Assembly (NCBI GenBank): GCA_903832735.1
Contig: CAILCO010000077.1
Span: forward strand, 1-64,000
DNA length: 64,000 nucleotides
From: an uncultured Sterolibacterium sp.
Lineage (GTDB): Bacteria > Pseudomonadota > Gammaproteobacteria > Burkholderiales > Rhodocyclaceae
Direction of reading: 5' to 3'
The notes under the pieces were generated by a model. It saw only the letters and a list, made by a program, of their open reading frames with translations. It was not told the DNA's origin and made no database searches. Positions 1 to 64,000 of the stretch are shown piece after piece. The stretch's first letter is position 1. Each line of letters starts with the position of its first letter. Position numbers and translations under genes: made by a program.

Positions 1-220
1 ATGTGAGCACTTCGGTATAACTTGATTGCAGTAAATCGCGTAACGATTCTTACTCCTCGTCGCAGATCAAAGTCTCTCAACTCCAATCCGCACCCAGCCT
101 CTTCGATTCTCGATGACCAGGCCCACTACCTACCACTACCTCCCCAAGCACCCACACCTATCGGTTGTCTGGTTGTTAAAGAACGGCTGGCTTGCTTAAA
201 AACAACTCACTCAGCGAAGA
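1..220 (-). other. Candidate rRNA operon leader (leftward, 16S outside window)
   Basis: No convincing ORF fills the first 285 bases. On the minus strand the stretch downstream of a strong rRNA-like promoter carries a boxA-like element, followed by ACAACCGATAGGTGTGGGTG, which resembles leader or spacer sequence of betaproteobacterial rrn operons as I remember it. The 16S 5' end itself is not visible, so it would lie just left of base 1. The 97-aa plus-strand ORF at 22-315 has no recognisable features and is probably spurious. The assignment is inferred from motif layout only. Confidence 0.55.
174..183 (-). promoter_or_regulatory. boxA antitermination element
   Basis: The minus strand reads TTCTTTAACA, close to the rrn boxA core (CTCTTTAACA) bound by NusB and S10 in antitermination complexes. 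It lies about 45 nt downstream of the TATAGT box, the expected arrangement for an rRNA leader. Confidence 0.55.
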
Positions 221-226
221 GGCGAG

Positions 227-255
227 ACTATACCAAAGCTAATCCGGCTTGTAAA
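227..255 (-). promoter_or_regulatory. Strong rRNA-type sigma-70 promoter, leftward
   Basis: On the minus strand there is TTTACA (250-255), a 17-nt spacer, and TATAGT (227-232) followed by the GC-rich stretch CTCGCC, like the discriminator of stringently controlled rrn P1 promoters. It points away from the WYL gene and into the boxA-bearing leader. Confidence 0.65.
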
Positions 256-285
256 CACTCTTTTAGATTTTGTACTCGTTTAGCT

Positions 286-1263
286 TCACTCAGGATACAG
301 TTTCAAGCTGGCTGACAACTCCTCACGCACTACACGCCGCAATTCCGCAGGTGCCAATACTTCTATATCCTGCCCATACTTGATGATGTCCATCAACAGC
401 TCACGATGACTGCTGTAGGGAATTTCCAGTACATAGCGCTGCTCTTGGTCAAAGCCGCCCTTCTGCCGCGGATGCCATTGTTCGCTTGCAACCCACAACG
501 AACGCCGCGGCGAAAACCTCAATTTCGCCCACTTTATGCGCCGACCGGAAAAAATCCCATATCCGGCGCCCAGCACATCGTCCAGGGATTCACCCGGGAT
601 ATCGCGTGCCGCCGTTTCAAGAATCTCTGCGTAGCGGATAGCATCCACCGAAAAGCTGCGCAATGAATTGCGCAGGTGGCACCAAGCGTCTAGATACCAG
701 TTCTCTCGGTAATGCACCAGTCGTTGGGGCGATACCTCACGGTCAGTCGCCTCACCTCTGGATCGCACGAAATAGGAAATCTTTAAACGCTTGCGGCGCA
801 ACAGCGATGAACCAACAACAGAAAAGTGCTCGAACGTCATTTTTCTGGCGGCGACGCCAATGATACGAATGCGCTTCTGAATTTCATCAGAAGTATTGTC
901 AACCGAACCCAGCAGGGAGCGCAGCCTAACCAAGAGAGGATGTATATGCGGCCCTAGAAGGCCGCCGCTATCTAGGCTTGATAACAAGTGCTGCATGGTG
1001 AGCAAAGCGTGAATTTCGGAAGCGTTAAACCACAATCCGGGCAGTTCATACTGCCCGCCCGCCTGCTCCGTCTCGGAGAAGCGATACCCCCCCTGTTCGC
1101 GATCCCAGATGATCGGCGCATTGAGTCGGTTCCGGAGGTATTCGAGATCACGCTTGATAGTGGCGCGTGAGACGCCAAGCCTCTCCCTCAAAACAACGAA
1201 AGGCACAATACGCCTCTCGCCAAGCAACTGGTCGATCATGTAGAAGCGTTCGGTGCGATCCAT
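286..1263 (-). CDS. WYL-domain transcriptional regulator with N-terminal HTH
   Basis: A 325-residue protein of the YafY/WYL regulator type. Residues about 1-60 form a winged helix of the HTH_11/DeoR-like kind (RTERFYMIDQLL, then LGVSRATIKRDLEYL). The middle and C-terminal parts match the WYL layout, with a strand-rich segment around RLVHYRENWYLDAWC followed by a C-terminal extension. WYL domains are thought to sense ligands such as nucleic acids or nucleotides; the ligand here is unknown. I chose the ATG at 1263 because the ORF upstream of it encodes a Cys/Leu-rich tail that does not belong to the fold. The gene is divergent from trxA. Two palindromic repeats lie about 90-130 bp upstream of the start and overlap the region upstream of a minus-strand TACAAT box (1338-1343), so autoregulation is plausible. 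Confidence 0.8.
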   Translation of the reverse strand: MDRTERFYMIDQLLGERRIVPFVVLRERLGVSRATIKRDLEYLRNRLNAPIIWDREQGGYRFSETEQAGGQYELPGLWFNASEIHALLTMQHLLSSLDSGGLLGPHIHPLLVRLRSLLGSVDNTSDEIQKRIRIIGVAARKMTFEHFSVVGSSLLRRKRLKISYFVRSRGEATDREVSPQRLVHYRENWYLDAWCHLRNSLRSFSVDAIRYAEILETAARDIPGESLDDVLGAGYGIFSGRRIKWAKLRFSPRRSLWVASEQWHPRQKGGFDQEQRYVLEIPYSSHRELLMDIIKYGQDIEVLAPAELRRVVREELSASLKLYPE

Positions 1264-1353
1264 AGCGACCCCAAGTTCCCCGTGCAAGTCGATAAATATA
1301 CGCTTGCGATAGAGGCACCTGCAAAGTGCTTGAGAATATTGTAAAATGGCTAT

Positions 1354-1393
1354 GAGAAGCATTAATGCCATCTACGAGAAGCATCGATGCCAT
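1354..1393. promoter_or_regulatory. Tandem palindromic operator candidate
   Basis: Two near-identical 18-mers start at 1354 and 1376 (22-bp period, 16 of 18 identical). Each contains a perfect 10-bp palindrome, GCATTAATGC (1360-1369) and GCATCGATGC (1382-1391). A third palindrome, CCACATGTGG, lies at 1415-1424. The sites sit between the WYL regulator and trxA, upstream of a minus-strand TACAAT box at 1338-1343. Spacing of about two helical turns fits cooperative dimer binding. Confidence 0.5.
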
Positions 1394-1532
1394 TTCGGGC
1401 CTACCCTACCGATGCCACATGTGGTAGCAAATCAAGGCGGTTTGAATCAAACATCCGCACTGCTCAGCACAACCAATAACAATCAACCTACGATGCCCCA
1501 ATGGGCCGACACCTTAACTGCAAGAGGAAGCT

Positions 1533-1859
1533 ATGAGCGAGCACATCCACCACGTCACAGATGCCACTTTCAAGAGCGAAGTACTCGAGTCCGGCCTGCC
1601 CGTGCTGGTCGATTACTGGGCCGAATGGTGTGGTCCATGCAAGATGATCGCACCTATCCTGGACGAAATCGCGCAGGATTACGCCGGCAAACTCAAGGTT
1701 GCGAAGCTCAATATCGACGACAATCAGAAGACACCCGGTGAGTTGGGTATTCGCGGCATTCCGACGCTGATGTTATTCAAAGCAGGCAACATCGAGGCAA
1801 CCAAGGTTGGTGCTCTGTCGAAATCCCAACTGACCGCCTTTATTGACAGCAACCTCTGA
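1533..1859 (+). CDS. trxA: Thioredoxin
   Basis: A 108-residue classical thioredoxin. The active site WCGPC is at residues 32-36, and the cis-Pro loop is visible as [11 protein letters not shown]. Length and motif match TrxA, the cytosolic disulfide reductase that passes electrons from thioredoxin reductase to ribonucleotide reductase, methionine sulfoxide reductases and others. The next gene on the same strand is rho, the trxA-rho order common in proteobacteria. The start ATG follows the purine-rich AAGAGGAAGCT, a good ribosome binding site. A hairpin downstream may end part of the transcripts before rho. Confidence 0.97.
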
Positions 1860-1934
1860 TACCGCTAAAGTCCGTGTTGAAAGTCGCGACGCCTACCACT
1901 TAGAGATGCAATAACGCAGCATCTGCGCGTCGCG

Positions 1935-1963
1935 CGGGCAGAAATCAGCCCGTCTCGTTTTCC
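1935..1963 (+). terminator. Candidate trxA terminator/attenuator
   Basis: A short GC stem (CGGGC at 1935-1939, GCCCG at 1948-1952) is followed by TCTCGTTTT. It sits just after a larger nested stem (1885-1892 with 1927-1934; inner 1904-1909 with 1919-1924). The U-tract is interrupted, so termination is probably partial. Confidence 0.35.
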
Positions 1964-2034
1964 CCAAGTATTCCTCAAATCCTCGCGGGTTCTTCTCTTC
2001 CACTTCCCCGCTTCACTGCCAGCAGGTTCCCCAC
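1953..2034 (+). promoter_or_regulatory. C-rich, G-poor rho leader (candidate rut site)
   Basis: I count 34 C and 11 G in these 82 nt (about 41% C, 13% G), pyrimidine-rich and with little evident structure. This is the composition of a Rho utilisation site. It lies directly upstream of the rho start, and Rho is known in E. coli to autoregulate by terminating in its own leader. Confidence 0.4.
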
Positions 2035-3294
2035 ATGCATCTATCGGAGCTTAAAGTCCTCCACGTAGGCCAGTTGCTCGAAATGGCCATCGCCAACGAG
2101 ATCGACGGCGCCAATCGCCTCCGCAAACAGGAATTGATTTTCGCTCTCCTCAAAAACCGCGCTAAGAAGGGTGAGAGCATCTTCGGCGATGGCGCTCTGG
2201 AGGTGCTGCCCGACGGTTTCGGTTTCCTGCGTTCGCCAGACACCTCTTATCTGGCCGGTACCGACGACATCTACATCAGTCCGAGCCAAATTCGACGTTT
2301 CAACCTGCACACGGGCGACACCATCGAAGGCGAGATTCGCACACCCAAGGACGGCGAACGTTACTTCGCTCTGGTCAAGGTGGATAAGGTCAACGGCGAA
2401 CCGCCAGAAGCTTCGAAACACAAGATCCTGTTCGAAAACCTCACGCCCCTGCATCCGAACAAGCACATGCTGCTTGAGCGAGACATGCGGGGTGAAGAGA
2501 ACACCACCAGCCGCGTCATCGACATCATCGCGCCGATCGGCAAGGGCCAGCGTGGGCTCCTCGTCGCCAGTCCGAAAAGCGGCAAGACGGTGATGATGCA
2601 ACACATCGCCCACGCTATTTCGGTGAACCACCCAGATGTGGTGCTCATCGTCCTGCTGATCGACGAACGCCCCGAGGAAGTGACCGAAATGCAGCGCTCC
2701 GTCAAGGGCGAAGTGGTGGCTTCGACCTTCGACGAACCAGCCACGCGACACGTCCAGGTTGCCGAGATGGTGATAGAGAAAGCCAAGCGCCTGGTCGAGC
2801 ACAAGAAGGATGTGGTTATCCTGCTCGACTCCATTACCCGCCTTGCTCGTGCCTACAATACGGTGGTTCCTGCCTCGGGCAAGGTGCTCACCGGTGGTGT
2901 CGACGCCAACGCGTTGCAGCGGCCCAAGCGTTTCTTCGGCGCCGCCCGTAACGTCGAAGAAGGCGGCTCGCTGACCATTATTGCCACGGCACTGATCGAT
3001 ACCGGTAGCCGCATGGACGATGTGATCTACGAGGAATTCAAGGGAACCGGCAACATGGAAATTCACCTTGACCGCCGGATGGCGGAAAAGCGTGTCTACC
3101 CTGCGATCAACGTCAACCGCTCCGGCACGCGCCGAGAGGAACTTTTGCTAAAGCCCGACGTACTGCAAAAAATGTGGGTGCTGCGCAAGCTGCTGTACAA
3201 CATGGACGACATGGAAGCGATGGAGTTCCTGCTCGACAAGATCAAGGCGACCAAGAACAATGCCGAATTCTTCGATGCAATGCGCAGAGGATAA
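2035..3294 (+). CDS. rho: Transcription termination factor Rho
   Basis: 419 residues, the standard length for Rho. The N-terminal part (1-130) holds the Rho N domain ([18 protein letters not shown]) and the OSB/cold-shock RNA-binding fold ([13 protein letters not shown]). The C-terminal RecA-like ATPase carries Walker [13 protein letters not shown], Walker [12 protein letters not shown] and the Q-loop/secondary RNA-binding region around [13 protein letters not shown]. Rho is a hexameric ATP-dependent helicase that ends untranslated transcripts. The start ATG is supported by the conserved MHLSELK opening. It lies in a trxA-rho-rpmE cluster. Confidence 0.98.
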
Positions 3295-3305
3295 TGCGCT
3301 GACGA

Positions 3306-3334
3306 TTGCATTTCACAGAAATTTCTAGGATAAT
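3306..3334 (+). promoter_or_regulatory. Candidate rpmE promoter
   Basis: TTGCAT (3306-3311), a 17-nt spacer and GATAAT (3329-3334) precede rpmE by about 50 nt. Expression of rpmE separate from rho would make sense for a ribosomal protein. Confidence 0.45.
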
Positions 3335-3385
3335 GCCGCCCTTTCCCGCACTTAGTTAGGGCGGCGCGACCAAAGGGAACCCATC

Positions 3386-3601
3386 ATGAAAGAATCCATA
3401 CATCCCAACTACGTTGAGATAGACGTAACCTGCAGTTGCAGCAACACGTTCAAGACACGTTCAACCACAGGCCGACCGCTACACATCGAAGTTTGCGCGG
3501 CTTGCCACCCGTTCTACACCGGCAAGCAAAAAATCGTCGATACCGCCGGCCGTGTCGAACGCTTCCGCCAGAAATATGGCACAGTACAGCGCTCGGCCTG
3601 A
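3386..3601 (+). CDS. rpmE: 50S ribosomal protein L31 (zinc-binding form)
   Basis: 71 residues. It carries the C+ type zinc ligands: TCSCSN near residue 16 and VCAACHPF near residue 37, four cysteines in two pairs. The family consensus KxGIHP.Y opening is recognisable as [13 protein letters not shown]31 bridges the ribosomal subunits, and the C+ form also acts as a zinc reserve, replaced by a C- paralogue under zinc limitation in many bacteria. No C- paralogue is in this window. A clear intrinsic terminator follows 20 nt after the stop. Confidence 0.96.
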
Positions 3602-3620
3602 TTCGGCTTCCGAACAGCAA

Positions 3621-3648
3621 AAGGCAGCTTCGGCTGCCTTTTTTCGTT
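3621..3648 (+). terminator. Intrinsic terminator after rpmE
   Basis: An 8-bp stem AAGGCAGC/GCTGCCTT closes a UUCG tetraloop (3629-3632) and is followed by TTTTCGTTT. The stable tetraloop and U-tract make this a convincing rho-independent terminator. Confidence 0.9.
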
Positions 3649-3666
3649 TCTGATGCGTATGTCCGC

Positions 3667-5307
3667 ATGACCGCTCTGCGCCGCCTTCCTGTCACACTGC
3701 CACTCTCTGGAGCAGCGCTAGCTGCTCTGTGCTCGCTCTATCTCTTCGTTGGACTTACCGGCCACGATCCATGGAAAAGCGAGGACGCCGTTCACTTCGG
3801 GATCACTTACGGTTTTCTCACTGGTTCCGACTGGCTGGTGCCGCACCTCGCTGGCGAGCCAGCGCTCGATTCGCCCCCGCTCTATTACTGGATTGCCGCC
3901 GCTTGCGCGAAGCTATTCGGCCAGTTGTTGCCACTGCACGATGCGGCCAGACTCGCCTCCGGCCTGTTTGGCGCAGTTTTCCTCGCGCAGTTGGCATCGG
4001 CCAGTCGCCGGCTTCATGGTCCTGAAGCCGGCACCACTGCCATCCTGATCAGCATTGGCTGCCTCGGTCTGATGGTACCGATCCATGACATGCAACCACT
4101 GGTCGCATTACTCGCAGCCAGCGCTACGTTCTATGCCGGCCTTGCCCTTTTGCCGCAGCGACCAATGGCGGGAGGCATAGAAGCGGGGCTAGGCCTGGGC
4201 CTGGGCTTCCTCGCCACCGGCTTGACCGCACTGATCACCCTAGCACCGCTGTTGCTCATGCTACCCGCTCATCGCCATTGGCGCAGCAGCGCCAGCCGCA
4301 AGGGCCTGCTGATCGCCTGGGCCATGGCCTTGCCGCTTATCGCCCTGTGGCCACTACTGCTTTCCTGGCGAGCACCGGAAGCCCTGTTTGCATGGCGGAC
4401 GACTGTCGCCGTCCATTTTCAAAACAACTGGCTGACGTCACTGCCAAACCACGCCGAACTGCTGGCCTGGTTCGCCTGGCCCGCACTGCCGTTAGCGATT
4501 TGGGCACTCTGGCTCCACCGCCATCGCCTTTCCGAACCAGCGCTGGCGCTACCCATCGCCGGCACTGCAACAACGCTGCTGGCGCTGATCTTCCTCTATG
4601 GGCCGAGACCACTCCAGACACTGCCTCTTCTGGTACCCCTGGTTCTCTTGGCAACAACCGGGGCAGGCCGATTGCAGCGTGGCGCTACCAACGCTTTCGA
4701 CTGGTTCGGCATGATGACCTTTACGCTGGCAGCAGGACTCATATGGCTTGGTGGCATTGCCATGATCTTTGGTATTCCAGCCAAGATCGCGCACAACTTT
4801 GCCAAACTGGAGCCAGGTTTCGTCGCTCAAGGAAATATCAGCGCAATGACCCTTGCGGCGCTCTTGACCCTGGTATGGCTCTGGTTGATCTTCGCCAGTC
4901 CGCGCTCGCCTTGGCGCGCCGTCACTCATTGGTCGGCGGGCGTAACGCTGGTCTGGGTGCTGCTTATCTCGCTATTGCTGCCCTGGATCGATTACGGCAA
5001 AAGCTACCGCGGGGTCGCCCTCTCGCTCCAACAATCGCTGCCCTCCAACTCCACGGGGCATGCCGAATGCATCGCCGGACGCGACCTCGGTGGCGCCCAG
5101 CGTGCTTCGCTGCATTACTTTGCCGGCATCGTCACGCAGGTAGCCGAAACGCCCGCAGCGGCAGCCTGCGGTTTCCGGCTGGAACAAGGCGACGCAAAGA
5201 ATCGACCGACACCGGCGGGCTGGCGCAAGCTATGGGAAGGCCATCGTCCAGGTGACCGCAGCGAGCGCTTGCGCCTTTACCAGCGTACGAGCAAACGGGA
5301 AGACTAA
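3667..5307 (+). CDS. ArnT-like GT-C glycosyltransferase (membrane)
   Basis: 546 residues from the ATG at 3667; the longer ORF runs back through rpmE and is not credible there. It is a polytopic membrane protein with roughly ten hydrophobic segments and the GT-C layout of PMT/ArnT enzymes. The first periplasmic loop holds an acidic motif ([12 protein letters not shown]), followed by the YYW-containing stretch [12 protein letters not shown], typical of this superfamily. A soluble C-terminal tail begins near residue 450. Such enzymes move a sugar from a polyprenyl-phosphate carrier to lipid A, another lipid or a protein; the substrate cannot be read from sequence. The stop codon overlaps the stop of orn by a few bases. 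Confidence 0.8.
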
Positions 5308-5849
5308 AGTTTGAGGAAGTTGTCGCGATAGTATTTCATTTCCTCGATCGACTCGTTGATGTCGGCAAGCGCCTCGTGCCTGCCGCTCTTCACGACGCCT
5401 TTGGCCAGTTCGGGCTTCCAGCGCTTGCACAGTTCTTTCAAGGTGCTAACGTCGAGGTTGCGATAATGGAAGTGAGCTTCGAGCTTCGGCATGTAGCGCG
5501 CCATGAAACGGCGATCCTGACAGATCGAATTGCCGCACATCGGCGAAGCACGCTCCGGCACGTACAGTTTGAGGAAGGCTAAGCACTGTTCTTCAACCTC
5601 CACCTCGGAAAGCAACGATGCCTTGACCTTACTGATCAGTCCGGAGCGCCCGTGGGTGCCCTTGTTCCAGTCATCCATGCCATCGAGCACGGCATCGCTT
5701 TGATGAACGACCCAAGCGGGTCCTTCGACGACGATATTGAGTTTAGAATCGGTGATGACAAAAGCGATCTCGATGATGCGGTCGGAATCGGGATTGAGGC
5801 CGGTCATCTCCATGTCCAGCCAGACGAGAGCATTCTGATCTTGTGCCAT
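5304..5849 (-). CDS. orn: Oligoribonuclease
   Basis: 181 residues from ATG 5849; the upstream extension in the ORF is not conserved in this family. It is a DEDDh 3'-5' exoribonuclease. Exo I is [20 protein letters not shown], Exo II lies around [11 protein letters not shown], and the terminal H-D pair is in [20 protein letters not shown]. It hydrolyses two-residue RNAs, including pGpG from c-di-GMP turnover, and is usually essential in proteobacteria. It converges with the ArnT-like gene, with a 4-bp overlap of the two ends. It is separated from rsgA by two genes. Confidence 0.96.
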
Positions 5850-5904
5850 AATTTTTGCGCTGAAAAACGCGTATTCTGTCACAGTTCCTTATATCGACGT
5901 CCTT

Positions 5905-7161
5905 ATGTTCCTCACGACCAGCCAGCTTTTCTCGCTCACCTGTCTTGCAGCCCTGTTGCTCAATGGCCTGCTGCGCGGTTGGCTCGCCCTGCGCCATCTG
6001 CATCACGTCGCGGCACACCGCGGCGCCGTGCCGGCAGAATTCTCAGAGCGAATTTCCCTGGCGGAGCACCAAAAGGCAGCTGATTACACCAGTGCCAAGA
6101 CGCGCCTTGGAATGGCCGACTTTGCTGTCAGCACGCTGCTTTTTCTCGCGCTCACATACGGTGGCCTGTTGCAGGCCATTAACGATTTCTGGCTGCGACT
6201 CTTCGACGCCGGCGGCTATGCCCACAGTCTTGCGCTATTCGCCAGTTTAGCGCTGACCGGCTTCATCATCGACCTGCCTTTCACTCTTTATCGCACCTTT
6301 GTTCTTGAAGCGCGATTCGGTTTCAACAAGGTAACGTGGCCCTTGTTCCTCGCCGATCTGTTCAAGCAGGGACTGCTCGGTATTGTCATCGGCGCACCCG
6401 TGCTGTTCAGCGTGCTCTGGTTGATGGCGGCGATGGGGCGCAACTGGTGGATGTATGTCTGGCTGTTCTGGCTGTCTTTCAACTTGCTGGTGCTGCTGCT
6501 ATATCCCACCTTGATCGCACCGCTGTTCAACAAATTCTCGGCGCTCGACGACGCCGAACTGAAGTCCCGCATCGAAGCGCTACTTTCGCGTTGCGGCTTT
6601 CGGGCCAGCGGCCTATTCGTAATGGATGGCTCAAAACGCTCTGCCCATGGCAATGCCTACTTCACTGGATTTGGAGCGGCAAAGCGCATCGTCTTCTTCG
6701 ACACCCTGCTCACGCGTCTGGCACCGGCGGAGGTCGAAGCGGTGCTCGCCCACGAACTCGGCCACTACCGGCATCGCCACGTCTGGCAACGCATCATCCT
6801 GCTCGCCGCGCTCAGCCTGGGCTTTCTCTGGCTGCTTGCCTTGCTGATCGGGGAATCCTGGTTTTACGCCGGCCTCGGTGTGAACAGCCAGAGCACGGCC
6901 CTCGCGCTGATCCTGTTCTTTCTGGTCTTGCCGATATTCTCCTTTCCTCTCGCGCCACTGATGTCTCATATCTCGCGCCGCCATGAATATCAGGCGGACG
7001 CTTACGCTGCCCACCAGACGAACGCCACCGATCTCGTCGCGGCCCTGGTCAAGCTCTATCGCGACAATGCGTCGACCTTGACGCCCGATCCGGTATATTC
7101 ATTGTTCTATGATTCCCATCCGCCCGCGTCGTTGCGCATCGCGCAGTTGCGCAAGGCATGA
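5905..7161 (+). CDS. M48 family (Ste24/CAAX prenyl protease-like) metalloprotease
   Basis: 418 residues. The zinc motif HELGHYRHRH is near residue 287, and a downstream glutamate lies in RRHEYQADAYAA, the second metal-binding motif of M48 peptidases. Several transmembrane helices precede and flank the catalytic region, as in Ste24 rather than the shorter HtpX. The N-terminal segment FSERISLAEHQKAADYTSAK matches the Peptidase_M48_N pattern. It is an inner-membrane endopeptidase, likely in membrane protein quality control, since prenylation is not known in these bacteria. The last codons overlap the start of the pterin dehydratase gene by 4 bp, suggesting translational coupling. Confidence 0.92.
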   Translation: MFLTTSQLFSLTCLAALLLNGLLRGWLALRHLHHVAAHRGAVPAEFSERISLAEHQKAADYTSAKTRLGMADFAVSTLLFLALTYGGLLQAINDFWLRLFDAGGYAHSLALFASLALTGFIIDLPFTLYRTFVLEARFGFNKVTWPLFLADLFKQGLLGIVIGAPVLFSVLWLMAAMGRNWWMYVWLFWLSFNLLVLLLYPTLIAPLFNKFSALDDAELKSRIEALLSRCGFRASGLFVMDGSKRSAHGNAYFTGFGAAKRIVFFDTLLTRLAPAEVEAVLAHELGHYRHRHVWQRIILLAALSLGFLWLLALLIGESWFYAGLGVNSQSTALALILFFLVLPIFSFPLAPLMSHISRRHEYQADAYAAHQTNATDLVAALVKLYRDNASTLTPDPVYSLFYDSHPPASLRIAQLRKA

Positions 7162-7505
7162 GGAGGTTGCCATTGTCCGGAGAACTCCAAACAGAAAAAT
7201 GCAAGCCCTGCGAGGGGGAGATAAATCTGCTCTCCGCAACGGAGACCGATCCCCTCATCTCTTCGCTCTCCGGCTGGATACGCGAGGGCAACACCATCGT
7301 GAAGAACTATCGATTCAAGGACTATTATGATGTTCTGGCCTTCGTCAATGCAACGGCCTGGATCTCGCACCGGGAGGATCACTATCCCGATCTGACCACC
7401 TGCTACCAGCAATCCCGCGTCCGCTTCGCGACCCACGCCATTGGCGGACTCTCCACCAACGACTTCATCTGCGCAGCCAAGATGGACGCGTTGTTCGGCC
7501 TTTGA
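7158..7505 (+). CDS. 4a-hydroxytetrahydrobiopterin (pterin-4a-carbinolamine) dehydratase
   Basis: 115 residues of the PCD/DCoH (PhhB) family. The active-site region reads SHREDHYPDLTT and the second motif RFATHAIGGLSTNDFICAAKMD. The usual catalytic pair is His-His-Pro; here the second position is Tyr (HYP). This may alter rate but leaves the other histidine and the later THAIGGLS motif intact. The enzyme recycles the carbinolamine made by aromatic amino acid hydroxylases; in bacteria lacking these it may serve molybdopterin or folate chemistry. No hydroxylase gene is near. The start overlaps the protease stop, and rsgA follows at once. Confidence 0.88.
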   Translation: MRRLPLSGELQTEKCKPCEGEINLLSATETDPLISSLSGWIREGNTIVKNYRFKDYYDVLAFVNATAWISHREDHYPDLTTCYQQSRVRFATHAIGGLSTNDFICAAKMDALFGL

Positions 7506-7510
7506 GCGGG

Positions 7511-8371
7511 ATGCTCGAGGGACGCATTGTTGCTGCCTTCGGTCGGCATTATGAAGTCGAACTCACCGATGGAAGCTGCATCACAGGCATTCCGCTCGGC
7601 AAGAAAAGCCCCTATGCTTGCGGCGACCGCGTCGCACTGGAACGCGCCTCAACCGACCAAGCGCAGATCCTGCGTCACCTGCCGCGCACTTCGCTGCTTT
7701 ATCGCTCTGATGCCTACCGCGAGAAATTGATTGCCGCCAACGCCAGTCAAATCATGCTTGTCGTCGCCACCGAGCCGTCGTTTTCAGACGAATTGCTCGC
7801 GCGCGCCCTGGTCGCTGCAGAAAGCCAGGGACTTCGGAGCATCATCGTATTGAACAAGATTGACCTTGTCGATCGCTTGCCGGCGGCACGAGCGCGCCTG
7901 GCACCACTCGCGTCCTTGGGGTATGCGGTACTCGAACTCTCGGCACACACCGATGCGACGCCACTCCTACCCTATCTCGCCGGCGAAATTTCGGTGCTGG
8001 TGGGTCAATCCGGCATGGGCAAATCGACACTCATCAATGCCCTGGTGCCGGGCGCCAGCGCAGCGACGCGGGAGATATCAACTGCGCTGGACTCGGGCAA
8101 GCACACCACCACCCACGCTCGCCTCTACCGCCTCGTCCACGGGGGGTCACTGATCGATAGTCCCGGCTTGCAGGAGTTCGGTCTGAAACACCTGTCAACC
8201 TCAGCCATCGAAGAAGGCTTCGTCGAGTTCCGGCCCCACCTAGGCGGCTGCCGCTTCCGCGACTGCCGCCATCAATCCGAACCCAACTGCGCCATCAAAC
8301 AGGCGGTAGAACAGGGCCTGATCAACGCCCACCGCTATGAACAATTTCTGCGGCTTAAGGCCCGGGATTAG
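7511..8371 (+). CDS. rsgA: Ribosome small-subunit-dependent GTPase A
   Basis: 286 residues from ATG 7511; a TTG at 7502 that overlaps the preceding stop would add three residues. The protein has an OB-fold (1-70), then a circularly permuted GTPase with G4 NKIDLVD, then G1 GQSGMGKSTLIN, then G3 DSPG, the order that defines the YjeQ/RsgA family. The C-terminal zinc knuckle is visible in GGCRFRDCRHQSEPNCAI. RsgA assists late maturation of the 30S subunit. It lies in a Ste24-PCD-rsgA run, with orn two genes back on the opposite strand. Confidence 0.97.
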   Translation: MLEGRIVAAFGRHYEVELTDGSCITGIPLGKKSPYACGDRVALERASTDQAQILRHLPRTSLLYRSDAYREKLIAANASQIMLVVATEPSFSDELLARALVAAESQGLRSIIVLNKIDLVDRLPAARARLAPLASLGYAVLELSAHTDATPLLPYLAGEISVLVGQSGMGKSTLINALVPGASAATREISTALDSGKHTTTHARLYRLVHGGSLIDSPGLQEFGLKHLSTSAIEEGFVEFRPHLGGCRFRDCRHQSEPNCAIKQAVEQGLINAHRYEQFLRLKARD

Positions 8372-8385
8372 CGGGACGGTCGAGT

Positions 8386-9573
8386 CTACATGCGTTCAAA
8401 AATTGCCGCGATGCCCTGACCGCCGCCGATACACATGGTGACCAGACCATAGCGCTTGTTGATACGCGCGAGTTCATAGAGACACTTGACGGTGAGGATG
8501 GCGCCAGTGGCACCCAACGGATGACCAAGTGCGACTGCGCCACCGTTGGGGTTCACCTTGACTGGATCGAACTCCAGGCCCTTGGCTACGCATAGTGCCT
8601 GTGCTGCGAAGGCCTCGTTCGACTCGATCACGTCGAGATCCTTCACCGACAGGCCAGCACGCAAGAGCGCCAGTTTGACGGCCGGGATCGGGCCGGTCCC
8701 CATGATCGAGGGATCGACGCCAGCGACAGCGTAGGACACCAGTCGTGCCAAAGGCTGCAAACCAGCCTTGGCCGCGGCGCCCATTTCCATCAGCAGCACG
8801 GCTGCGGCGCCATCATTGATGCCTGACGCATTACCGGCGGTTACCGTTCCATCCTTCTTGAAGGCAGGCTTCAACTTGGCGAGGCTCTCCAGAGAGGTGT
8901 CGGCCTTCGGATACTCGTCGGTATCGAAGAAGACGCTGCCCTTCCTGGATTGGATTTCGATCGGTACGATCTGCGACTTGAAGTGGCCTGCGGCAATGGC
9001 CGCCAGCGCACGCTTCTGGCTCTCCAGCGAAAAGGCATCCTGTTGCTCGCGCGTTATGTCGAACTGTTCGGCGATGTTCTCGGCGGTGATGCCCATGTGA
9101 TTCGGGGACATAGGATCAGTCAGGGCGCCGACCATCATGTCGATCAGTTTGGTATCGCCCATGCGGGCGCCCCAGCGCGCCGCCGGCATCAGATAACCGG
9201 CCCGGCTCATGGTTTCGACGCCGCAACCTATGGCCACATCGGTATCGCCCAGCTGAATTGCATTGGCAGCGGTGACGATGGCCTGCAGGCCGGAACCGCA
9301 CAGGCGATTCAGGGTCAGCGCGCAGGATTCCTTGGCCATGCCGGCATCAAGGGCGATCGCACGCGACACGTACATGTCGCGCGCTTCACCGTGAATCACA
9401 TTGCCGCAGACCAACTGCCCGATCTGGGCCGGATCGATCTTGGCGCGAGCAATCGCCTCCTTAACCACGCGGGCACCGAGCGCCGACGAAGAAAAATCCT
9501 TGAGCGTCCCACCGAAACTACCGATTGGCGCACGTACGCCACTCACAATGACTACTTCACGTTTATCTGCCAT
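8386..9573 (-). CDS. bktB: Acetyl-CoA C-acetyltransferase / beta-ketothiolase (BktB type)
   Basis: 395 residues. It closely follows the BktB pattern remembered from Cupriavidus, with nearly the same ends (REVVIVSGVRAPIGSFGG ... MCIGGGQGIAAIFER). Catalytic Cys92 lies in NRLCGSGLQAI, the active-site His in GHPLGATGA and the second Cys in CIGGGQG. The enzyme condenses or cleaves acyl-CoA with acetyl-CoA. BktB accepts C4 to longer 3-ketoacyl-CoA and feeds polyhydroxyalkanoate synthesis or fatty acid breakdown. No phaB or phaC is adjacent, so the pathway is not fixed by context. The symbol rests on overall resemblance; PhaA is the main alternative. Confidence 0.9.
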   Translation of the reverse strand: MADKREVVIVSGVRAPIGSFGGTLKDFSSSALGARVVKEAIARAKIDPAQIGQLVCGNVIHGEARDMYVSRAIALDAGMAKESCALTLNRLCGSGLQAIVTAANAIQLGDTDVAIGCGVETMSRAGYLMPAARWGARMGDTKLIDMMVGALTDPMSPNHMGITAENIAEQFDITREQQDAFSLESQKRALAAIAAGHFKSQIVPIEIQSRKGSVFFDTDEYPKADTSLESLAKLKPAFKKDGTVTAGNASGINDGAAAVLLMEMGAAAKAGLQPLARLVSYAVAGVDPSIMGTGPIPAVKLALLRAGLSVKDLDVIESNEAFAAQALCVAKGLEFDPVKVNPNGGAVALGHPLGATGAILTVKCLYELARINKRYGLVTMCIGGGQGIAAIFERM

Positions 9574-9591
9574 TTGTTTCTCCTGATGAAA

Positions 9592-10503
9592 TTATCGACC
9601 TACCCAACTCGCCACCCAGAAAAGTGCCAGCAGCAGCAGGTAGAGTACCAACGAGCGCCATACCAGTCCGATTGCACTTTGCATGAACTCGACGTCAGCT
9701 TCGTCGCCTAAGCCGAGTTCCGGCCGTTCACGCACTTCCGTGATTTCTTGTATTGGTCGGCCAAGGCAAACCCCGAGAGCCCCGGCGCCGCTTGCCAGAA
9801 GTATACCGGAGGCGGGATCCGGCCAGCGCGCTGCCTGAGTGCGCCAGCAGAATACGGCGCCCTCGAAATCGCCGACCACGGCGAAGGCGGCAGCGGTGAC
9901 TCTCAGCGGCAACCAGTCGATGAGCGCGAAAGCGCGCGCGGCGTAGCGGCCAAAGTCCCCGTACTCTGTTTGCCGCCACTGGCTCTTGAAGAACAATGCC
10001 AGCCGGTAAAACAGGGCGCCCGCCGGACCGATCAGGACAAACCACAACAGCGGCGCGAACACATGCCGGTGCGAGGCGACCAGCGCCTCCTCGATCGCCA
10101 CTCGCGCCACTTCGTTGGAACTCAACCGCTCTGCACTACGGCCGCGCCATTCCCCGAGCAGAGCCCGAGCGTGATCCAATTCGCCTAAGCGGAGGGCCAA
10201 GTGGATATCGGTGAAATAGTGGCTGAACTGGCGAAAGCCCATCGTCAGATAGAGCAAGCCGATACTCAGGAGCAGATTCGGCACCGGCTGCGACACCAGC
10301 AGCCATTGCAGCAGGAGAACAATCGTCACTGCAGGCGCGACCGCGGCCATCCAAGCAAGCGCTCCGTGGCGCGCTTGCCCGTCGTTTAAATGATCCTCGA
10401 TAAAATATGCGAAGCGCGCCAACGGTGCCAGGACGAAGCGCTCCTGGGCAAGGGGCTTGATCTGCTCGAGGATCAACGCAGCGGCAATGGAAAACAAGGC
10501 CAT
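9592..10503 (-). CDS. CobD/CbiB-family membrane protein
   Basis: 303 residues from ATG 10503. It is a polytopic protein with segments such as FRQFSHYFTDIHLALR, AIEEALVASHRHVFAPLLW and GPAGALFYRLALFF, which follow the CbiB/CobD (adenosylcobinamide-phosphate synthase) framework. Betaproteobacteria carry a widespread shorter relative of this family that sits outside cobalamin operons, and its role is unclear (AmpE-like regulation has been suggested). No cobalamin genes are nearby, so true CbiB activity is doubtful. It runs in the same direction as bktB and the Nudix gene. Confidence 0.72.
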   Translation of the reverse strand: MALFSIAAALILEQIKPLAQERFVLAPLARFAYFIEDHLNDGQARHGALAWMAAVAPAVTIVLLLQWLLVSQPVPNLLLSIGLLYLTMGFRQFSHYFTDIHLALRLGELDHARALLGEWRGRSAERLSSNEVARVAIEEALVASHRHVFAPLLWFVLIGPAGALFYRLALFFKSQWRQTEYGDFGRYAARAFALIDWLPLRVTAAAFAVVGDFEGAVFCWRTQAARWPDPASGILLASGAGALGVCLGRPIQEITEVRERPELGLGDEADVEFMQSAIGLVWRSLVLYLLLLALFWVASWVGR

Positions 10504-10579
10504 GCAGATGGGGTTAAAGGGATCAGGGACGCCAAAAGGCGGTCGCAAAGGAACCAAGAAGATACCACACCGTCAGGCT

Positions 10580-11200
10580 TCAGTCTTCGTGAAACAAGAA
10601 ACGGTGCAGGCTCACCAGCATCCCCGCCGTAGCGCCCCAGATGTAATAACCCTCCCAGGGCATAGCGTAGTACTCGCGTCGTCCGCCCTGATGTTCGATG
10701 CTGTGACGTTGATGGTTGGCGGGATCAAGAAGGAAAGACAGTGGCGTTTCAAACGCCTCGGCCACCTCGAAATCGTCAAGCTTGAGATTCAACGGTGGGC
10801 GAACCAGCGCCACTACCGGCTTAATTGTGAAGCCCGTTCCAGTGCGATACTCGGGAAGCAGGCCCAGCACTTCCACCTGGGCCGGGTCAAGGCCGACTTC
10901 CTCTTGGGCCTCGCGCAAGGCGGTGTTCACGATCGAGGTGTCGGACTCCTCGCACCGCCCGCCGGGAAAGCTGATCTGCCCAGCATGATCGCGTAGATGC
11001 GCGGTACGCTGGGTGAGCAGCACGGTCAGTCCAGTCTCTCGTTCGATCAACGGAATCAGCACCGCTGCCCGGGTCAGTGGCCGTTCGGACACGCCACGCT
11101 CGATCACGACTGCTTGGTCGGACTCAGAACCGCCAGAGGCAAAGCGCTGGCGCAGCCAAGTAACACTTGGCGGCAGCGGCGGGGTGATAAGTTCGCTCAT
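10580..11200 (-). CDS. nudL: Nudix hydrolase, CoA pyrophosphatase type
   Basis: 206 residues. The Nudix box is complete: GGRCEESDTSIVNTALREAQ followed by EEVGL. Just upstream, LTQRTAHLRDHAGQISFPGG matches the UPF0035/CoA-binding signature (LLTxRxxxLRxHxGQxxFPGG) of NudL and its relatives. It is predicted to cleave CoA or acyl-CoA into 3',5'-ADP and phosphopantetheine, trimming CoA pools. It neighbours the thiolase gene, another CoA-linked enzyme, but no functional link is proven. Confidence 0.9.
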   Translation of the reverse strand: MSELITPPLPPSVTWLRQRFASGGSESDQAVVIERGVSERPLTRAAVLIPLIERETGLTVLLTQRTAHLRDHAGQISFPGGRCEESDTSIVNTALREAQEEVGLDPAQVEVLGLLPEYRTGTGFTIKPVVALVRPPLNLKLDDFEVAEAFETPLSFLLDPANHQRHSIEHQGGRREYYAMPWEGYYIWGATAGMLVSLHRFLFHED

Positions 11201-11306
11201 CAGGTGCTTTCTTTCCTGCGCTGGGCATCGACAGCAAACTCACCCGCAGCGTTTCAGAATGCCGGTTTCGATACAACGCGGCGATGAACTCGTAGATAAT
11301 GCGGAC

Positions 11307-12014
11307 ATGAGACCAGTTGCCATCTTTCGCCATAGCCCCGGAGAAGGGCCCGGGTATTTTGCCACATTCCTCGATCATCACGCGCTACCGTGGCAACTGT
11401 TGACCATAGATGCAGGGGAACCTGTGCCGACCGACCCCGCTGCATTCAGCGGACTGGCTTTCATGGGCGGGCCAATGAGCGTCAATGACTCGCTTCCCTG
11501 GATCGCTCAAGAGTGCTCTCTGATTACCCAAGCCGTGGCGCAGGACATCCCGGTGCTCGGCCATTGCCTGGGCGGCCAATTATTGGCCAAAGCGATGGGC
11601 GCCAAAGTGGGACAGAACCCGGTGAAGGAAATCGGTTGGGGCATGACGAGGGTGGCTGACAACGCCACGGCGCGGACATGGTTCGATGGAGCGTCGGACA
11701 TTCTCGCCTTCCACTGGCACGGCGAGACCTTCAGCCTGCCGGCAGGAGCCACGCGCATCCTGGAAAGCCGCCACTGCGCGAACCAGGCTTTTGTTCTGGG
11801 CCAGAATCTTGGGTTGCAATGCCATGTCGAGATGACCCTTGGAATGATAGAGAACTGGTGCGCCATTGGCGGCGAAGAGATCGCTGCCTCAACCGGGCCT
11901 GGCGTGCAACAAGCGGCGGACATGTTGGCCAACATGAGCGAAAACCTGAAGTCCCTGCATGCCGTCGCCGACCGCCTCTACGGCAGATGGATAGCCGGCT
12001 TGAAGAGCACTTAG
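11307..12014 (+). CDS. Class I glutamine amidotransferase-like protein (GMP synthase type)
   Basis: 235 residues from ATG 11307; the long upstream extension is antisense to the Nudix gene and unlikely to be coding. The nucleophile elbow is GHCLGGQLLAKAMG (Cys about residue 90), the oxyanion region is FMGGPMSVND, and the His-Glu pair is in LQCHVEMT. HWHGETFSLP matches the stand-alone GATase1_GMP_Synthase-like subgroup (YfeJ type). These proteins hydrolyse glutamine or gamma-glutamyl amides; the substrate is not known. It converges on yajQ with a strong hairpin between them. Confidence 0.85.
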   Translation: MRPVAIFRHSPGEGPGYFATFLDHHALPWQLLTIDAGEPVPTDPAAFSGLAFMGGPMSVNDSLPWIAQECSLITQAVAQDIPVLGHCLGGQLLAKAMGAKVGQNPVKEIGWGMTRVADNATARTWFDGASDILAFHWHGETFSLPAGATRILESRHCANQAFVLGQNLGLQCHVEMTLGMIENWCAIGGEEIAASTGPGVQQAADMLANMSENLKSLHAVADRLYGRWIAGLKST

Positions 12015-12021
12015 TACCTGC

Positions 12022-12078
12022 TTCGCGGCACTAGTACCCTGGGTTGTCTTTCAGACAACGACGAGCACTAGTCGCGAA
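12022..12078. terminator. Nested hairpin between convergent genes
   Basis: The outer arms TTCGCG-GC-ACTAGT (12022-12035) and ACTAGTCGCGAA (12067-12078) pair with a 2-nt bulge, and enclose an inner hairpin GTTGTCT/AGACAAC (12043-12059). The right arm contains the yajQ stop codon. There is no long U-tract on either strand, so it may act as a bidirectional or processing structure rather than a textbook terminator. Confidence 0.5.
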
Positions 12079-12553
12079 AATTGCCGAATTGCAACGGAAA
12101 GTCGATGATCGCCTTCTTCACCAGAGCGATCGCGTCCTGCAGGAGATCGCGTTTAGGTCCGGAGACGCGCACGACATCCCCCTGGATGCTGGCCTGCACC
12201 TTGAGCTTGCTGTCCTTGAGTTGCTTGACGATCTTCTTGGCCAGTTCCCCCTCGACGCCCACTTTGACCTTGATTTCCTGCTTGACCTTGTTGCCGCTGA
12301 CCTTCTCAGCCTTTTCCTTTTCCAGGCAGCGCACGTCGATACCGCGCTTGCCCAGTTTCAGCGTCAGGATGTCATAGACCTGACTCAGTTTGAAATCGTC
12401 GTCGGCGAAAAGCGTCAGCAGTTTGTCGCCAGTTTCAACGCGCGCGTCAGAACCCTTGAAGTCGAAGCGGTTGGTGATTTCCTTGTTGGCCTGGTCGACG
12501 GCATTGCGCAGTTCGACCTGATTCACTTCTGAAAGAATATCGAAGGATGGCAT
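12068..12553 (-). CDS. yajQ: YajQ family nucleotide/c-di-GMP-binding protein
   Basis: 161 residues with the family's fixed opening [20 protein letters not shown] and ending PLQFGNFRD. The family has two ferredoxin-like domains. Members bind cyclic di-GMP in Xanthomonas and Pseudomonas, where they act with LysR-type regulators, and bind nucleotides or tRNA in other reports. [10 protein letters not shown] and [16 protein letters not shown] are typical blocks. It lies immediately downstream of ppnP on the same strand. Confidence 0.95.
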
Positions 12554-12573
12554 CTCAGGCTCCGCTCAATGCC

Positions 12574-12897
12574 TCAATTGAAGTGGCAAACGTAGTCCAG
12601 GGTTTCCAGTGTCTCGATATCGAAACTGGAGTTGCCCGGCACGGAAAACGATTCACCGGCGCCATAGTGCTTCCAAGCTGCATCGCCCTTCAGGCGGATA
12701 CGGCACTTGCCGGCATTAAGCTCCATCACCTCGGGTGCGCCGGTATTGAAGCTCAGTGACGACGGAAAGATCACGCCCAAAGTTTTCTTGGTCCCGTCCG
12801 GAAACAGTACTGTATGGCTCACACACTTGCCGTCGAAGTACAAGTTGGCCTTTTTGACGACGCTGACGTTATCGAACTGGCTTATAAAATCGGACAT
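12574..12897 (-). CDS. ppnP: Pyrimidine/purine nucleoside phosphorylase (DUF1255)
   Basis: 107 residues from ATG 12897. That start is preceded by GGAG at a 6-nt spacing, whereas the ATG at 12909 lies inside the ribosome binding site. The small cupin-like fold is visible in [20 protein letters not shown] and [15 protein letters not shown]. YaiE/PpnP phosphorolyses adenosine, guanosine, uridine, cytidine and others to the base and ribose 1-phosphate. It sits between argG and yajQ on the same strand. Confidence 0.93.
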
Positions 12898-12932
12898 TTG
12901 TTTCTCCACTGATTGCGGCTATCGACCCCGCC

Positions 12933-14162
12933 TCAACCCTTACGCCGGGCCAGGTTCGCCGCAATACGCAGGCGCAGGGCATTGAGCTTGATAAAACCGG
13001 CCGCGTCCTTCTGATCGTAGGCGCCGGCATCGTCCTCGAAGGTTGCAATGGTTGAATCGAACAGCGAATCGCTCTCCGACTCGCGTCCGACCACGATGAC
13101 ATTGCCCTTGTAGAGCTTGACGCGCACCTTGCCATTGACCGTCTGTTGAGTATGATCGATCAGGACCTGCAAGGCGCGGCGCTCGGGCGCCCACCAGTAG
13201 CCGTTGTAGATCAGGCTGGCGTAGCGCGGCATCAGATCGTCCTTGAGATGGGCGACTTCACGGTCGAGGCAAAGCGACTCGATGGCGCGATGCGCCCGCA
13301 ACATGATCGTGCCGCCTGGCGTTTCATAGCAGCCGCGTGACTTCATGCCGACATAGCGATTCTCGACCAGATCGAGGCGGCCGATGCCATGCTTGCCACC
13401 CAGTTCGTTCAGGCGCGTCAAGACTGTTGCGGGAGAAAGACGGGTCCCGTTGAGACCGACGATGTCGCCCCTCTGATATTCAATCTCCAGGTATTCGGCG
13501 GAATCTGGCGCCTGCTCCGGCGACACCGTCCAGCGCCACATCGAATCCTCGGCCTCGCGCGATGGATCTTCCAGGTGCCGGCCCTCGAAGCTGATGTGGA
13601 GCAGATTGGCATCCATCGAATAGGGCGAACCGCCCTGCTTGTGCTTCATGTCGACCGGAATGCCATGGCGCTCCGCATACGCCATCAACTTCTCGCGCGA
13701 GAGCAGATCCCATTCGCGCCACGGCGCAATCACCTTGATGTTCGGATCCAGCGCGTAATAGCCCAGTTCGAAGCGCACCTGATCGTTGCCCTTGCCGGTA
13801 GCGCCATGCGCCACGGCATCCGCTCCGGTCTGGTGCGCGATCTCTATCTGACGCTTGGCGATCAGCGGCCGGGCGATCGACGTGCCGAGCAGGTACTCGC
13901 CTTCATACACGGCATTGGCGCGGAACATGGGAAACACGAAGTCGCGCACGAATTCCTCGCGCAGATCGTCGATGAAGATATGTTCGGGCAGGATGCCGAA
14001 TTGCAGCGCCTTCTTGCGCGCCGGCTCAAGTTCCTCACCCTGGCCGAGATCGGCCGTGAAGGTGATTACTTCACACTGGTAGGTGTCCTGCAGCCACTTG
14101 AGGATCACAGACGTGTCGAGCCCCCCCGAGTAAGCCAGCACCGCCTTTTTCACATCGCTCAT
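12933..14162 (-). CDS. argG: Argininosuccinate synthase
   Basis: 409 residues. The ATP PP-loop is [15 protein letters not shown] near the N-terminus. Other landmarks are [33 protein letters not shown] (aspartate/citrulline site) and [12 protein letters not shown]. It joins citrulline and aspartate using ATP in arginine synthesis. It follows argF on the same strand with a 21-bp gap, giving argD-argF-argG in pathway-like order. Confidence 0.98.
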
Positions 14163-14183
14163 TGCAAATATCCCATAAACAAA

Positions 14184-15125
14184 TCAGACATTGACGCGGC
14201 CAATCAACAGATATTCCAGCAACGCCTTCTGTGCGTGCAATCGATTCTCCGCTTCATCCCAGACCACGCTCTGCGGCCCGTCGATTACTTCGGCGGCGAC
14301 TTCCTCACCGCGATGCGCCGGCAGACAGTGCATGAACAGCGCATCCGGCTTGGCCACCCGCATCATCTCCCCATCCACCTGCCAGTCCTCGAAATCGCGC
14401 AAGCGCTCTTCGTTCTCCGCTTCAAAGCCCATGCTAGTCCACACGTCGGTGGTCACCAGGTCGGCATCCCGAGCAGCCTCCATGGGGTCGGAAAATTCCT
14501 CATAATGATCTGTGCCATAGAGGCCTGCGCGCTCCGGTTCGACCTGGTAGCCGGGCGGGGTTGAGACATGCACGTTGAAGCCGAAGACCTCGGCCGCCTG
14601 CAGCCAGGTATTGCAAACATTGTTCGAGTCGCCGATCCAGGCCACGGTCCTGCCTTCGATTGAACCGCGATGCTCGATATAGGTAAAGATGTCGGCGAGA
14701 ATTTGACAAGGATGGTATTCGTTGGTGAGGCCGTTGATGACCGGAACGCGCGAGTTGGCGGCGAAGCGCTCGATGATTTCCTGCTCGAAGGTGCGGATCA
14801 TGACGATATCGCTCATCCGCGAGATGACTTGGGCCGCATCCTCCACAGGCTCGCCGCGGCCCAGTTGCGAATCTCGCGTATTGAGGTAGATCGCACACCC
14901 GCCCAACTGCTGCATGCCCGCCTCGAAGGACAAGCGCGTGCGCGTGCTGGCTTTTTCGAAGATCATCACCAGGGTACGATCCGTGACCGGCCAGTATTGC
15001 TGGTAACCTTTAAACTGCCCTTTGATCCAGCGCGCGCGCTCGAAAAGGTAATCAAACTCTGCGCGGGAAAAATCGTTGAATTGAAGAAAGTGCCTCGGTG
15101 AAGTGGACATGTTCGCCATACTCAT
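14184..15125 (-). CDS. argF: Ornithine carbamoyltransferase
   Basis: 313 residues. The carbamoyl phosphate loop is FEKASTRTRLSFE and the ornithine-binding motif is FMHCLPAHRG. DSQLGRGEPVEDAAQV and NGLTNEYHPCQILAD are also conserved. It makes citrulline from ornithine and carbamoyl phosphate. The first ATG overlaps the argD stop (ATGA), so the two are probably translationally coupled; a second Met at residue 3 or 6 could also serve as start. No ARG-box pattern was evident by eye. Confidence 0.98.
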   Translation of the reverse strand: MSMANMSTSPRHFLQFNDFSRAEFDYLFERARWIKGQFKGYQQYWPVTDRTLVMIFEKASTRTRLSFEAGMQQLGGCAIYLNTRDSQLGRGEPVEDAAQVISRMSDIVMIRTFEQEIIERFAANSRVPVINGLTNEYHPCQILADIFTYIEHRGSIEGRTVAWIGDSNNVCNTWLQAAEVFGFNVHVSTPPGYQVEPERAGLYGTDHYEEFSDPMEAARDADLVTTDVWTSMGFEAENEERLRDFEDWQVDGEMMRVAKPDALFMHCLPAHRGEEVAAEVIDGPQSVVWDEAENRLHAQKALLEYLLIGRVNV

Positions 15126-16294
15126 GCGCCGAGGAACTCGCGGATCAACTGGGTGAGAATGACCAACAGTTCCTCGGCTTCGGCATCAGCGAAGTTCAAC
15201 GCCGGCAAGAGGCGCACTACCTTGTCGGCAGTGACATTGATCAGCAACCCAGCCTGAACTGCGCGCTCCACCAGTTCCCCGCACGGGCGATCGAGTTCGA
15301 TGCCGATCATCAGGCCGTCGCCACGGATATCAACAATGCCCGCGACGCCGGAAAGGCGTGTGCGCAGGCCGGCTCTGATAGTTTCGCCGAGAACCAGCGC
15401 ATGCGTCAGCAGGGCATCCTGCTCAATCACGGCTAGCGTGGTCAAGGCGGCGACACAGGCGAGGGGATTGCCGCCGAAGGTGGAACCATGGCTGCCTGGC
15501 TTGAATACGCTGGCGGCGGGCCCAGCCGCCAGGCAGGCGCCGATCGGAAGTCCGGAGGCCAAGCCTTTGGCCAGGGCCATCACGTCCGGAACAATGCCGG
15601 CATGCTGATGGGCAAACCACTTGCCGGTACGGGCAAAACCGCACTGCACTTCATCGACCATCAGCAACCAACCACGCGCCGAGCAGATACGCCGCAGTCC
15701 CTGCAGATATTCGTCATGTGCGATGTTGATGCCGCCTTCCCCTTGGATCGGCTCCATCAGTACGGCAACGACATTCGGATTATTCTGCGCCACTGCTTCG
15801 ACCGCTGACAGATCATCGAAAGGAACACGCACGAAGCCGGCAACCAGTGGCTCAAAGCCGGCCTGTGCCTTACGATTCCCCGTGGCGGACAAGGTCGCCA
15901 GGGTGCGGCCGTGGAAAGCTTTTTCCATGACGATGATGGCGGGCTGCTCTATTCCCCGCTGGTGTCCGTACAGCCGGGCCAACTTGATCGCCGCTTCGTT
16001 GGCCTCACAGCCGGAGTTGCAAAAGAACACCTCGTCCATGCCGGAAATCTCGGCAAGTCTGTCTGACAATAGCTCCTGCTCCGGGATACGATAGAGATTG
16101 GAGACATGGATCAAGCGAGCGGCTTGGTCAGACAGCGCCTTGACCAGAACCGGATGGGCATGTCCCAGGGTGTTCACGGCAATGCCGGCGAGCGCGTCGA
16201 GATAGCGCCGACCCTGCTGATCGAATACCCATGAGCCCTGTCCGTGGGTAAAGGCGATCGGCTGCCTAGCGTAGGTGTTCATCAAATGCGGCAT
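15122..16294 (-). CDS. argD: Acetylornithine aminotransferase
   Basis: 390 residues from ATG 16294 (MPHLMNTYARQPIAF); the ORF's upstream 22 residues are not family-like. It is a class III PLP aminotransferase with FCNSGCEANEAAIKLAR, the FHGRT motif, MVDEVQCGFARTGKWF and the PLP lysine in VMALAKGLASGLPIGA. It converts N-acetylglutamate semialdehyde to N-acetylornithine and may also serve lysine synthesis (DapC activity). It is the first gene of the argD-argF-argG run. Confidence 0.96.
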   Translation of the reverse strand: MPHLMNTYARQPIAFTHGQGSWVFDQQGRRYLDALAGIAVNTLGHAHPVLVKALSDQAARLIHVSNLYRIPEQELLSDRLAEISGMDEVFFCNSGCEANEAAIKLARLYGHQRGIEQPAIIVMEKAFHGRTLATLSATGNRKAQAGFEPLVAGFVRVPFDDLSAVEAVAQNNPNVVAVLMEPIQGEGGINIAHDEYLQGLRRICSARGWLLMVDEVQCGFARTGKWFAHQHAGIVPDVMALAKGLASGLPIGACLAAGPAASVFKPGSHGSTFGGNPLACVAALTTLAVIEQDALLTHALVLGETIRAGLRTRLSGVAGIVDIRGDGLMIGIELDRPCGELVERAVQAGLLINVTADKVVRLLPALNFADAEAEELLVILTQLIREFLGA

Positions 16295-16655
16295 AGCATG
16301 CCCCGCGTGAAACAAAGGTTCCAAATAGCCACGGCGGCTCGCGCCGCCGTGATTTCGCAAGACCGAGAATCGCGTCTTGCCAAGAGCTGCATCTTATGTG
16401 AAAAACGGTGCCCTGTACACTGTGTGCAGGGGTCACATTGATCCCGCCCTTACTCCAATGCGGGTAGAACTGGCGTGGAAGTTCGCACGGTCAAATCCTG
16501 CTTATGGCTGAAGTTATTCGTGAGGGGTTCGTAAAGACTGGCGCTGGCCACAACGATCGGCCGCTTAAGACAGAAAAGTCAGACGCGATCAGGCACGTCA
16601 CCGAAGCGTCGCGGAAGACGCGCCGTTATGGTCGCGCCTAGTTCGCTGAGTACGC
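16295..16655. other. 361-bp gap between argD and rpsT
   Basis: No credible gene is seen; the 65-aa plus-strand ORF at 16244-16441 mostly overlaps argD. The region holds a GC hairpin (ACGGCGG/CCGCCGT, 16331-16350) and a dyad at 16411-16431. It should contain the argD promoter and the 3' end of the rpsT transcript. Confidence 0.4.
16411..16431. promoter_or_regulatory. Near-perfect 21-bp dyad upstream of argD
   Basis: CCCTGTACAC (16411-16420), one central T, then GTGTGCAGGG (16422-16431). The arms pair over 10 bp with a single mismatch (a G-T wobble in RNA). It lies about 120 bp upstream of the argD start. The sequence is unlike the E. coli ARG box, so the binding protein is unknown. Confidence 0.35.
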
Positions 16656-16916
16656 TTAAAGGGCTTTGATGGCGGCCGACAGGCGGCTCTTGTGACGCGC
16701 GGCCTTGTTCTTGTGAATGATCTTTTTGTCGGCGATGCTGTCGATGATGCTCATCGACTGAGTGAACTCCGCTTGGGCGACGGTTTTGTCGCCGGCGACG
16801 ATCGCCTTTTGTACTTTCTTGATTGCGGTGCGCAGCGTCGAGCGCAAGCTCACGTTATGGGTACGCTGCTTGACCGCCTGACGGGCTCGCTTGCGGGCTT
16901 GGGCGCTGTTGGCCAT
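16656..16916 (-). CDS. rpsT: 30S ribosomal protein S20
   Basis: 86 residues, strongly basic and helical, with the family opening [21 protein letters not shown] and the C-terminal block [20 protein letters not shown]. It binds 16S rRNA early in 30S assembly. It is transcribed alone, divergent from murJ, from a clear promoter at 16952-16980. Confidence 0.97.
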
Positions 16917-16951
16917 AAGTATTGTTCCGGCTAGGGCGTGAAAAGTCGGCC

Positions 16952-16980
16952 ATTATAGGGGTATTCAAGGTTCGGCGCAA
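16952..16980 (-). promoter_or_regulatory. rpsT promoter
   Basis: On the minus strand: TTGCGC (16975-16980), a 17-nt spacer and a perfect TATAAT (16952-16957), about 35 nt upstream of the rpsT start codon. Confidence 0.65.
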
Positions 16981-17034
16981 GATGCGCGGAAGGCCCGGAA
17001 AGCCGCTACCATTGCCCACTTTTGCGTCAGCCGC

Positions 17035-18570
17035 ATGAACCTGCTCAAGGCTCTCGTTACCGTCAGCGGCATGACCCTGCTGTCGCGCATCCTCGGCTTC
17101 GTCCGGGACTTCGTCATTGCCAGAAACTTCGGCGCCGGCGTGGCGACGGACGCATTTTTCGTCGCCTTCCGCCTGCCCAACCTGCTTCGTCGGCTGTTCG
17201 CGGAAGGTGCCTTCTCGCAGGCCTTCGTCCCTATCCTGGCTGAATACAAGAACCGTCGCGGAGAAAACGAGACGCGCCGACTGGTGAACCACGTCGCCAC
17301 GCTGTTGTTTCTGGCTCTCACCGTCGTCACTGTCCTGGGCATAGTCGCAACACCGTTCCTGATCTATGTCACGGCGCCTGGGTTCGCCGCCGATGCAGAC
17401 AAGTTCGCGCTGACGGTAGCACTTACCCGTATTACCTTTCCATATATCCTGTTCATGTCACTGGTGGCGCTCGCCGCCGGCGTGCTCAATACCTGGAGTC
17501 GCTTCGCCTTGCCGGCCTTCACGCCGGTGCTGCTCAATCTTTCCTTTATCGGCATGGCGCTTCTCGCAGCACCCTGGTTCAACCCGCCGGTAATGGCGCT
17601 GGCCTGGGCGGTGCTCTTGGGCGGCATACTGCAACTGGCGATCCAGTTACCTGCGCTGGCCAGGATAGGCATGCTGCCGCGCTTCTCTTTCGATGTGCGC
17701 GACCCGGCCGTAAGACGAATCTTAAAACTGATGGCGCCCGCCGTACTGGGCGTGTCAGTATCGCAGATCTCCCTGGTCATCAACACCATCTTCGCCTCTT
17801 TCCTGCCCAGCGGCAGCGTTTCCTGGCTCTACTATGCAGACCGGATGATGGAATTCCCGGCGGGACTACTCGGCGCGGCACTGGGCACGATCCTGCTGCC
17901 CAGCCTGTCGAAATTTCACGCCGACGCAAATACCGCTGAATTTTCCAAACTCCTTGATTGGGGCCTGCGCCTGACCCTGATGCTCACCCTGCCCGCTGCG
18001 CTGTCGTTGGCAATACTCGCCGTTCCTCTGCTGGCCACGCTGTTCTTGCACGGCGCTTTCGCCGCCGCCGACGTCCTGCAGACGCGGTCGGCACTGGTCG
18101 CCTATAGCATCGGCCTGTCCGGACTGATTCTGGTGAAAGTGCTCGCGCCCGGTTTCTACGCTCGTCAGGACATCCGCACGCCGGTGAAAATCGCGCTTCT
18201 GACGCTGGCCATGACGCAGTTGATGAACCTCGCCTTCATCGGCTGGCTAAAGCATGCCGGGCTGGCGCTATCCATCGGGCTAGCCTCCTGTCTCAACGCT
18301 GTCCTGCTCTATCACGGTCTGCGCCGCATCGGCATTTACGCGCCGCAACCAGGCTGGGGAAGCTTCCTGAGCAAGATCTGTTTGGCCTTGGCAGTCCTGG
18401 CCGCCACACTGTGGTTCGGCATGGGAGAGGAGGGGGCCTGGCTCAATATGGCCACACTGCCGCGTGTACTGCGCTTGTCGGCTCTAGTAACTGGCGGCGG
18501 ACTCGCCTACTTCGGCACGTTGGCACTGTCCGGTTTTCGCCTCGCAGATTTCAAGAAGCGCGGAGCGTAG
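17035..18570 (+). CDS. murJ: Lipid II flippase MurJ (MviN)
   Basis: 511 residues of the MOP-exporter type with about 14 membrane segments. The N-terminal signature [20 protein letters not shown] is followed by [13 protein letters not shown] and [20 protein letters not shown], a MurJ hallmark with the essential arginines. [20 protein letters not shown] is also typical. It moves lipid II across the inner membrane for peptidoglycan synthesis. In many Betaproteobacteria it lies next to rpsT in this divergent arrangement. It ends 4 bp before the convergent ggt. Confidence 0.97.
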
Positions 18571-18574
18571 TCCG

Positions 18575-20350
18575 CTAATCGCCGCGCGCCGTTCCTTCAC
18601 GCCGCGGATCTGCAGCGCCGATCCAGCCGCCTCCCGATTTCGCGCGCTCGATGAGGTGCACACCGCTGGTCATCTCGCGCATCTCGACCCGGTGCCCGAG
18701 TCTTTCCAGCGCCAAAGCGAGTGTCCCCTCCGTCTTGCCCTGCTCGAGTTCGGTCGGCCCGTTGCGGCTGCCGTAATGCGCCAAGGCCAGAGCGTCATCC
18801 GGAGCCACGCGCCAGTCCAGCAGTGCGGTCAAAATCTGCGCCACATAGTTGGGAATCTGACTGCCTCCAGGTGAGCCGAGCACCGCATAGAGCCGGCCGC
18901 GCCTGTCGAACACCAGCGTCGGCGCCATCGACGAAAGGGGCCGTTTGCCCGCCTCTACCCGGTTCACGGCGGGCAGTCCGCCCTGGCTCGGGCGAAAGGA
19001 GAAGTCGGTAAGTTGATTGTTGAGCAGGAAACCGCGCACCTGGATGCGGCTGCCAAAGGCGGACTCGATCGAACTGGTCAGCGCCACGGCATTGCCCAAA
19101 CCATCGACGATGGACAGATGACTGGTCGAAGGAAGCTCCGGCGCGGTATCGTCGCCTGATGGCTGTGCGCCACCGATAATTCCCGGCGGAGCGCTACCCA
19201 TGCTGCGCCCGGCCGAGATCAGCTTCGCCCGACCATCGAGGTAATGCCTATCGAGCAAGCCGCGGGTTGTATCGGGAACGAAATCTGGATCGCCAAGGTA
19301 GCGGTGGCGATCGGCGAAAACGAGCCTTCCTGCCTCGGCAAACAAATGCACGGCTTGAACCGAGTTCAGCGGTAATGCGGAAAACGGCGTCCGCTCGAGC
19401 AGACCCAGCAATTGCAATACGGAAACACCGCCAGCGGACGGAGGCGGCATGCCGCAGATGCGATAGCCCCGATACTGCCCGCAGACCGGGCGCCTCGCCA
19501 AGGCACGGTAAGCGGCAAAGTCCTTCATGACGAGATCGCCGGCTCCTCTCGCCTGCGCCGCTACAGTGGCGACGATGTCTTTCGCGATTTCGCCGCGATA
19601 GAAGGCCTGCGCCCCTTCCTCGGCCAATCGACGCAAAGTCGCGGCAAGCTCCGGGTTGGACAGTTGCACCCCGACCGGCAGTGGTGCGCCGTCTGCCTGA
19701 TAGTAAAGCGCGCGGGCATGCTCGTCACCCTTCAGGAATCGGTCGCGAGCGAGCAATTGATGGAGCCGGGAAGAAACGACAAAACCATCCGAGGCGAGCC
19801 GAATCACCGGCCGGAACAACCGCTCCCAGCGTAACCGGCCATGCTGTTCATGGGCCAGCGCAAGCAGCGCAATCAGTCCGGGAACACCCACCGACTTGCC
19901 GCTGGCCACGGCCGCATAGAAATCCATGGGCGCACCTTCGGAAGAGAGGAAACGCTCGGCCCTGGCCGCTCCCGGGGCTGTCTCTCGGCCATCGTAGGCG
20001 ACAGTCCGCTTACTCGCCGCATCGAAATAGAGCAGGAAGCCGCCACCGCCGATGCCCGATGACTGCGGTTCGACGAGATTCAGCACTAGTTGCGCGGCGA
20101 TCGCGGCATCGATGGCGCTGCCGCCGAGCGCCAGGATCTCGACGGCAGCATCGGTCGCATAAGCGTTCGCCGTCACCGCCATAAAGCGTCGCGCATGAGA
20201 CGATGGCCTTAACTGCCAGCCAGTCGCATCTTCCGGTTGGGCCGGCGGCTCCTGCGCTGAGGCAGCAGAGAGATAGACGCAGGCTATGCAGCAGCGCAGA
20301 AAAAAACGGGCAGCCAAAAAGCTGCCCGTCAATCTACGCTGCGCCGACAT
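18575..20350 (-). CDS. ggt: Gamma-glutamyltransferase (glutathione hydrolase)
   Basis: 591 residues from ATG 20350. The N-terminal signal peptide (LAARFFLRCCIACVYLSAASA) would send it to the periplasm. The autoprocessing nucleophile Thr is in PSTSHLSIVDGLGNAVALTS, which separates the large and small subunits. GIGGGGFLLYFDA, AVASGKSVGVPGL and PLSSMAPTLVF are further family blocks. It cleaves the gamma-glutamyl bond of glutathione. It is last in the minus-strand run after hppA. An intrinsic terminator structure lies within its signal-peptide codons (see separate entry), so expression from upstream may be reduced; a shorter start lacking the signal peptide is possible but less likely. Confidence 0.93.
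   Translation of the reverse strand: MSAQRRLTGSFLAARFFLRCCIACVYLSAASAQEPPAQPEDATGWQLRPSSHARRFMAVTANAYATDAAVEILALGGSAIDAAIAAQLVLNLVEPQSSGIGGGGFLLYFDAASKRTVAYDGRETAPGAARAERFLSSEGAPMDFYAAVASGKSVGVPGLIALLALAHEQHGRLRWERLFRPVIRLASDGFVVSSRLHQLLARDRFLKGDEHARALYYQADGAPLPVGVQLSNPELAATLRRLAEEGAQAFYRGEIAKDIVATVAAQARGAGDLVMKDFAAYRALARRPVCGQYRGYRICGMPPPSAGGVSVLQLLGLLERTPFSALPLNSVQAVHLFAEAGRLVFADRHRYLGDPDFVPDTTRGLLDRHYLDGRAKLISAGRSMGSAPPGIIGGAQPSGDDTAPELPSTSHLSIVDGLGNAVALTSSIESAFGSRIQVRGFLLNNQLTDFSFRPSQGGLPAVNRVEAGKRPLSSMAPTLVFDRRGRLYAVLGSPGGSQIPNYVAQILTALLDWRVAPDDALALAHYGSRNGPTELEQGKTEGTLALALERLGHRVEMREMTSGVHLIERAKSGGGWIGAADPRREGTARGD
20300..20329 (-). terminator. Intrinsic terminator inside the 5' end of ggt
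   Basis: On the minus strand a 9-bp stem ACGGGCAGC/GCTGCCCGT with a 6-nt loop is followed by seven T. It lies 54 bp past the hppA stop, and its sequence encodes part of the ggt signal peptide. It probably terminates the hppA transcript. Confidence 0.75.
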
Positions 20351-20382
20351 CAGGCGGCAATCGCGCAAAGGTCACGCAATCA

Positions 20383-22443
<2,061 letters not shown>

Positions 22444-22552
22444 ATACTCCTTTTTCTTGTCATCACTCTGATGGCAATCGCCATCCCCCCTTACTCGCCG
22501 GCGCGCGGCGAGCCGCGTTCCAGCATGTCACTACTACCCAGCCACGAACCTT

Positions 22553-23812
22553 TCAGATGCTAAAGGTCGCCAACTTTTTCGCCACCGCAACATTCTTCAA
22601 ACGCACGTAGTCGGGAAGGCCATTGCGATAGGGCGGATAGTCCTCGCCCTCGATCAAGGGCGCAAGATAAGCCCGACAGGCTGCAGTGATGCCGAAACCG
22701 TCAGCCGTGATATATTCGCGCGGCATCTTCTTCTCGACATTGGCGATATCCTTCAGCTCGGCTACGCCAACCTGCCAGCGGTAGGGGCTGTCGGCCAGCC
22801 GTACGATGGTCGCCATCACGGCATTCTGACCAGCCAGCGCCAGTTCTAAGGCGGCTCGGCCGACGGCCACAGCCTGCTCGACATCAGTCTTCGAAGCAAT
22901 ATGGCGCGCAGCGCGTTGCAAGTAGTCGGCCACAGCCCAGTGATATTTGTAACCATGCCGATCGGCCACGAGTTGGGCAATGCGCGGCCCGACACCACCG
23001 AGTTGGGCATGGCCGAACGCATCGACGGTGCCGGCCTCAGCCAGAAACTTTCCGTCGACGCCGCGCAGGCCCTCAGACACTGCGATGGTGCAATAACCAT
23101 GACGCAGAACGCAGTCCTTGACGCGGGCCAGGAAGGCTTCCTCGTCGAAGATAATTTCCGGGAACAGCAGCAAGTGCGGCGCCTCGCCTGGCTGCTCTCC
23201 AGCCAGGCCACAGGCGGCAGTGATCCAACCGGCATGGCGGCCCATGACTTCGAGCACGAACACCTTGGTCGAGGTCTTAGCCATGGATGCTACGTCGAAG
23301 CCGGCCTCGCGCATCGATACGGCGACGTACTTTGCCACCGAGCCAAAACCAGGGCAGCAATCGGTCAGGGGCAGATCATTATCGACGGTCTTGGGCACAT
23401 GGACGGCAACGATGGGGTAACCCATCGCCGCCGACAGTTGCGACACCTTGAGGCAGGTGTCGGCAGAGTCGCCGCCACCGTTATAGAAGAAGTACCCTAT
23501 GTCATGGGCGCGAAAGACCTCGATCAGCCGCTCATACTGGGCCCTGTGGCTTTCCAGGCTTTTTAGCTTGTAGCGGCAGGAACCGAAAGCGCCTGACGGC
23601 GTATGGCGCAGACGCGCGATGTCCTCGGCCGATTCCAAAGAGGTATCGATCAAGTCCTCGGTCAGCGCGCCGATAATGCCGTTCCTGCCGGCGAATACCT
23701 TTCCAATCCGGTCCGGATGCGCGCGCGCCGCCTCGATCAATGCACCGGCCGTGGCATTAATGACGGCGGTAACACCGCCGGATTGCGCATAGAAAGCGTT
23801 ACGCTGCTGCAT
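22553..23812 (-). CDS. pfp: Pyrophosphate-dependent 6-phosphofructokinase
   Basis: 419 residues of the PfkA superfamily. The phosphoryl-donor loop reads YNGGGDSADTCLKV and the catalytic motif PKTVDND. Asp before Ser, and Lys in PKT(V/I)DND, are the hallmarks of PPi-using enzymes, whereas ATP enzymes have GGDGS and PGTIDND. EVMGRHAGWITAACGLA is the fructose 6-phosphate block. The reaction is reversible, so it can work in glycolysis or gluconeogenesis. The gene lies 10 bp after adk and just upstream of hppA on the same strand; a pfp-hppA pairing is also known from methanotrophs. Confidence 0.93.
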   Translation of the reverse strand: MQQRNAFYAQSGGVTAVINATAGALIEAARAHPDRIGKVFAGRNGIIGALTEDLIDTSLESAEDIARLRHTPSGAFGSCRYKLKSLESHRAQYERLIEVFRAHDIGYFFYNGGGDSADTCLKVSQLSAAMGYPIVAVHVPKTVDNDLPLTDCCPGFGSVAKYVAVSMREAGFDVASMAKTSTKVFVLEVMGRHAGWITAACGLAGEQPGEAPHLLLFPEIIFDEEAFLARVKDCVLRHGYCTIAVSEGLRGVDGKFLAEAGTVDAFGHAQLGGVGPRIAQLVADRHGYKYHWAVADYLQRAARHIASKTDVEQAVAVGRAALELALAGQNAVMATIVRLADSPYRWQVGVAELKDIANVEKKMPREYITADGFGITAACRAYLAPLIEGEDYPPYRNGLPDYVRLKNVAVAKKLATFSI

Positions 23813-23822
23813 CCATCTCTCC

Positions 23823-24521
<699 letters not shown>

Positions 24522-24579
24522 TTACGCATGTCTTACGCCCGTTCTTGTCGCTGCATGGCCAAAAGCGCTGAACATAGCG

Positions 24580-25353
24580 TCAATCACCGCGATGGTCAAA
24601 TTCGCGCCGCACCCGATCAAGATCCTCCTGCGTATCCACCCCTGCAGCGGGAGCATGATCGCAACTCACGACATGGATGGCGAAGCCGTGCCACAGCGCC
24701 CGCAATTGCTCCAGCGCCTCGCAGCGCTCCAGCGGCGAGGCCGCGAGCCGGCCATACTGGCGCAGGAAAGCGACCCGATAAGCGTAGAGGCCGATGTGCC
24801 GCCGGGCTTGCAGATCGGCGGGCAACTCAGTGCGGCTCCGGGTGAAGCTGTCCCTGTCCCAGGGAATGGGGGCGCGGGAAAAATACAGCGCACGGCCATC
24901 GGCGGCGCACACCACCTTCACCACATTGGGATTGAACAAGTCGGCGGCATCCACGATCGGATGGCTGGCGGTGGCGATTGCGGCGCCAGCATCCTCGAGC
25001 AAGGCGGCGGCCACTTTGGTGAGCAATGCCGGCTCGATCAGAGGCTCATCGCCTTGGACATTGACCACGATATCCTGCTCGCCCCAGCCGAGTCGCTCGG
25101 CTACTTCGGCAATGCGATCAGTGCCGCTGTCATGGTCTGATCGGGTCAAGATCGCCCTGAAACCATATTGCTCTACGGCTTTGACGATATCGGCATGATC
25201 GGTGGCGACCCAAACCTCGGTATGGTCACCGTCGGCAGTTTGAACGGCCTCGGCAACCCGCACGATCATAGGTTTCCCGGCGATGTCGGCGAGCGCCTTG
25301 GCCGGCAGTCGCGTTGATCCGTAGCGCGCCGGGATGACAATTCTGAAGGGCAC
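24580..25353 (-). CDS. kdsB: 3-deoxy-manno-octulosonate cytidylyltransferase (CMP-KDO synthetase)
   Basis: 257 residues from a GTG start at 25353, two bases after the trm112 stop. The nucleotidyltransferase signature is [20 protein letters not shown]. Other blocks are [28 protein letters not shown] and [12 protein letters not shown]. It activates KDO with CTP for lipopolysaccharide inner-core synthesis. It belongs to the exbBD-lpxK-trm112-kdsB-adk cluster typical of Betaproteobacteria. Confidence 0.97.
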
Positions 25354-25355
25354 TA

Positions 25356-25535
25356 TCAGCGGGCTTCTTCGGCCGAAAGTTGGCGCGCTTCGTCTTCAAG
25401 CATCACCGGAATGTCGTCCTTTATCGAATAGGCCAACCGACACCCTTTGCAAACCAGTTCGGATTGCGCCTTGCGGAAGTCGAGAGGACCCTTGCAGGCA
25501 GGACAGACGAGGATTTCAAGCAGGCGTGGGTCCAT
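25356..25535 (-). CDS. Trm112/YcaR family zinc-ribbon-like protein
   Basis: A 59-residue gene below the ORF-track cutoff, translated by hand: [20 protein letters not shown], then two more cysteines in [12 protein letters not shown]. The opening and the two CxxC pairs match the UPF0434/Trm112 family. In eukaryotes and archaea Trm112 is an activating partner for methyltransferases; the bacterial role is not settled. The start lies inside the end of lpxK (20-bp overlap), and the stop is directly followed by the kdsB GTG, so the three genes are tightly packed. Confidence 0.92.
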
Positions 25536-26526
25536 AGAGCTTCTCCATGACTAAGACAACGAGATCCGGTTCGACCAACGCTGTGACCGGCAACACCCAT
25601 ACCGGGCGATCCGTAAGACCGGCGCATTTTACCGCATCCTTCTCAGTCATCAGCAGCGCATCACCTTCAATCTGGGCAAGGTCTGCGACACAATAGCGAT
25701 GATGGTCAGGGAAGGCTCGGGGCGCGAAGGAGAGGCCGAGAGCGGTGAGATGCGCGAAGAAGCGTTGGGGATCACCGATTCCGGCGATTGCGGCCAGATG
25801 CAGACCGGCAAGTGCATCGGCGGAGCAAGTCCGTTGCGGATCGGCGAGAGCATGGAAAATATCGCCCCGCAAACACATGCGAAACCGCGGCGCCCCCCCC
25901 ACATCGGCCGGTAGCGTTGCTTGAAAATCATTGAGCACCAGCGCATCGACGAGCGCCAGGCGTGACGATGGCTCACGCAGGGGCCCGGCCGGCAGCAGCC
26001 AGCCATTCATCAGACCACGCGCGTCCACCACGGCAATTTCGAAGTCTCGCGCCAAGCGGTAATGTTGCAAACCGTCGTCGCTGACAATCAGATCGCATCC
26101 GGGATAGGCGCCGATCAGCGCACGCGCCGCGGCAACACGGTCATGGCCGACAAAAACCGGGATCGTCATGCGTCGCCTGATCATCAGCGGCTCATCGCCG
26201 ACAGCCGCAGCATCGCTGTCGACCAACACCTCGCGCACTTTGCCTGCGCCGCCGTGACCACGGCTCACCACGCCAGGATTGAGGCCGCATTGCTGCAAGC
26301 GCGCCACCAACCACAGCGTCAACGGTGTTTTGCCACTACCCCCGGCGGTAATGTTACCGACCACGATCACCGGCAGGGACAGTCGCCAGGTCTTCAATAT
26401 CCCGCGGCGATACAAGGTGCGGCGCAGCGCAGCAAGCCAGGAAAACAGTATAGCCGGCGGCAGCAGGCAGGCCGCCGACGCGCCGCGCTCCAGCCAGGCG
26501 CGCTGTAGGAGACCGCTCAGTTTCAT
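25516..26526 (-). CDS. lpxK: Tetraacyldisaccharide 4'-kinase
   Basis: 336 residues. There is an N-terminal membrane-associated helix (residues about 20-35), then the P-loop [18 protein letters not shown]. Other blocks are [30 protein letters not shown], the AFPDHHRY motif and [10 protein letters not shown]. It phosphorylates the 4' position of the lipid A disaccharide precursor at the inner membrane. It precedes kdsB, joining two steps of KDO-lipid A synthesis. Confidence 0.96.
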
Positions 26527-26577
26527 GCCGGCGCGTGCGGTGCCGGGTGGGACGCGGCGAGCATGCCGGAGTGCCGT

Positions 26578-26997
26578 TTAGCGGCCGACGTTTTGGGTGG
26601 CGAAGGAGATATGGGACAAGCCAGCCAACTGCGCCGCCTGCATCACGTCGATCACGCTCTGATGGGTCGCTTTGGCGTCGGCGCTGATAACCACCACAGG
26701 CTCCTTCGCCGCGCCGGCAGCGCTCTTCAATGCCTGACTGATGGCATCGATGTCGCGCCCGCCGACAGCGCTTTTATTCACCGTCACGTCACCCTGAAGG
26801 CCGACCACGACGTTGATTTCGTTCGCCTGCTCCTGTGCCTGCTGTGCGTCGGCGGTAGGCAGATTGATCTCGAGGCCGGCATACTTCGAATAAGTGGTGG
26901 TGATCATGAGAAAGATCAAAATCACCAGCAGCACGTCGATCATGGGGATCAAGTTGATCTCCGGTTCCTCTTGCAAGCGCCCGCGCTGGAAGTTCAT
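26578..26997 (-). CDS. exbD: ExbD/TolR family proton-channel component
   Basis: 139 residues with one N-terminal membrane helix containing the channel aspartate (INLIPMIDVLLVILIFLMIT), followed by a periplasmic domain (VISADAKATHQSVIDVMQAA). It works with ExbB to couple the proton gradient to an outer-membrane energy transducer. No tonB is in the window. It follows exbB by 7 bp. The location next to lpxK is a standard betaproteobacterial arrangement. Confidence 0.93.
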   Translation of the reverse strand: MNFQRGRLQEEPEINLIPMIDVLLVILIFLMITTTYSKYAGLEINLPTADAQQAQEQANEINVVVGLQGDVTVNKSAVGGRDIDAISQALKSAAGAAKEPVVVISADAKATHQSVIDVMQAAQLAGLSHISFATQNVGR

Positions 26998-27004
26998 GGC
27001 ATAG

Positions 27005-27610
27005 TCACTTGCGGTCGCCGTGCACCAACTCCACCAATTTCACCGCCTGCAACTCCATTTCGATCACCAGTCCATCGACTGTAGCGCGAAAATGGCGGTA
27101 GAAAATCATGCTCGGAATGGCGATGACCAGTCCGAAACCGGTGTTGTACAGTGCCACCGAGATACCATGGGCAAGCGCCTGCGGATTGTTGCCGGAGGAA
27201 GTGGGCGAGCCAAAGATTTCTATCATGCCGACCACTGTGCCGAAAAGCCCCATCAGTGGGCTGATCGAGGCAATGGTCCCGAGGCTGTTGAGATAACGCC
27301 CGAGTTCGTGGGCCACGCCGCGCCCCGCTTCTTCGATGGCTTCTTTCATCACTTCGCGAGAACTCTTGACGTTGCGCAAACCTGCGGCAAAGACCCGTCC
27401 AAGCGGCGAATGCGCCTCGAGGCGCTTTAGCACTTCCTCGTTGACTCCGACCTGACGGAAATCGCCAACGACACTGGCCAGCAGTCCGGGCGGCACAATC
27501 TTGGTTCGGCGCAAGACCGCAGCACGTTCGATGATCAAGGCCACGGCGATGATGGAGGCGAGCAGCAGAGGCCAAATCGGCCAGCCGGCGGCAAGAATGA
27601 TGGAGAACAC
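27005..27610 (-). CDS. exbB: MotA/TolQ/ExbB proton channel family protein
   Basis: 201 residues with three membrane segments: N-terminal (PIWPLLLASIIAVALIIERA), then two later helices around SISPLMGLFGTVVGMIEIF and ALYNTGFGLVIAIPSMIFY. The cytoplasmic loop lies between the first and second helices. It forms the pentameric channel with an ExbD dimer inside. First gene of the long minus-strand run ending at ggt; divergent from the J-like gene. Confidence 0.92.
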   Translation of the reverse strand: MFSIILAAGWPIWPLLLASIIAVALIIERAAVLRRTKIVPPGLLASVVGDFRQVGVNEEVLKRLEAHSPLGRVFAAGLRNVKSSREVMKEAIEEAGRGVAHELGRYLNSLGTIASISPLMGLFGTVVGMIEIFGSPTSSGNNPQALAHGISVALYNTGFGLVIAIPSMIFYRHFRATVDGLVIEMELQAVKLVELVHGDRK

Positions 27611-27718
27611 AAGGACTCCTAACGGAGAGCGGAATAAGCTCGCACTTTAGCCTGAGGCAGGGCTTTCGGCAAGGCGGGTCCAGATTTCACCAGCGCCCGT
27701 TCGGCTACAATCGCACCC

Positions 27719-29116
27719 ATGCCAATGCCGCCGCCCATGGATGCCAAGGCCGTCGCAGCTGTCTGGCGCGCCCAGTTGGCGCCAACCACGCTCGTAGCAC
27801 CTCCCAGCGCACGCATGCCTGAGAGCGTGTCTGAACTGGTTCAGGCGCTGGCGGAATTCGTCGCAGCGACGATCAGCGCAGACCAGACGCTGCTTGTCGT
27901 GCTACCTGACGACGAGTTGCTAGCGCAGCTTTCCAATGCCCTCGAACTGGCTCAGCGCCCGCTCTGCCTAGTGCTACCTCAACCAGGCTTCGCCGCCCGG
28001 ACCGCCTTGCGCGCGACTTTGTCGCTATTGAAGAGCCGGCTTGCGCGAGGCGGCGAGAACAGTTGCGCGGCCGCCTGGCAGGCACAACAGGCTCGCCTCA
28101 GGGAGCACGAAGAAATTTGGGCCGCGGCGCTTGAGTGGTGTGCCGGCAACGATGACCAACCGCCCCCGGTCGATGAGTTGTTCCCAATAGCCATCATGTC
28201 CCTCGCGCAAGCCGAGGTACAGGGCGGAGCACTACGCGACGTCGTGCTCTTCGTCTACCCAGAGCGCATACCGGGAGCCATAGCAGAAATCTTGACGCGA
28301 GGCAGACATGCGCTATTACTCTCGGACGAAGTCAATCCCGCCGCAACGGGCAGAGACCTCGCCTTGGTCGGCAAAGAAACGCGATTGTTTGCTGAACGGG
28401 AGCTTCTGGCGCAACAACTCTCCGAAATGGAACTCGAGTTTGCCACCGCACAGGCGGAGTTGGCAGAATTCACCCGCCGCTACTACGAGTTGGTAGGCGC
28501 CCGCATGGCAGAACTCGACCGGCTCCAGGCAACCATCGCCGCGGCACTCGCTGAGGTGGCGCCAGACGATGCCCCAGCCCGGGACAAGGCGCGGCAAGCC
28601 CAAGCTCAGGCAGAACGTTCGCGGCAAGAGCGCAGCCGCTTCGCCGAACTGGACAAAGCGGAGAAGCCGTTTGCCCCTTCGAGCGATCTCAAGCGCCTGT
28701 TTCGTCAAGTGGCACAGAGGATCCATCCTGACCGCGCCGAAAACGAAGCGGACCGTGGCTGGCGCACGGGTCTGATGAAGGATGCCAACCGTGCCTACCG
28801 CAACAGCGACGAAATGGTGCTGCGCGAGATTCTGGCGCAGTGGCAGGAGCGCCGCGACGACTGCACTCAAGAGGAAACGCGAACCCCGAGCAAATTGGAG
28901 CGTCAGGTCACATGGATGCAGCAGCGCATCAGCGAGATCGCGGCAGAACTAAACCGCCTGCTCGCTTCAAGCCTCTACGAGTTTTTCCTGGCGGCCAAAC
29001 TGGCCCGGGCAAGCGGCCGCGACCTCCTGAAGGAGATGGCCGACAAACTGGACAGCCAGATCGCCGCAGCCCATCTGCAACGAGAGCACCTCGAAGCACG
29101 TCGAATCATCAGTTGA
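27719..29116 (+). CDS. Coiled-coil protein with C-terminal J-like domain (HPD motif)
   Basis: 465 residues with no signal peptide. The N-terminal half (1-215) is a globular region without a motif I recognise. Residues about 225-315 are Ala/Glu/Gln/Arg-rich and likely coiled coil. Residues about 322-375 form a J-like domain, LKRLFRQVAQRIHPDRAENE followed by LMKDANRAYRNSDEMVLREI, with HPD at 336-338. HPD is the residue triplet that stimulates Hsp70 ATPases, so a DnaK co-chaperone role is likely. A second helical tail follows. A TACAAT box (27706-27711) ends 8 nt before the ATG and no ribosome binding site is evident; a leaderless message, or the Met at 27815, is possible. It converges with the Sel1 gene, with an 8-bp overlap. 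Confidence 0.75.
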   Translation: MPMPPPMDAKAVAAVWRAQLAPTTLVAPPSARMPESVSELVQALAEFVAATISADQTLLVVLPDDELLAQLSNALELAQRPLCLVLPQPGFAARTALRATLSLLKSRLARGGENSCAAAWQAQQARLREHEEIWAAALEWCAGNDDQPPPVDELFPIAIMSLAQAEVQGGALRDVVLFVYPERIPGAIAEILTRGRHALLLSDEVNPAATGRDLALVGKETRLFAERELLAQQLSEMELEFATAQAELAEFTRRYYELVGARMAELDRLQATIAAALAEVAPDDAPARDKARQAQAQAERSRQERSRFAELDKAEKPFAPSSDLKRLFRQVAQRIHPDRAENEADRGWRTGLMKDANRAYRNSDEMVLREILAQWQERRDDCTQEETRTPSKLERQVTWMQQRISEIAAELNRLLASSLYEFFLAAKLARASGRDLLKEMADKLDSQIAAAHLQREHLEARRIIS

Positions 29117-31100
29117 GCTTGTCACCGCATTCGACGCGCTCGAGGAAAGCCAGCGCTTCCTCACTACCGAGCCGGGCGGCACTGCGCAGCCACTTCATGG
29201 CCAGGCGCAAGTTCTGCGCTATGCCGTGGCCTTGATAGTAGGCGCAGCCAAGCTCATGCTGCGCATTCACATCGCCCAATAGCGCCGCGCGGCGCAGCCA
29301 GCGGACAGCCTCCCGGGGGTTGCGTGCAGCGCCCTGGCCGTGCAGCAGGCAAAATGCCACGCTATAGATGGCATAGGCGTCCTCGTGCTGTTCCAGCGCC
29401 TGCCCGTACCAACGGAGTGCCTCGCGATAGTTCCGCACGACGCCTTGACCGAAATAGCTCATGTCGGCGAGCGCAATCTTGGCGTCGAACAAGTGCGCCG
29501 CCTTGCGATACCAGAGGACCGCCTGAACACAGTCTTGCGCCATACCGATCCCGTAACGATGACATTCACCGAGCATGAAAGCCGCGCGGCTATGTCCCAA
29601 TTCGCCAGCCTTGCGGTAGTAAACGATCGCCAGTGGCGCGTCGACGGCAACGCCGTAGCCGTGGAAGTGCTTCTCGGCCTGAGTAAAATAATACCGCTCC
29701 AACTCCCCAAGCGCCGGCTGCCAACCTGCATCCGCAGCAGCCCGCAGCAGCGCTTCGCCGCGCCTCAAATGGACGCGCACGCCGATGCCATGCAGATAAC
29801 AGCGCCCCAACTCGGCCTGTGCGTGGGGATTACCGGCTGCCGTCGCGGCCTGATAGTGATCCAGGGCAACAACCATATTCTGGGGAACGCCTTCGCCGTT
29901 CTCATAACATTCCCCCAACCAGACCCGGGCCTCAGGGTCATTGCCCTGCGCTGCGCGGCGATACCAAGCTACAGCCAGCCGTTTGTTTTCTGCAACGCCG
30001 TCAGCCCAACGATAGCAGTGGCCTAGCTTGAGTTGCGCCCGGACATGCCCCTGACGCGCAGCAGCGCGGTAGTAACGGATCGCCTCGGTAATGTCCTGGG
30101 CCACGCCTGCACTGCCGAAAGCGTGGGATTCTCCCAACTCGAATTCGGCCTCGCGGTTGCCGCACTCCGTAGCGCGGCGATACCAACCCAGGCCGGCCTG
30201 CGGATCACGCGTCACGCCATAGCCGAAGCTATAGCACTGCCCAAGTAGAAACATCGCGCCGGTGACGCGTTTCCTCGCTGCGGCACGAAACCAGACTACC
30301 GCCTCGATGCAATCCTGCCGCCCGCCCTCGCCGGCATACAGGCACATACCCAGGCAATACATCGCGGCGGCATTGCCCCCTTCGGCCGCTGCGCGCCATA
30401 GGCGCGCAGCGGCCGCGCGGTCTTCGACGACGCCGCGGCCAAAGAAATGGCAACGCGCAAGCAGATCGCGCGCCCGCTGGTGCCCCTGCTCCGCCGCCAA
30501 TCCAAGCCAGCGGGCAGCCTCGGCGAAATCACGTGCGACGCCTTGACCGAAATAGTGGCTGCGACCCAGCCAGTACTGGGCCAGACGCGCGCCCAGGCCC
30601 CCTCGGCTCGCAGCCGTTCGGAAAAGTTCGGCCGCCTTAGCCGCATTCGCGGCCACGCCGTGGCCGCGCAGCAGGCAAAGAGCCAGCCAGGTGATGGCAC
30701 GCGGTTCGTCGCGGGAGGCCGCGAGTTCGAACAAGCGAACCGCCTGAGAATGATCCTTCTGCAGGCCGAAGCCGTTGTAACGCAGCCAACCCAGTACTGC
30801 CTCACCGCTAGCGCAGGCGCGCTCGGCACTGGCGGCAGCCCAGCGCACGGCCTGCGGGTAAGACCTTGCAATGCCCTCGCCGGCCGCAAAACGCCAGGCC
30901 AATTCCCCTTGGGCCGCCATGTTGCCGGCCTCGGCCATGCGCCGCAACTCGACCAGGGGTACGCTGCGCCAAAACTCATCGACCGGCCCGAGCAGCTCGA
31001 CGCCTTGCTTGGACCCACGTTCGATGAGGCTGGACTCGAGTACCTCCCGGAAAATCCCGATCAGTGCTGACGATTGCAGGGGAACTAGAGCATCTTTCAT
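29109..31100 (-). CDS. Sel1-like repeat protein (16 repeats)
   Basis: 663 residues with no signal peptide or membrane segment. From about residue 65 to the end I count 16 consecutive Sel1-like repeats of 35-38 residues, on the pattern LGxxYxxGxGVxxDxxxAxxWxxxAA, for example LLGQCYSFGYGVTRDPQAGL and ELGCAYYQGHGIAQNLRLAM. Repeat 12 has an insertion. Such solenoids are protein-protein scaffolds. The N-terminal 65 residues are unique. It converges with and slightly overlaps the J-like protein gene; both lack export signals, so they could act together in the cytoplasm, which is inference. Confidence 0.88.
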   Translation of the reverse strand: MKDALVPLQSSALIGIFREVLESSLIERGSKQGVELLGPVDEFWRSVPLVELRRMAEAGNMAAQGELAWRFAAGEGIARSYPQAVRWAAASAERACASGEAVLGWLRYNGFGLQKDHSQAVRLFELAASRDEPRAITWLALCLLRGHGVAANAAKAAELFRTAASRGGLGARLAQYWLGRSHYFGQGVARDFAEAARWLGLAAEQGHQRARDLLARCHFFGRGVVEDRAAAARLWRAAAEGGNAAAMYCLGMCLYAGEGGRQDCIEAVVWFRAAARKRVTGAMFLLGQCYSFGYGVTRDPQAGLGWYRRATECGNREAEFELGESHAFGSAGVAQDITEAIRYYRAAARQGHVRAQLKLGHCYRWADGVAENKRLAVAWYRRAAQGNDPEARVWLGECYENGEGVPQNMVVALDHYQAATAAGNPHAQAELGRCYLHGIGVRVHLRRGEALLRAAADAGWQPALGELERYYFTQAEKHFHGYGVAVDAPLAIVYYRKAGELGHSRAAFMLGECHRYGIGMAQDCVQAVLWYRKAAHLFDAKIALADMSYFGQGVVRNYREALRWYGQALEQHEDAYAIYSVAFCLLHGQGAARNPREAVRWLRRAALLGDVNAQHELGCAYYQGHGIAQNLRLAMKWLRSAARLGSEEALAFLERVECGDKLN

Positions 31101-31144
31101 GATCGCCTAGATTACCGGAATTTGTAACGCATGGTCCGTCATCC

Positions 31145-31179
31145 TTATCCACAATATCTGTGGATAAGCTTGTGGATTG
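31145..31179. promoter_or_regulatory. DnaA box cluster
   Basis: Two perfect consensus DnaA boxes in inverted orientation: TTATCCACA (31145-31153) and TGTGGATAA (31159-31167), separated by ATATC. A third, TGTGGATTG (31171-31179), is close to consensus. AT-rich DNA follows from about 31235. The cluster lies in the 300-bp gap between the Sel1 gene and xseA, about 30 kb from hda. Confidence 0.7.
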
Positions 31180-31404
31180 GATGGGGATGGATGGCTTAAA
31201 TTGGCTCCCCATAAGCCTTTTCCTTAGACCGCCACAAAATGTTGCTTTATTAATTTGCTTATTATTCAGCTAGTTACAAAAGAACCCCGGACGCCACGCG
31301 GGATTGCGACGTTCTTGCGGAAATACCGAAGACTCGCTGTGGATTCCGCTACAATCGCGGGCAATATTTACGCACTTGTCAACCCATATTTTTGCAAACC
31401 CCGG

Positions 31405-32730
31405 ATGATGGCTGAAGTCCTGACTGTTTCCGCACTGAATCGCCGCGCCCGCGAAATGCTACAGCAGAGCTTCCCCCTGTTGTGGGTCAGCGGCGAAGTG
31501 TCCAACCTAACCCGCGCAACGTCGGGACATATATATTTCTCGCTTAAGGACGAAACTGCCCAGGTACGCTGCGTCATGTTCCGCAATCGCGCCCAGTCAG
31601 TGCCGTGGCGTCTGGAAAATGGCCAGCAAGTCGAGGCCCAGGTACTGGTGACATTGTTTGAACCCCGCGGCGAATTTCAACTTACTATCGAGGGACTACG
31701 TCGCGCCGGTTTGGGGGCACGCTACGAGGCCTATGCTCGCCTGCGCGAGAAACTTGAGTGCGAGGGACTGTTCGCGGCGGAGAGGAAGCGGGAACTGCCT
31801 CGCTTTCCGAGCCGGATCGGAATAGTCACCTCGCCACAGGCGGCGGCGCTGCGCGATGTCCTGACGACGCTGCGACGTCGCGCAGGGCATCTGCCGGTGA
31901 TCCTCTACCCAACACCAGTGCAAGGAGAAGGGTCAGGCGAGAAGATCGCGGCCGCGATTACGCTGGCCGGCCAGCGGGCCAAGTTAGACTCAATCGAGGC
32001 GCTGATCGTCGTCCGCGGCGGCGGCAGCATCGAAGATCTCTGGGCCTTCAACGAGGAAGTAGTGGCACGAGCCATCGCTGCCTGTCCGATACCGGTGGTG
32101 TGCGGCATCGGACACGAGACCGACACCACCATGGCCGACCTTGCTTCCGATCGCCGCGCGGCCACGCCGACAGCGGCAGCGGAACTGATCAGTGCCGGGT
32201 GGTTCGCCGCAACGCACGAACTCGCATCGCTCGCCGACAACTTGCGACACGGACTGCGGTCGCTGCTCGAGGCACGGATGCAACGGCTGGATCTTCTCGC
32301 CCATCGCCTGATCCACCCTGGTGCGCGTTTGGGGCGTGACCGACAGACTGTGGCACATTTGGCGACGCGTCTCATTGCCGCGCTGGCGAGGAGGTTCCGC
32401 CATGATGCCGTGGTCCTGGAACGCATCCGCCTGCGCTTCTACCATGCTCGGCCGCTCATCCAGCCCATGCAGGGCCGCCTGGCGCTGGCAGAACAAAAGC
32501 TCTCCGCCGCAGCGCACAGCAGTCTCGCCGAACGGCGCGGCCGCCTGGATACGCTCGCCGCAGCACTCAGCCAACTCAGTCCGCAAGCCACGCTGGAGCG
32601 AGGCTACAGCATTGTGCGTGACCGAAATGGCAAGGTGCTGCGCGACAGCAGCGAAATCGCCGCCGGCGATACATTGGAATTGCTTTTCGCGGCCGGCTGG
32701 GCGCATGCCGAAGTCCGCAAAACAGGCTAA
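31405..32730 (+). CDS. xseA: Exodeoxyribonuclease VII large subunit
   Basis: 441 residues from ATG 31405; a second ATG follows at once. The N-terminal OB-fold is EVLTVSALNRRAREMLQQ then VSGEVSNLTRATSGHIYFSL, and the catalytic core carries FPSRIGIVTSPQAAALRDVL, RGGGSIEDLWAFNEE and GHETDTTMADLASDRRAATP. The C-terminal helical region, about residues 270-400, is a long coiled coil. With XseB it degrades single-stranded DNA. The upstream gap of about 300 bp holds DnaA boxes. Confidence 0.96.
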   Translation: MMAEVLTVSALNRRAREMLQQSFPLLWVSGEVSNLTRATSGHIYFSLKDETAQVRCVMFRNRAQSVPWRLENGQQVEAQVLVTLFEPRGEFQLTIEGLRRAGLGARYEAYARLREKLECEGLFAAERKRELPRFPSRIGIVTSPQAAALRDVLTTLRRRAGHLPVILYPTPVQGEGSGEKIAAAITLAGQRAKLDSIEALIVVRGGGSIEDLWAFNEEVVARAIAACPIPVVCGIGHETDTTMADLASDRRAATPTAAAELISAGWFAATHELASLADNLRHGLRSLLEARMQRLDLLAHRLIHPGARLGRDRQTVAHLATRLIAALARRFRHDAVVLERIRLRFYHARPLIQPMQGRLALAEQKLSAAAHSSLAERRGRLDTLAAALSQLSPQATLERGYSIVRDRNGKVLRDSSEIAAGDTLELLFAAGWAHAEVRKTG

Positions 32731-32754
32731 AGATGGGCGGACAGACAAGAATGT

Positions 32755-32783
32755 TTGCCATGTCGACCATCTCCGACTAAAAT
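32755..32783 (+). promoter_or_regulatory. sodB promoter
   Basis: TTGCCA (32755-32760), 17-nt spacer, TAAAAT (32778-32783), about 40 nt upstream of the sodB start codon. It is a good sigma-70 match located just after xseA. Confidence 0.7.
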
Positions 32784-32822
32784 AGTCAAGTTTTCTTGAT
32801 AACCGCAAACAGGAGATATCGA

Positions 32823-33401
32823 ATGGAACACACCTTACCCCCGCTGCCTTACGCGCTGGACGCACTGGCTCCGCATATTTCCAAGGAGACACTGGAGTTT
32901 CACTATGGCAAGCATCACCAGACCTATGTCACCAACCTCAACAATTTGATCAAGGGCACTGAGTTCGAAAGCGCCACGCTAGAAGAAATCGTCAAGAAGT
33001 CATCGGCCGGCATCTTCAACAATGCCGCCCAGGTGTGGAACCATACTTTCTACTGGAACGGCCTCAAGCCCAATGGCGGCGGAACGCCAACCGGTGCGCT
33101 GGCTGAGGCCATCAACAAGAAATGGACTTCCTTCGAGGAATTCAAGAAGGCATTCCAGGCATCCGCTCTCGGCAATTTCGGTTCCGGCTGGACCTGGCTG
33201 GTCAAGAAGGCCGATGGCTCGGTGGACATCGCGAACACCAGCAACGCCGCAACGCCGCTGACCGGCAACGACAGGCCGTTGCTCACCTGCGATGTCTGGG
33301 AGCACGCCTACTACATCGATTATCGCAACGCGCGCGCAAAATACCTGGAAAACTTCTGGAATCTGGCGAACTGGGATTTCGCGGCAAAGAACTTCGTCTG
33401 A
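32823..33401 (+). CDS. sodB: Superoxide dismutase (Fe type)
   Basis: 192 residues from ATG 32823, preceded by AGGAG. Metal ligands are H27 in [11 protein letters not shown], the His in [10 protein letters not shown], and Asp and His in [22 protein letters not shown] and [12 protein letters not shown] are more typical of the iron form than the manganese form, though a cambialistic enzyme cannot be excluded. It dismutates superoxide in the cytoplasm. It has its own promoter and terminator and so is probably monocistronic. Confidence 0.96.
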
Positions 33402-33420
33402 AGAGCAGTGATTCCAGCCA

Positions 33421-33948
33421 TTGCTGAAACGGGCACCTATTGGGTTGGGTGCCCGTTTATTTCTCCGCATTGCCCTGCCCCTCGCCGCAGCCCTCGACGC
33501 GCGCACAGATTCGAATTTCGTCATCTGTGCACGCACTGATGCCCTGAGCGTACTCGGTAGAGATGCCGCCATCGAACGCGCGCAGCGCTATTTGGAGGCC
33601 GGCGTCGACATGCCCTTCGTGCAAGGCGCAGATCGCATAGAGGACTTGCGTGCGATCTGCGCCGCAGTGCCGGGACCGCAACTGGCCAACATCTCACAGG
33701 CCGCACAGGTCGCCGGAGCATCGATTGCCGAAATCGAAGAAGCAGGTGCCGCAGCGGTCATGTATTCGATCACAACGATCCTGGCGGCGGCAGGCGCAGT
33801 CGACCTGGCGCTGGGCGCGTTGAAACGCGACGGCAAGCTGAGTGCGATTGACGTCAGACTGATGACGGTAGAACGCTATAACGAAATCTGCGGACTCGCC
33901 GCCAAAGAGGCTCAGGAAAGCCGTTACAGCACCCCGTCACGGCGCTAA
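33421..33948 (+). pseudogene. Truncated isocitrate lyase/PEP mutase-superfamily remnant
   Basis: The 175-residue ORF matches only the C-terminal half of the ICL/PEP mutase family: DARTDSNFVICARTDALS, AAIERAQRYLEAGVDM and PGPQLANISQAAQVAG. The N-terminal part of the TIM barrel, with the Mg-binding and catalytic residues (including a KKCGH-type loop), is absent. Homology begins about 25 residues in, right after the sodB terminator hairpin, and the 5' part of the ORF overlaps that hairpin. It therefore looks like a decayed gene cut by deletion next to sodB. The reading frame is intact, so a translated fragment cannot be ruled out. Confidence 0.7.
33428..33463 (+). terminator. sodB intrinsic terminator
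   Basis: A 10-bp stem AACGGGCACC/GGTGCCCGTT (33428-33437 with 33448-33457) with a 10-nt loop is followed by TATTTCT. It lies 27 bp after the sodB stop and overlaps the start of the remnant ORF. Confidence 0.75.
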
Positions 33949-33985
33949 AACCAACGAACCCCTTGAACCAGCCATGGGGATGCGG

Positions 33986-34435
33986 CTATCGCGCCGGGGG
34001 TGCTTTGTCGATGCCTGCGATAGGCGCGCCAACCCCATAACCACGGCTTTTGAACCACCCGGCATTCATCTCCAGTGCGAATTTCGCCGGCTTGACTGCG
34101 CAGTGAGTGTTTTCGGTCTGCGGCAGCATTTCCTCGATATTGATGATGTGTCCCTGACCATCAATGAAAGCCACCGCCAGTGGAATCAGGGTATTGCGCA
34201 TCCACATGCAGTGCCGAGCCTCCTGATTGAAGACGAAGAGCATGCCGCTGTTCGTCGGCAGGCTCTTGCGCTGCATCAATCCCACGGTGCGCAATTCATC
34301 GGTGTTCGCCACCTCGGCCGGGATGCGATGAATGCCGAGAGAAAGTTCCAACAGGCTTTGAGCCTGAGCCCACGAAGCCCCCAATACAAGGCCAGCGGCC
34401 GCGATCCAACTGACCAATTGTTTGCGCCATACCAT
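33986..34435 (-). CDS. DUF192 family exported protein
   Basis: 149 residues from ATG 34435, with a signal peptide ending near GASWAQAQ (residue 25). The DUF192 core is visible: HRIPAEVANTDELRTVGLMQ, SGMLFVFNQEARHCMWMRNT, PLAVAFIDGQGHIINIEEM. The family (COG1430) is a small beta-barrel of unknown function found in many bacteria and archaea. The much longer ORF start upstream runs through the terminator of the next gene and is not used. A strong terminator separates it from the Lys/Ala-rich gene upstream. Confidence 0.88.
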   Translation of the reverse strand: MVWRKQLVSWIAAAGLVLGASWAQAQSLLELSLGIHRIPAEVANTDELRTVGLMQRKSLPTNSGMLFVFNQEARHCMWMRNTLIPLAVAFIDGQGHIINIEEMLPQTENTHCAVKPAKFALEMNAGWFKSRGYGVGAPIAGIDKAPPAR

Positions 34436-34460
34436 GGGATATCCCTCGGATGAACCATAG

Positions 34461-34486
34461 AAAAAGGCAGGGGCGACCCTGCCTTT
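34461..34486 (-). terminator. Terminator after the first Lys/Ala-rich gene
   Basis: On the minus strand a 10-bp stem AAAGGCAGGG/CCCTGCCTTT with a 4-nt loop, then a T-rich tail TTCTATGG. The T-run begins inside the stem (CCTTTTTC). Confidence 0.75.
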
Positions 34487-34529
34487 CTCGAGAACGACAA
34501 TAGAGATTTCTCTCTTCGCCGCGACTTTC

Positions 34530-34832
34530 TTACTTTGCGGCGGCGGGCTTGTCGGCCGGGGCAGCGGCAGCCTTGTCAGCTTTCTTATCAGCCTTGGCGG
34601 CCTTCTTGTCAGCCTTGGCGGCAGCCTTGTCGGCCGTGGCGGCCTTCGCATCAGCCGTGGCAGCCTTCACATCAGCCTTACCAGCGGCCTTGTCAGCCTT
34701 AACAGCAGCCTTGTCAGCAGCCTTGTCAGCCTTGACAGCAGCCTTATCAGCCGGGGCAGCAGCAGGCGCGTCGGCGGCGAAAGCAACAGAAGCGAACAGG
34801 GTTGCAACGAGAACGGCCAGAATTTTGCTCAT
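34530..34832 (-). CDS. Small exported Lys/Ala-rich repeat protein
   Basis: 100 residues. The signal peptide MSKILAVLVATLFASVAFA is followed by a mature chain almost wholly of Ala, Lys, Asp and Pro. The 11-residue unit DKAAVKADKAA occurs twice in tandem (29-39, 40-50) and continues in degenerate form (KADKKAAKADKKADKAA). Hendecad Ala/Lys/Asp repeats resemble LEA-type or histone-H1-like helices, and the composition recalls the acid-shock protein Asr. The function is unknown; a periplasmic polyanion-binding or protective role is inference. A second such protein lies upstream on the same strand. Confidence 0.75.
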   Translation of the reverse strand: MSKILAVLVATLFASVAFAADAPAAAPADKAAVKADKAADKAAVKADKAAGKADVKAATADAKAATADKAAAKADKKAAKADKKADKAAAAPADKPAAAK

Positions 34833-34862
34833 AATGGAATCCTTAGAGGTGAATGATCAAAT

Positions 34863-34882
34863 GTAACAAGGTGTAACAAGGT
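34863..34882. repeat. Tandem decamer upstream of the Lys/Ala-rich gene
   Basis: GTAACAAGGT occurs twice in perfect tandem (34863-34872, 34873-34882), one helical turn apart, 30-50 bp upstream of the start codon at 34832. It could be an operator or part of the promoter. Confidence 0.4.
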
Positions 34883-34940
34883 AAATAACAACCGGCGGGA
34901 TTATAGCGGAAGCAATACTGCCAGTGTGGCTTTCGGACTG

Positions 34941-34980
34941 AAATTTAATGATGGGCAGGTCACCCTGCCCATCATTAATT
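34941..34980 (-). terminator. Terminator after the second Lys/Ala-rich gene
   Basis: A perfect 15-bp stem (34945-34959 with 34964-34978) with a TCAC loop lies 9 bp beyond the stop of the 34987-35208 gene. On the minus strand the stem is followed by ATTT. The hairpin is very stable with a short U-tract. Confidence 0.7.
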
Positions 34981-34986
34981 CGTCAA

Positions 34987-35208
34987 TTACTTGGTTTCAG
35001 CGGCCGGAGCAGCTTTCTTGGCTTTCTTGGCTTTCTTGGCCTTCTTGGCCTTCGGAGCCTTCGTGGCATCAGCCTTGTCGGCATCAGCGGCGGGAGCCGA
35101 AGTGGCAGCGGCGGGAGCGGCAGCAGCAGGGGCCTTCGGGGCATCAGCGGCGAAAGCAGTAGTGGCGGCAAAAGCGGCGGCGATCAACAGGGTCAGAAGC
35201 TTGCTCAT
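34987..35208 (-). CDS. Small exported Ala/Lys/Pro-rich protein
   Basis: 73 residues. Signal peptide MSKLLTLLIAAAFAATTAFA, then a mature chain rich in Ala, Pro and Lys with the tract KAKKAKKAKKAKKA near the C-terminus. The signal peptide, the ADAP start of the mature part and the composition mark it as a paralogue of the next gene on the same strand (34530-34832), although the repeats differ. No known domain. Each gene of the pair ends in its own strong terminator, so they are expressed separately. Confidence 0.7.
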   Translation of the reverse strand: MSKLLTLLIAAAFAATTAFAADAPKAPAAAAPAAATSAPAADADKADATKAPKAKKAKKAKKAKKAAPAAETK

Positions 35209-35306
35209 TTGGATTCCTTTGCAATGTTTGGTTTTGGTTTTGACACTTCAGGCCGAAACCGGGTGTCGCTTACAATAACGCGCAACTTTCGGGCAGGTTG
35301 ACAATC

Positions 35307-35870
35307 TCACCTAGCTTTCTCTTCGGAGGCGGCATCTAGCTCCCTCGACATTCCCGGTGCCAGTCCCGCGATAGTCCAAGAACCGATAGCCCAGCGGATA
35401 AGGCGCAAAGTGGGGAAACCGATCTTCGCGGTCATCCTCCGCAGTTGGCGATTCTTGCCCTCTCGCAACTCGACCTCCAGCCAACTGGTCGGTTTCTCCT
35501 TCCGGAATCGAATCGGCGGTACTCGCGGCCACAGTCCATCCGGCTCAGAAATTTGCCTGACTCGGCAAGGCAAAGTCTTGAAGTCACCGAGATCGATCCC
35601 TGAGGCAAATGATCTTAGAGCCGCAGCATCCGGAACCCCCTCGACCTGGACCCAATAGATCTTGGGCAATTTGTGGTGAGGATCGGCGATACGTCGCTGC
35701 AGCCGTCCATCGTCGGTCAATACCAGCAAACCCTCGCTATCCGCATCCAGCCGGCCCGCAGCATAGACGCCCGGAACCGCAATGTAGTCCTTGAGCGTCG
35801 GGCGTTCGACAATGGCGGTGAATTGCGTCATAACCCCATAGGGCTTGTTGAACAGGATGATCCGGCTCAT
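35307..35870 (-). CDS. rluE: 23S rRNA pseudouridine synthase (RluE type)
   Basis: 187 residues from ATG 35870. The RsuA/RluE family blocks are FNKPYGVMTQF, the catalytic motif AGRLDADSEGLLVLTDDG (Asp42) and REGKNRQLRRMTAKIGFPTL. It lacks the N-terminal S4 domain of RluB and RluF, as RluE does. RluE makes one pseudouridine in 23S rRNA (position 2457 in E. coli). It is divergent from icd. Confidence 0.9.
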   Translation of the reverse strand: MSRIILFNKPYGVMTQFTAIVERPTLKDYIAVPGVYAAGRLDADSEGLLVLTDDGRLQRRIADPHHKLPKIYWVQVEGVPDAAALRSFASGIDLGDFKTLPCRVRQISEPDGLWPRVPPIRFRKEKPTSWLEVELREGKNRQLRRMTAKIGFPTLRLIRWAIGSWTIAGLAPGMSRELDAASEEKAR

Positions 35871-38438
<2,568 letters not shown>

Positions 38439-38470
38439 TAGAAGAAGGTGCGCCCTGCGGGTGCACCAGT

Positions 38471-38503
38471 AAAAAACCCGCCGGGCTTGCGCCACGGCGG
38501 GTT
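38471..38503 (-). terminator. Terminator of the cold-shock gene
   Basis: On the minus strand the stem AACCCGCCG/CGGCGGGTT (38475-38483 with 38495-38503) with an 11-nt loop is followed by T6. It lies between the convergent icd and csp genes. Confidence 0.8.
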
Positions 38504-38523
38504 ATGCAATCCGGGAGAGCGCC

Positions 38524-38727
38524 TTACGCCTTCTGGATATTCGAAGCTTGCTTGCCCTTAGGGCCTTGCACGACCTCGAATGAAACTTTTTCGCCTTCCT
38601 TCAGCGACTTAAAGCCGGGCATGTTGATTGCGGAGAAATGCGCGAAGAGATCCTCGCTGCCATCATCCGGTGTAATGAAGCCAAAACCCTTGGCGTCGTT
38701 GAACCATTTGACTGTACCAGTTGCCAT
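38524..38727 (-). CDS. Cold-shock domain protein
   Basis: 67 residues, a single cold-shock OB-fold. The RNP motifs are KGFGFI and DLFAHF, in [20 protein letters not shown]. It binds single-stranded RNA and DNA as a chaperone; whether it is cold-induced or constitutive (CspA- or CspE-like) cannot be told from sequence. It has AAGGA before the ATG and a clear terminator. The upstream gap is long enough for a regulatory 5' leader. Confidence 0.95.
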
Positions 38728-39080
38728 AAAGCTTATTCCTTAAACGTTGTCACACAAACCGGTACGATGCCGCACCGGGGCATGTTTGCGCAGCAAGCTC
38801 GCAACAGCAGAAAACGCCAAGCGGTTATTCGGAAAAATGAAGGGCTGCGGAGTTTTCAACACTGAGGAGATCTTGAAATTGACAAACACGCCACAATTTT
38901 TACTTAACTATCGAGAAAGAGTCAAGGTATTTCTACCGAACGCCACAAAATTCTGAGGAGCAAGCCAAGTCGCCACGAGCATTATGCTGCAAGCGCTCTG
39001 AAATAAGGCGCAGAATGACCTCGTTGTTCCCCGGCTTGCGTTAGTGTTGCGAATCCGAGAATACGCATTAGAATCACCTC
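38728..39080. other. 353-bp gap between csp and clpS
   Basis: This divergent regulatory region has no supported gene; short ORFs here lack features. For clpS a TTGCGA (39047-39052), 16-nt spacer and TAGAAT (39069-39074) fit a promoter. The csp side probably contains a long 5' untranslated leader, with a hairpin near 38760-38780. Confidence 0.4.
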
Positions 39081-39398
39081 ATGGCAACGCGCAAGCAAGA
39101 TGACCGCAACAGTGGTGTGCTCGAGACCGAGCATGGCAAAATCAGGCCACCTCGCCTCTACAAGGTACTGCTGCTCAATGATGACTTCACGCCGATGGAT
39201 TTCGTCATTGTGGTCTTGGAAAAGTTTTTTGGCTTTGGCCGAGAGCAGGCGACGCTTATCATGCTCAAAGTGCATCGAGAAGGAAGGGGCCTGTGTGGCG
39301 TGTACCCTCGCGACGTAGCAGCAACCAAGGTTGACCAGGTAAGTGCTTTTGCTCGCCAGAACCAACATCCGCTGGCGTGTGTAATGGAGGAAAATTGA
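39081..39398 (+). CDS. clpS: ClpS adaptor for ClpAP
   Basis: 105 residues. The conserved core [19 protein letters not shown] and the helix region [20 protein letters not shown] define ClpS, which delivers N-degron substrates to ClpA. The extended N-terminus is usual. It is followed by clpA after 2 bp, with the clpA ribosome binding site GGAGG inside the clpS end. The nearest -10 box (TAGAAT, 39069-39074) is only 6 nt from the ATG and no Shine-Dalgarno is visible, so a leaderless transcript is possible. Confidence 0.97.
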
Positions 39399-39400
39399 AA

Positions 39401-41662
39401 ATGATTGCCCAGGAACTTGAAGTCAGTCTGCACATGGCCTTTGTCGAAGCCAGGCAAAAGAGGCATGAATTTATTACCGTGGAACACCTGCTGCTAGCCC
39501 TGCTCGACAATCCCTCGGCCGCCGAAGTGCTGCGCGCCTGTGCCGCCAATATCGACGAATTGCGTAAGGAGTTAACCACCTTCATCGCCGAGCACACGCC
39601 GACCGTAACCGGCTCCGATGAAATCGACACGCAACCGACCCTAGGTTTCCAGCGCGTTATTCAGCGTGCCATTTTGCATGTCCAGTCTTCCGGAAAGAAG
39701 GAAGTCACGGGGGCCAATGTACTGGTCGCCATCTTTGGCGAAAAGGATTCGCATGCGGTGTATTTCCTCCAACGTCAGGGCGTAACGAGATTGGACGTGG
39801 TGAATTTCATCTCTCACGGCATCACCAAGGTGCCGCAGCAGGCTGCGCGCGCCGACGCCGAGCAGGCTGAGCAGGAGCAGGATGGCCCGGCTTCCGGAGG
39901 CGCACTGGAGAGCTTCGCCCAGAACCTTAACGCAATGGCCATGATGGGCAAGATCGATCCCCTCGTCGGTCGCGACAAGGAACTCGAGCGTGTGATCCAG
40001 ACGCTCTGTCGGCGACGCAAGAACAATCCGCTCCTGGTCGGCGAGGCAGGCGTTGGCAAGACCGCGATCGCAGAGGGCTTGGCGCAGCGTATCGTCGAGG
40101 GACGGGTACCGGAAATTCTTGCCGGCGCCACGGTCTATGCCTTGGACATGGGAGCACTGCTGGCCGGCACCAAATACCGTGGAGACTTTGAGCAGCGCTT
40201 AAAAGCAGTGCTCAAGCAGTTGCTGGAGAATCCCCACGCGATTCTCTTCATCGATGAAATCCATACCCTGATTGGCGCAGGCGCGGCATCGGGTGGGACG
40301 CTCGATGCTTCCAATTTGCTGAAACCGGCACTTTCAAGCGGCAACCTGAAATGCATCGGCGCGACCACATACCTCGAATATCGCGGAGTTTTCGAGAAGG
40401 ACCACGCGCTCTCCCGCCGCTTTCAGAAGATCGATGTGAACGAACCGTCGGTCGAAGAAACGGTCGCTATCCTGAAAGGTCTCAAATCGCGCTTCGAGGA
40501 GCACCATGGTGTCAAGTACTCGGGCGCGGCCATCATCAGCGCAGCAGAATTGGCGGCGAAATTCATCAATGATCGGCACCTGCCCGACAAGGCAATCGAT
40601 GTCATAGACGAAGCCGGTGCAGCCCAACGCATCCTGCCGAAGTCCAAACAGAAAAAGCTGATCGGCAAGACCGAGATTGAGGAAGTTGTCGCAAAGATCG
40701 CGCGCATCCCCTCACAGCATGTGTCATCGGACGACCGCAGCGCTTTGAAAAGCCTGGATCGCGACCTGAAGACGGTGGTATTCGGTCAGGACCAGGCGAT
40801 CGAAGCACTTACTCGCGCAATCAAGATGTCGCGTTCCGGCTTGGGCAACCCGCAAAAGCCGATCGGTTCTTTCCTCTTCTCCGGACCAACGGGTGTAGGC
40901 AAGACCGAGGTAGCGCGCCAACTGGCCTACTGCATGGGCATCGAACTGATCCGTTTCGACATGTCCGAGTACATGGAGCGTCATGCCGTTTCCCGTCTGA
41001 TCGGGGCGCCGCCGGGCTATGTCGGATTCGACCAGGGCGGCCTGCTTACCGAAGCAGTGACTAAGAAGCCACATGCGGTGTTGCTGCTCGACGAAATCGA
41101 GAAAGCCCATCCGGACATATTCAACATCTTGCTGCAGGTGATGGACCACGGGACCTTGACCGACAACAACGGGCGCAAGGCAGACTTCCGCAACATCGTC
41201 ATCATCATGACCACCAATGCCGGAGCCGAAGCGCTGCAGAAGACGACCATGGGCTTCACCTCCACCCGGCAGGCCGGCGACGAACTGGGCGAAATAAAAC
41301 GCCTGTTCACCCCGGAATTCAGGAACCGTCTGGATGCCACCATCTCCTTCGCCGCACTCGACAACGAGGTTATCTTGCGCGTCGTCGACAAGTTCCTGAT
41401 GCAATTGGAGGGACAACTCCATGAAAAGAAGGTTGAGGCGGTATTCACCGATGAACTCAAGGCATGGCTCGCCCTGCAAGGCTTCGATCCACTAATGGGG
41501 GCGAGACCCATGGCGCGGCTGATCCAGGATACGATCCGTTCCGCTCTTGCCGACGAACTGCTGTTCGGACGCCTAGCCAACGGTGGCCGAGTCACCATCG
41601 ACCTCGACGATAATAAGAAAGTTAATTTGATTTTCGAAGAGGCGCTTGAGCACGTAGTGTGA
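39401..41662 (+). CDS. clpA: ATP-dependent Clp protease ATP-binding subunit ClpA
   Basis: 753 residues from ATG 39401, two bases after the clpS stop. The N-domain ([20 protein letters not shown]) binds ClpS. D1 has Walker [15 protein letters not shown] and D2 has [16 protein letters not shown]. The ClpP-binding loop region is near residue 600, and the C-terminal small domain begins around [15 protein letters not shown]. It unfolds substrates for ClpP; clpP is not in the window. A strong terminator follows. Confidence 0.98.
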
Positions 41663-41680
41663 GGCCCTCCGTCCCTGAAT

Positions 41681-41708
41681 AGGCGGCTCTTCGAGCCGCT
41701 TTTTTTTC
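41681..41708 (+). terminator. clpSA intrinsic terminator
   Basis: A 7-bp stem GCGGCTC/GAGCCGC with a TTC loop (41683-41699) is followed by eight T. This is a textbook rho-independent terminator. Confidence 0.92.
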
Positions 41709-42066
41709 GCCGGTCGCAAAGATCCCGGAGTGCTACCGGATCAATATGTTGTGTAGCGGAACGATGAAGACCAGATTCTGAACCGAGTTGCCGCATTGCA
41801 GCATATCTAGATTTCATTTATACGTACATAGTTTCGCATTATGGAATGCTATCCGCAATATGCTGTTATTATTTAGGTAATTAAATTAAGTCTGAAGGCA
41901 AATTACGGTTGTTGCCCCGCAACAACAACTTTATACTTCTAATAACACGGACAGTGGCATTCGCCTGCTCGTGGCCGTTAAGGCCCGAGAAGATGGTCAC
42001 TGTCTTGCCCGGAGCCAACGAATGACGCAATGCCAACCCCTGCTTTTCCCTGACCCAGGATACGAT
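41709..42066. other. AT-rich 358-bp gap upstream of aceB
   Basis: No gene is supported. The stretch 41800-41960 is visibly richer in A+T than its surroundings. It contains the hairpin GTTGTTGC/GCAACAAC (41908-41926) and short palindromes such as GCATTATGGAATGC. It probably holds the aceB promoter and control sites. The ORF-track start at 41971 is 32 codons upstream of the family-like start. Confidence 0.45.
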
Positions 42067-43662
42067 ATGACCCATCAACTGCCCGCCGGAATCGAAATCA
42101 AGGCGCCCGTCTCGCCAGAATTCGCCCAGATCCTAACGCCTGAGGCCCTGGCTTTTGTCGCCAAGCTGTGCCGTGCCTTTGAACCTCGCCGCCATGAACT
42201 GCTGGCCAAGCGCGAGGCACGTCAGGCCGAGTTTGATGCGGGCAAGCTTCCGGACTTCCTGCCCGAAACAGCGCACATCCGCAACGGCAACTGGAACATC
42301 GCCCCACTGCCTAAGGATCTGCTCTGTCGCCGCGTCGAGATCACCGGACCGGCCGAGCGCAAGATGATCATCAACGCACTTAACTGCGGTGCTGACAGTT
42401 ACATGACGGATTTCGAGGATTCCAACGCCCCCAGCTGGTACAACCAGATCCAGGGGCAAATCAATCTCAAGGAAGCCATACGCCGCACCATCAGCCTGGA
42501 CCAAGGCGGCAAACACTACCAACTCAATGACAAAGTCGCGACGTTGATCGTCCGACCGCGCGGCTGGCATCTCGGTGAGAAACATCTGCTGATCGATGGC
42601 CAGCGTGCGCAGGGAGGCATCTTCGACTTCGCCCTGTTCATGTTCCACAACGCCAAAGAATTGCTCGCGCGCGGTTCTGGTCCCTACTTCTACCTGCCAA
42701 AATTGCAATCTCATCTGGAAGCGCGCTTGTGGAACGATGTATTCGTTATGGCTCAGGAGGAACTGGGTATTCCCCGAGGCAGCATCAAGGCGACCGTGCT
42801 GGTGGAGACGCTGCTCGCCGCCTTCGAAATGGAAGAGATCCTCTACGAACTGCGCGAGCATTCTTCCGGACTCAATGCCGGTCGCTGGGACTACATTTTC
42901 AGCTGCATCAAAACCTTCAAGACCAACAAGAATTTCTGCCTAGCGGACCGCGTGAAGATCACCATGACAGCACCCTTCATGCGCCCCTACACGCTCTTAC
43001 TCTTGAAGACCTGTCACAAGCGCAATGCACCCGCCATCGGCGGCATGAGCGCACTGATCCCGATCAAGAACGACCCGGAAGCCAACGAAAAAGCCATGAC
43101 CGCGATACGGGCCGACAAGGAGCGCGAAGCGACCGACGGCTATGACGGCAGTTGGATTGCCCACCCGGGACTGGCCTCGATTTGCATGGAGGAATTCGTC
43201 AAGGTGCTCGGAGAGCGGCCCAACCAGATAGACAGAAAGCGCGACGACGCGCCGGCCTCCGCTGCCGACTTGCTGAATTTCAAGCCCGAACAACCGATCA
43301 CCGAGGCCGGACTGCGCGGTAATATCAGTGTCTGCATCCAGTACCTCGGTTCCTGGCTTGCCGGCAACGGCTGCGTGCCCATCTTCAACCTGATGGAAGA
43401 CGCCGCCACGGCGGAAATATCGCGTTCCCAGGTGTGGCAATGGATACGCTCGCACAAAGGCGTGCTGGAAGACGGCCAGAAGGTTACCGCCGAAATGGTG
43501 CGCCAGATGATTCCCGAGGAGATGGTTAAGATCAAGGCCATCGTCGGCGAGGCGGCCTACAACGCCACTTACGTCGAGGCTGCCGGAATATTCGAGGAAA
43601 TGTCCACTGCGACGGAATATCCCGAGTTCCTCACCCTGGCGCTCTACGAACGGCTCGAGTAA
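42067..43662 (+). CDS. aceB: Malate synthase A
   Basis: 531 residues from ATG 42067 (AGGA upstream), close to the 533 of E. coli AceB. Landmarks are [57 protein letters not shown] and [12 protein letters not shown]. It condenses acetyl-CoA and glyoxylate to malate in the glyoxylate bypass. No full isocitrate lyase is in the window, only a superfamily remnant at 33.4 kb. A strong hairpin follows the stop. Confidence 0.97.
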
Positions 43663-43676
43663 CAATTTTTCTGCCC

Positions 43677-43710
43677 TAACGAAACGGCGCCAGTTGGCGC
43701 CGTTTCGTTA
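43677..43710 (+). terminator. Hairpin after aceB
   Basis: A perfect 15-bp stem (43677-43691 with 43696-43710) with an AGTT loop lies 14 bp after the aceB stop, and flanking GCCC/GGGC could extend it. No U-tract follows, so it may block exonucleases rather than terminate by itself. Confidence 0.5.
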
Positions 43711-43782
43711 ACAGGGCTTGCTCCGGTCGGCGCCCCCCTGCAGAATTGCAACCTCTGCCAACATCGGATCGAATATCTCGCC

Positions 43783-44097
43783 ATGACCTATACCGTCACC
43801 ATATCGTTCGCCCGCGACCGAGAATATATGTTCCGTTTCCAAGACAGCGCTGCCCGTCTATCGCGCGATGAGGCCCAGCTGTGGCTCGACCGGGAATGGT
43901 TGGATCTCGATTGCGCGCCGAACCATCCATTAGGAAAGGTATTGACCCTCGACAAACTGCTCTCGGTCGCCAAGAACGCCGGCGAGAAACGCTTTGCCGA
44001 GGGCGGACGTTGGGCTGAGGACTACGCGCAGTCGGCGATTGCCGCCCTGGGGCGCGACGATGTGCGTGTCGATGTCGCCGAACAGATAGTTGGCTAA
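43783..44097 (+). CDS. Hypothetical protein (104 aa)
   Basis: 104 residues, soluble, acidic, no signal peptide or membrane segment; I do not recognise a domain. It begins MTYTVTISFARDREYMFRFQ, a strand-like N-terminus, followed by helical acidic segments (SRDEAQLWLDREWLDLD and RWAEDYAQSAIAALG). It lies 38 bp upstream of a cytochrome c gene on the same strand, so it may be co-transcribed with the sulfide-dehydrogenase-like pair. Coding is supported by the ordinary codon use and the tight spacing. Confidence 0.6.
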   Translation: MTYTVTISFARDREYMFRFQDSAARLSRDEAQLWLDREWLDLDCAPNHPLGKVLTLDKLLSVAKNAGEKRFAEGGRWAEDYAQSAIAALGRDDVRVDVAEQIVG

Positions 44098-44135
44098 GAA
44101 CACCGAACTTTTGATTCCCCAATAGGAAACGACCA

Positions 44136-44438
44136 ATGAAACCGAGCGCTGCAGTCGGTATCCTCCTGGCCATGGCAGGCATGACCGGCACGGCCCTCGC
44201 CGAGAATATCAACTATGGACGAAACCTGGCCGCCGCCTGCGCCAGTTGCCACGGGACCAACGGCAAGAGCATAGGCAACATGAATGATCTGGCCGGCATG
44301 CCCAAAAACAGGATCATCGAGAACATGAAAGATTTCAAGGCGGGTACCAAACCGGCAACGGTAATGCAGCAACTCGCCAAGGGCTACAGTGATGCACAAA
44401 TTGCGGCGATAGCCGACTATTTCTCGGCGCAGAAATGA
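44136..44438 (+). CDS. Periplasmic class I cytochrome c (FccA-like)
   Basis: 100 residues. The signal peptide ends near MTGTALAE (residue 22). The single haem site is CASCH, and the distal Met is probably in GMPKNRIIENMKDFKAG or VMQQLAKGY. Size and motif order match cytochrome c553 or the FccA/SoxE subunits. The next gene, 10 bp downstream, encodes an FccB-like flavoprotein, so this is probably its electron acceptor in sulfide oxidation. It has one haem only, unlike the dihaem FccA of Allochromatium. Confidence 0.85.
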   Translation: MKPSAAVGILLAMAGMTGTALAENINYGRNLAAACASCHGTNGKSIGNMNDLAGMPKNRIIENMKDFKAGTKPATVMQQLAKGYSDAQIAAIADYFSAQK

Positions 44439-44448
44439 GGGTCTCGTG

Positions 44449-45735
44449 ATGGCCATTAAGCGGCGCGACTTTCTCAAGATCTCAGCGGCAAGCGCCACAA
44501 TAGGGGCCATAGCCTCGACGCTATCCGGTTGTGCCGGATCTGGCACGAAATCTGGCCAGGTGGTAGTGGTCGGCGGCGGATACGGTGGCGCCACCACGGC
44601 GAAGTACATCCGTTTGTGGAGCAAGGGCAGCATCGATGTCACACTGATTGAACGCAACCCGGCATTCGTCTCATGCCCGATCTCCAATCTGGTGTTGACC
44701 GGAGAAAAGCAGATGGCCGACATCACCATCAGCTACCAAGGCCTCAGAAATCATGGGGTGCGTGTCATCCAGGGCGATGTCTTGGCAGTCGACGCGGAAA
44801 AACGCAGTGTCAAGCTCAACAATGGCGACATCTTCAATTATGACCGCCTGGTGATTTCTCCGGGCATCGATTTCATCTGGAATAGCGTCCCTGGACTCAC
44901 CCCGGCACTAGCCGACAGCCAGACGTTCCACGCATGGCAAGCGGGTCCGCAGACCTTGGCCTTGAGACGGCAACTGGAAGACATGAAGGATGGCGGCGTC
45001 TTTGCCATCTGCATTCCTAAATCGCCGTACCGTTGCCCGCCCGGACCCTACGAGCGTGCCTGCCTGGTGGCGCACTATCTGAAGAACAAAAAGCCGAAGT
45101 CCAAAGTCCTGATCCTTGACGCCAATGAGGAAGTGCAATCGAAAAAGGGACTATTCATGAAAGCCTGGGCCGACCATTACAAGGGCATGATCAGTTACCT
45201 GCCCAACCAAGGCATTACCGGGATCGATGGCGCCAGCAAGACGGTCAGTTTCGAATTTGCCGATACAGTCAAGGCCGATGTTCTGAATATCCTTCCGGCG
45301 CAAATGGCCGGTGATATTGCCCGGCAGGCAGGCCTCATCACGGCCAACAATCGCTGGTGCGGAATCGACTGGCGCACCATGGAGTCGGTGGCACAGAAAA
45401 ACATTCACGTCCTCGGCGACTCGACTCTGTCTGCTGCGGCAATGCCGAAGTCAGCTCATATGGCGACGCAGCACGCGAAAATTGCCGCTGCGGCTATCGT
45501 CAGCCTGATGACTGGCGAACTACCGGCTGATCCGATGCAGATCGCCAATACCTGCTACAGCTTCATCGATTCCAGGAACGCCGTTCATGTCGCTTCGGTG
45601 CATGCTTATGATGCCAAGGACAAGACCTACAAGACGGTCGCCGGTTCAGGCGGGTTGTCGACCGCGGCAAGCGAAATAGAAGGGGACTACGCGATGGAAT
45701 GGGCGAGAAATATCTGGGCCGACTCTTTCACCTGA
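44449..45735 (+). CDS. FccB/SoxF-like FAD-dependent sulfide dehydrogenase subunit
   Basis: 428 residues from ATG 44449; a GTG one codon earlier is possible. The twin-arginine signal IKRRDFLKISAASA targets the periplasm, with a lipobox-like Cys at LSGC. The FAD-binding fold is VVVVGGGYGGATTAKYI. Redox cysteines are likely in PYRCPPGPYERAC and NNRWCGIDW, the pattern of flavocytochrome c sulfide dehydrogenases, and MPKSAHMATQHAKIAAAAI is a family block. It would oxidise sulfide to sulfur, passing electrons to the preceding cytochrome. Other sox genes are not in the window. Confidence 0.87.
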   Translation: MAIKRRDFLKISAASATIGAIASTLSGCAGSGTKSGQVVVVGGGYGGATTAKYIRLWSKGSIDVTLIERNPAFVSCPISNLVLTGEKQMADITISYQGLRNHGVRVIQGDVLAVDAEKRSVKLNNGDIFNYDRLVISPGIDFIWNSVPGLTPALADSQTFHAWQAGPQTLALRRQLEDMKDGGVFAICIPKSPYRCPPGPYERACLVAHYLKNKKPKSKVLILDANEEVQSKKGLFMKAWADHYKGMISYLPNQGITGIDGASKTVSFEFADTVKADVLNILPAQMAGDIARQAGLITANNRWCGIDWRTMESVAQKNIHVLGDSTLSAAAMPKSAHMATQHAKIAAAAIVSLMTGELPADPMQIANTCYSFIDSRNAVHVASVHAYDAKDKTYKTVAGSGGLSTAASEIEGDYAMEWARNIWADSFT

Positions 45736-45770
45736 GCTCGTAGGGCCGTGCTAGAGGCCATCCAGCTATT

Positions 45771-46232
45771 TCAGGACTTGCCGGTACTGCCGAAACCGCC
45801 GGCCCCCCTATCGCTGACATTAAAGTCGTCGACGATGTTGAAATCAACCTGCAATACCGGCACAACCACTAGTTGGGCGAGGCGATCCAGGGGATTCAAG
45901 GTGAAACTTTCCTTGCCGCGATTCCATGTGGAAATGAAAATCTCGCCCTGGTAATCCGAATCGATCAGTCCCACCAAATTGCCCAGCACGATGCCGTGCT
46001 TGTGGCCAAGTCCCGAGCGCGGCAGAATCAGTGCCGCCAGCCCCGGATCGGCGAGATGAATGGCGATACCGGTGGGGATCAGTTGCGTTTCGCCGGGATG
46101 GAGCTTCACGGGTACCTCGATGCAGGCGCGCAGGTCGAGGCCGGCGGCCCCCGCCGTAGCATAATGCGGAGCATATTGACCAGAGGCGTCGCTAAGCCGC
46201 GGATCGAGAATCTTGATGTCGATGCGGGGCAT
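45771..46232 (-). CDS. dut: dUTP diphosphatase
   Basis: 153 residues from ATG 46232. The five dUTPase motifs appear as [52 protein letters not shown] and the C-terminal GAGGFGSTG. The trimeric enzyme hydrolyses dUTP to dUMP and keeps uracil out of DNA. It starts 1 bp after the coaBC stop, a classic coaBC-dut pair. Confidence 0.97.
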
Positions 46233-46233
46233 G

Positions 46234-47424
46234 TCAGCGGGGAGAAAGCATGGCGGCAATGTGGGCGACTATGGCGCGCGCCACAACGAGCTTGGCTGCT
46301 GATGGCAGAGGGTGTGCGCCTTGGGCGTCGAACAGGGTCACGAGGTTCGCATCCCCGCTCAGGCCATCCTGCACCAGATTGCCCACGACCAATGGCAATT
46401 TCTTGGCGCGGCGCTTGCCTTCGGCGTACTCGGCGAGATTCTGGCTCTCTGCGGCAAAACCGACGCAAAACGGCGCATCGGGCGACGCCGCGACCTCGGC
46501 CAGGATGTCGGGGTTTTGCAATAGTTCCAGAGTCTTGGCTTTTCCATCCTTCTTGATCTTGTCGTGTTCCGACTTGGCCGGACGGTAGTCCGCCACCGCG
46601 GCCACGGCGATGAACAGATCCTGTCCGGGTAGTTCGTTCAACACCGCCTCACGCATCTGTCCTGCGCTCTCGACATCGATGCGCGTTACGCCGCGCGGCG
46701 TCTGCAGAGCCACTGGACCTGATACCAAGGTCACCGCCGCGCCGGCTTCCTGACAAGCCCGCGCCAAAGCGAAACCCATCTTGCCTGAACTGGAATTGGT
46801 CAGCCCGCGCACCGGGTCGATGGCCTCGAAGGTCGGGCCAGCGGTCAGAAGCACAGTTCTGCCGGCAAGCAGCTTTGGCTGAAAAAAAGCGGCGAGCGCA
46901 TCGAACAATTCGAAAGCCTCCAACATGCGCCCCGGCCCCACTTCTCCGCAGGCCTGTTCGCCGCTCGCCGGCCCAAGCAGGAATATCCCGTCATCGGCCA
47001 GTTGCCGGGCGTTGCGCCGCGTCGGCGCCTGCTCCCACATCTGCCGGTTCATCGCCGGTGCCACGAGCAGTGGGCACGCCCGTGCCAGGCAGAGCGTCGA
47101 GAGCAAATCGTCAGCCTGCCCGTGGGCAAGCTTGGCGAGAAAATCGGCACTGGCCGGCGCGACCAGAACAGCGTCCGCGCCGCGGCTCAAATCGATATGC
47201 GCCATGCCGCCGGGACTTCGCGCATCCCACAGGTCGCTCCAAACCGGCTTGCCGGTCAGCGCCTGAAAGGTTGCCGAGCCGACGAAGTGCTCCCCGGCCG
47301 CGGTCAGGACCACATCAACAATGGCATCGGCCTTAATCAGCAATCGCACCAGTTCCGCAGCCTTGTAAGCCGCCACCCCGCCGGTAATGCCAAGGACAAT
47401 GCGCTTACCCGAAAACTCCGCCAT
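46234..47424 (-). CDS. coaBC: Bifunctional phosphopantothenoylcysteine decarboxylase/synthetase
   Basis: 396 residues from ATG 47424 ([20 protein letters not shown]). The N-terminal CoaC flavoprotein half carries [16 protein letters not shown] and the loop Cys in [14 protein letters not shown]. The C-terminal CoaB half starts around [20 protein letters not shown], with [10 protein letters not shown]. It makes 4'-phosphopantetheine for CoA. It is divergent from radC, with 44 bp between the start codons. Confidence 0.97.
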
Positions 47425-47468
47425 GACAGTAGAATATCCATCAACAATCCGATCCTTCATTCTACCCC

Positions 47469-48146
47469 ATGGCAATCAGCGATTGGCCCGAACAGGAACG
47501 CCCGCGCGAGCGCTTGCGGATACACGGTGCCGCAGCACTTTCCGACGCGGAACTGTTGGCCATCTTCCTGCGCATCGGTATCAAGGGCAAGAGCGCCGTC
47601 GATCTGGCTCGCCAACTCCTCAGCCACTTCGGCTCCTTGCAACGCTTATTTCATGCCGAGGCTGGCGAATTCTCCGCCATTCGGGGCATGGGCATAGCCA
47701 AGTGCGCGCAGTTGCAGGCGGTACTGGAAATGGCCAAGCGCGCCCTCCATGAAGAACTGACGGCCCGCGACCTATTCGCAGCGCCGGCAGCGGTACGGGA
47801 CTGGCTGCGCCTGAAACTCGCCCACCTACCCCACGAAACCTTCGTGGCGCTGTGGCTGGATGCGCAGAACCGGCTAATCGGTGACGAGGAATTATTCCGC
47901 GGCACATTGACCCAAACTAGCGTCTATCCCCGCGAAGTGGTCAAGCAGGCCTTGTCCCGGAATGCCGCGGCGGTCATCTTCGCGCACAACCACCCCTCCG
48001 GTGTGGCCGAACCCTCTCGCGCCGACGAAGCCCTGACCGTTTCGCTAAAGCAAGCATTGGTGCTGATCGACGTGAAAGTACTCGATCACTTCATTGTCGC
48101 CGGGGATACTCCTCCGATGTCCTTCGCAGAGCGCGGATTGCTCTGA
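47469..48146 (+). CDS. radC: RadC-family JAB/MPN-domain protein
   Basis: 225 residues. An N-terminal helix-hairpin-helix-like region ([16 protein letters not shown]) is followed by the JAB metal motif HNHPSG in [20 protein letters not shown]. Despite the name, a role in DNA repair is uncertain; the family is most often linked to competence or mobile elements. It lies upstream of rpmB-rpmG, a conserved chromosomal position in many proteobacteria. Confidence 0.95.
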
Positions 48147-48190
48147 ATTGGTTCGACTCACAGAACGCAAAAGCGCGAACAAATGCGGAC

Positions 48191-48220
48191 TTGAAGTTTT
48201 CACCCAGCCTGGGGTACAAT
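48191..48220 (+). promoter_or_regulatory. rpmB-rpmG promoter
   Basis: TTGAAG (48191-48196), 18-nt spacer, TACAAT (48215-48220), 37 nt upstream of the rpmB ATG. It is a good sigma-70 match in the radC-rpmB gap. Confidence 0.65.
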
Positions 48221-48257
48221 GTTCGGCTTTGTTGAATCGATTTCTGGAGCAACCCAC

Positions 48258-48494
48258 ATGTCTCGCGTTTGCCAAGTCACGGGCAAGGCCCCGATGGTCG
48301 GAAACCATGTTTCCCACGCCAACAACAAGACCAAGCGTCGCTTCCTGCCGAACCTGCAGAACCGTCGTTTCTTCGTCGAATCCGAAAACCGCTGGGTGCG
48401 GCTGCGTGTTTCCAACGCCGGCCTGCGGACTATCGACAAAAAAGGCATAGATGTCATTCTCGCCGAGCTGCGAAGCCGCGGCGAATCGTTCTGA
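48258..48494 (+). CDS. rpmB: 50S ribosomal protein L28
   Basis: 78 residues from ATG 48258 ([16 protein letters not shown]); the 13 extra codons in the ORF lie between the promoter and this start and are not family-like. [16 protein letters not shown] and [19 protein letters not shown] are L28 blocks. One Cys is retained near the N-terminus, but a full zinc set is absent. It is followed 29 bp later by rpmG. Confidence 0.97.
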
Positions 48495-48523
48495 CGTCTG
48501 CCACAACCTGACCGGAGAACATC

Positions 48524-48691
48524 ATGGCCAAAGGCGCCCGCGAAAAAATCAAACTTGAATCATCGGCCGGAACTGGCCATTTCTACACGACCACCAAGAA
48601 CAAGCGCACCACTCCAGAGAAACTGGAGATGATCAAATACGATCCCAAGGTTCGCAAGCATGTTGCCTACAAGGAAACCAAGCTGAAATAA
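48524..48691 (+). CDS. rpmG: 50S ribosomal protein L33
   Basis: 55 residues, below the ORF-track cutoff and read by hand: [18 protein letters not shown] opening and ending [33 protein letters not shown] is the L33 core. No cysteines, so this is the zinc-free form. rpmB-rpmG is the standard pair. A good terminator lies 50 bp downstream. Confidence 0.97.
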
Positions 48692-48741
48692 AGCGTAGGC
48701 AGTAGAGAAACGGCGCAGACATAATACCAGCGCCGACAAAT

Positions 48742-48772
48742 ACCCGGCCCAGTCGCATGGCCGGGTTTTTTT
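48742..48772 (+). terminator. rpmBG intrinsic terminator
   Basis: An 8-bp stem ACCCGGCC/GGCCGGGT (48742-48749 with 48759-48766) with a 9-nt loop is followed by six T. It separates rpmG from the convergent desaturase gene. Confidence 0.85.
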
Positions 48773-48795
48773 CGTTCCGCAGGCTCAAGGAAAGT

Positions 48796-49959
48796 TCAAA
48801 CGGCGTAACGCCGCAGGCGTAGGGAAAACTCCTCCAATTGAGCGATACCGCTCTGCTCGGCGCGGTGTATCCATTCCTGCAACTGCTTCAGGAGTTGCTC
48901 ATGACTCGCGGCGGAACGCGCCCACAGTGCCGTCAGATCGCTGCGCATGGCATAGACCTGGGACAGGCGATCGCTCTCTTTCAGCACCGAGGCGAGCCCT
49001 TCCTGCTCCGGCGTCAATAACTTGGCAGCATCCTCGCCCAACCAGCGCCGCAAGGCCCGGCCCTGCCGCGCATCGAGCTTGAGCTTGCCGATCTCTTCTC
49101 CGGCGATGCGCTGCAGCGACTTCATATACTTCGCTAGGACATCGTACCGATGGGTGATGATGGCCTGCAGGGTAGTAGCATCGACCGTCGAACGAATGAT
49201 GCCGAGCTTGGGTGTCGGCGCGATCTTCTTCACGCGGGCCAGCCCGAGGATTTCCAGGATACGGATATAGAGCCAGCCGACGTCAAATTCGTACCATTTA
49301 TTTGAGAGCTTGGCTGAAGTGGCGTAGGCATGGTGGTTGTTATGCAGTTCCTCGCCACCGATGAGGATGCCCCAAGGCAGGATGTTGCTGCTGGCATCCG
49401 CGCTGGCGAAATTGCGATAACCCCAGTAGTGCCCGATACCGTTGATGACCCCTGCCGCCCAGAACGGGATCCAGAGCACTTGGGCGGTCCAGATCAGCGC
49501 CCCGGGAAGCGCGCCGAACAACGCGATATCGACGAGCAGCATGATGGCGATGCCCAGCTTATGGAAGGGTGTGTATAAGTGGTGCTCCAGCCAGTCATCG
49601 GGAGTACCGTGACCATAGCGCGCCATGGTATCGGCGTTGCGCGATTCCCTGACATAGAGGAACACGCCGCCCCACAGTACCTGGTTTAGGCCGCGGATCT
49701 GCGGACTATGCGGATCGTCCGGCGTCTCACACTTGGCGTGATGCTTGCGGTGAATTGCCGCCCATTCCTTGGTGACCATGCCGGTGGTCAGCCACAGCCA
49801 GAGGCGGAAAAAGTGGCTCGCCACCTGCCCCAGTTCGAGTGCCCGGTGCGCCTGGTAGCGGTGCAGAAATATGGTCACAGCCGCGATGGACACATGGGTC
49901 AGCAGAAGCGTGGCCACTACATACCCCCACCAGGGCAGATGGATCAAACCTGAGAACAT
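48796..49959 (-). CDS. Membrane fatty acid (acyl-CoA/acyl-lipid) desaturase with C-terminal extension
   Basis: 387 residues. The three histidine boxes are HRYQAHR (near 33), HRKHHAKC (near 70) and EELHNNHHAY (near 204), binding the di-iron centre of integral-membrane desaturases. There are about four membrane helices. It would introduce a delta-9-type double bond and adjust membrane fluidity. Residues about 260-387 form an unusual helical extension whose last part (LTALWARSAASHEQLLKQLQ, then RAEQSGIAQLEEFSLRLR) recalls the C-terminus of ISL3-type transposases; I believe related desaturases carry it too. Confidence 0.9.
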   Translation of the reverse strand: MFSGLIHLPWWGYVVATLLLTHVSIAAVTIFLHRYQAHRALELGQVASHFFRLWLWLTTGMVTKEWAAIHRKHHAKCETPDDPHSPQIRGLNQVLWGGVFLYVRESRNADTMARYGHGTPDDWLEHHLYTPFHKLGIAIMLLVDIALFGALPGALIWTAQVLWIPFWAAGVINGIGHYWGYRNFASADASSNILPWGILIGGEELHNNHHAYATSAKLSNKWYEFDVGWLYIRILEILGLARVKKIAPTPKLGIIRSTVDATTLQAIITHRYDVLAKYMKSLQRIAGEEIGKLKLDARQGRALRRWLGEDAAKLLTPEQEGLASVLKESDRLSQVYAMRSDLTALWARSAASHEQLLKQLQEWIHRAEQSGIAQLEEFSLRLRRYAV

Positions 49960-50028
49960 GCAGAATATGCCTTTCGAGATATAAGTCGCTTCGACTCGAT
50001 TCTACGCGAATAATTCCCTGGCAAGAGT

Positions 50029-51294
50029 TCACACCCCGGTGCCAAGCAGACGTACTTCGCGCTGCGGATAGGGAATTTCGATTCCGGCGGCCTGGAATCC
50101 AGCCCATATGGCGAGGTTGATGTCGGAGCGGATTTGCAACGTGCCTTCCTGAGGGTCCGCGATCCAGAAACCGAGTTCGAGGCTGATGCCGGAATCGCCG
50201 AATGCCGCCAGGAAGGCCTTGGGCGCGGGGTCGGCAAGGACCCGGGATTGTCGCGCGGCGGCTTCAAGCATGATCTCCATCGCCTTCCCGACATCGCTGG
50301 CATAGGCAACCTGTATCTGCAAACTGATCCGTATGCGCGGATCGCTGAAAGACTCATTCAAGACCACGGATCCCACCAGCACCTCGTTGGGAACGATCGC
50401 CTCCACTCCAGAGAGGCCTTTCAATACCGTGTAGCGCGTGGTAATCCGGGTCACCTGTCCACGCTCAGCGCCAACGCTGATGACATTGCCGATGCGGATG
50501 GAGCGATCAAGCAAGATGATGAAACCCGAAACGTAATTGCTGGCGATCTTCTGCAGGCCGAAACCCAGGCCAACGCCAAAGGCGCCGCTGAAGACGGAAA
50601 GCGTGGTGAGATCGATGCCCACCAGCGGCAGGCCGATCAGTACTGCCAGCAACAGCAGCAGTGCTTTCGAGAGCCGGGTGAACACCACGCGCAGGTTGCT
50701 GTCCATGTCGGCAGCGGACATCAGCCTCGCTTCGATCAGACCGCTGACCCAGAGCGCCACGAGCAGCGTAGCAAGCACCGTTACCAAGCCCTGCAACACC
50801 ATCCAGAGATTGAGCTTCTGCTTGCCGACGGTAATGACGACAGCCTCCATCATGTCGATAAGATCCGGCAGCAGGCCGGTGATGTGCAAGGCCACCACAC
50901 CCCAGACTACGAGCGAGAATGCGCGCTCGAACGACGCCAGCCAACCCGAACTGCCGAAGGTCTGGCGCAGCACGTAGAACACGATACGGATCACGGCAAG
51001 GGAAGCCAGAAGCGGCACGGCCAGCAACAGCAGGTGTACAGGGAAACGATGTCTCAACAACGGCAGTGTCACCAGCACCAGCACCAGGGCCACGACCGGG
51101 AAGGCCAAGCGTTGCAGACCACCCTGACCAAAACGCCAGGCGCGCCCGGAGGCCTCGGCTCGGCCACGCACCTGACGATCAACGAAAAATGCAATCACCA
51201 AACAGACGAGCAATGCGCCGACCTGCCAGAACAAATCCGGTTGCTGCAAATCGTGCCAGAACTCGATGAGCAAATTTGAAATATCGTGCGGCAT
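50029..51294 (-). CDS. MscS-family mechanosensitive ion channel
   Basis: 421 residues from ATG 51294. Several N-terminal membrane helices precede the pore helix, which is glycine/alanine-rich (LSVFSGAFGVGLGFGLQKIA) as in MscS TM3, then SNYVSGFIILLDRSIRIGN at the start of the cytoplasmic beta domain. PNEVLVGSVVLNES is the middle-beta signature. With extra helices it is larger than MscS (286 aa) and closer to YbdG- or MscM-type relatives. It releases solutes on osmotic downshock. It is the gene before the desaturase on the minus strand. Confidence 0.92.
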   Translation of the reverse strand: MPHDISNLLIEFWHDLQQPDLFWQVGALLVCLVIAFFVDRQVRGRAEASGRAWRFGQGGLQRLAFPVVALVLVLVTLPLLRHRFPVHLLLLAVPLLASLAVIRIVFYVLRQTFGSSGWLASFERAFSLVVWGVVALHITGLLPDLIDMMEAVVITVGKQKLNLWMVLQGLVTVLATLLVALWVSGLIEARLMSAADMDSNLRVVFTRLSKALLLLLAVLIGLPLVGIDLTTLSVFSGAFGVGLGFGLQKIASNYVSGFIILLDRSIRIGNVISVGAERGQVTRITTRYTVLKGLSGVEAIVPNEVLVGSVVLNESFSDPRIRISLQIQVAYASDVGKAMEIMLEAAARQSRVLADPAPKAFLAAFGDSGISLELGFWIADPQEGTLQIRSDINLAIWAGFQAAGIEIPYPQREVRLLGTGV

Positions 51295-51317
51295 GGCTTG
51301 TGCCTCTGTTGCGGCCA

Positions 51318-51887
51318 CTACTCGAGGAGGCCCTGCGGGTAGGGCAACGCCTCGACCCGATGGCGCCGCCAATTGTCAAGATAGGCTAGTGCAAGCCCTG
51401 GGTTGCCGCGCAGGATCAACAGATTTTCGGCATTGCGCGCCTGCGCCGAGAAGGTGAAATTATAGCTGCCGGTGACCACTGCCCCTGTCGCTTCTTCCGG
51501 GTCGATCAGCATGATCTTGTTATGCGCAGAGGCATAACGAACCTCGATCCAGACCGGGATCTCGGCTGCGGCCAATTGCGGAATCTGGCTGCGGCCGAAT
51601 TCATCCTTGACCAGCATCTCGCGATCCGAGAGCACGGAGACTGCGACGCCGCGCTTCTTCGCCTCGATCAACGCCTTGGCCAGCGGCCGACTGGTAAGCA
51701 GATAGGCCTGCACATAGATCGCCCTGCGCGCCTCTTGGAGTACCCGCAGCACGGCGCCTTCGGCATCGTCCCAGGGCGTGAAAGCCAGTTCGATCGTGCC
51801 AGCAGCAGGCAGTGCCGACGATTCCGCTTGCGCCTGTCCAGGCAGAGCCAGCAGGAAGCTGGAAGCCAGGGCAAGGAAAAACTTCAT
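51318..51887 (-). CDS. Exported PLD-like (HKD) phosphodiesterase, Nuc type
   Basis: 189 residues with a signal peptide ending near LPGQAQAES (residue 21). A single HKD motif, AHNKIMLIDPEEATGAVVTG then SYNFTFSAQARNAEN, matches the Nuc endonuclease family, which dimerises to bring two HKD motifs together. AIYVQAYLLTSRPLAKALIE is a family block. It is likely a periplasmic nuclease or phosphodiesterase. It overlaps the RsmB-like gene by 4 bp. Confidence 0.87.
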   Translation of the reverse strand: MKFFLALASSFLLALPGQAQAESSALPAAGTIELAFTPWDDAEGAVLRVLQEARRAIYVQAYLLTSRPLAKALIEAKKRGVAVSVLSDREMLVKDEFGRSQIPQLAAAEIPVWIEVRYASAHNKIMLIDPEEATGAVVTGSYNFTFSAQARNAENLLILRGNPGLALAYLDNWRRHRVEALPYPQGLLE

Positions 51888-53149
51888 GGCAGTCGTTCCA
51901 GGGCGACGGCGTAAAAGCCGTCGGTACCATGCGTATGCGGCAGAAGTTGCATATCCTCAGCGCAGTCGATCAAGATACCTTGCTCCGCCAGCAAGGCCAC
52001 GGCAGAGAGACGACGGAAACCAGGATGTTCGGCGAGGAAATCGGCGACGACCATTTCGTTCTCCTCCGGCAGGATGCTGCAAGTCGCATACACCAGGCGC
52101 CCACCCGGCTTTACCAAGCGCGACGCCGCCGCAAGAATATCGTGCTGCTTCTTGCTCAGTTCGAGGATGCCCTCCGGTGTCTGCCGCCACTTCAGGTCAG
52201 GGTTCCGGCGCAAGGTGCCCAGTCCGCTGCATGGCGCATCGACCAGGACGCGGTCGATCTTGCCGGCGAGCCGCTTCACATGCGTGTCGTTCTCGCCCGA
52301 AATGCGCACAGGATGCACGTTGGACAGGCCTGCCCGGGCGACGCGCGGCTTGAGTCGGGCCAGACGCTTGTCGGCGACGTCGAACGCGTAGAGCCTGCCG
52401 GTGGAGCGCATCATGGCGCCGAGCAACAGGGTCTTGCCGCCGGCACCAGCGCAGAAATCCGCGACCATCTCGCCGCGCTTGGGTGCAAGCAGATAACCGA
52501 GCAACTGGCTGCCTTCATCCTGCACTTCAATTGCGCCCTCAAGATACAACGGGTGCCGCTGGAGCGCCGGCTTGGCCTTGAGCCTGATACCCAACGGCGC
52601 ATAACGGCACGCCTCTGCCGCAATGCCATCGGCAGCGAGCCGGGCGAGAACTTCCTCGCGCGTGGCCTTGATGGAGTTGACGCGCAGATCGAGCGGGGCG
52701 CCCTGGTTGAGACCGCGCGCCAGTTGCAGCAAGGCCTCTTCGGACATGCGCGCGCACAACCGGTCGCTCAGCCAATCGGGCAGGTCAGCCTGCTCGGCCA
52801 GCGTCAACGCCGGTTCCGGCTGCGTCCTGAAACTGCTGAGCCATTCGGCCTCCGCCGTCGTGACCGCCTCCGCCAACTGGCGCTGGGAGAGTCCATTGAC
52901 GCGCATCAACGCCGCCAATATCAGGCGTCTTGGCGTCACCAGAGGCTGCACCAGCTTTTCCAGCAGACGGCGACGGCGCAATACGGCATAGGCGGTCTCA
53001 GCGATAAAGCCGCGCTCGCGGCCGCCCAGGGCGCGCCGCTCACGGAAAAATTCCGACAGCACCGCGTCGGCAGGCTGGTTGAATGTCAGCAGTTTTTTCA
53101 ACGCGGTGGCCGCGTCGGCTATCATGCTTGGGGTGATGCGTAAGTTCAT
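51884..53149 (-). CDS. RsmB/NOP-family RNA m5C methyltransferase
   Basis: 421 residues. The N-terminal NusB-like helical domain (1-150) is followed by the SAM-binding motif VADFCAGAGGKTLLLGAMM. The two catalytic cysteines are in VDAPCSGLGTLRRNPD and YATCSILPEENEMV. It methylates C5 of a cytosine in rRNA or tRNA; position 967 of 16S (RsmB) is the usual assignment, but the family has several members, so I leave the symbol out. It sits between the DUF3108 gene and the PLD-like gene. Confidence 0.92.
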   Translation of the reverse strand: MNLRITPSMIADAATALKKLLTFNQPADAVLSEFFRERRALGGRERGFIAETAYAVLRRRRLLEKLVQPLVTPRRLILAALMRVNGLSQRQLAEAVTTAEAEWLSSFRTQPEPALTLAEQADLPDWLSDRLCARMSEEALLQLARGLNQGAPLDLRVNSIKATREEVLARLAADGIAAEACRYAPLGIRLKAKPALQRHPLYLEGAIEVQDEGSQLLGYLLAPKRGEMVADFCAGAGGKTLLLGAMMRSTGRLYAFDVADKRLARLKPRVARAGLSNVHPVRISGENDTHVKRLAGKIDRVLVDAPCSGLGTLRRNPDLKWRQTPEGILELSKKQHDILAAASRLVKPGGRLVYATCSILPEENEMVVADFLAEHPGFRRLSAVALLAEQGILIDCAEDMQLLPHTHGTDGFYAVALERLP

Positions 53150-53155
53150 GGTTTC

Positions 53156-54184
53156 CTATCGTCCCGGTTCGGGAAGTTTGCCGGTTGCAGCCGGCCCATT
53201 ATCATCGAACTCGAGTTCCTCCGCGAGTTGCACGAAACTCTCGCCATTCCGGTCGGTGTAGCGGACTTTCAGCGGCAAGCCATGCAATTCCATAGCTAGC
53301 CAGATTTCCGTCGCCTCGCCACCCTCGCCGACGCTCTTCAAATGCAACACACGCTGCTGACCGAAGCGCAGAAGGAGTTTTTCCTCGCCCAGGACCACGA
53401 AGGCATAGCGCTCGAACTTCTTCCCCGTCGCGATCATCACTTCGCCCGGCACGACCGGCAACTGCTGGCCGAGTTGGTAGAACAGGCTGAGCACGTCCTG
53501 CGCGCCGGGCAACAGCGGCGCCTGCCGGGATCCGGAGAAGCTGAGCCGTTGCGCCGTCCAATCGAAGCTCGCCGCCTCCGCAGCGGCGCCGTTGCGTTCG
53601 GTGCGATACTGGCTCGGTCGTAGGCCTGTGTCGACGATTTCGCCTTCGCTGACCTGCACCACTCTCGCCTGGCGGAACAACGCGGCAATCCCGGTGGTCT
53701 CTGTCACGCTGTTGAGCCAATAGGTCTTGCCGTCATGGCTCCAGCGATGCACCGCCTGGCCGATGACAAAGCCCTGATCGCCGCGGCTGACGGCGAAGCG
53801 GATGCGACCGTGGCGCGGCAGTGACGGCGGGGCCGACTCTGTCGGCAGAGCCTGGGCCGGATGGGACAGCTCCGCTGGCACGGCTTCCGGCGCAACGCTA
53901 GGTGGCGCTATCGAAACTGCCTCAGGTTCGCCGGCAACGGTTTGAACCGGCACTATCGCAGGTTCCGGCGATGGCGCTCTCAATGAACGGCGCGGCTTTG
54001 ACTTCGGGCGGGACGGCGGCGCCACGACCTGCGGTTCGACTGGAGCAGGAATCAACTTCGCGTCGAGTAGCGCCTCGTCCGTTGACGGCTCCAGCGTCGG
54101 CAAGCGCCAGCCGGGCGCCACGAACAGCAGCAGATGCAGCAACAAGGACAAGGCCAGGCCCAGCCCGATTCCCGATCGCCTCAT
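53156..54184 (-). CDS. DUF3108-domain protein with N-terminal anchor
   Basis: 342 residues. One N-terminal hydrophobic segment (GLGLALSLLLHLLLFVAP) probably anchors it to the inner membrane, followed by a Pro/Ala-rich linker (about 45-120) and a C-terminal beta-rich DUF3108 domain (about 125-335). The family is frequent in Betaproteobacteria beside purN and RsmB-like genes, as here. The function is not known; an envelope role is likely. It is 19 bp after purN and 6 bp before the methyltransferase gene. Confidence 0.8.
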   Translation of the reverse strand: MRRSGIGLGLALSLLLHLLLFVAPGWRLPTLEPSTDEALLDAKLIPAPVEPQVVAPPSRPKSKPRRSLRAPSPEPAIVPVQTVAGEPEAVSIAPPSVAPEAVPAELSHPAQALPTESAPPSLPRHGRIRFAVSRGDQGFVIGQAVHRWSHDGKTYWLNSVTETTGIAALFRQARVVQVSEGEIVDTGLRPSQYRTERNGAAAEAASFDWTAQRLSFSGSRQAPLLPGAQDVLSLFYQLGQQLPVVPGEVMIATGKKFERYAFVVLGEEKLLLRFGQQRVLHLKSVGEGGEATEIWLAMELHGLPLKVRYTDRNGESFVQLAEELEFDDNGPAATGKLPEPGR

Positions 54185-54203
54185 CGAGTCCGGCGCAACC
54201 CCG

Positions 54204-54842
54204 TTATGCTGCGACCGGCGCTATCAGAGGCGAAGCGGGCGGGCCCTCGTCCGCGAGCGCCACCCGTCCTTCAGGGGTGAGGCACAGGCGGTCCTCCAGG
54301 AACCAGCGCACCGCCAACGGATAGATCCGGTGTTCCTGGACCAGCACCCGAGCCGCCAGTTCATTCTCATCGTCGTCGCCATGCACCGGCACCGCCGCCT
54401 GGATCACGATCGGACCGGCATCGAGTGCGGGGGTCACGAAATGCACGGTGCAGCCATGAATCTTGACCCCGGCCGCAAGCGCCTGGGCATGCGGCTTCAG
54501 GCCCGGAAACAGCGGCAGGAGGGAAGGATGGATGTTGAGCAAGCGCCCGGCAAAACGGCGCACGAAATCGTCGCCGAGGATACGCATGAAGCCGGCCAGA
54601 ACGACCAGGTCCGCGCCGTGAGCGGCGATCTCGTCGGCTAGGGCGGCATCGAAGGCCTCGCGTGAGGCGTAACGGCGGTGATCGAGCACCGCCGTAGCGA
54701 CGCCGCGCGCCTGGGCCAAGGCTAAACCAAGGGCTTCAGCGCGATCGCTGATGACAGCGGCGACGCGCCCCGGCAGTTTGGCATCGAGCAGGGCCTGGAG
54801 ATTGCTGCCACGGCCGGAGATCAGGATAACGACGGATTTCAT
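54204..54842 (-). CDS. purN: Phosphoribosylglycinamide formyltransferase (GART)
   Basis: 212 residues from ATG 54842 (MKSVVILISGRGSNLQALLD); the 22 extra codons in the ORF are not family-like. The catalytic Asn-His-Asp triad is visible in LLNIHPSLLPLFPG and in CTVHFVTPALDAGPIVIQA. It transfers a formyl group from 10-formyl-THF to GAR in purine synthesis. It is first in the purN-DUF3108-RsmB-like-PLD run. purM is 5 kb away. Confidence 0.97.
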   Translation of the reverse strand: MKSVVILISGRGSNLQALLDAKLPGRVAAVISDRAEALGLALAQARGVATAVLDHRRYASREAFDAALADEIAAHGADLVVLAGFMRILGDDFVRRFAGRLLNIHPSLLPLFPGLKPHAQALAAGVKIHGCTVHFVTPALDAGPIVIQAAVPVHGDDDENELAARVLVQEHRIYPLAVRWFLEDRLCLTPEGRVALADEGPPASPLIAPVAA

Positions 54843-54943
54843 TTGACTGCCGCCAGCACTCGCGCGGCCAGAAAGTAAGGCATCGCTCATCATAGCGCAA
54901 ACTCTCATTTTACGAATACGCTCCAGGACGCGACGCTGCTAAG

Positions 54944-55912
54944 ATGGACCAAACCACCGGGTATGCCATGAACTTCATCACCGACTACGGGCAGGGCATC
55001 TACGGCATAGACTCGGGCTTTGGACGCCCGCAGTCGAATGCCGTGCATCTGATCGTCGAGGGAGGCCATGCCGCGATCGTCGATACGGCCAACAACCGCA
55101 GCCTGCCCCGCGTTCTCGATGCCCTCAGGGCGCTCGGCGTCGCCCCTGACCGGGTGGACTATGTCATTCTCACTCACATCCACCTCGACCATGCCGGCGG
55201 CGCCAGCCTATTGCTGGACTACCTTCCCGAAGCAAGGCTGGCGATGCTTGCCAGCGGCGCTCGGCATATGAGCGACCCATCGCGGCTGATCAAGAGCACC
55301 GTCGCCGTGTATGGCGAAAGCGCGGCGCGCGAGATGTACGGAGAAATCCTGCCAATCGCAACGGATCGCATCGCGAAAGTGCAGAACGGCCAGACCCTGC
55401 CGCTTGCCGGACGGGAGCTCTGCTTTCTCGACACGCCCGGCCACGCCCGGCACCACATGTCTATCCTCGATGGCCGGAGCGGGCATATTTTCGCCGGCGA
55501 CACCTTCGGCCTGTCCTACCGCGAACTGGACAGCAACGGCCGCTGCTTCGCCTTTCCGGCGACGACGCCGACGCAGTTCGATCCGACGGCGCTGCACCGC
55601 TCGATCGATCTGCTTGCGGGCTACCGGCCGGAGGCGATCTATGTCACCCATTTCAGCCAGGTGCGCGATATCCCGCGCCTGGCCGATGACCTGCACCGCC
55701 TCATCGATGCCCATGCCGCACTGGCACTGCGGGAAGGCGCCGGACCGGAGCGCCACGAACGACTCAAGACCGGTGTCGCGGAAATTCTCTGCGGCGAAGC
55801 GTCAAACCAGGGCTGGCGGCTACACGACGAGGAGTTGCTGAAGTTGATGGCCATGGACATCGAACTCAACGCCCAGGGCCTGGGCTGCTGGCTGGAAACG
55901 CTGGAGGGCTAG
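54944..55912 (+). CDS. Metallo-beta-lactamase-fold hydrolase
   Basis: 322 residues; an alternative ATG at 54968 (MNFITDYGQGIYGID) gives 314. The metal motif HIHLDHAGG is near residue 78, followed by GHARHHMSI, the aspartate in FAGDTFG and a later THFSQ, giving a complete dinuclear site. This is the general hydrolase type (glyoxalase II- or flavoprotein-like), not a beta-lactamase by this evidence. The substrate is unknown. It converges with the DedA gene. Confidence 0.88.
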   Translation: MDQTTGYAMNFITDYGQGIYGIDSGFGRPQSNAVHLIVEGGHAAIVDTANNRSLPRVLDALRALGVAPDRVDYVILTHIHLDHAGGASLLLDYLPEARLAMLASGARHMSDPSRLIKSTVAVYGESAAREMYGEILPIATDRIAKVQNGQTLPLAGRELCFLDTPGHARHHMSILDGRSGHIFAGDTFGLSYRELDSNGRCFAFPATTPTQFDPTALHRSIDLLAGYRPEAIYVTHFSQVRDIPRLADDLHRLIDAHAALALREGAGPERHERLKTGVAEILCGEASNQGWRLHDEELLKLMAMDIELNAQGLGCWLETLEG

Positions 55913-55962
55913 AGCCTTCCCCCCAACCCCCGGAGCCTCCGCTTTGCTCCGTCGCTTGCCGG

Positions 55963-55981
55963 CGGCGAGCAGCGCTCGCCG
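55963..55981. terminator. GC hairpin between convergent MBL and DedA genes
   Basis: An 8-bp stem CGGCGAGC/GCTCGCCG with an AGC loop lies in the 157-bp gap. There is no T-tract on either strand, so it is only a weak terminator candidate; the rest of the gap shows nothing else. Confidence 0.35.
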
Positions 55982-56069
55982 AATTCCCGATCTCGCCCCG
56001 AGTAAGGGGACGACCGAGGCTCACTTCGTGCGCAGACGGTCGACGCCTCGCCTTGGGGCGGCCCGTCGG

Positions 56070-56711
56070 CTAGGCCCGCGCCGTACGATGGCGCAGCCAG
56101 CCGATGAGCGCCGGCAAGAGCGAGATGGCGATGATGGCGACGATCACCAGCGATAAATTATTCTTGAACCAGGGCAGGTTGCCGAACCAGTAGCCGGCCA
56201 AGGTCAGCGAACCGATCCACAAGGCGCCTCCGGCCAGATCGAAGGCGAAAAAGCGCGGGTAGGTCATGCGCGCGACACCGGCCACGAACGGCGCGAAGGT
56301 GCGGGCCAGCGGCAGAAAGCGGGCGATGATGACGGTCTTGCCGCCGTGCGTCTCATAGAAGAGATGGGTCTTCAATAACGCCGCCTTGTTGAAGATGCGC
56401 GACTGTTCCCAGCGAAAGGCCTTCGGCCCGATGGCATGGCCAATCCAGTAGTTGGTATTGTCGCCTCCGACCGCGGCGACGAACAATACCGCGCAGAGCA
56501 CCGAGATATCCATACCGCCGCCTGCAGCCAGGGCGCCGGCGACGAACAACAGCGAGTCGCCCGGCAGGAAGGGCGCCACCACCAGACCGGTCTCGCAAAA
56601 GATGATGGCGAACAGGATGGCATAGACCCACAGCCCATACTGCTGGACCAGGATGACCAGATGCTTGTCCAGATGGAGCACGAGATCGGAAAACTGGGCA
56701 AGGAGTTCCAT
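56070..56711 (-). CDS. DedA-family membrane protein
   Basis: 213 residues from ATG 56711. The DedA/SNARE-associated core is FCETGLVVAPFLPGDSLLFV, then VGGDNTNYWIGHAIGPKAF and IARFLPLARTFAPFVAGVA. About five membrane segments. DedA proteins are now seen as lipid flippases or scramblases that recycle undecaprenyl phosphate or phospholipids and affect membrane potential. It is divergent from mutL. Confidence 0.93.
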   Translation of the reverse strand: MELLAQFSDLVLHLDKHLVILVQQYGLWVYAILFAIIFCETGLVVAPFLPGDSLLFVAGALAAGGGMDISVLCAVLFVAAVGGDNTNYWIGHAIGPKAFRWEQSRIFNKAALLKTHLFYETHGGKTVIIARFLPLARTFAPFVAGVARMTYPRFFAFDLAGGALWIGSLTLAGYWFGNLPWFKNNLSLVIVAIIAISLLPALIGWLRHRTARA

Positions 56712-56782
56712 CGCTATTGAGGCAGGAGGCCGGCGGCCGAAGCCGGGCATTCTACCGGAAGCGGCAGTCTATAATCGCCGCC

Positions 56783-58579
56783 ATGAACGCGATCAAACCC
56801 CTGCCGGATCTACTCATCAGCCAGATCGCCGCTGGCGAAGTGGTCGAACGCCCTGCCTCCGTACTCAAGGAGCTGGTCGAGAACAGCCTCGATGCCGGCG
56901 CGCGCCAGATCGACGTGGAACTCATGGAGGGAGGCGTACGCTCGATCCGCGTCGCCGACGACGGCGGCGGCATCGCCAAGACCGAACTTGCGCTCGCCCT
57001 GGCGCGGCATGCCACCAGCAAGATCGCCAGCCTGATCGATCTCGAACGCGTCGCCTCCTACGGCTTCCGCGGCGAGGCGCTGGCCTCGATCGCCTCGGTG
57101 GCGCGCCTGACCCTGACCAGTCGCACCATAGATGCCGCCCACGGCTGGCGCATCGACGCCGCCGATCTCTCGCTGGCGCCAGCGGCCTTGGGCGGCGGCA
57201 CGGTCATCGAGGCCGCCGACCTCTACTTCAATACCCCGGCGCGACGCAAATTTCTCAAGCAGGAGGCGACCGAATATGCCCACTGCGACGAAGTCTTCAG
57301 GCGCATGGCGCTGGCGAGGCCGGATGTGGCCTTCAGCCTCGCCCACAACCGCAGCGTCAAGCATCGCCTGGCCGCGACCGACCTTGCAAGCCGCGCGCGG
57401 GAACTACTCGGCGAGGAGTTTTTCGCCCAGACACGAGTCGTGGAAGCCAGTGCCGGCGAACTGCGCCTGACCGGTTTCGCCGCCCTGCCCGCCTATTCCC
57501 GTCCCGGCCGCGATGCGCAGTATTTTTTCGTCAATGGCCGTTTTGTCCGCGACAAACTCCTATCTCACGCCGTCAGGCAGGCCTACGCCGATATCCTGCA
57601 CGGCAACCGCCATCCGGCCTATGTGCTGTTCCTCGAACTCGACCCCGCGGGAGTCGACGTCAATGTTCACCCGGCCAAGATCGAAGTGCGTTTCCGCGAA
57701 GCGCGCGGCGTGCATCAGTTCGTCTTCCATGCACTGCAACGCTTGCTAGCCGCGCCTCTGGAACAGCTGACGACGGTGCCAGCCGCAGCCTACGCAACAG
57801 CATCGGGCTGGCAGCGCCAAACCTCGCTGGCGGTGAACGAACCGGCGCTCGCCGCCTTTTATGATTTCGTCTCGGCCGCGGGCGGGCCGGGGATCCCGCA
57901 GACCGAAGTCGATCAGGAAACGTCCCGCCCCGAAGGAAGCGGCCTCGCGCCATTGGGGTACGCCCCGTATGAAGTGCCCCACCCCGAAGGAAGTGGCCCT
58001 GCACCATTGGGGTACGCCTTGGCGCAACTCCATGGCATCTTCATCCTGGCGCAAAACGCCGCCGGACTGGTGCTCGTCGACATGCACGCCGCCCATGAAC
58101 GCATCCTCTATGAGAGGTTGAAAGATGCCCTCGCCGACACGCCCCCGACGCAGCAGCTGCTGATTCCCGCGCTGTTTGCCGCCAGCGAAACAGAAATCGC
58201 CACGGCCGAGGAATATGCCGCAGCCCTGACCCGTCTCGGCTTCGAAATGGCGCCAGCCGGGCCGCGCGAACTGGCGGTTCGCGCCGTGCCAGCCCTACTC
58301 GCGAACGGGTCCATTGTCGAACTGGTGCGTGCGCTGCTTTCCGATCTCAAGGATTTCCCCGAAAGCCAGGTGATCGAAGCCAGGCGCAATGAACTCCTGG
58401 CGACCATGGCCTGTCACGGCGCGGTACGCGCCCGGCGCAGCCTCTCCATCCCGGAGATGAACGCGCTGCTGCGCCAGATGGAAGCAACCGACCGGGCCGA
58501 TCAATGCAATCACGGCCGGCCGACTTGGACCCAGATGACCCTCGCCGATCTCGACCGCCTGTTTCTGCGCGGCAGATGA
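56783..58579 (+). CDS. mutL: DNA mismatch repair protein MutL
   Basis: 598 residues from ATG 56783 ([20 protein letters not shown]). The GHKL ATPase (1-330) carries [44 protein letters not shown] and [16 protein letters not shown] linker rich in Pro and Gly joins the C-terminal dimerisation domain, which has no DQHA endonuclease motif; it reads [13 protein letters not shown], so this is the MutH-type, non-endonuclease lineage or a variant of it. The linker contains two copies of a 37-bp repeat. The stop overlaps the miaA start (ATGA). Confidence 0.96.
57928..58018. repeat. Two-copy 37-bp repeat in the mutL linker
   Basis: Copies at 57928-57964 and 57982-58018 share 33 of 37 bases with a 54-bp (18-codon) period, encoding [12 protein letters not shown] and [12 protein letters not shown]. 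The ends CCCCGAAGG and CCATTGGGG form an imperfect inverted repeat, so each copy could fold as a small hairpin. Confidence 0.8.
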
Positions 58580-59541
58580 TGAACGGTGGGCTGTCCCATG
58601 AGGAAGATGGCCGGCTGCAGCCGGCCATCTTCCTCATGGGACCCACCGCCAGCGGCAAAACCTCGCTGGCGCTGGAACTGGCGGAGCGATTTCCGTTAGA
58701 CATCGTCAGCGTCGATTCCGCCCAGGTGTTCCGCGACATGGACATCGGCACCGCCAAGCCGGACCGCGCAACGCTCCTGCGCTTCCCCCACAGCCTGATC
58801 GATTTGATCACCCCGGAGGAACGCTATTCCGCCGCCCGCTTCCGTACCGACGCATTGCGCGAGATGGCGCGGATCACGGCGCTGGGGCGGGTGCCGCTCC
58901 TGGTCGGTGGCACCATGCTCTATTTCAAGGCACTGATCGAAGGTCTGGCCGAACTGCCGCAGGCAGACCCCGCCTTGCGCGCGGAAATCGACCGGGACGC
59001 CGCTCTCCGCGGCTGGCCGGCGCTGCACACAGAACTGGCCAGGCTCGACCCGGCCACGGCGGCGCGTCTAGCGCCGAACGATGCCCAGCGCATTCAGCGC
59101 GCTCTTGAGGTGCTGCGCCTTAGCGGCCGGCCGCTAGGCGAATTCTTCGCCGCGCAGCGCGACGCCACGCTGCCCTATCGGTCGCTGACCCTGGCACTGC
59201 TGCCGCAGGATCGCGCGGTGCTGCATAAGCGCATCGCCGAACGCTTTTCCGCCATGCTGGAACAGGGACTGGTCGAGGAAGTGGCAGGCTTGCGCCGCAA
59301 ATACCGGCTGGATGCCGAACTGCCGGCGATGCGCTGCGTCGGCTATCGCCAGGTCTGGGAGATGCTGGAGGGAAAGCTCCCGCGCGCCGAACTGCTGGAG
59401 CGCGGCGTGTACGCCACGCGCCAGTTCGCCAAGCGCCAACTCACCTGGCTGAAGAAAATGGCGGTCAGCGAAACCCTGGATCCGCTGCAGGCGGAGACCA
59501 ATGCACGGGTGTTCGAACTCGTTCGCGGGCTCGTTCGCTGA
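58576..59541 (+). CDS. miaA: tRNA dimethylallyltransferase
   Basis: 321 residues from ATG 58576, which overlaps the mutL stop (ATGA); a second ATG follows directly. The Walker A is [20 protein letters not shown]. Other blocks are [35 protein letters not shown] and [15 protein letters not shown]. It adds dimethylallyl to A37 of tRNAs that read UNN codons. Its first codons, up to the Walker A, lie in a 65-bp near-perfect palindrome, so mRNA structure may limit initiation and tie it to mutL translation. Confidence 0.96.
58584..58648. repeat. 65-bp near-perfect palindrome at the miaA 5' end
   Basis: The arms are perfect over 24 bp with no loop: TCCCATGAGGAAGATGGCC... (58594-58617) against its reverse complement (58618-58641), centred on CTGCAG. 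Beyond a 3-nt bulge (58591-58593) a further 7 bp, CGGTGGG/CCCACCG, pair. The total stem is 31 bp. Confidence 0.97.
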
Positions 59542-59557
59542 GCGACTCTTGACGCGC

Positions 59558-60715
59558 TCAGATAACCGTCGTTTGCGCTTCGCCCGCGCCGCGTTCCTCG
59601 ATGTGGCCGATGGTATAGACCGTCTCGCCGGCCGATTCCAGCAGTTCGATGGCGCGCTGCCGGTGCTCGGCGGCGACGATCACCACCATGCCGATGCCGC
59701 AGTTGAAGACGCGATGCATTTCGGCATCGGCGACCTGGCCTTCGCGCTGGAGCCACTGGAACAGCGGCGGCAGCGGCCAGTGCTGGCGCGACAGGGTGGC
59801 CGTGAGATGCTCGGGCAGGACGCGCGGCACGTTCTCGGTCAGGCCGCCGCCGGTGATGTGAGCCATGCCCTTGACCGGCAATGCAGCCATCAGCGCCAAC
59901 AGCGGCTTCACGTAGATCCGCGTCGGCGCCATGATGGCATCGACGAAAGGGCGGCCATGGAAGTCCGCTGCAAAATCCTCGGCAGTGACGCCTGCGCGCT
60001 CCAGAATCTTCCTGATCAGCGAATAGCCGTTGGAATGGGCGCCGCTGGAAGCAAGACCCAGCACCACGTCGCCGGGCGCGATGGTCCTGCCGTCGATGAT
60101 GTGCGATTTCTCCACGGCCCCGACGGCGAATCCCGCGAGGTCATATTCGCCATCCGGATACATGCTCGGCATTTCCGCCGTTTCGCCGCCTATCAAGGCG
60201 CAGCCCGCCAGTTCGCAGCCCAGCGCGATGCCCTGGATGACCGTGGCGGCGGTGGCCAGATCGAGCCGGCCGCAGGCGAAGTAATCGAGAAAAAACAGCG
60301 GCTCGGCACCTTGTACCAGGATGTCATTGACGCTCATCGCCACCAGATCCTGACCGACCGTGTCGTGGCGTTGTAACTGGAAAGCGAGCTTGAGCTTGGT
60401 GCCGACGCCGTCGGTTCCGGACACCAGGACCGGCTCGCGGTACTTCTTGGAGAGTTCGAACAGCGCGCCGAATCCGCCGATGCCGGCCAGCACCCCGGGA
60501 CGCAGGGTTCTTTTGGCGTAGGGTTTGATGCGCTCGATCAGTGCGTCGCCGGCATCGATATCGACACCGGCATCCCGGTAGGTGAGCGGTGAACTGGGGG
60601 AGGAAGTTGAAGTCAAGTTGAGTTCCTGCGGGCTGGCGGCTAAAGTGTCGTCTTCTCGCGGCGGGGTGATGCCGGGTTGGCACCTCTCCGATTCCTGTCC
60701 CGCTGCGATTTTCAC
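59558..60715 (-). CDS. purM: Phosphoribosylformylglycinamidine cyclo-ligase (AIR synthetase)
   Basis: 385 residues as an ORF, but the family's conserved start [20 protein letters not shown] begins only at residue 44, so the real start may be internal (a TTG at residue 34 has AGGA upstream). [18 protein letters not shown], the catalytic [17 protein letters not shown] and [20 protein letters not shown] are typical. It closes the imidazole ring in purine synthesis. It is divergent from the AI-2E-family gene with only 18 bp between the ATGs, so the promoter regions overlap, or that ATG is too far upstream. Confidence 0.95.
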
Positions 60716-60733
60716 CTGCCGATTTTACCGGAA

Positions 60734-61810
60734 ATGACCCCAGAACGCGCCGACCGCCTGCAAACACTGATCTGGATCGTGCTCGGGCTGAGCGTCCTGT
60801 GCCTGCTGTTTCTGCTCAGTCCCATCCTCTCGCCCTTCCTGCTCGCCGGCATCCTGGCCTACATCTGCGCACCGCTGGTGGCACGGCTCGAAAACCTGGG
60901 TCTGCCGCGCCTGGTCGCCGTGCCGCTGGTGATGCTCCTCGTCGCCGCCGCCATGGTGCTCCTGGTGCTGATTCTGCTGCCGCTGTTGCACGAGGAAGCG
61001 CAGCAACTGGTCGCCCGGCTGCCCACCGTTCTCGCCCTGGTGAACGAACGGGCGATGCCCTGGCTCAAGGAACATTTCGATATCCAGCTCAAGCTCGACA
61101 CGGCATCGCTCTCCAAACTCCTTGCCGACAACCAGGACAGCACCCAACTGATCGCACAGAAGCTGTTCCAGTCGCTCAGGATCGGCGGCATCGCCCTCTT
61201 CGGAATCATCGCCAACCTATTCCTGGCGCCGGTGGTGATGTTCTACCTGCTGCGCGACTGGCAGCTGATCCTGGCGCGCCTCTCCGCCGCCATACCGCGC
61301 CCGTGGCATGCCAAGACGCTCGCCATCGTCAAGGAAATCGACGCCGTCCTGGCCGAGTTTTTGCGCGGCCAGGTCCTGGTGATGCTGCTCCTCGCGGGCT
61401 ACTACTCCGCCGGCCTGTTCCTCACCGGCGTCAGCTTCGCGTTGCCGGTGGGCATGCTCACCGGACTCCTGGTCTTTGTTCCCTACCTGGGCTTCGCCAC
61501 CGGCTTCATCCTGGCGCTCTTGGTCGCGGTGCTGCAATTTTCCGGGATGACGCCGGTCATCAGCGTGCTGGCGGTATACGGCATCGGCCAGATGCTCGAG
61601 GGCTTCGTCCTGACGCCTTGGCTGGTTGGCAAGCGCATCGGCCTGCATCCTCTGGCGGTGATCTTCGCCCTGCTCGCCTTCGGACAATTGTTCGGCTTCT
61701 TCGGCGTCCTGCTGGCCTTGCCGGTTTCGGCAGCCCTGCTGGTAGGGTTGCGCGAAGTCAGGGTGCTCTACTTGGCCAGCCGCATCTACCGCGGCGAGGG
61801 CGAACAGTGA
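60734..61810 (+). CDS. AI-2E/PerM-family membrane transporter
   Basis: 358 residues from ATG 60734. About eight membrane segments, with FLSPFLLAGILAYICAPLVA-like helices at the N-terminus, a soluble central region (about 95-150), and the C-terminal helices VPYLGFATGFILALLVAV and GKRIGLHPLAVIFALLAFGQ, which are family hallmarks. Members range from AI-2 exporter to antiporter; the substrate here is unknown. It overlaps hda (GTG within the stop), as commonly seen in Betaproteobacteria. Confidence 0.92.
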   Translation: MTPERADRLQTLIWIVLGLSVLCLLFLLSPILSPFLLAGILAYICAPLVARLENLGLPRLVAVPLVMLLVAAAMVLLVLILLPLLHEEAQQLVARLPTVLALVNERAMPWLKEHFDIQLKLDTASLSKLLADNQDSTQLIAQKLFQSLRIGGIALFGIIANLFLAPVVMFYLLRDWQLILARLSAAIPRPWHAKTLAIVKEIDAVLAEFLRGQVLVMLLLAGYYSAGLFLTGVSFALPVGMLTGLLVFVPYLGFATGFILALLVAVLQFSGMTPVISVLAVYGIGQMLEGFVLTPWLVGKRIGLHPLAVIFALLAFGQLFGFFGVLLALPVSAALLVGLREVRVLYLASRIYRGEGEQ

Positions 61811-62511
61811 CGCTGCAACAACTGCTGCTCGATATTCGGCCCGAAGAGGCTCCCAGCCTCAACAATTTCGTGGTCGGCGACAACGCCGAACTGATGTCGC
61901 GCCTGAATGGCCTTGCCGACCCGCGCGTGTTCGACCAGATTTTCCTGTGGGGCCCGCCAGGCAGCGGCCGCAGCCATCTATTGCGCGGCGCGCTGGCCAA
62001 GGCGCAGGCTAGGGCACGCCCGGTGATCCTGATCGACGGCGCCATGCTCGGCGAAGAGCTGGCGGCGGCACCCGGCAGCCTGCTGATCGTGGATAACGTC
62101 GAGGCTTTGAACGAGAGCGCCCAGATCACCCTGTTCCGCACCTTCAACGCTGCGCGCCTGGTCGGCCTGGCGCTGCTCCTTGCCGGCCAGTCGCCGCCGT
62201 TGCGTCTCGCGTTGCGCGAGGACCTGCGCACCCGCATCGGCGCGACCCTGGTCTACGAGGTGAAACCGTTGTCCGAGTCGGACAAGGCCGATGCACTGAA
62301 ACGCCACGCGCATGCCCGTGGCATGCGCATCGACAATGCCCTGATCGATTACCTGCTGCGCCACGGTCGCCGCGATCTGCCTTCGCTGCTCCGCGTTCTC
62401 GACACGCTCGACCGCGTCTCGCTGGAGCAACAACGGGTATTGACCCTGCCGTTGCTGCGCGACGTCCTGCAGACAACACTGGAGCAAGACCATGGACCTC
62501 GTACTGTTTGA
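61807..62511 (+). CDS. hda: DnaA regulatory inactivator Hda
   Basis: 234 residues from a GTG at 61807 that overlaps the permease stop. It is a DnaA-like AAA+ protein: Walker A WGPPGSGRSHLLRGAL, Walker B LLIVDNVEAL, sensor region LALLLAGQSPPLRLALREDL. The opening TLQQLLLDIRPEEAPSLNNF includes a QLLLDI clamp-binding-like motif (QxxLxL/F). It stimulates ATP hydrolysis by DnaA with the DNA-bound sliding clamp. It overlaps the HAD gene. The DnaA-box cluster at 31.1 kb is in the same window. Confidence 0.95.
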   Translation: MTLQQLLLDIRPEEAPSLNNFVVGDNAELMSRLNGLADPRVFDQIFLWGPPGSGRSHLLRGALAKAQARARPVILIDGAMLGEELAAAPGSLLIVDNVEALNESAQITLFRTFNAARLVGLALLLAGQSPPLRLALREDLRTRIGATLVYEVKPLSESDKADALKRHAHARGMRIDNALIDYLLRHGRRDLPSLLRVLDTLDRVSLEQQRVLTLPLLRDVLQTTLEQDHGPRTV

Positions 62512-63154
62512 CCTCGACAATACCCTGCTCTCCGGCGACAGCGACTTCGAATGGGCGCAGTTCCTGATCGACAAGGGGGTCCTCGACCGAGAGGTCCAGG
62601 AGGCGAAGAATCAGGAATTCTATGACCACTACAAGGCCGGAACGCTGGACATCCACGCCTTTCTCGACTTTCAGTTAAGGCCACTGGCGCGCCACGGCCG
62701 CGCCGAACTCGACGCCTGGCATGCGCAGTTCATGGCCGCGCGGATCCGCCCGATGATCGCGCCGCCGGCGGTGGATCTGGTCAGGCGCCATATCGGCGAA
62801 GGCGCCCTGACGGCCATGGTCACCGCCACCAACAGCTTCGTGACCGGCCCGATCGCGCGCGAATTCGGCATCGCGCATCTGATCGCCACCGTCGCCGCAC
62901 ATGAAAACGGCCGCTTCACCGGAAAGCCGCGCGGCCTGCCGGCGTTCCGCGAGGGCAAGATCAAACGCGTCGAGGCCTGGCTGGAATCGATGGGGCTGTG
63001 GTGGGGAAGTTTCGAGCGCAGTTTCTTCTATAGCGACTCCCTGAACGACCTGCCCTTGCTCGCCAAGGTGAGCCATCCGGTCGCGGTCGACCCCGATGAA
63101 ACCCTGCGCCGCCACGCCGAAAAGCTCGGCTGGAGCGTCATCAGTTTGCGTTGA
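62492..63154 (+). CDS. HAD-IB family phosphatase (SerB-like)
   Basis: 220 residues. Motif I is VLFDLDNTLLSGDSD, with the nucleophile Asp. Motif II is probably MVTATNSFVTG, and motif III/IV is YSDSLNDLPLLAKVSHPVAV. The layout is that of SerB/HAD-IB phosphatases of about 220 residues that act on phosphoserine-like or phospholipid substrates; specificity is not clear. It starts 20 bp inside hda and precedes pcnB, a conserved betaproteobacterial order. Confidence 0.92.
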   Translation: MDLVLFDLDNTLLSGDSDFEWAQFLIDKGVLDREVQEAKNQEFYDHYKAGTLDIHAFLDFQLRPLARHGRAELDAWHAQFMAARIRPMIAPPAVDLVRRHIGEGALTAMVTATNSFVTGPIAREFGIAHLIATVAAHENGRFTGKPRGLPAFREGKIKRVEAWLESMGLWWGSFERSFFYSDSLNDLPLLAKVSHPVAVDPDETLRRHAEKLGWSVISLR

Positions 63155-63270
63155 ACAATCACGGGGAAAGAACGGCGTTCGCCGCCGCCCGCGTCCTCAA
63201 GGCATTGAAGCCGTTGATTTCCGGTATCATTGCCGGCTTCCGGAATATTCCTCCTTCGGTCCCTCCCTGA

Positions 63271-64000
63271 ATGATCCGCAAGTTTCTGCGCCGGGTATTC
63301 CGCGTCGCACCATCCCCCGCCAGTCAAGGGCCGGCGGTGATTCCGCCGACGCGTCACGGCATCCGCCGCGAAAGCATCTCCAGCGGCGCCCGCCGCACCT
63401 GCGAAGCATTGCAGCAGGCTGGCCATCGCGCCTACGTGGTCGGCGGCGCGGTGCGCGATCTGATCGCCGGGATCACGCCTAAGGATTTCGATATCGCCAC
63501 CGACGCCACGCCGGACCAGGTGCGCGCCCTGTTCCGCCGCGCGCGCATTATCGGCCGCCGCTTTCAGATCGTGCACGTGATGCAGGGCGCCGAGACGCTC
63601 GAGGTATCCACCTTCCGTGCCGCCCACGATGCCGACACCCAGAAGGACGAACACGGCCGCGTGTTGCGCGACAATGTCTGGGGCTCGCAGGCGGACGATG
63701 CGGCGCGGCGGGACTTCACCATCAATGCGCTGTTCTTCGACCCGGCCACGGAGACAGTGCTCGACTATCATCACGGCGTCGCCGACCTGAAGCAGAAAAC
63801 GCTGCGCATCATCGGCGACCCGCGCAGCCGTTACCGCGAAGACCCGGTGCGAATGCTGCGCGCCATCCGCCTGTCGGCCAAGCTCGGCCTGACCATCGAT
63901 CCCGAGGCGCGCACGCCGATTCGCGACATGGCCTCGCTGATGGAGAACGTGCCGGTCGCGCGCGTGTTCGACGAAATGCTCAAACTGCTCTTTTCCGGCC
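63271..64000 (+). CDS. pcnB: Poly(A) polymerase (partial, runs off window)
   Basis: The first 243 codons of an open frame with no stop before the window edge, so it is not in the ORF track. The basic start MIRKFLRRVFRVAPS is followed by the nucleotidyltransferase motif YVVGGAVRDLIAG and DFDIATDATP, then RRDFTINALFFDP and YREDPVRMLRAIRL, the PAP I head-to-neck blocks. It adds poly(A) tails that promote RNA decay. It should continue another 200 or so residues beyond base 64000. Confidence 0.95.
   Translation, partial: MIRKFLRRVFRVAPSPASQGPAVIPPTRHGIRRESISSGARRTCEALQQAGHRAYVVGGAVRDLIAGITPKDFDIATDATPDQVRALFRRARIIGRRFQIVHVMQGAETLEVSTFRAAHDADTQKDEHGRVLRDNVWGSQADDAARRDFTINALFFDPATETVLDYHHGVADLKQKTLRIIGDPRSRYREDPVRMLRAIRLSAKLGLTIDPEARTPIRDMASLMENVPVARVFDEMLKLLFSG

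Follow-up and report, generated by a model that had tools for sequence, protein, structure and literature searches.

Genomic context of the DnaA boxes upstream of xseA

The sequence analysed here (hereafter, the window) is a contiguous stretch of 64,000 nucleotides from an uncultured Sterolibacterium sp. Positions 31145-31179 read TTATCCACA-ATATC-TGTGGATAA-GCT-TGTGGATTG, which corresponds to two exact DnaA boxes facing each other, followed by a third box. This three-box core is intergenic, being located between a Sel1-repeat protein gene and xseA, the start of which lies approximately 225 bp downstream of box III. Boxes II and III alone meet the published definition of a double DnaA box, namely two same-strand boxes 2-3 bp apart with a gene downstream (PMC11317965). 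The relevant features are:

29109..31100, minus strand: Sel1-repeat protein gene, divergent from xseA
31144..31249, plus strand: whole element of ~105 bp, core plus conserved downstream region (positions 3-108 of the 110 in model R1)
31145..31153, plus strand: DnaA box I, TTATCCACA, a perfect consensus site on the strand opposite to boxes II and III; its offset and orientation are those of box I in DARS1 and DARS2
31154..31158: spacer ATATC between boxes I and II, 5 bp, the length that predominates in the family and class
31159..31167, minus strand: DnaA box II, TTATCCACA, exact consensus
31171..31179, minus strand: DnaA box III, CAATCCACA, two mismatches, 3 bp from box II
31196..31230, plus strand: conserved block of the accessory region at +51 to +85, with CTAAGTCCnnnnCCCnnAAGGnTTTTTnTTACTnT as its consensus in the family, from the alignment of 35 elements
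31231..31245: Fis-like 15-mer (+86 to +100), GCCACAAAATGTTGC, from the alignment; its identity as a Fis site is inferred
31235..31247, minus strand: IHF-like site, AAGCAACATTTTG, one mismatch to WATCAANNNNTTR, adjoining the AT-rich stretch
31240..31280: AT-rich stretch, 24% GC against 60% GC for the window
31405..32730, plus strand: xseA, exodeoxyribonuclease VII large subunit (TIGR00237, E 2.3e-134)
61822..62511, plus strand: hda, DnaA regulatory inactivator (TIGR03420, E 5.6e-62)

A first-pass annotation, made without database searches, had described two exact boxes facing each other across 5 bp, a near-consensus third box 3 bp further on, AT-rich DNA nearby and hda within the same window. 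All of these descriptions held.

Some additional features of the neighbourhood were observed. exbB and xseA adjoin directly in many relatives; in the window they are separated by the Sel1-repeat gene and by a gene (27719-29116) that contains a J-domain-like stretch, which together cover 27719-31100. The region 34530-34832 encodes a small, low-complexity, Ala/Lys-rich protein similar to histone H1-like proteins.

Rarity of the core within its genome

Single exact DnaA boxes are not enriched in this genome, because the 13 found in 4.33 Mb (176 contigs) are close to the 8 obtained with a reversed-pattern control. At a tolerance of up to 3 mismatches, the complete core gave a single hit (apart from the overlap of the palindrome with itself), against none for the control pattern and a chance expectation of about 0.006 per genome. 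A second, weaker core was detected at C13:22213-22249, beside a permease-like gene (4 mismatches, 21.9 bits). The dnaA gene with its flanking boxes, and with it oriC, is found on contig C46, and not on the contig that holds the core. No change in the sign of the GC skew was found at the core, and its box layout is unlike that of the oriC region of the same genome.

Geometry shared with the DARS sites of Escherichia coli

The core of a DARS (DnaA-reactivating sequence) is defined by three DnaA boxes whose spacing is identical in DARS1 and DARS2, with box I opposite to boxes II and III (PMC5742627, PMC8682772). In the scanned regions of E. coli, DARS1 reads TTATCCACT-ATTCC-TGTGGATAA-CCA-TGTGTATTA and DARS2 reads TTATTCACC-TTTTC-TGTGGATAG-AGT-TGTGAAGAA. 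The box starts, 0 (+), +14 (-) and +26 (-), are identical in DARS1, DARS2 and the core of the window, with spacers of 5 and 3 bp.

The spacing is also strongly preserved among relatives. When the distance between two inverted exact boxes was left free between 0 and 25 bp, the 5-bp spacer accounted for 64 of 69 pairs across 151 genomes of the family, and for 70 of the 75 pairs tallied (of at least 75 in all) in a class-wide sample of 151 genomes with a single genome for each genus. Five pairs deviate in either set, and two of these represent the 17-bp distance between boxes I and III of the same core.

A scan allowing up to 3 mismatches recovered the core from 196 of the 200 genomes sampled in the family, covering all 68 of 68 genera, and from 181 of 200 genomes of the order, with no control match in either. 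In the class it was detected in 197 of 229 genomes (control pattern in 2). Across a sample of the phylum, most genomes of the window's class carried it, and the other classes were split. A small-genome family outside this class (f233) was mostly positive in this sample, and several large-genome families had almost no core. Members of one genus (g62; genomes G148, G062 and G112, loci L086-L089) displayed up to ten DARS-like cores per genome, several of them near-identical copies dispersed over the chromosome, as if the element had multiplied.

The first-pass annotation had considered a special role unlikely if similar box pairs were frequent across the genome or if the boxes were not conserved in relatives. 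Both checks were run and neither refuted the idea: there are only the 13 exact boxes, the core is unique, and the boxes are kept upstream of xseA.

Placement upstream of xseA and priA

Since the loci behind the extended consensus had themselves been found through the motif, conservation upstream of xseA was judged from a motif-blind set of 80 loci, which were collected from named genomes by means of the XseA protein and scanned only afterwards. The core was found upstream of xseA, with up to 4 mismatches, in 30 of these 80 loci, against a background of 7-11 mismatches. The positive loci nearly all belong to betaproteobacteria (including Sulfuritalea, Thauera, Propionivibrio, Nitrosomonas, Thiobacillus, Janthinobacterium, Undibacterium, Herbaspirillum, Methyloversatilis, Tepidiphilus, Roseateles and others), and the core always has the same orientation, approximately 170-430 bp before the XseA match. 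The xseA loci of enterobacteria, Pseudomonas, Vibrio and Shewanella showed no core and remained at the background level (8-11 mismatches), nor was the core found upstream of xseA in Neisseria, Methylophilus or Herminiimonas in this XseA-anchored scan. Two Iodobacter loci (L101, L168) retain boxes II and III and have no box I.

In many genomes of the family, the core is located in the divergent intergenic region between xseA and exbB; a Sel1-repeat gene lies beside it in the window's genus and in one other genome. A second recurrent setting, shared by many relatives, is the hemE-priA intergenic region (L060, L071, L076, L078 and L080). The priA site of the window's own genome (C138:6263-6310) is decayed, with the double box retained and box I lost.

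The genome under study is a draft, and chromosomal distances were taken from four complete relatives with a verified xseA core. In these (G026, G100, G127 and G148), the core is separated from dnaA by 37.8, 30.7, 28.5 and 24.7% of the chromosome, respectively. These distances are comparable to those of DARS1 (33%) and DARS2 (21%) from oriC, calculated from coordinates. The priA core is found only ~16 kb from dnaA in G026 and G100.

A conserved unit of approximately 105 bp

Conservation extends beyond the three boxes. A total of 35 elements could be aligned almost without gaps over 110 columns, and a model of 110 positions (R1), trained without the window element, recovered that element at full length from its own genome (68.5 bits, E 1.6e-18). 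The accessory part of the window element alone scored z = 6.6 against shuffled sequences. In E. coli, R1 matched DARS1 (24.4 bits, E 4e-6) as well as DARS2 (16.4 bits, E 1.4e-3), with the core contributing most of the match; it had no match to the oriC of the window's genome or to five gammaproteobacterial xseA loci. A test for a close sequence relationship between the accessory region and that of DARS1 gave only a weak resemblance (p ~0.01); the resemblance to the downstream region of DARS2 was not significant.

The 15-mer at +86 to +100 has the consensus G-CC-n-AAAAATT-nn-G-C, in which the G at +86 and the C at +100 (Fis positions -7 and +7) are invariant in 35/35 elements. A G and a C at this distance of 14 bp, with an A-rich centre between them, make up the frame of a Fis site; the inner positions fit only moderately, and poorly in the window. 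No exact IHF consensus was found in the window element or nearby, and the IHF-like site at 31235-31247 is weak evidence alone, since 23 sites with one mismatch occur in the window.

Members of the Oxalobacteraceae carry this unit in tandem. In Janthinobacterium, Undibacterium, Herbaspirillum, Duganella and Pseudoduganella, 5-7 units occur upstream of xseA, all in the same orientation and approximately 105-215 bp apart, forming arrays that extend to more than 1 kb from the gene. The arrays are located as follows:

L099, L103, L105, L107, L111, L114, L117 and L124, ~1770-2870: Oxalobacteraceae arrays, upstream of xseA

An exact IHF consensus starts at +51/+52 in 24 of the 54 Oxalobacteraceae units, and TTGAT is present at +58/+59 in 45 of them; elsewhere in these 70 kb, exact matches to the IHF consensus number only about 11. 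In many units, the final motif (near +86 to +101) is of the GGCA or AGCA type. The resulting order of core, IHF and Fis-like site is that of DARS2 (PMC4245941), although binding by IHF and Fis is inferred here.

A likely DnaA-reactivating element

Three readings had been offered for the boxes in the first-pass annotation: a datA-like locus, a DARS, or DnaA control of xseA. The DARS reading is strongly supported on structure, with activity inferred; a datA-type cluster is not supported, and DnaA may still control xseA in addition. Based on these findings, we propose that the site is likely a DARS-type element of DnaA reactivation. The three-box geometry, its conservation, the ~105-bp unit and its intergenic position are established by our data; biochemical activity is an inference. 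The DnaA protein of the same genome is compatible with such a role: it keeps R227, D269 and L290, which are reported to be needed for DARS activity, and also the DNA-contacting residues, with Q in place of the E21 contact.

The steps that follow, namely DnaA binding, ADP release, IHF/Fis binding and an effect on initiation, are inferred for this site. DnaA molecules have been described as head to head on boxes I and II of DARS (PMC5742627, PMC8682772), and they would adopt the same arrangement here, with box III giving the molecule on box II a neighbour. The assembly of ADP-DnaA on the site would loosen the bound ADP, and apo-DnaA would be released. This apo-DnaA would then reload with ATP, raising the pool of ATP-DnaA for the next initiation at oriC, an action opposite to that of Hda. 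The region from +51 to +100 is probably bound by DNA-bending proteins (IHF and/or Fis), which would tune the element. Full activity of DARS1 is known to need ~42 bp flanking its last box, box III (PMC4585315).

Several points speak against this proposal. No biochemical or genetic evidence exists for the site, and its activity is inferred. Conservation just upstream of xseA, and of priA elsewhere, would also fit a transcriptional role. Some lineages lose box I and keep boxes II and III, as in the Iodobacter loci and the priA site of the window's own genome. Finally, the similarity of the accessory region is weak to DARS1 and not significant to DARS2, the window element has no exact IHF consensus, and its Fis-like 15-mer fits only the G/A-T/C frame.

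Alternative explanations

The most serious alternative is that DnaA controls the transcription of xseA, and of priA and others, such that repair and restart genes track the replication cycle. In its favour, the orientation relative to xseA is constant, the distance upstream of it is fairly constant in betaproteobacteria, and the element recurs before priA. Furthermore, double boxes bound by DnaA occur before replication, repair and nucleotide genes in E. coli, and DARS1 and DARS2 are themselves upstream of uvrB and mutH (PMC11317965). A double box would suffice for this purpose, yet the inverted box I is kept at exactly 5 bp. In addition, the ~105-bp unit is also found at unrelated loci, the 5-7 tandem units extend more than 1 kb upstream of xseA, and no sigma-70-like promoter was seen beside the element. 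Transcriptional control is unlikely to be the best explanation by itself; it could coexist with a DARS.

A datA-like site, titrating DnaA or inactivating it through ATP hydrolysis, is much less plausible still. Two perfect boxes and a third would be expected to bind DnaA strongly, and the Oxalobacteraceae arrays multiply the sites as a titration locus would. However, there are only three boxes within 35 bp, in the layout of a DARS, and three boxes titrate little; the box cluster of datA is larger and surrounds one IHF site (PMC5742627). Spacing held to a single value is also not needed for titration. This reading was rejected on box number and layout. A chance cluster can practically be ruled out, as can the binding of an unrelated factor to sites that only look like DnaA boxes. 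Single exact boxes are indeed about as frequent as the reversed control, but a core is hardly ever expected by chance, this one is conserved throughout the genera of the family, and the letters of all three boxes match the DnaA consensus. A second replication origin, or the remnant of an oriC, would account for DnaA boxes that adjoin AT-rich DNA, and is excluded at least as firmly: dnaA and its flanking boxes are on contig C46, the GC skew does not switch, and the layout does not resemble the oriC region. It was rejected on the position of dnaA and the GC skew.

Distribution and significance of DARS-type elements

The core itself is of a known kind. Published work reports the conservation of DARS in gammaproteobacterial relatives of E. 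coli (PMC4245941), and a review places these sites in beta- or gammaproteobacteria close to this species (PMC5742627). To our knowledge, neither a DARS upstream of xseA nor DARS in arrays has been reported, and the same applies to the class-wide distribution and the ~105-bp betaproteobacterial unit; our search covered the open-access literature and left subscription papers and preprints out of scope. The element is conserved through most Betaproteobacteria, and this type of control, so far described almost exclusively for E. coli and its relatives, is probably far more widespread.

A bolder reading, which in our judgement could prove wrong as easily as right, is that DARS-type reactivation is ancestral to all Beta- and Gammaproteobacteria and not a specialty of the E. 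coli group. In betaproteobacteria it would take the form of a portable ~105-bp module (core plus an IHF/Fis-type accessory site) that has become fixed ahead of xseA and, in many cases, priA, and its amplification into the Oxalobacteraceae arrays of 5-7 units would set DnaA recharging by copy number at one locus.

If these elements are true DARS, chromosomal recharging of DnaA would be general in Beta- and Gammaproteobacteria, usually from one to several predictable sites per genome, and the control of initiation would become testable beyond E. coli. The natural arrays of 5-7 units would offer a ready dosage series. With xseA and priA as neighbours here, and uvrB and mutH in E. coli, one may ask why such elements are located beside repair and restart genes.

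Comparison with known systems

The DnaA-box clusters of Bacillus subtilis are likewise located outside oriC and affect initiation; DARS-type reactivation has not been reported there (PMC13220808). The double DnaA boxes of the E. coli DnaA regulon (purH, polA, nrdD and others) resemble boxes II and III of the window, which are on the same strand and 3 bp apart, but they have neither an inverted box I at 5 bp nor a conserved downstream region. E. coli datA is also non-coding, lies apart from oriC and uses DnaA boxes to alter the nucleotide state of DnaA, as is inferred for the window element; it differs in its bigger cluster of boxes around an IHF site, in acting via ATP hydrolysis and in its arrangement.

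The other two systems are the DARS of E. coli. DARS2, upstream of mutH, shares the core geometry, and its order of core, IHF and Fis (PMC4245941) is also suggested by the Oxalobacteraceae units; it is larger, however (455 bp, with further boxes), and the window element has no exact IHF site. DARS1, in the bioD-uvrB intergenic region, differs from the window element in its neighbour gene, which is not xseA, and in a downstream region that is only weakly similar (p ~0.01), and activity has not been shown for the window element. Nevertheless, both have three boxes with an inverted box I, spacers of 5 and 3 bp and two of three boxes near perfect, as well as a size of ~100 bp, a place upstream of a DNA-repair gene and, for the window element as judged from the four complete relatives, a distance of about a third of the chromosome from oriC.
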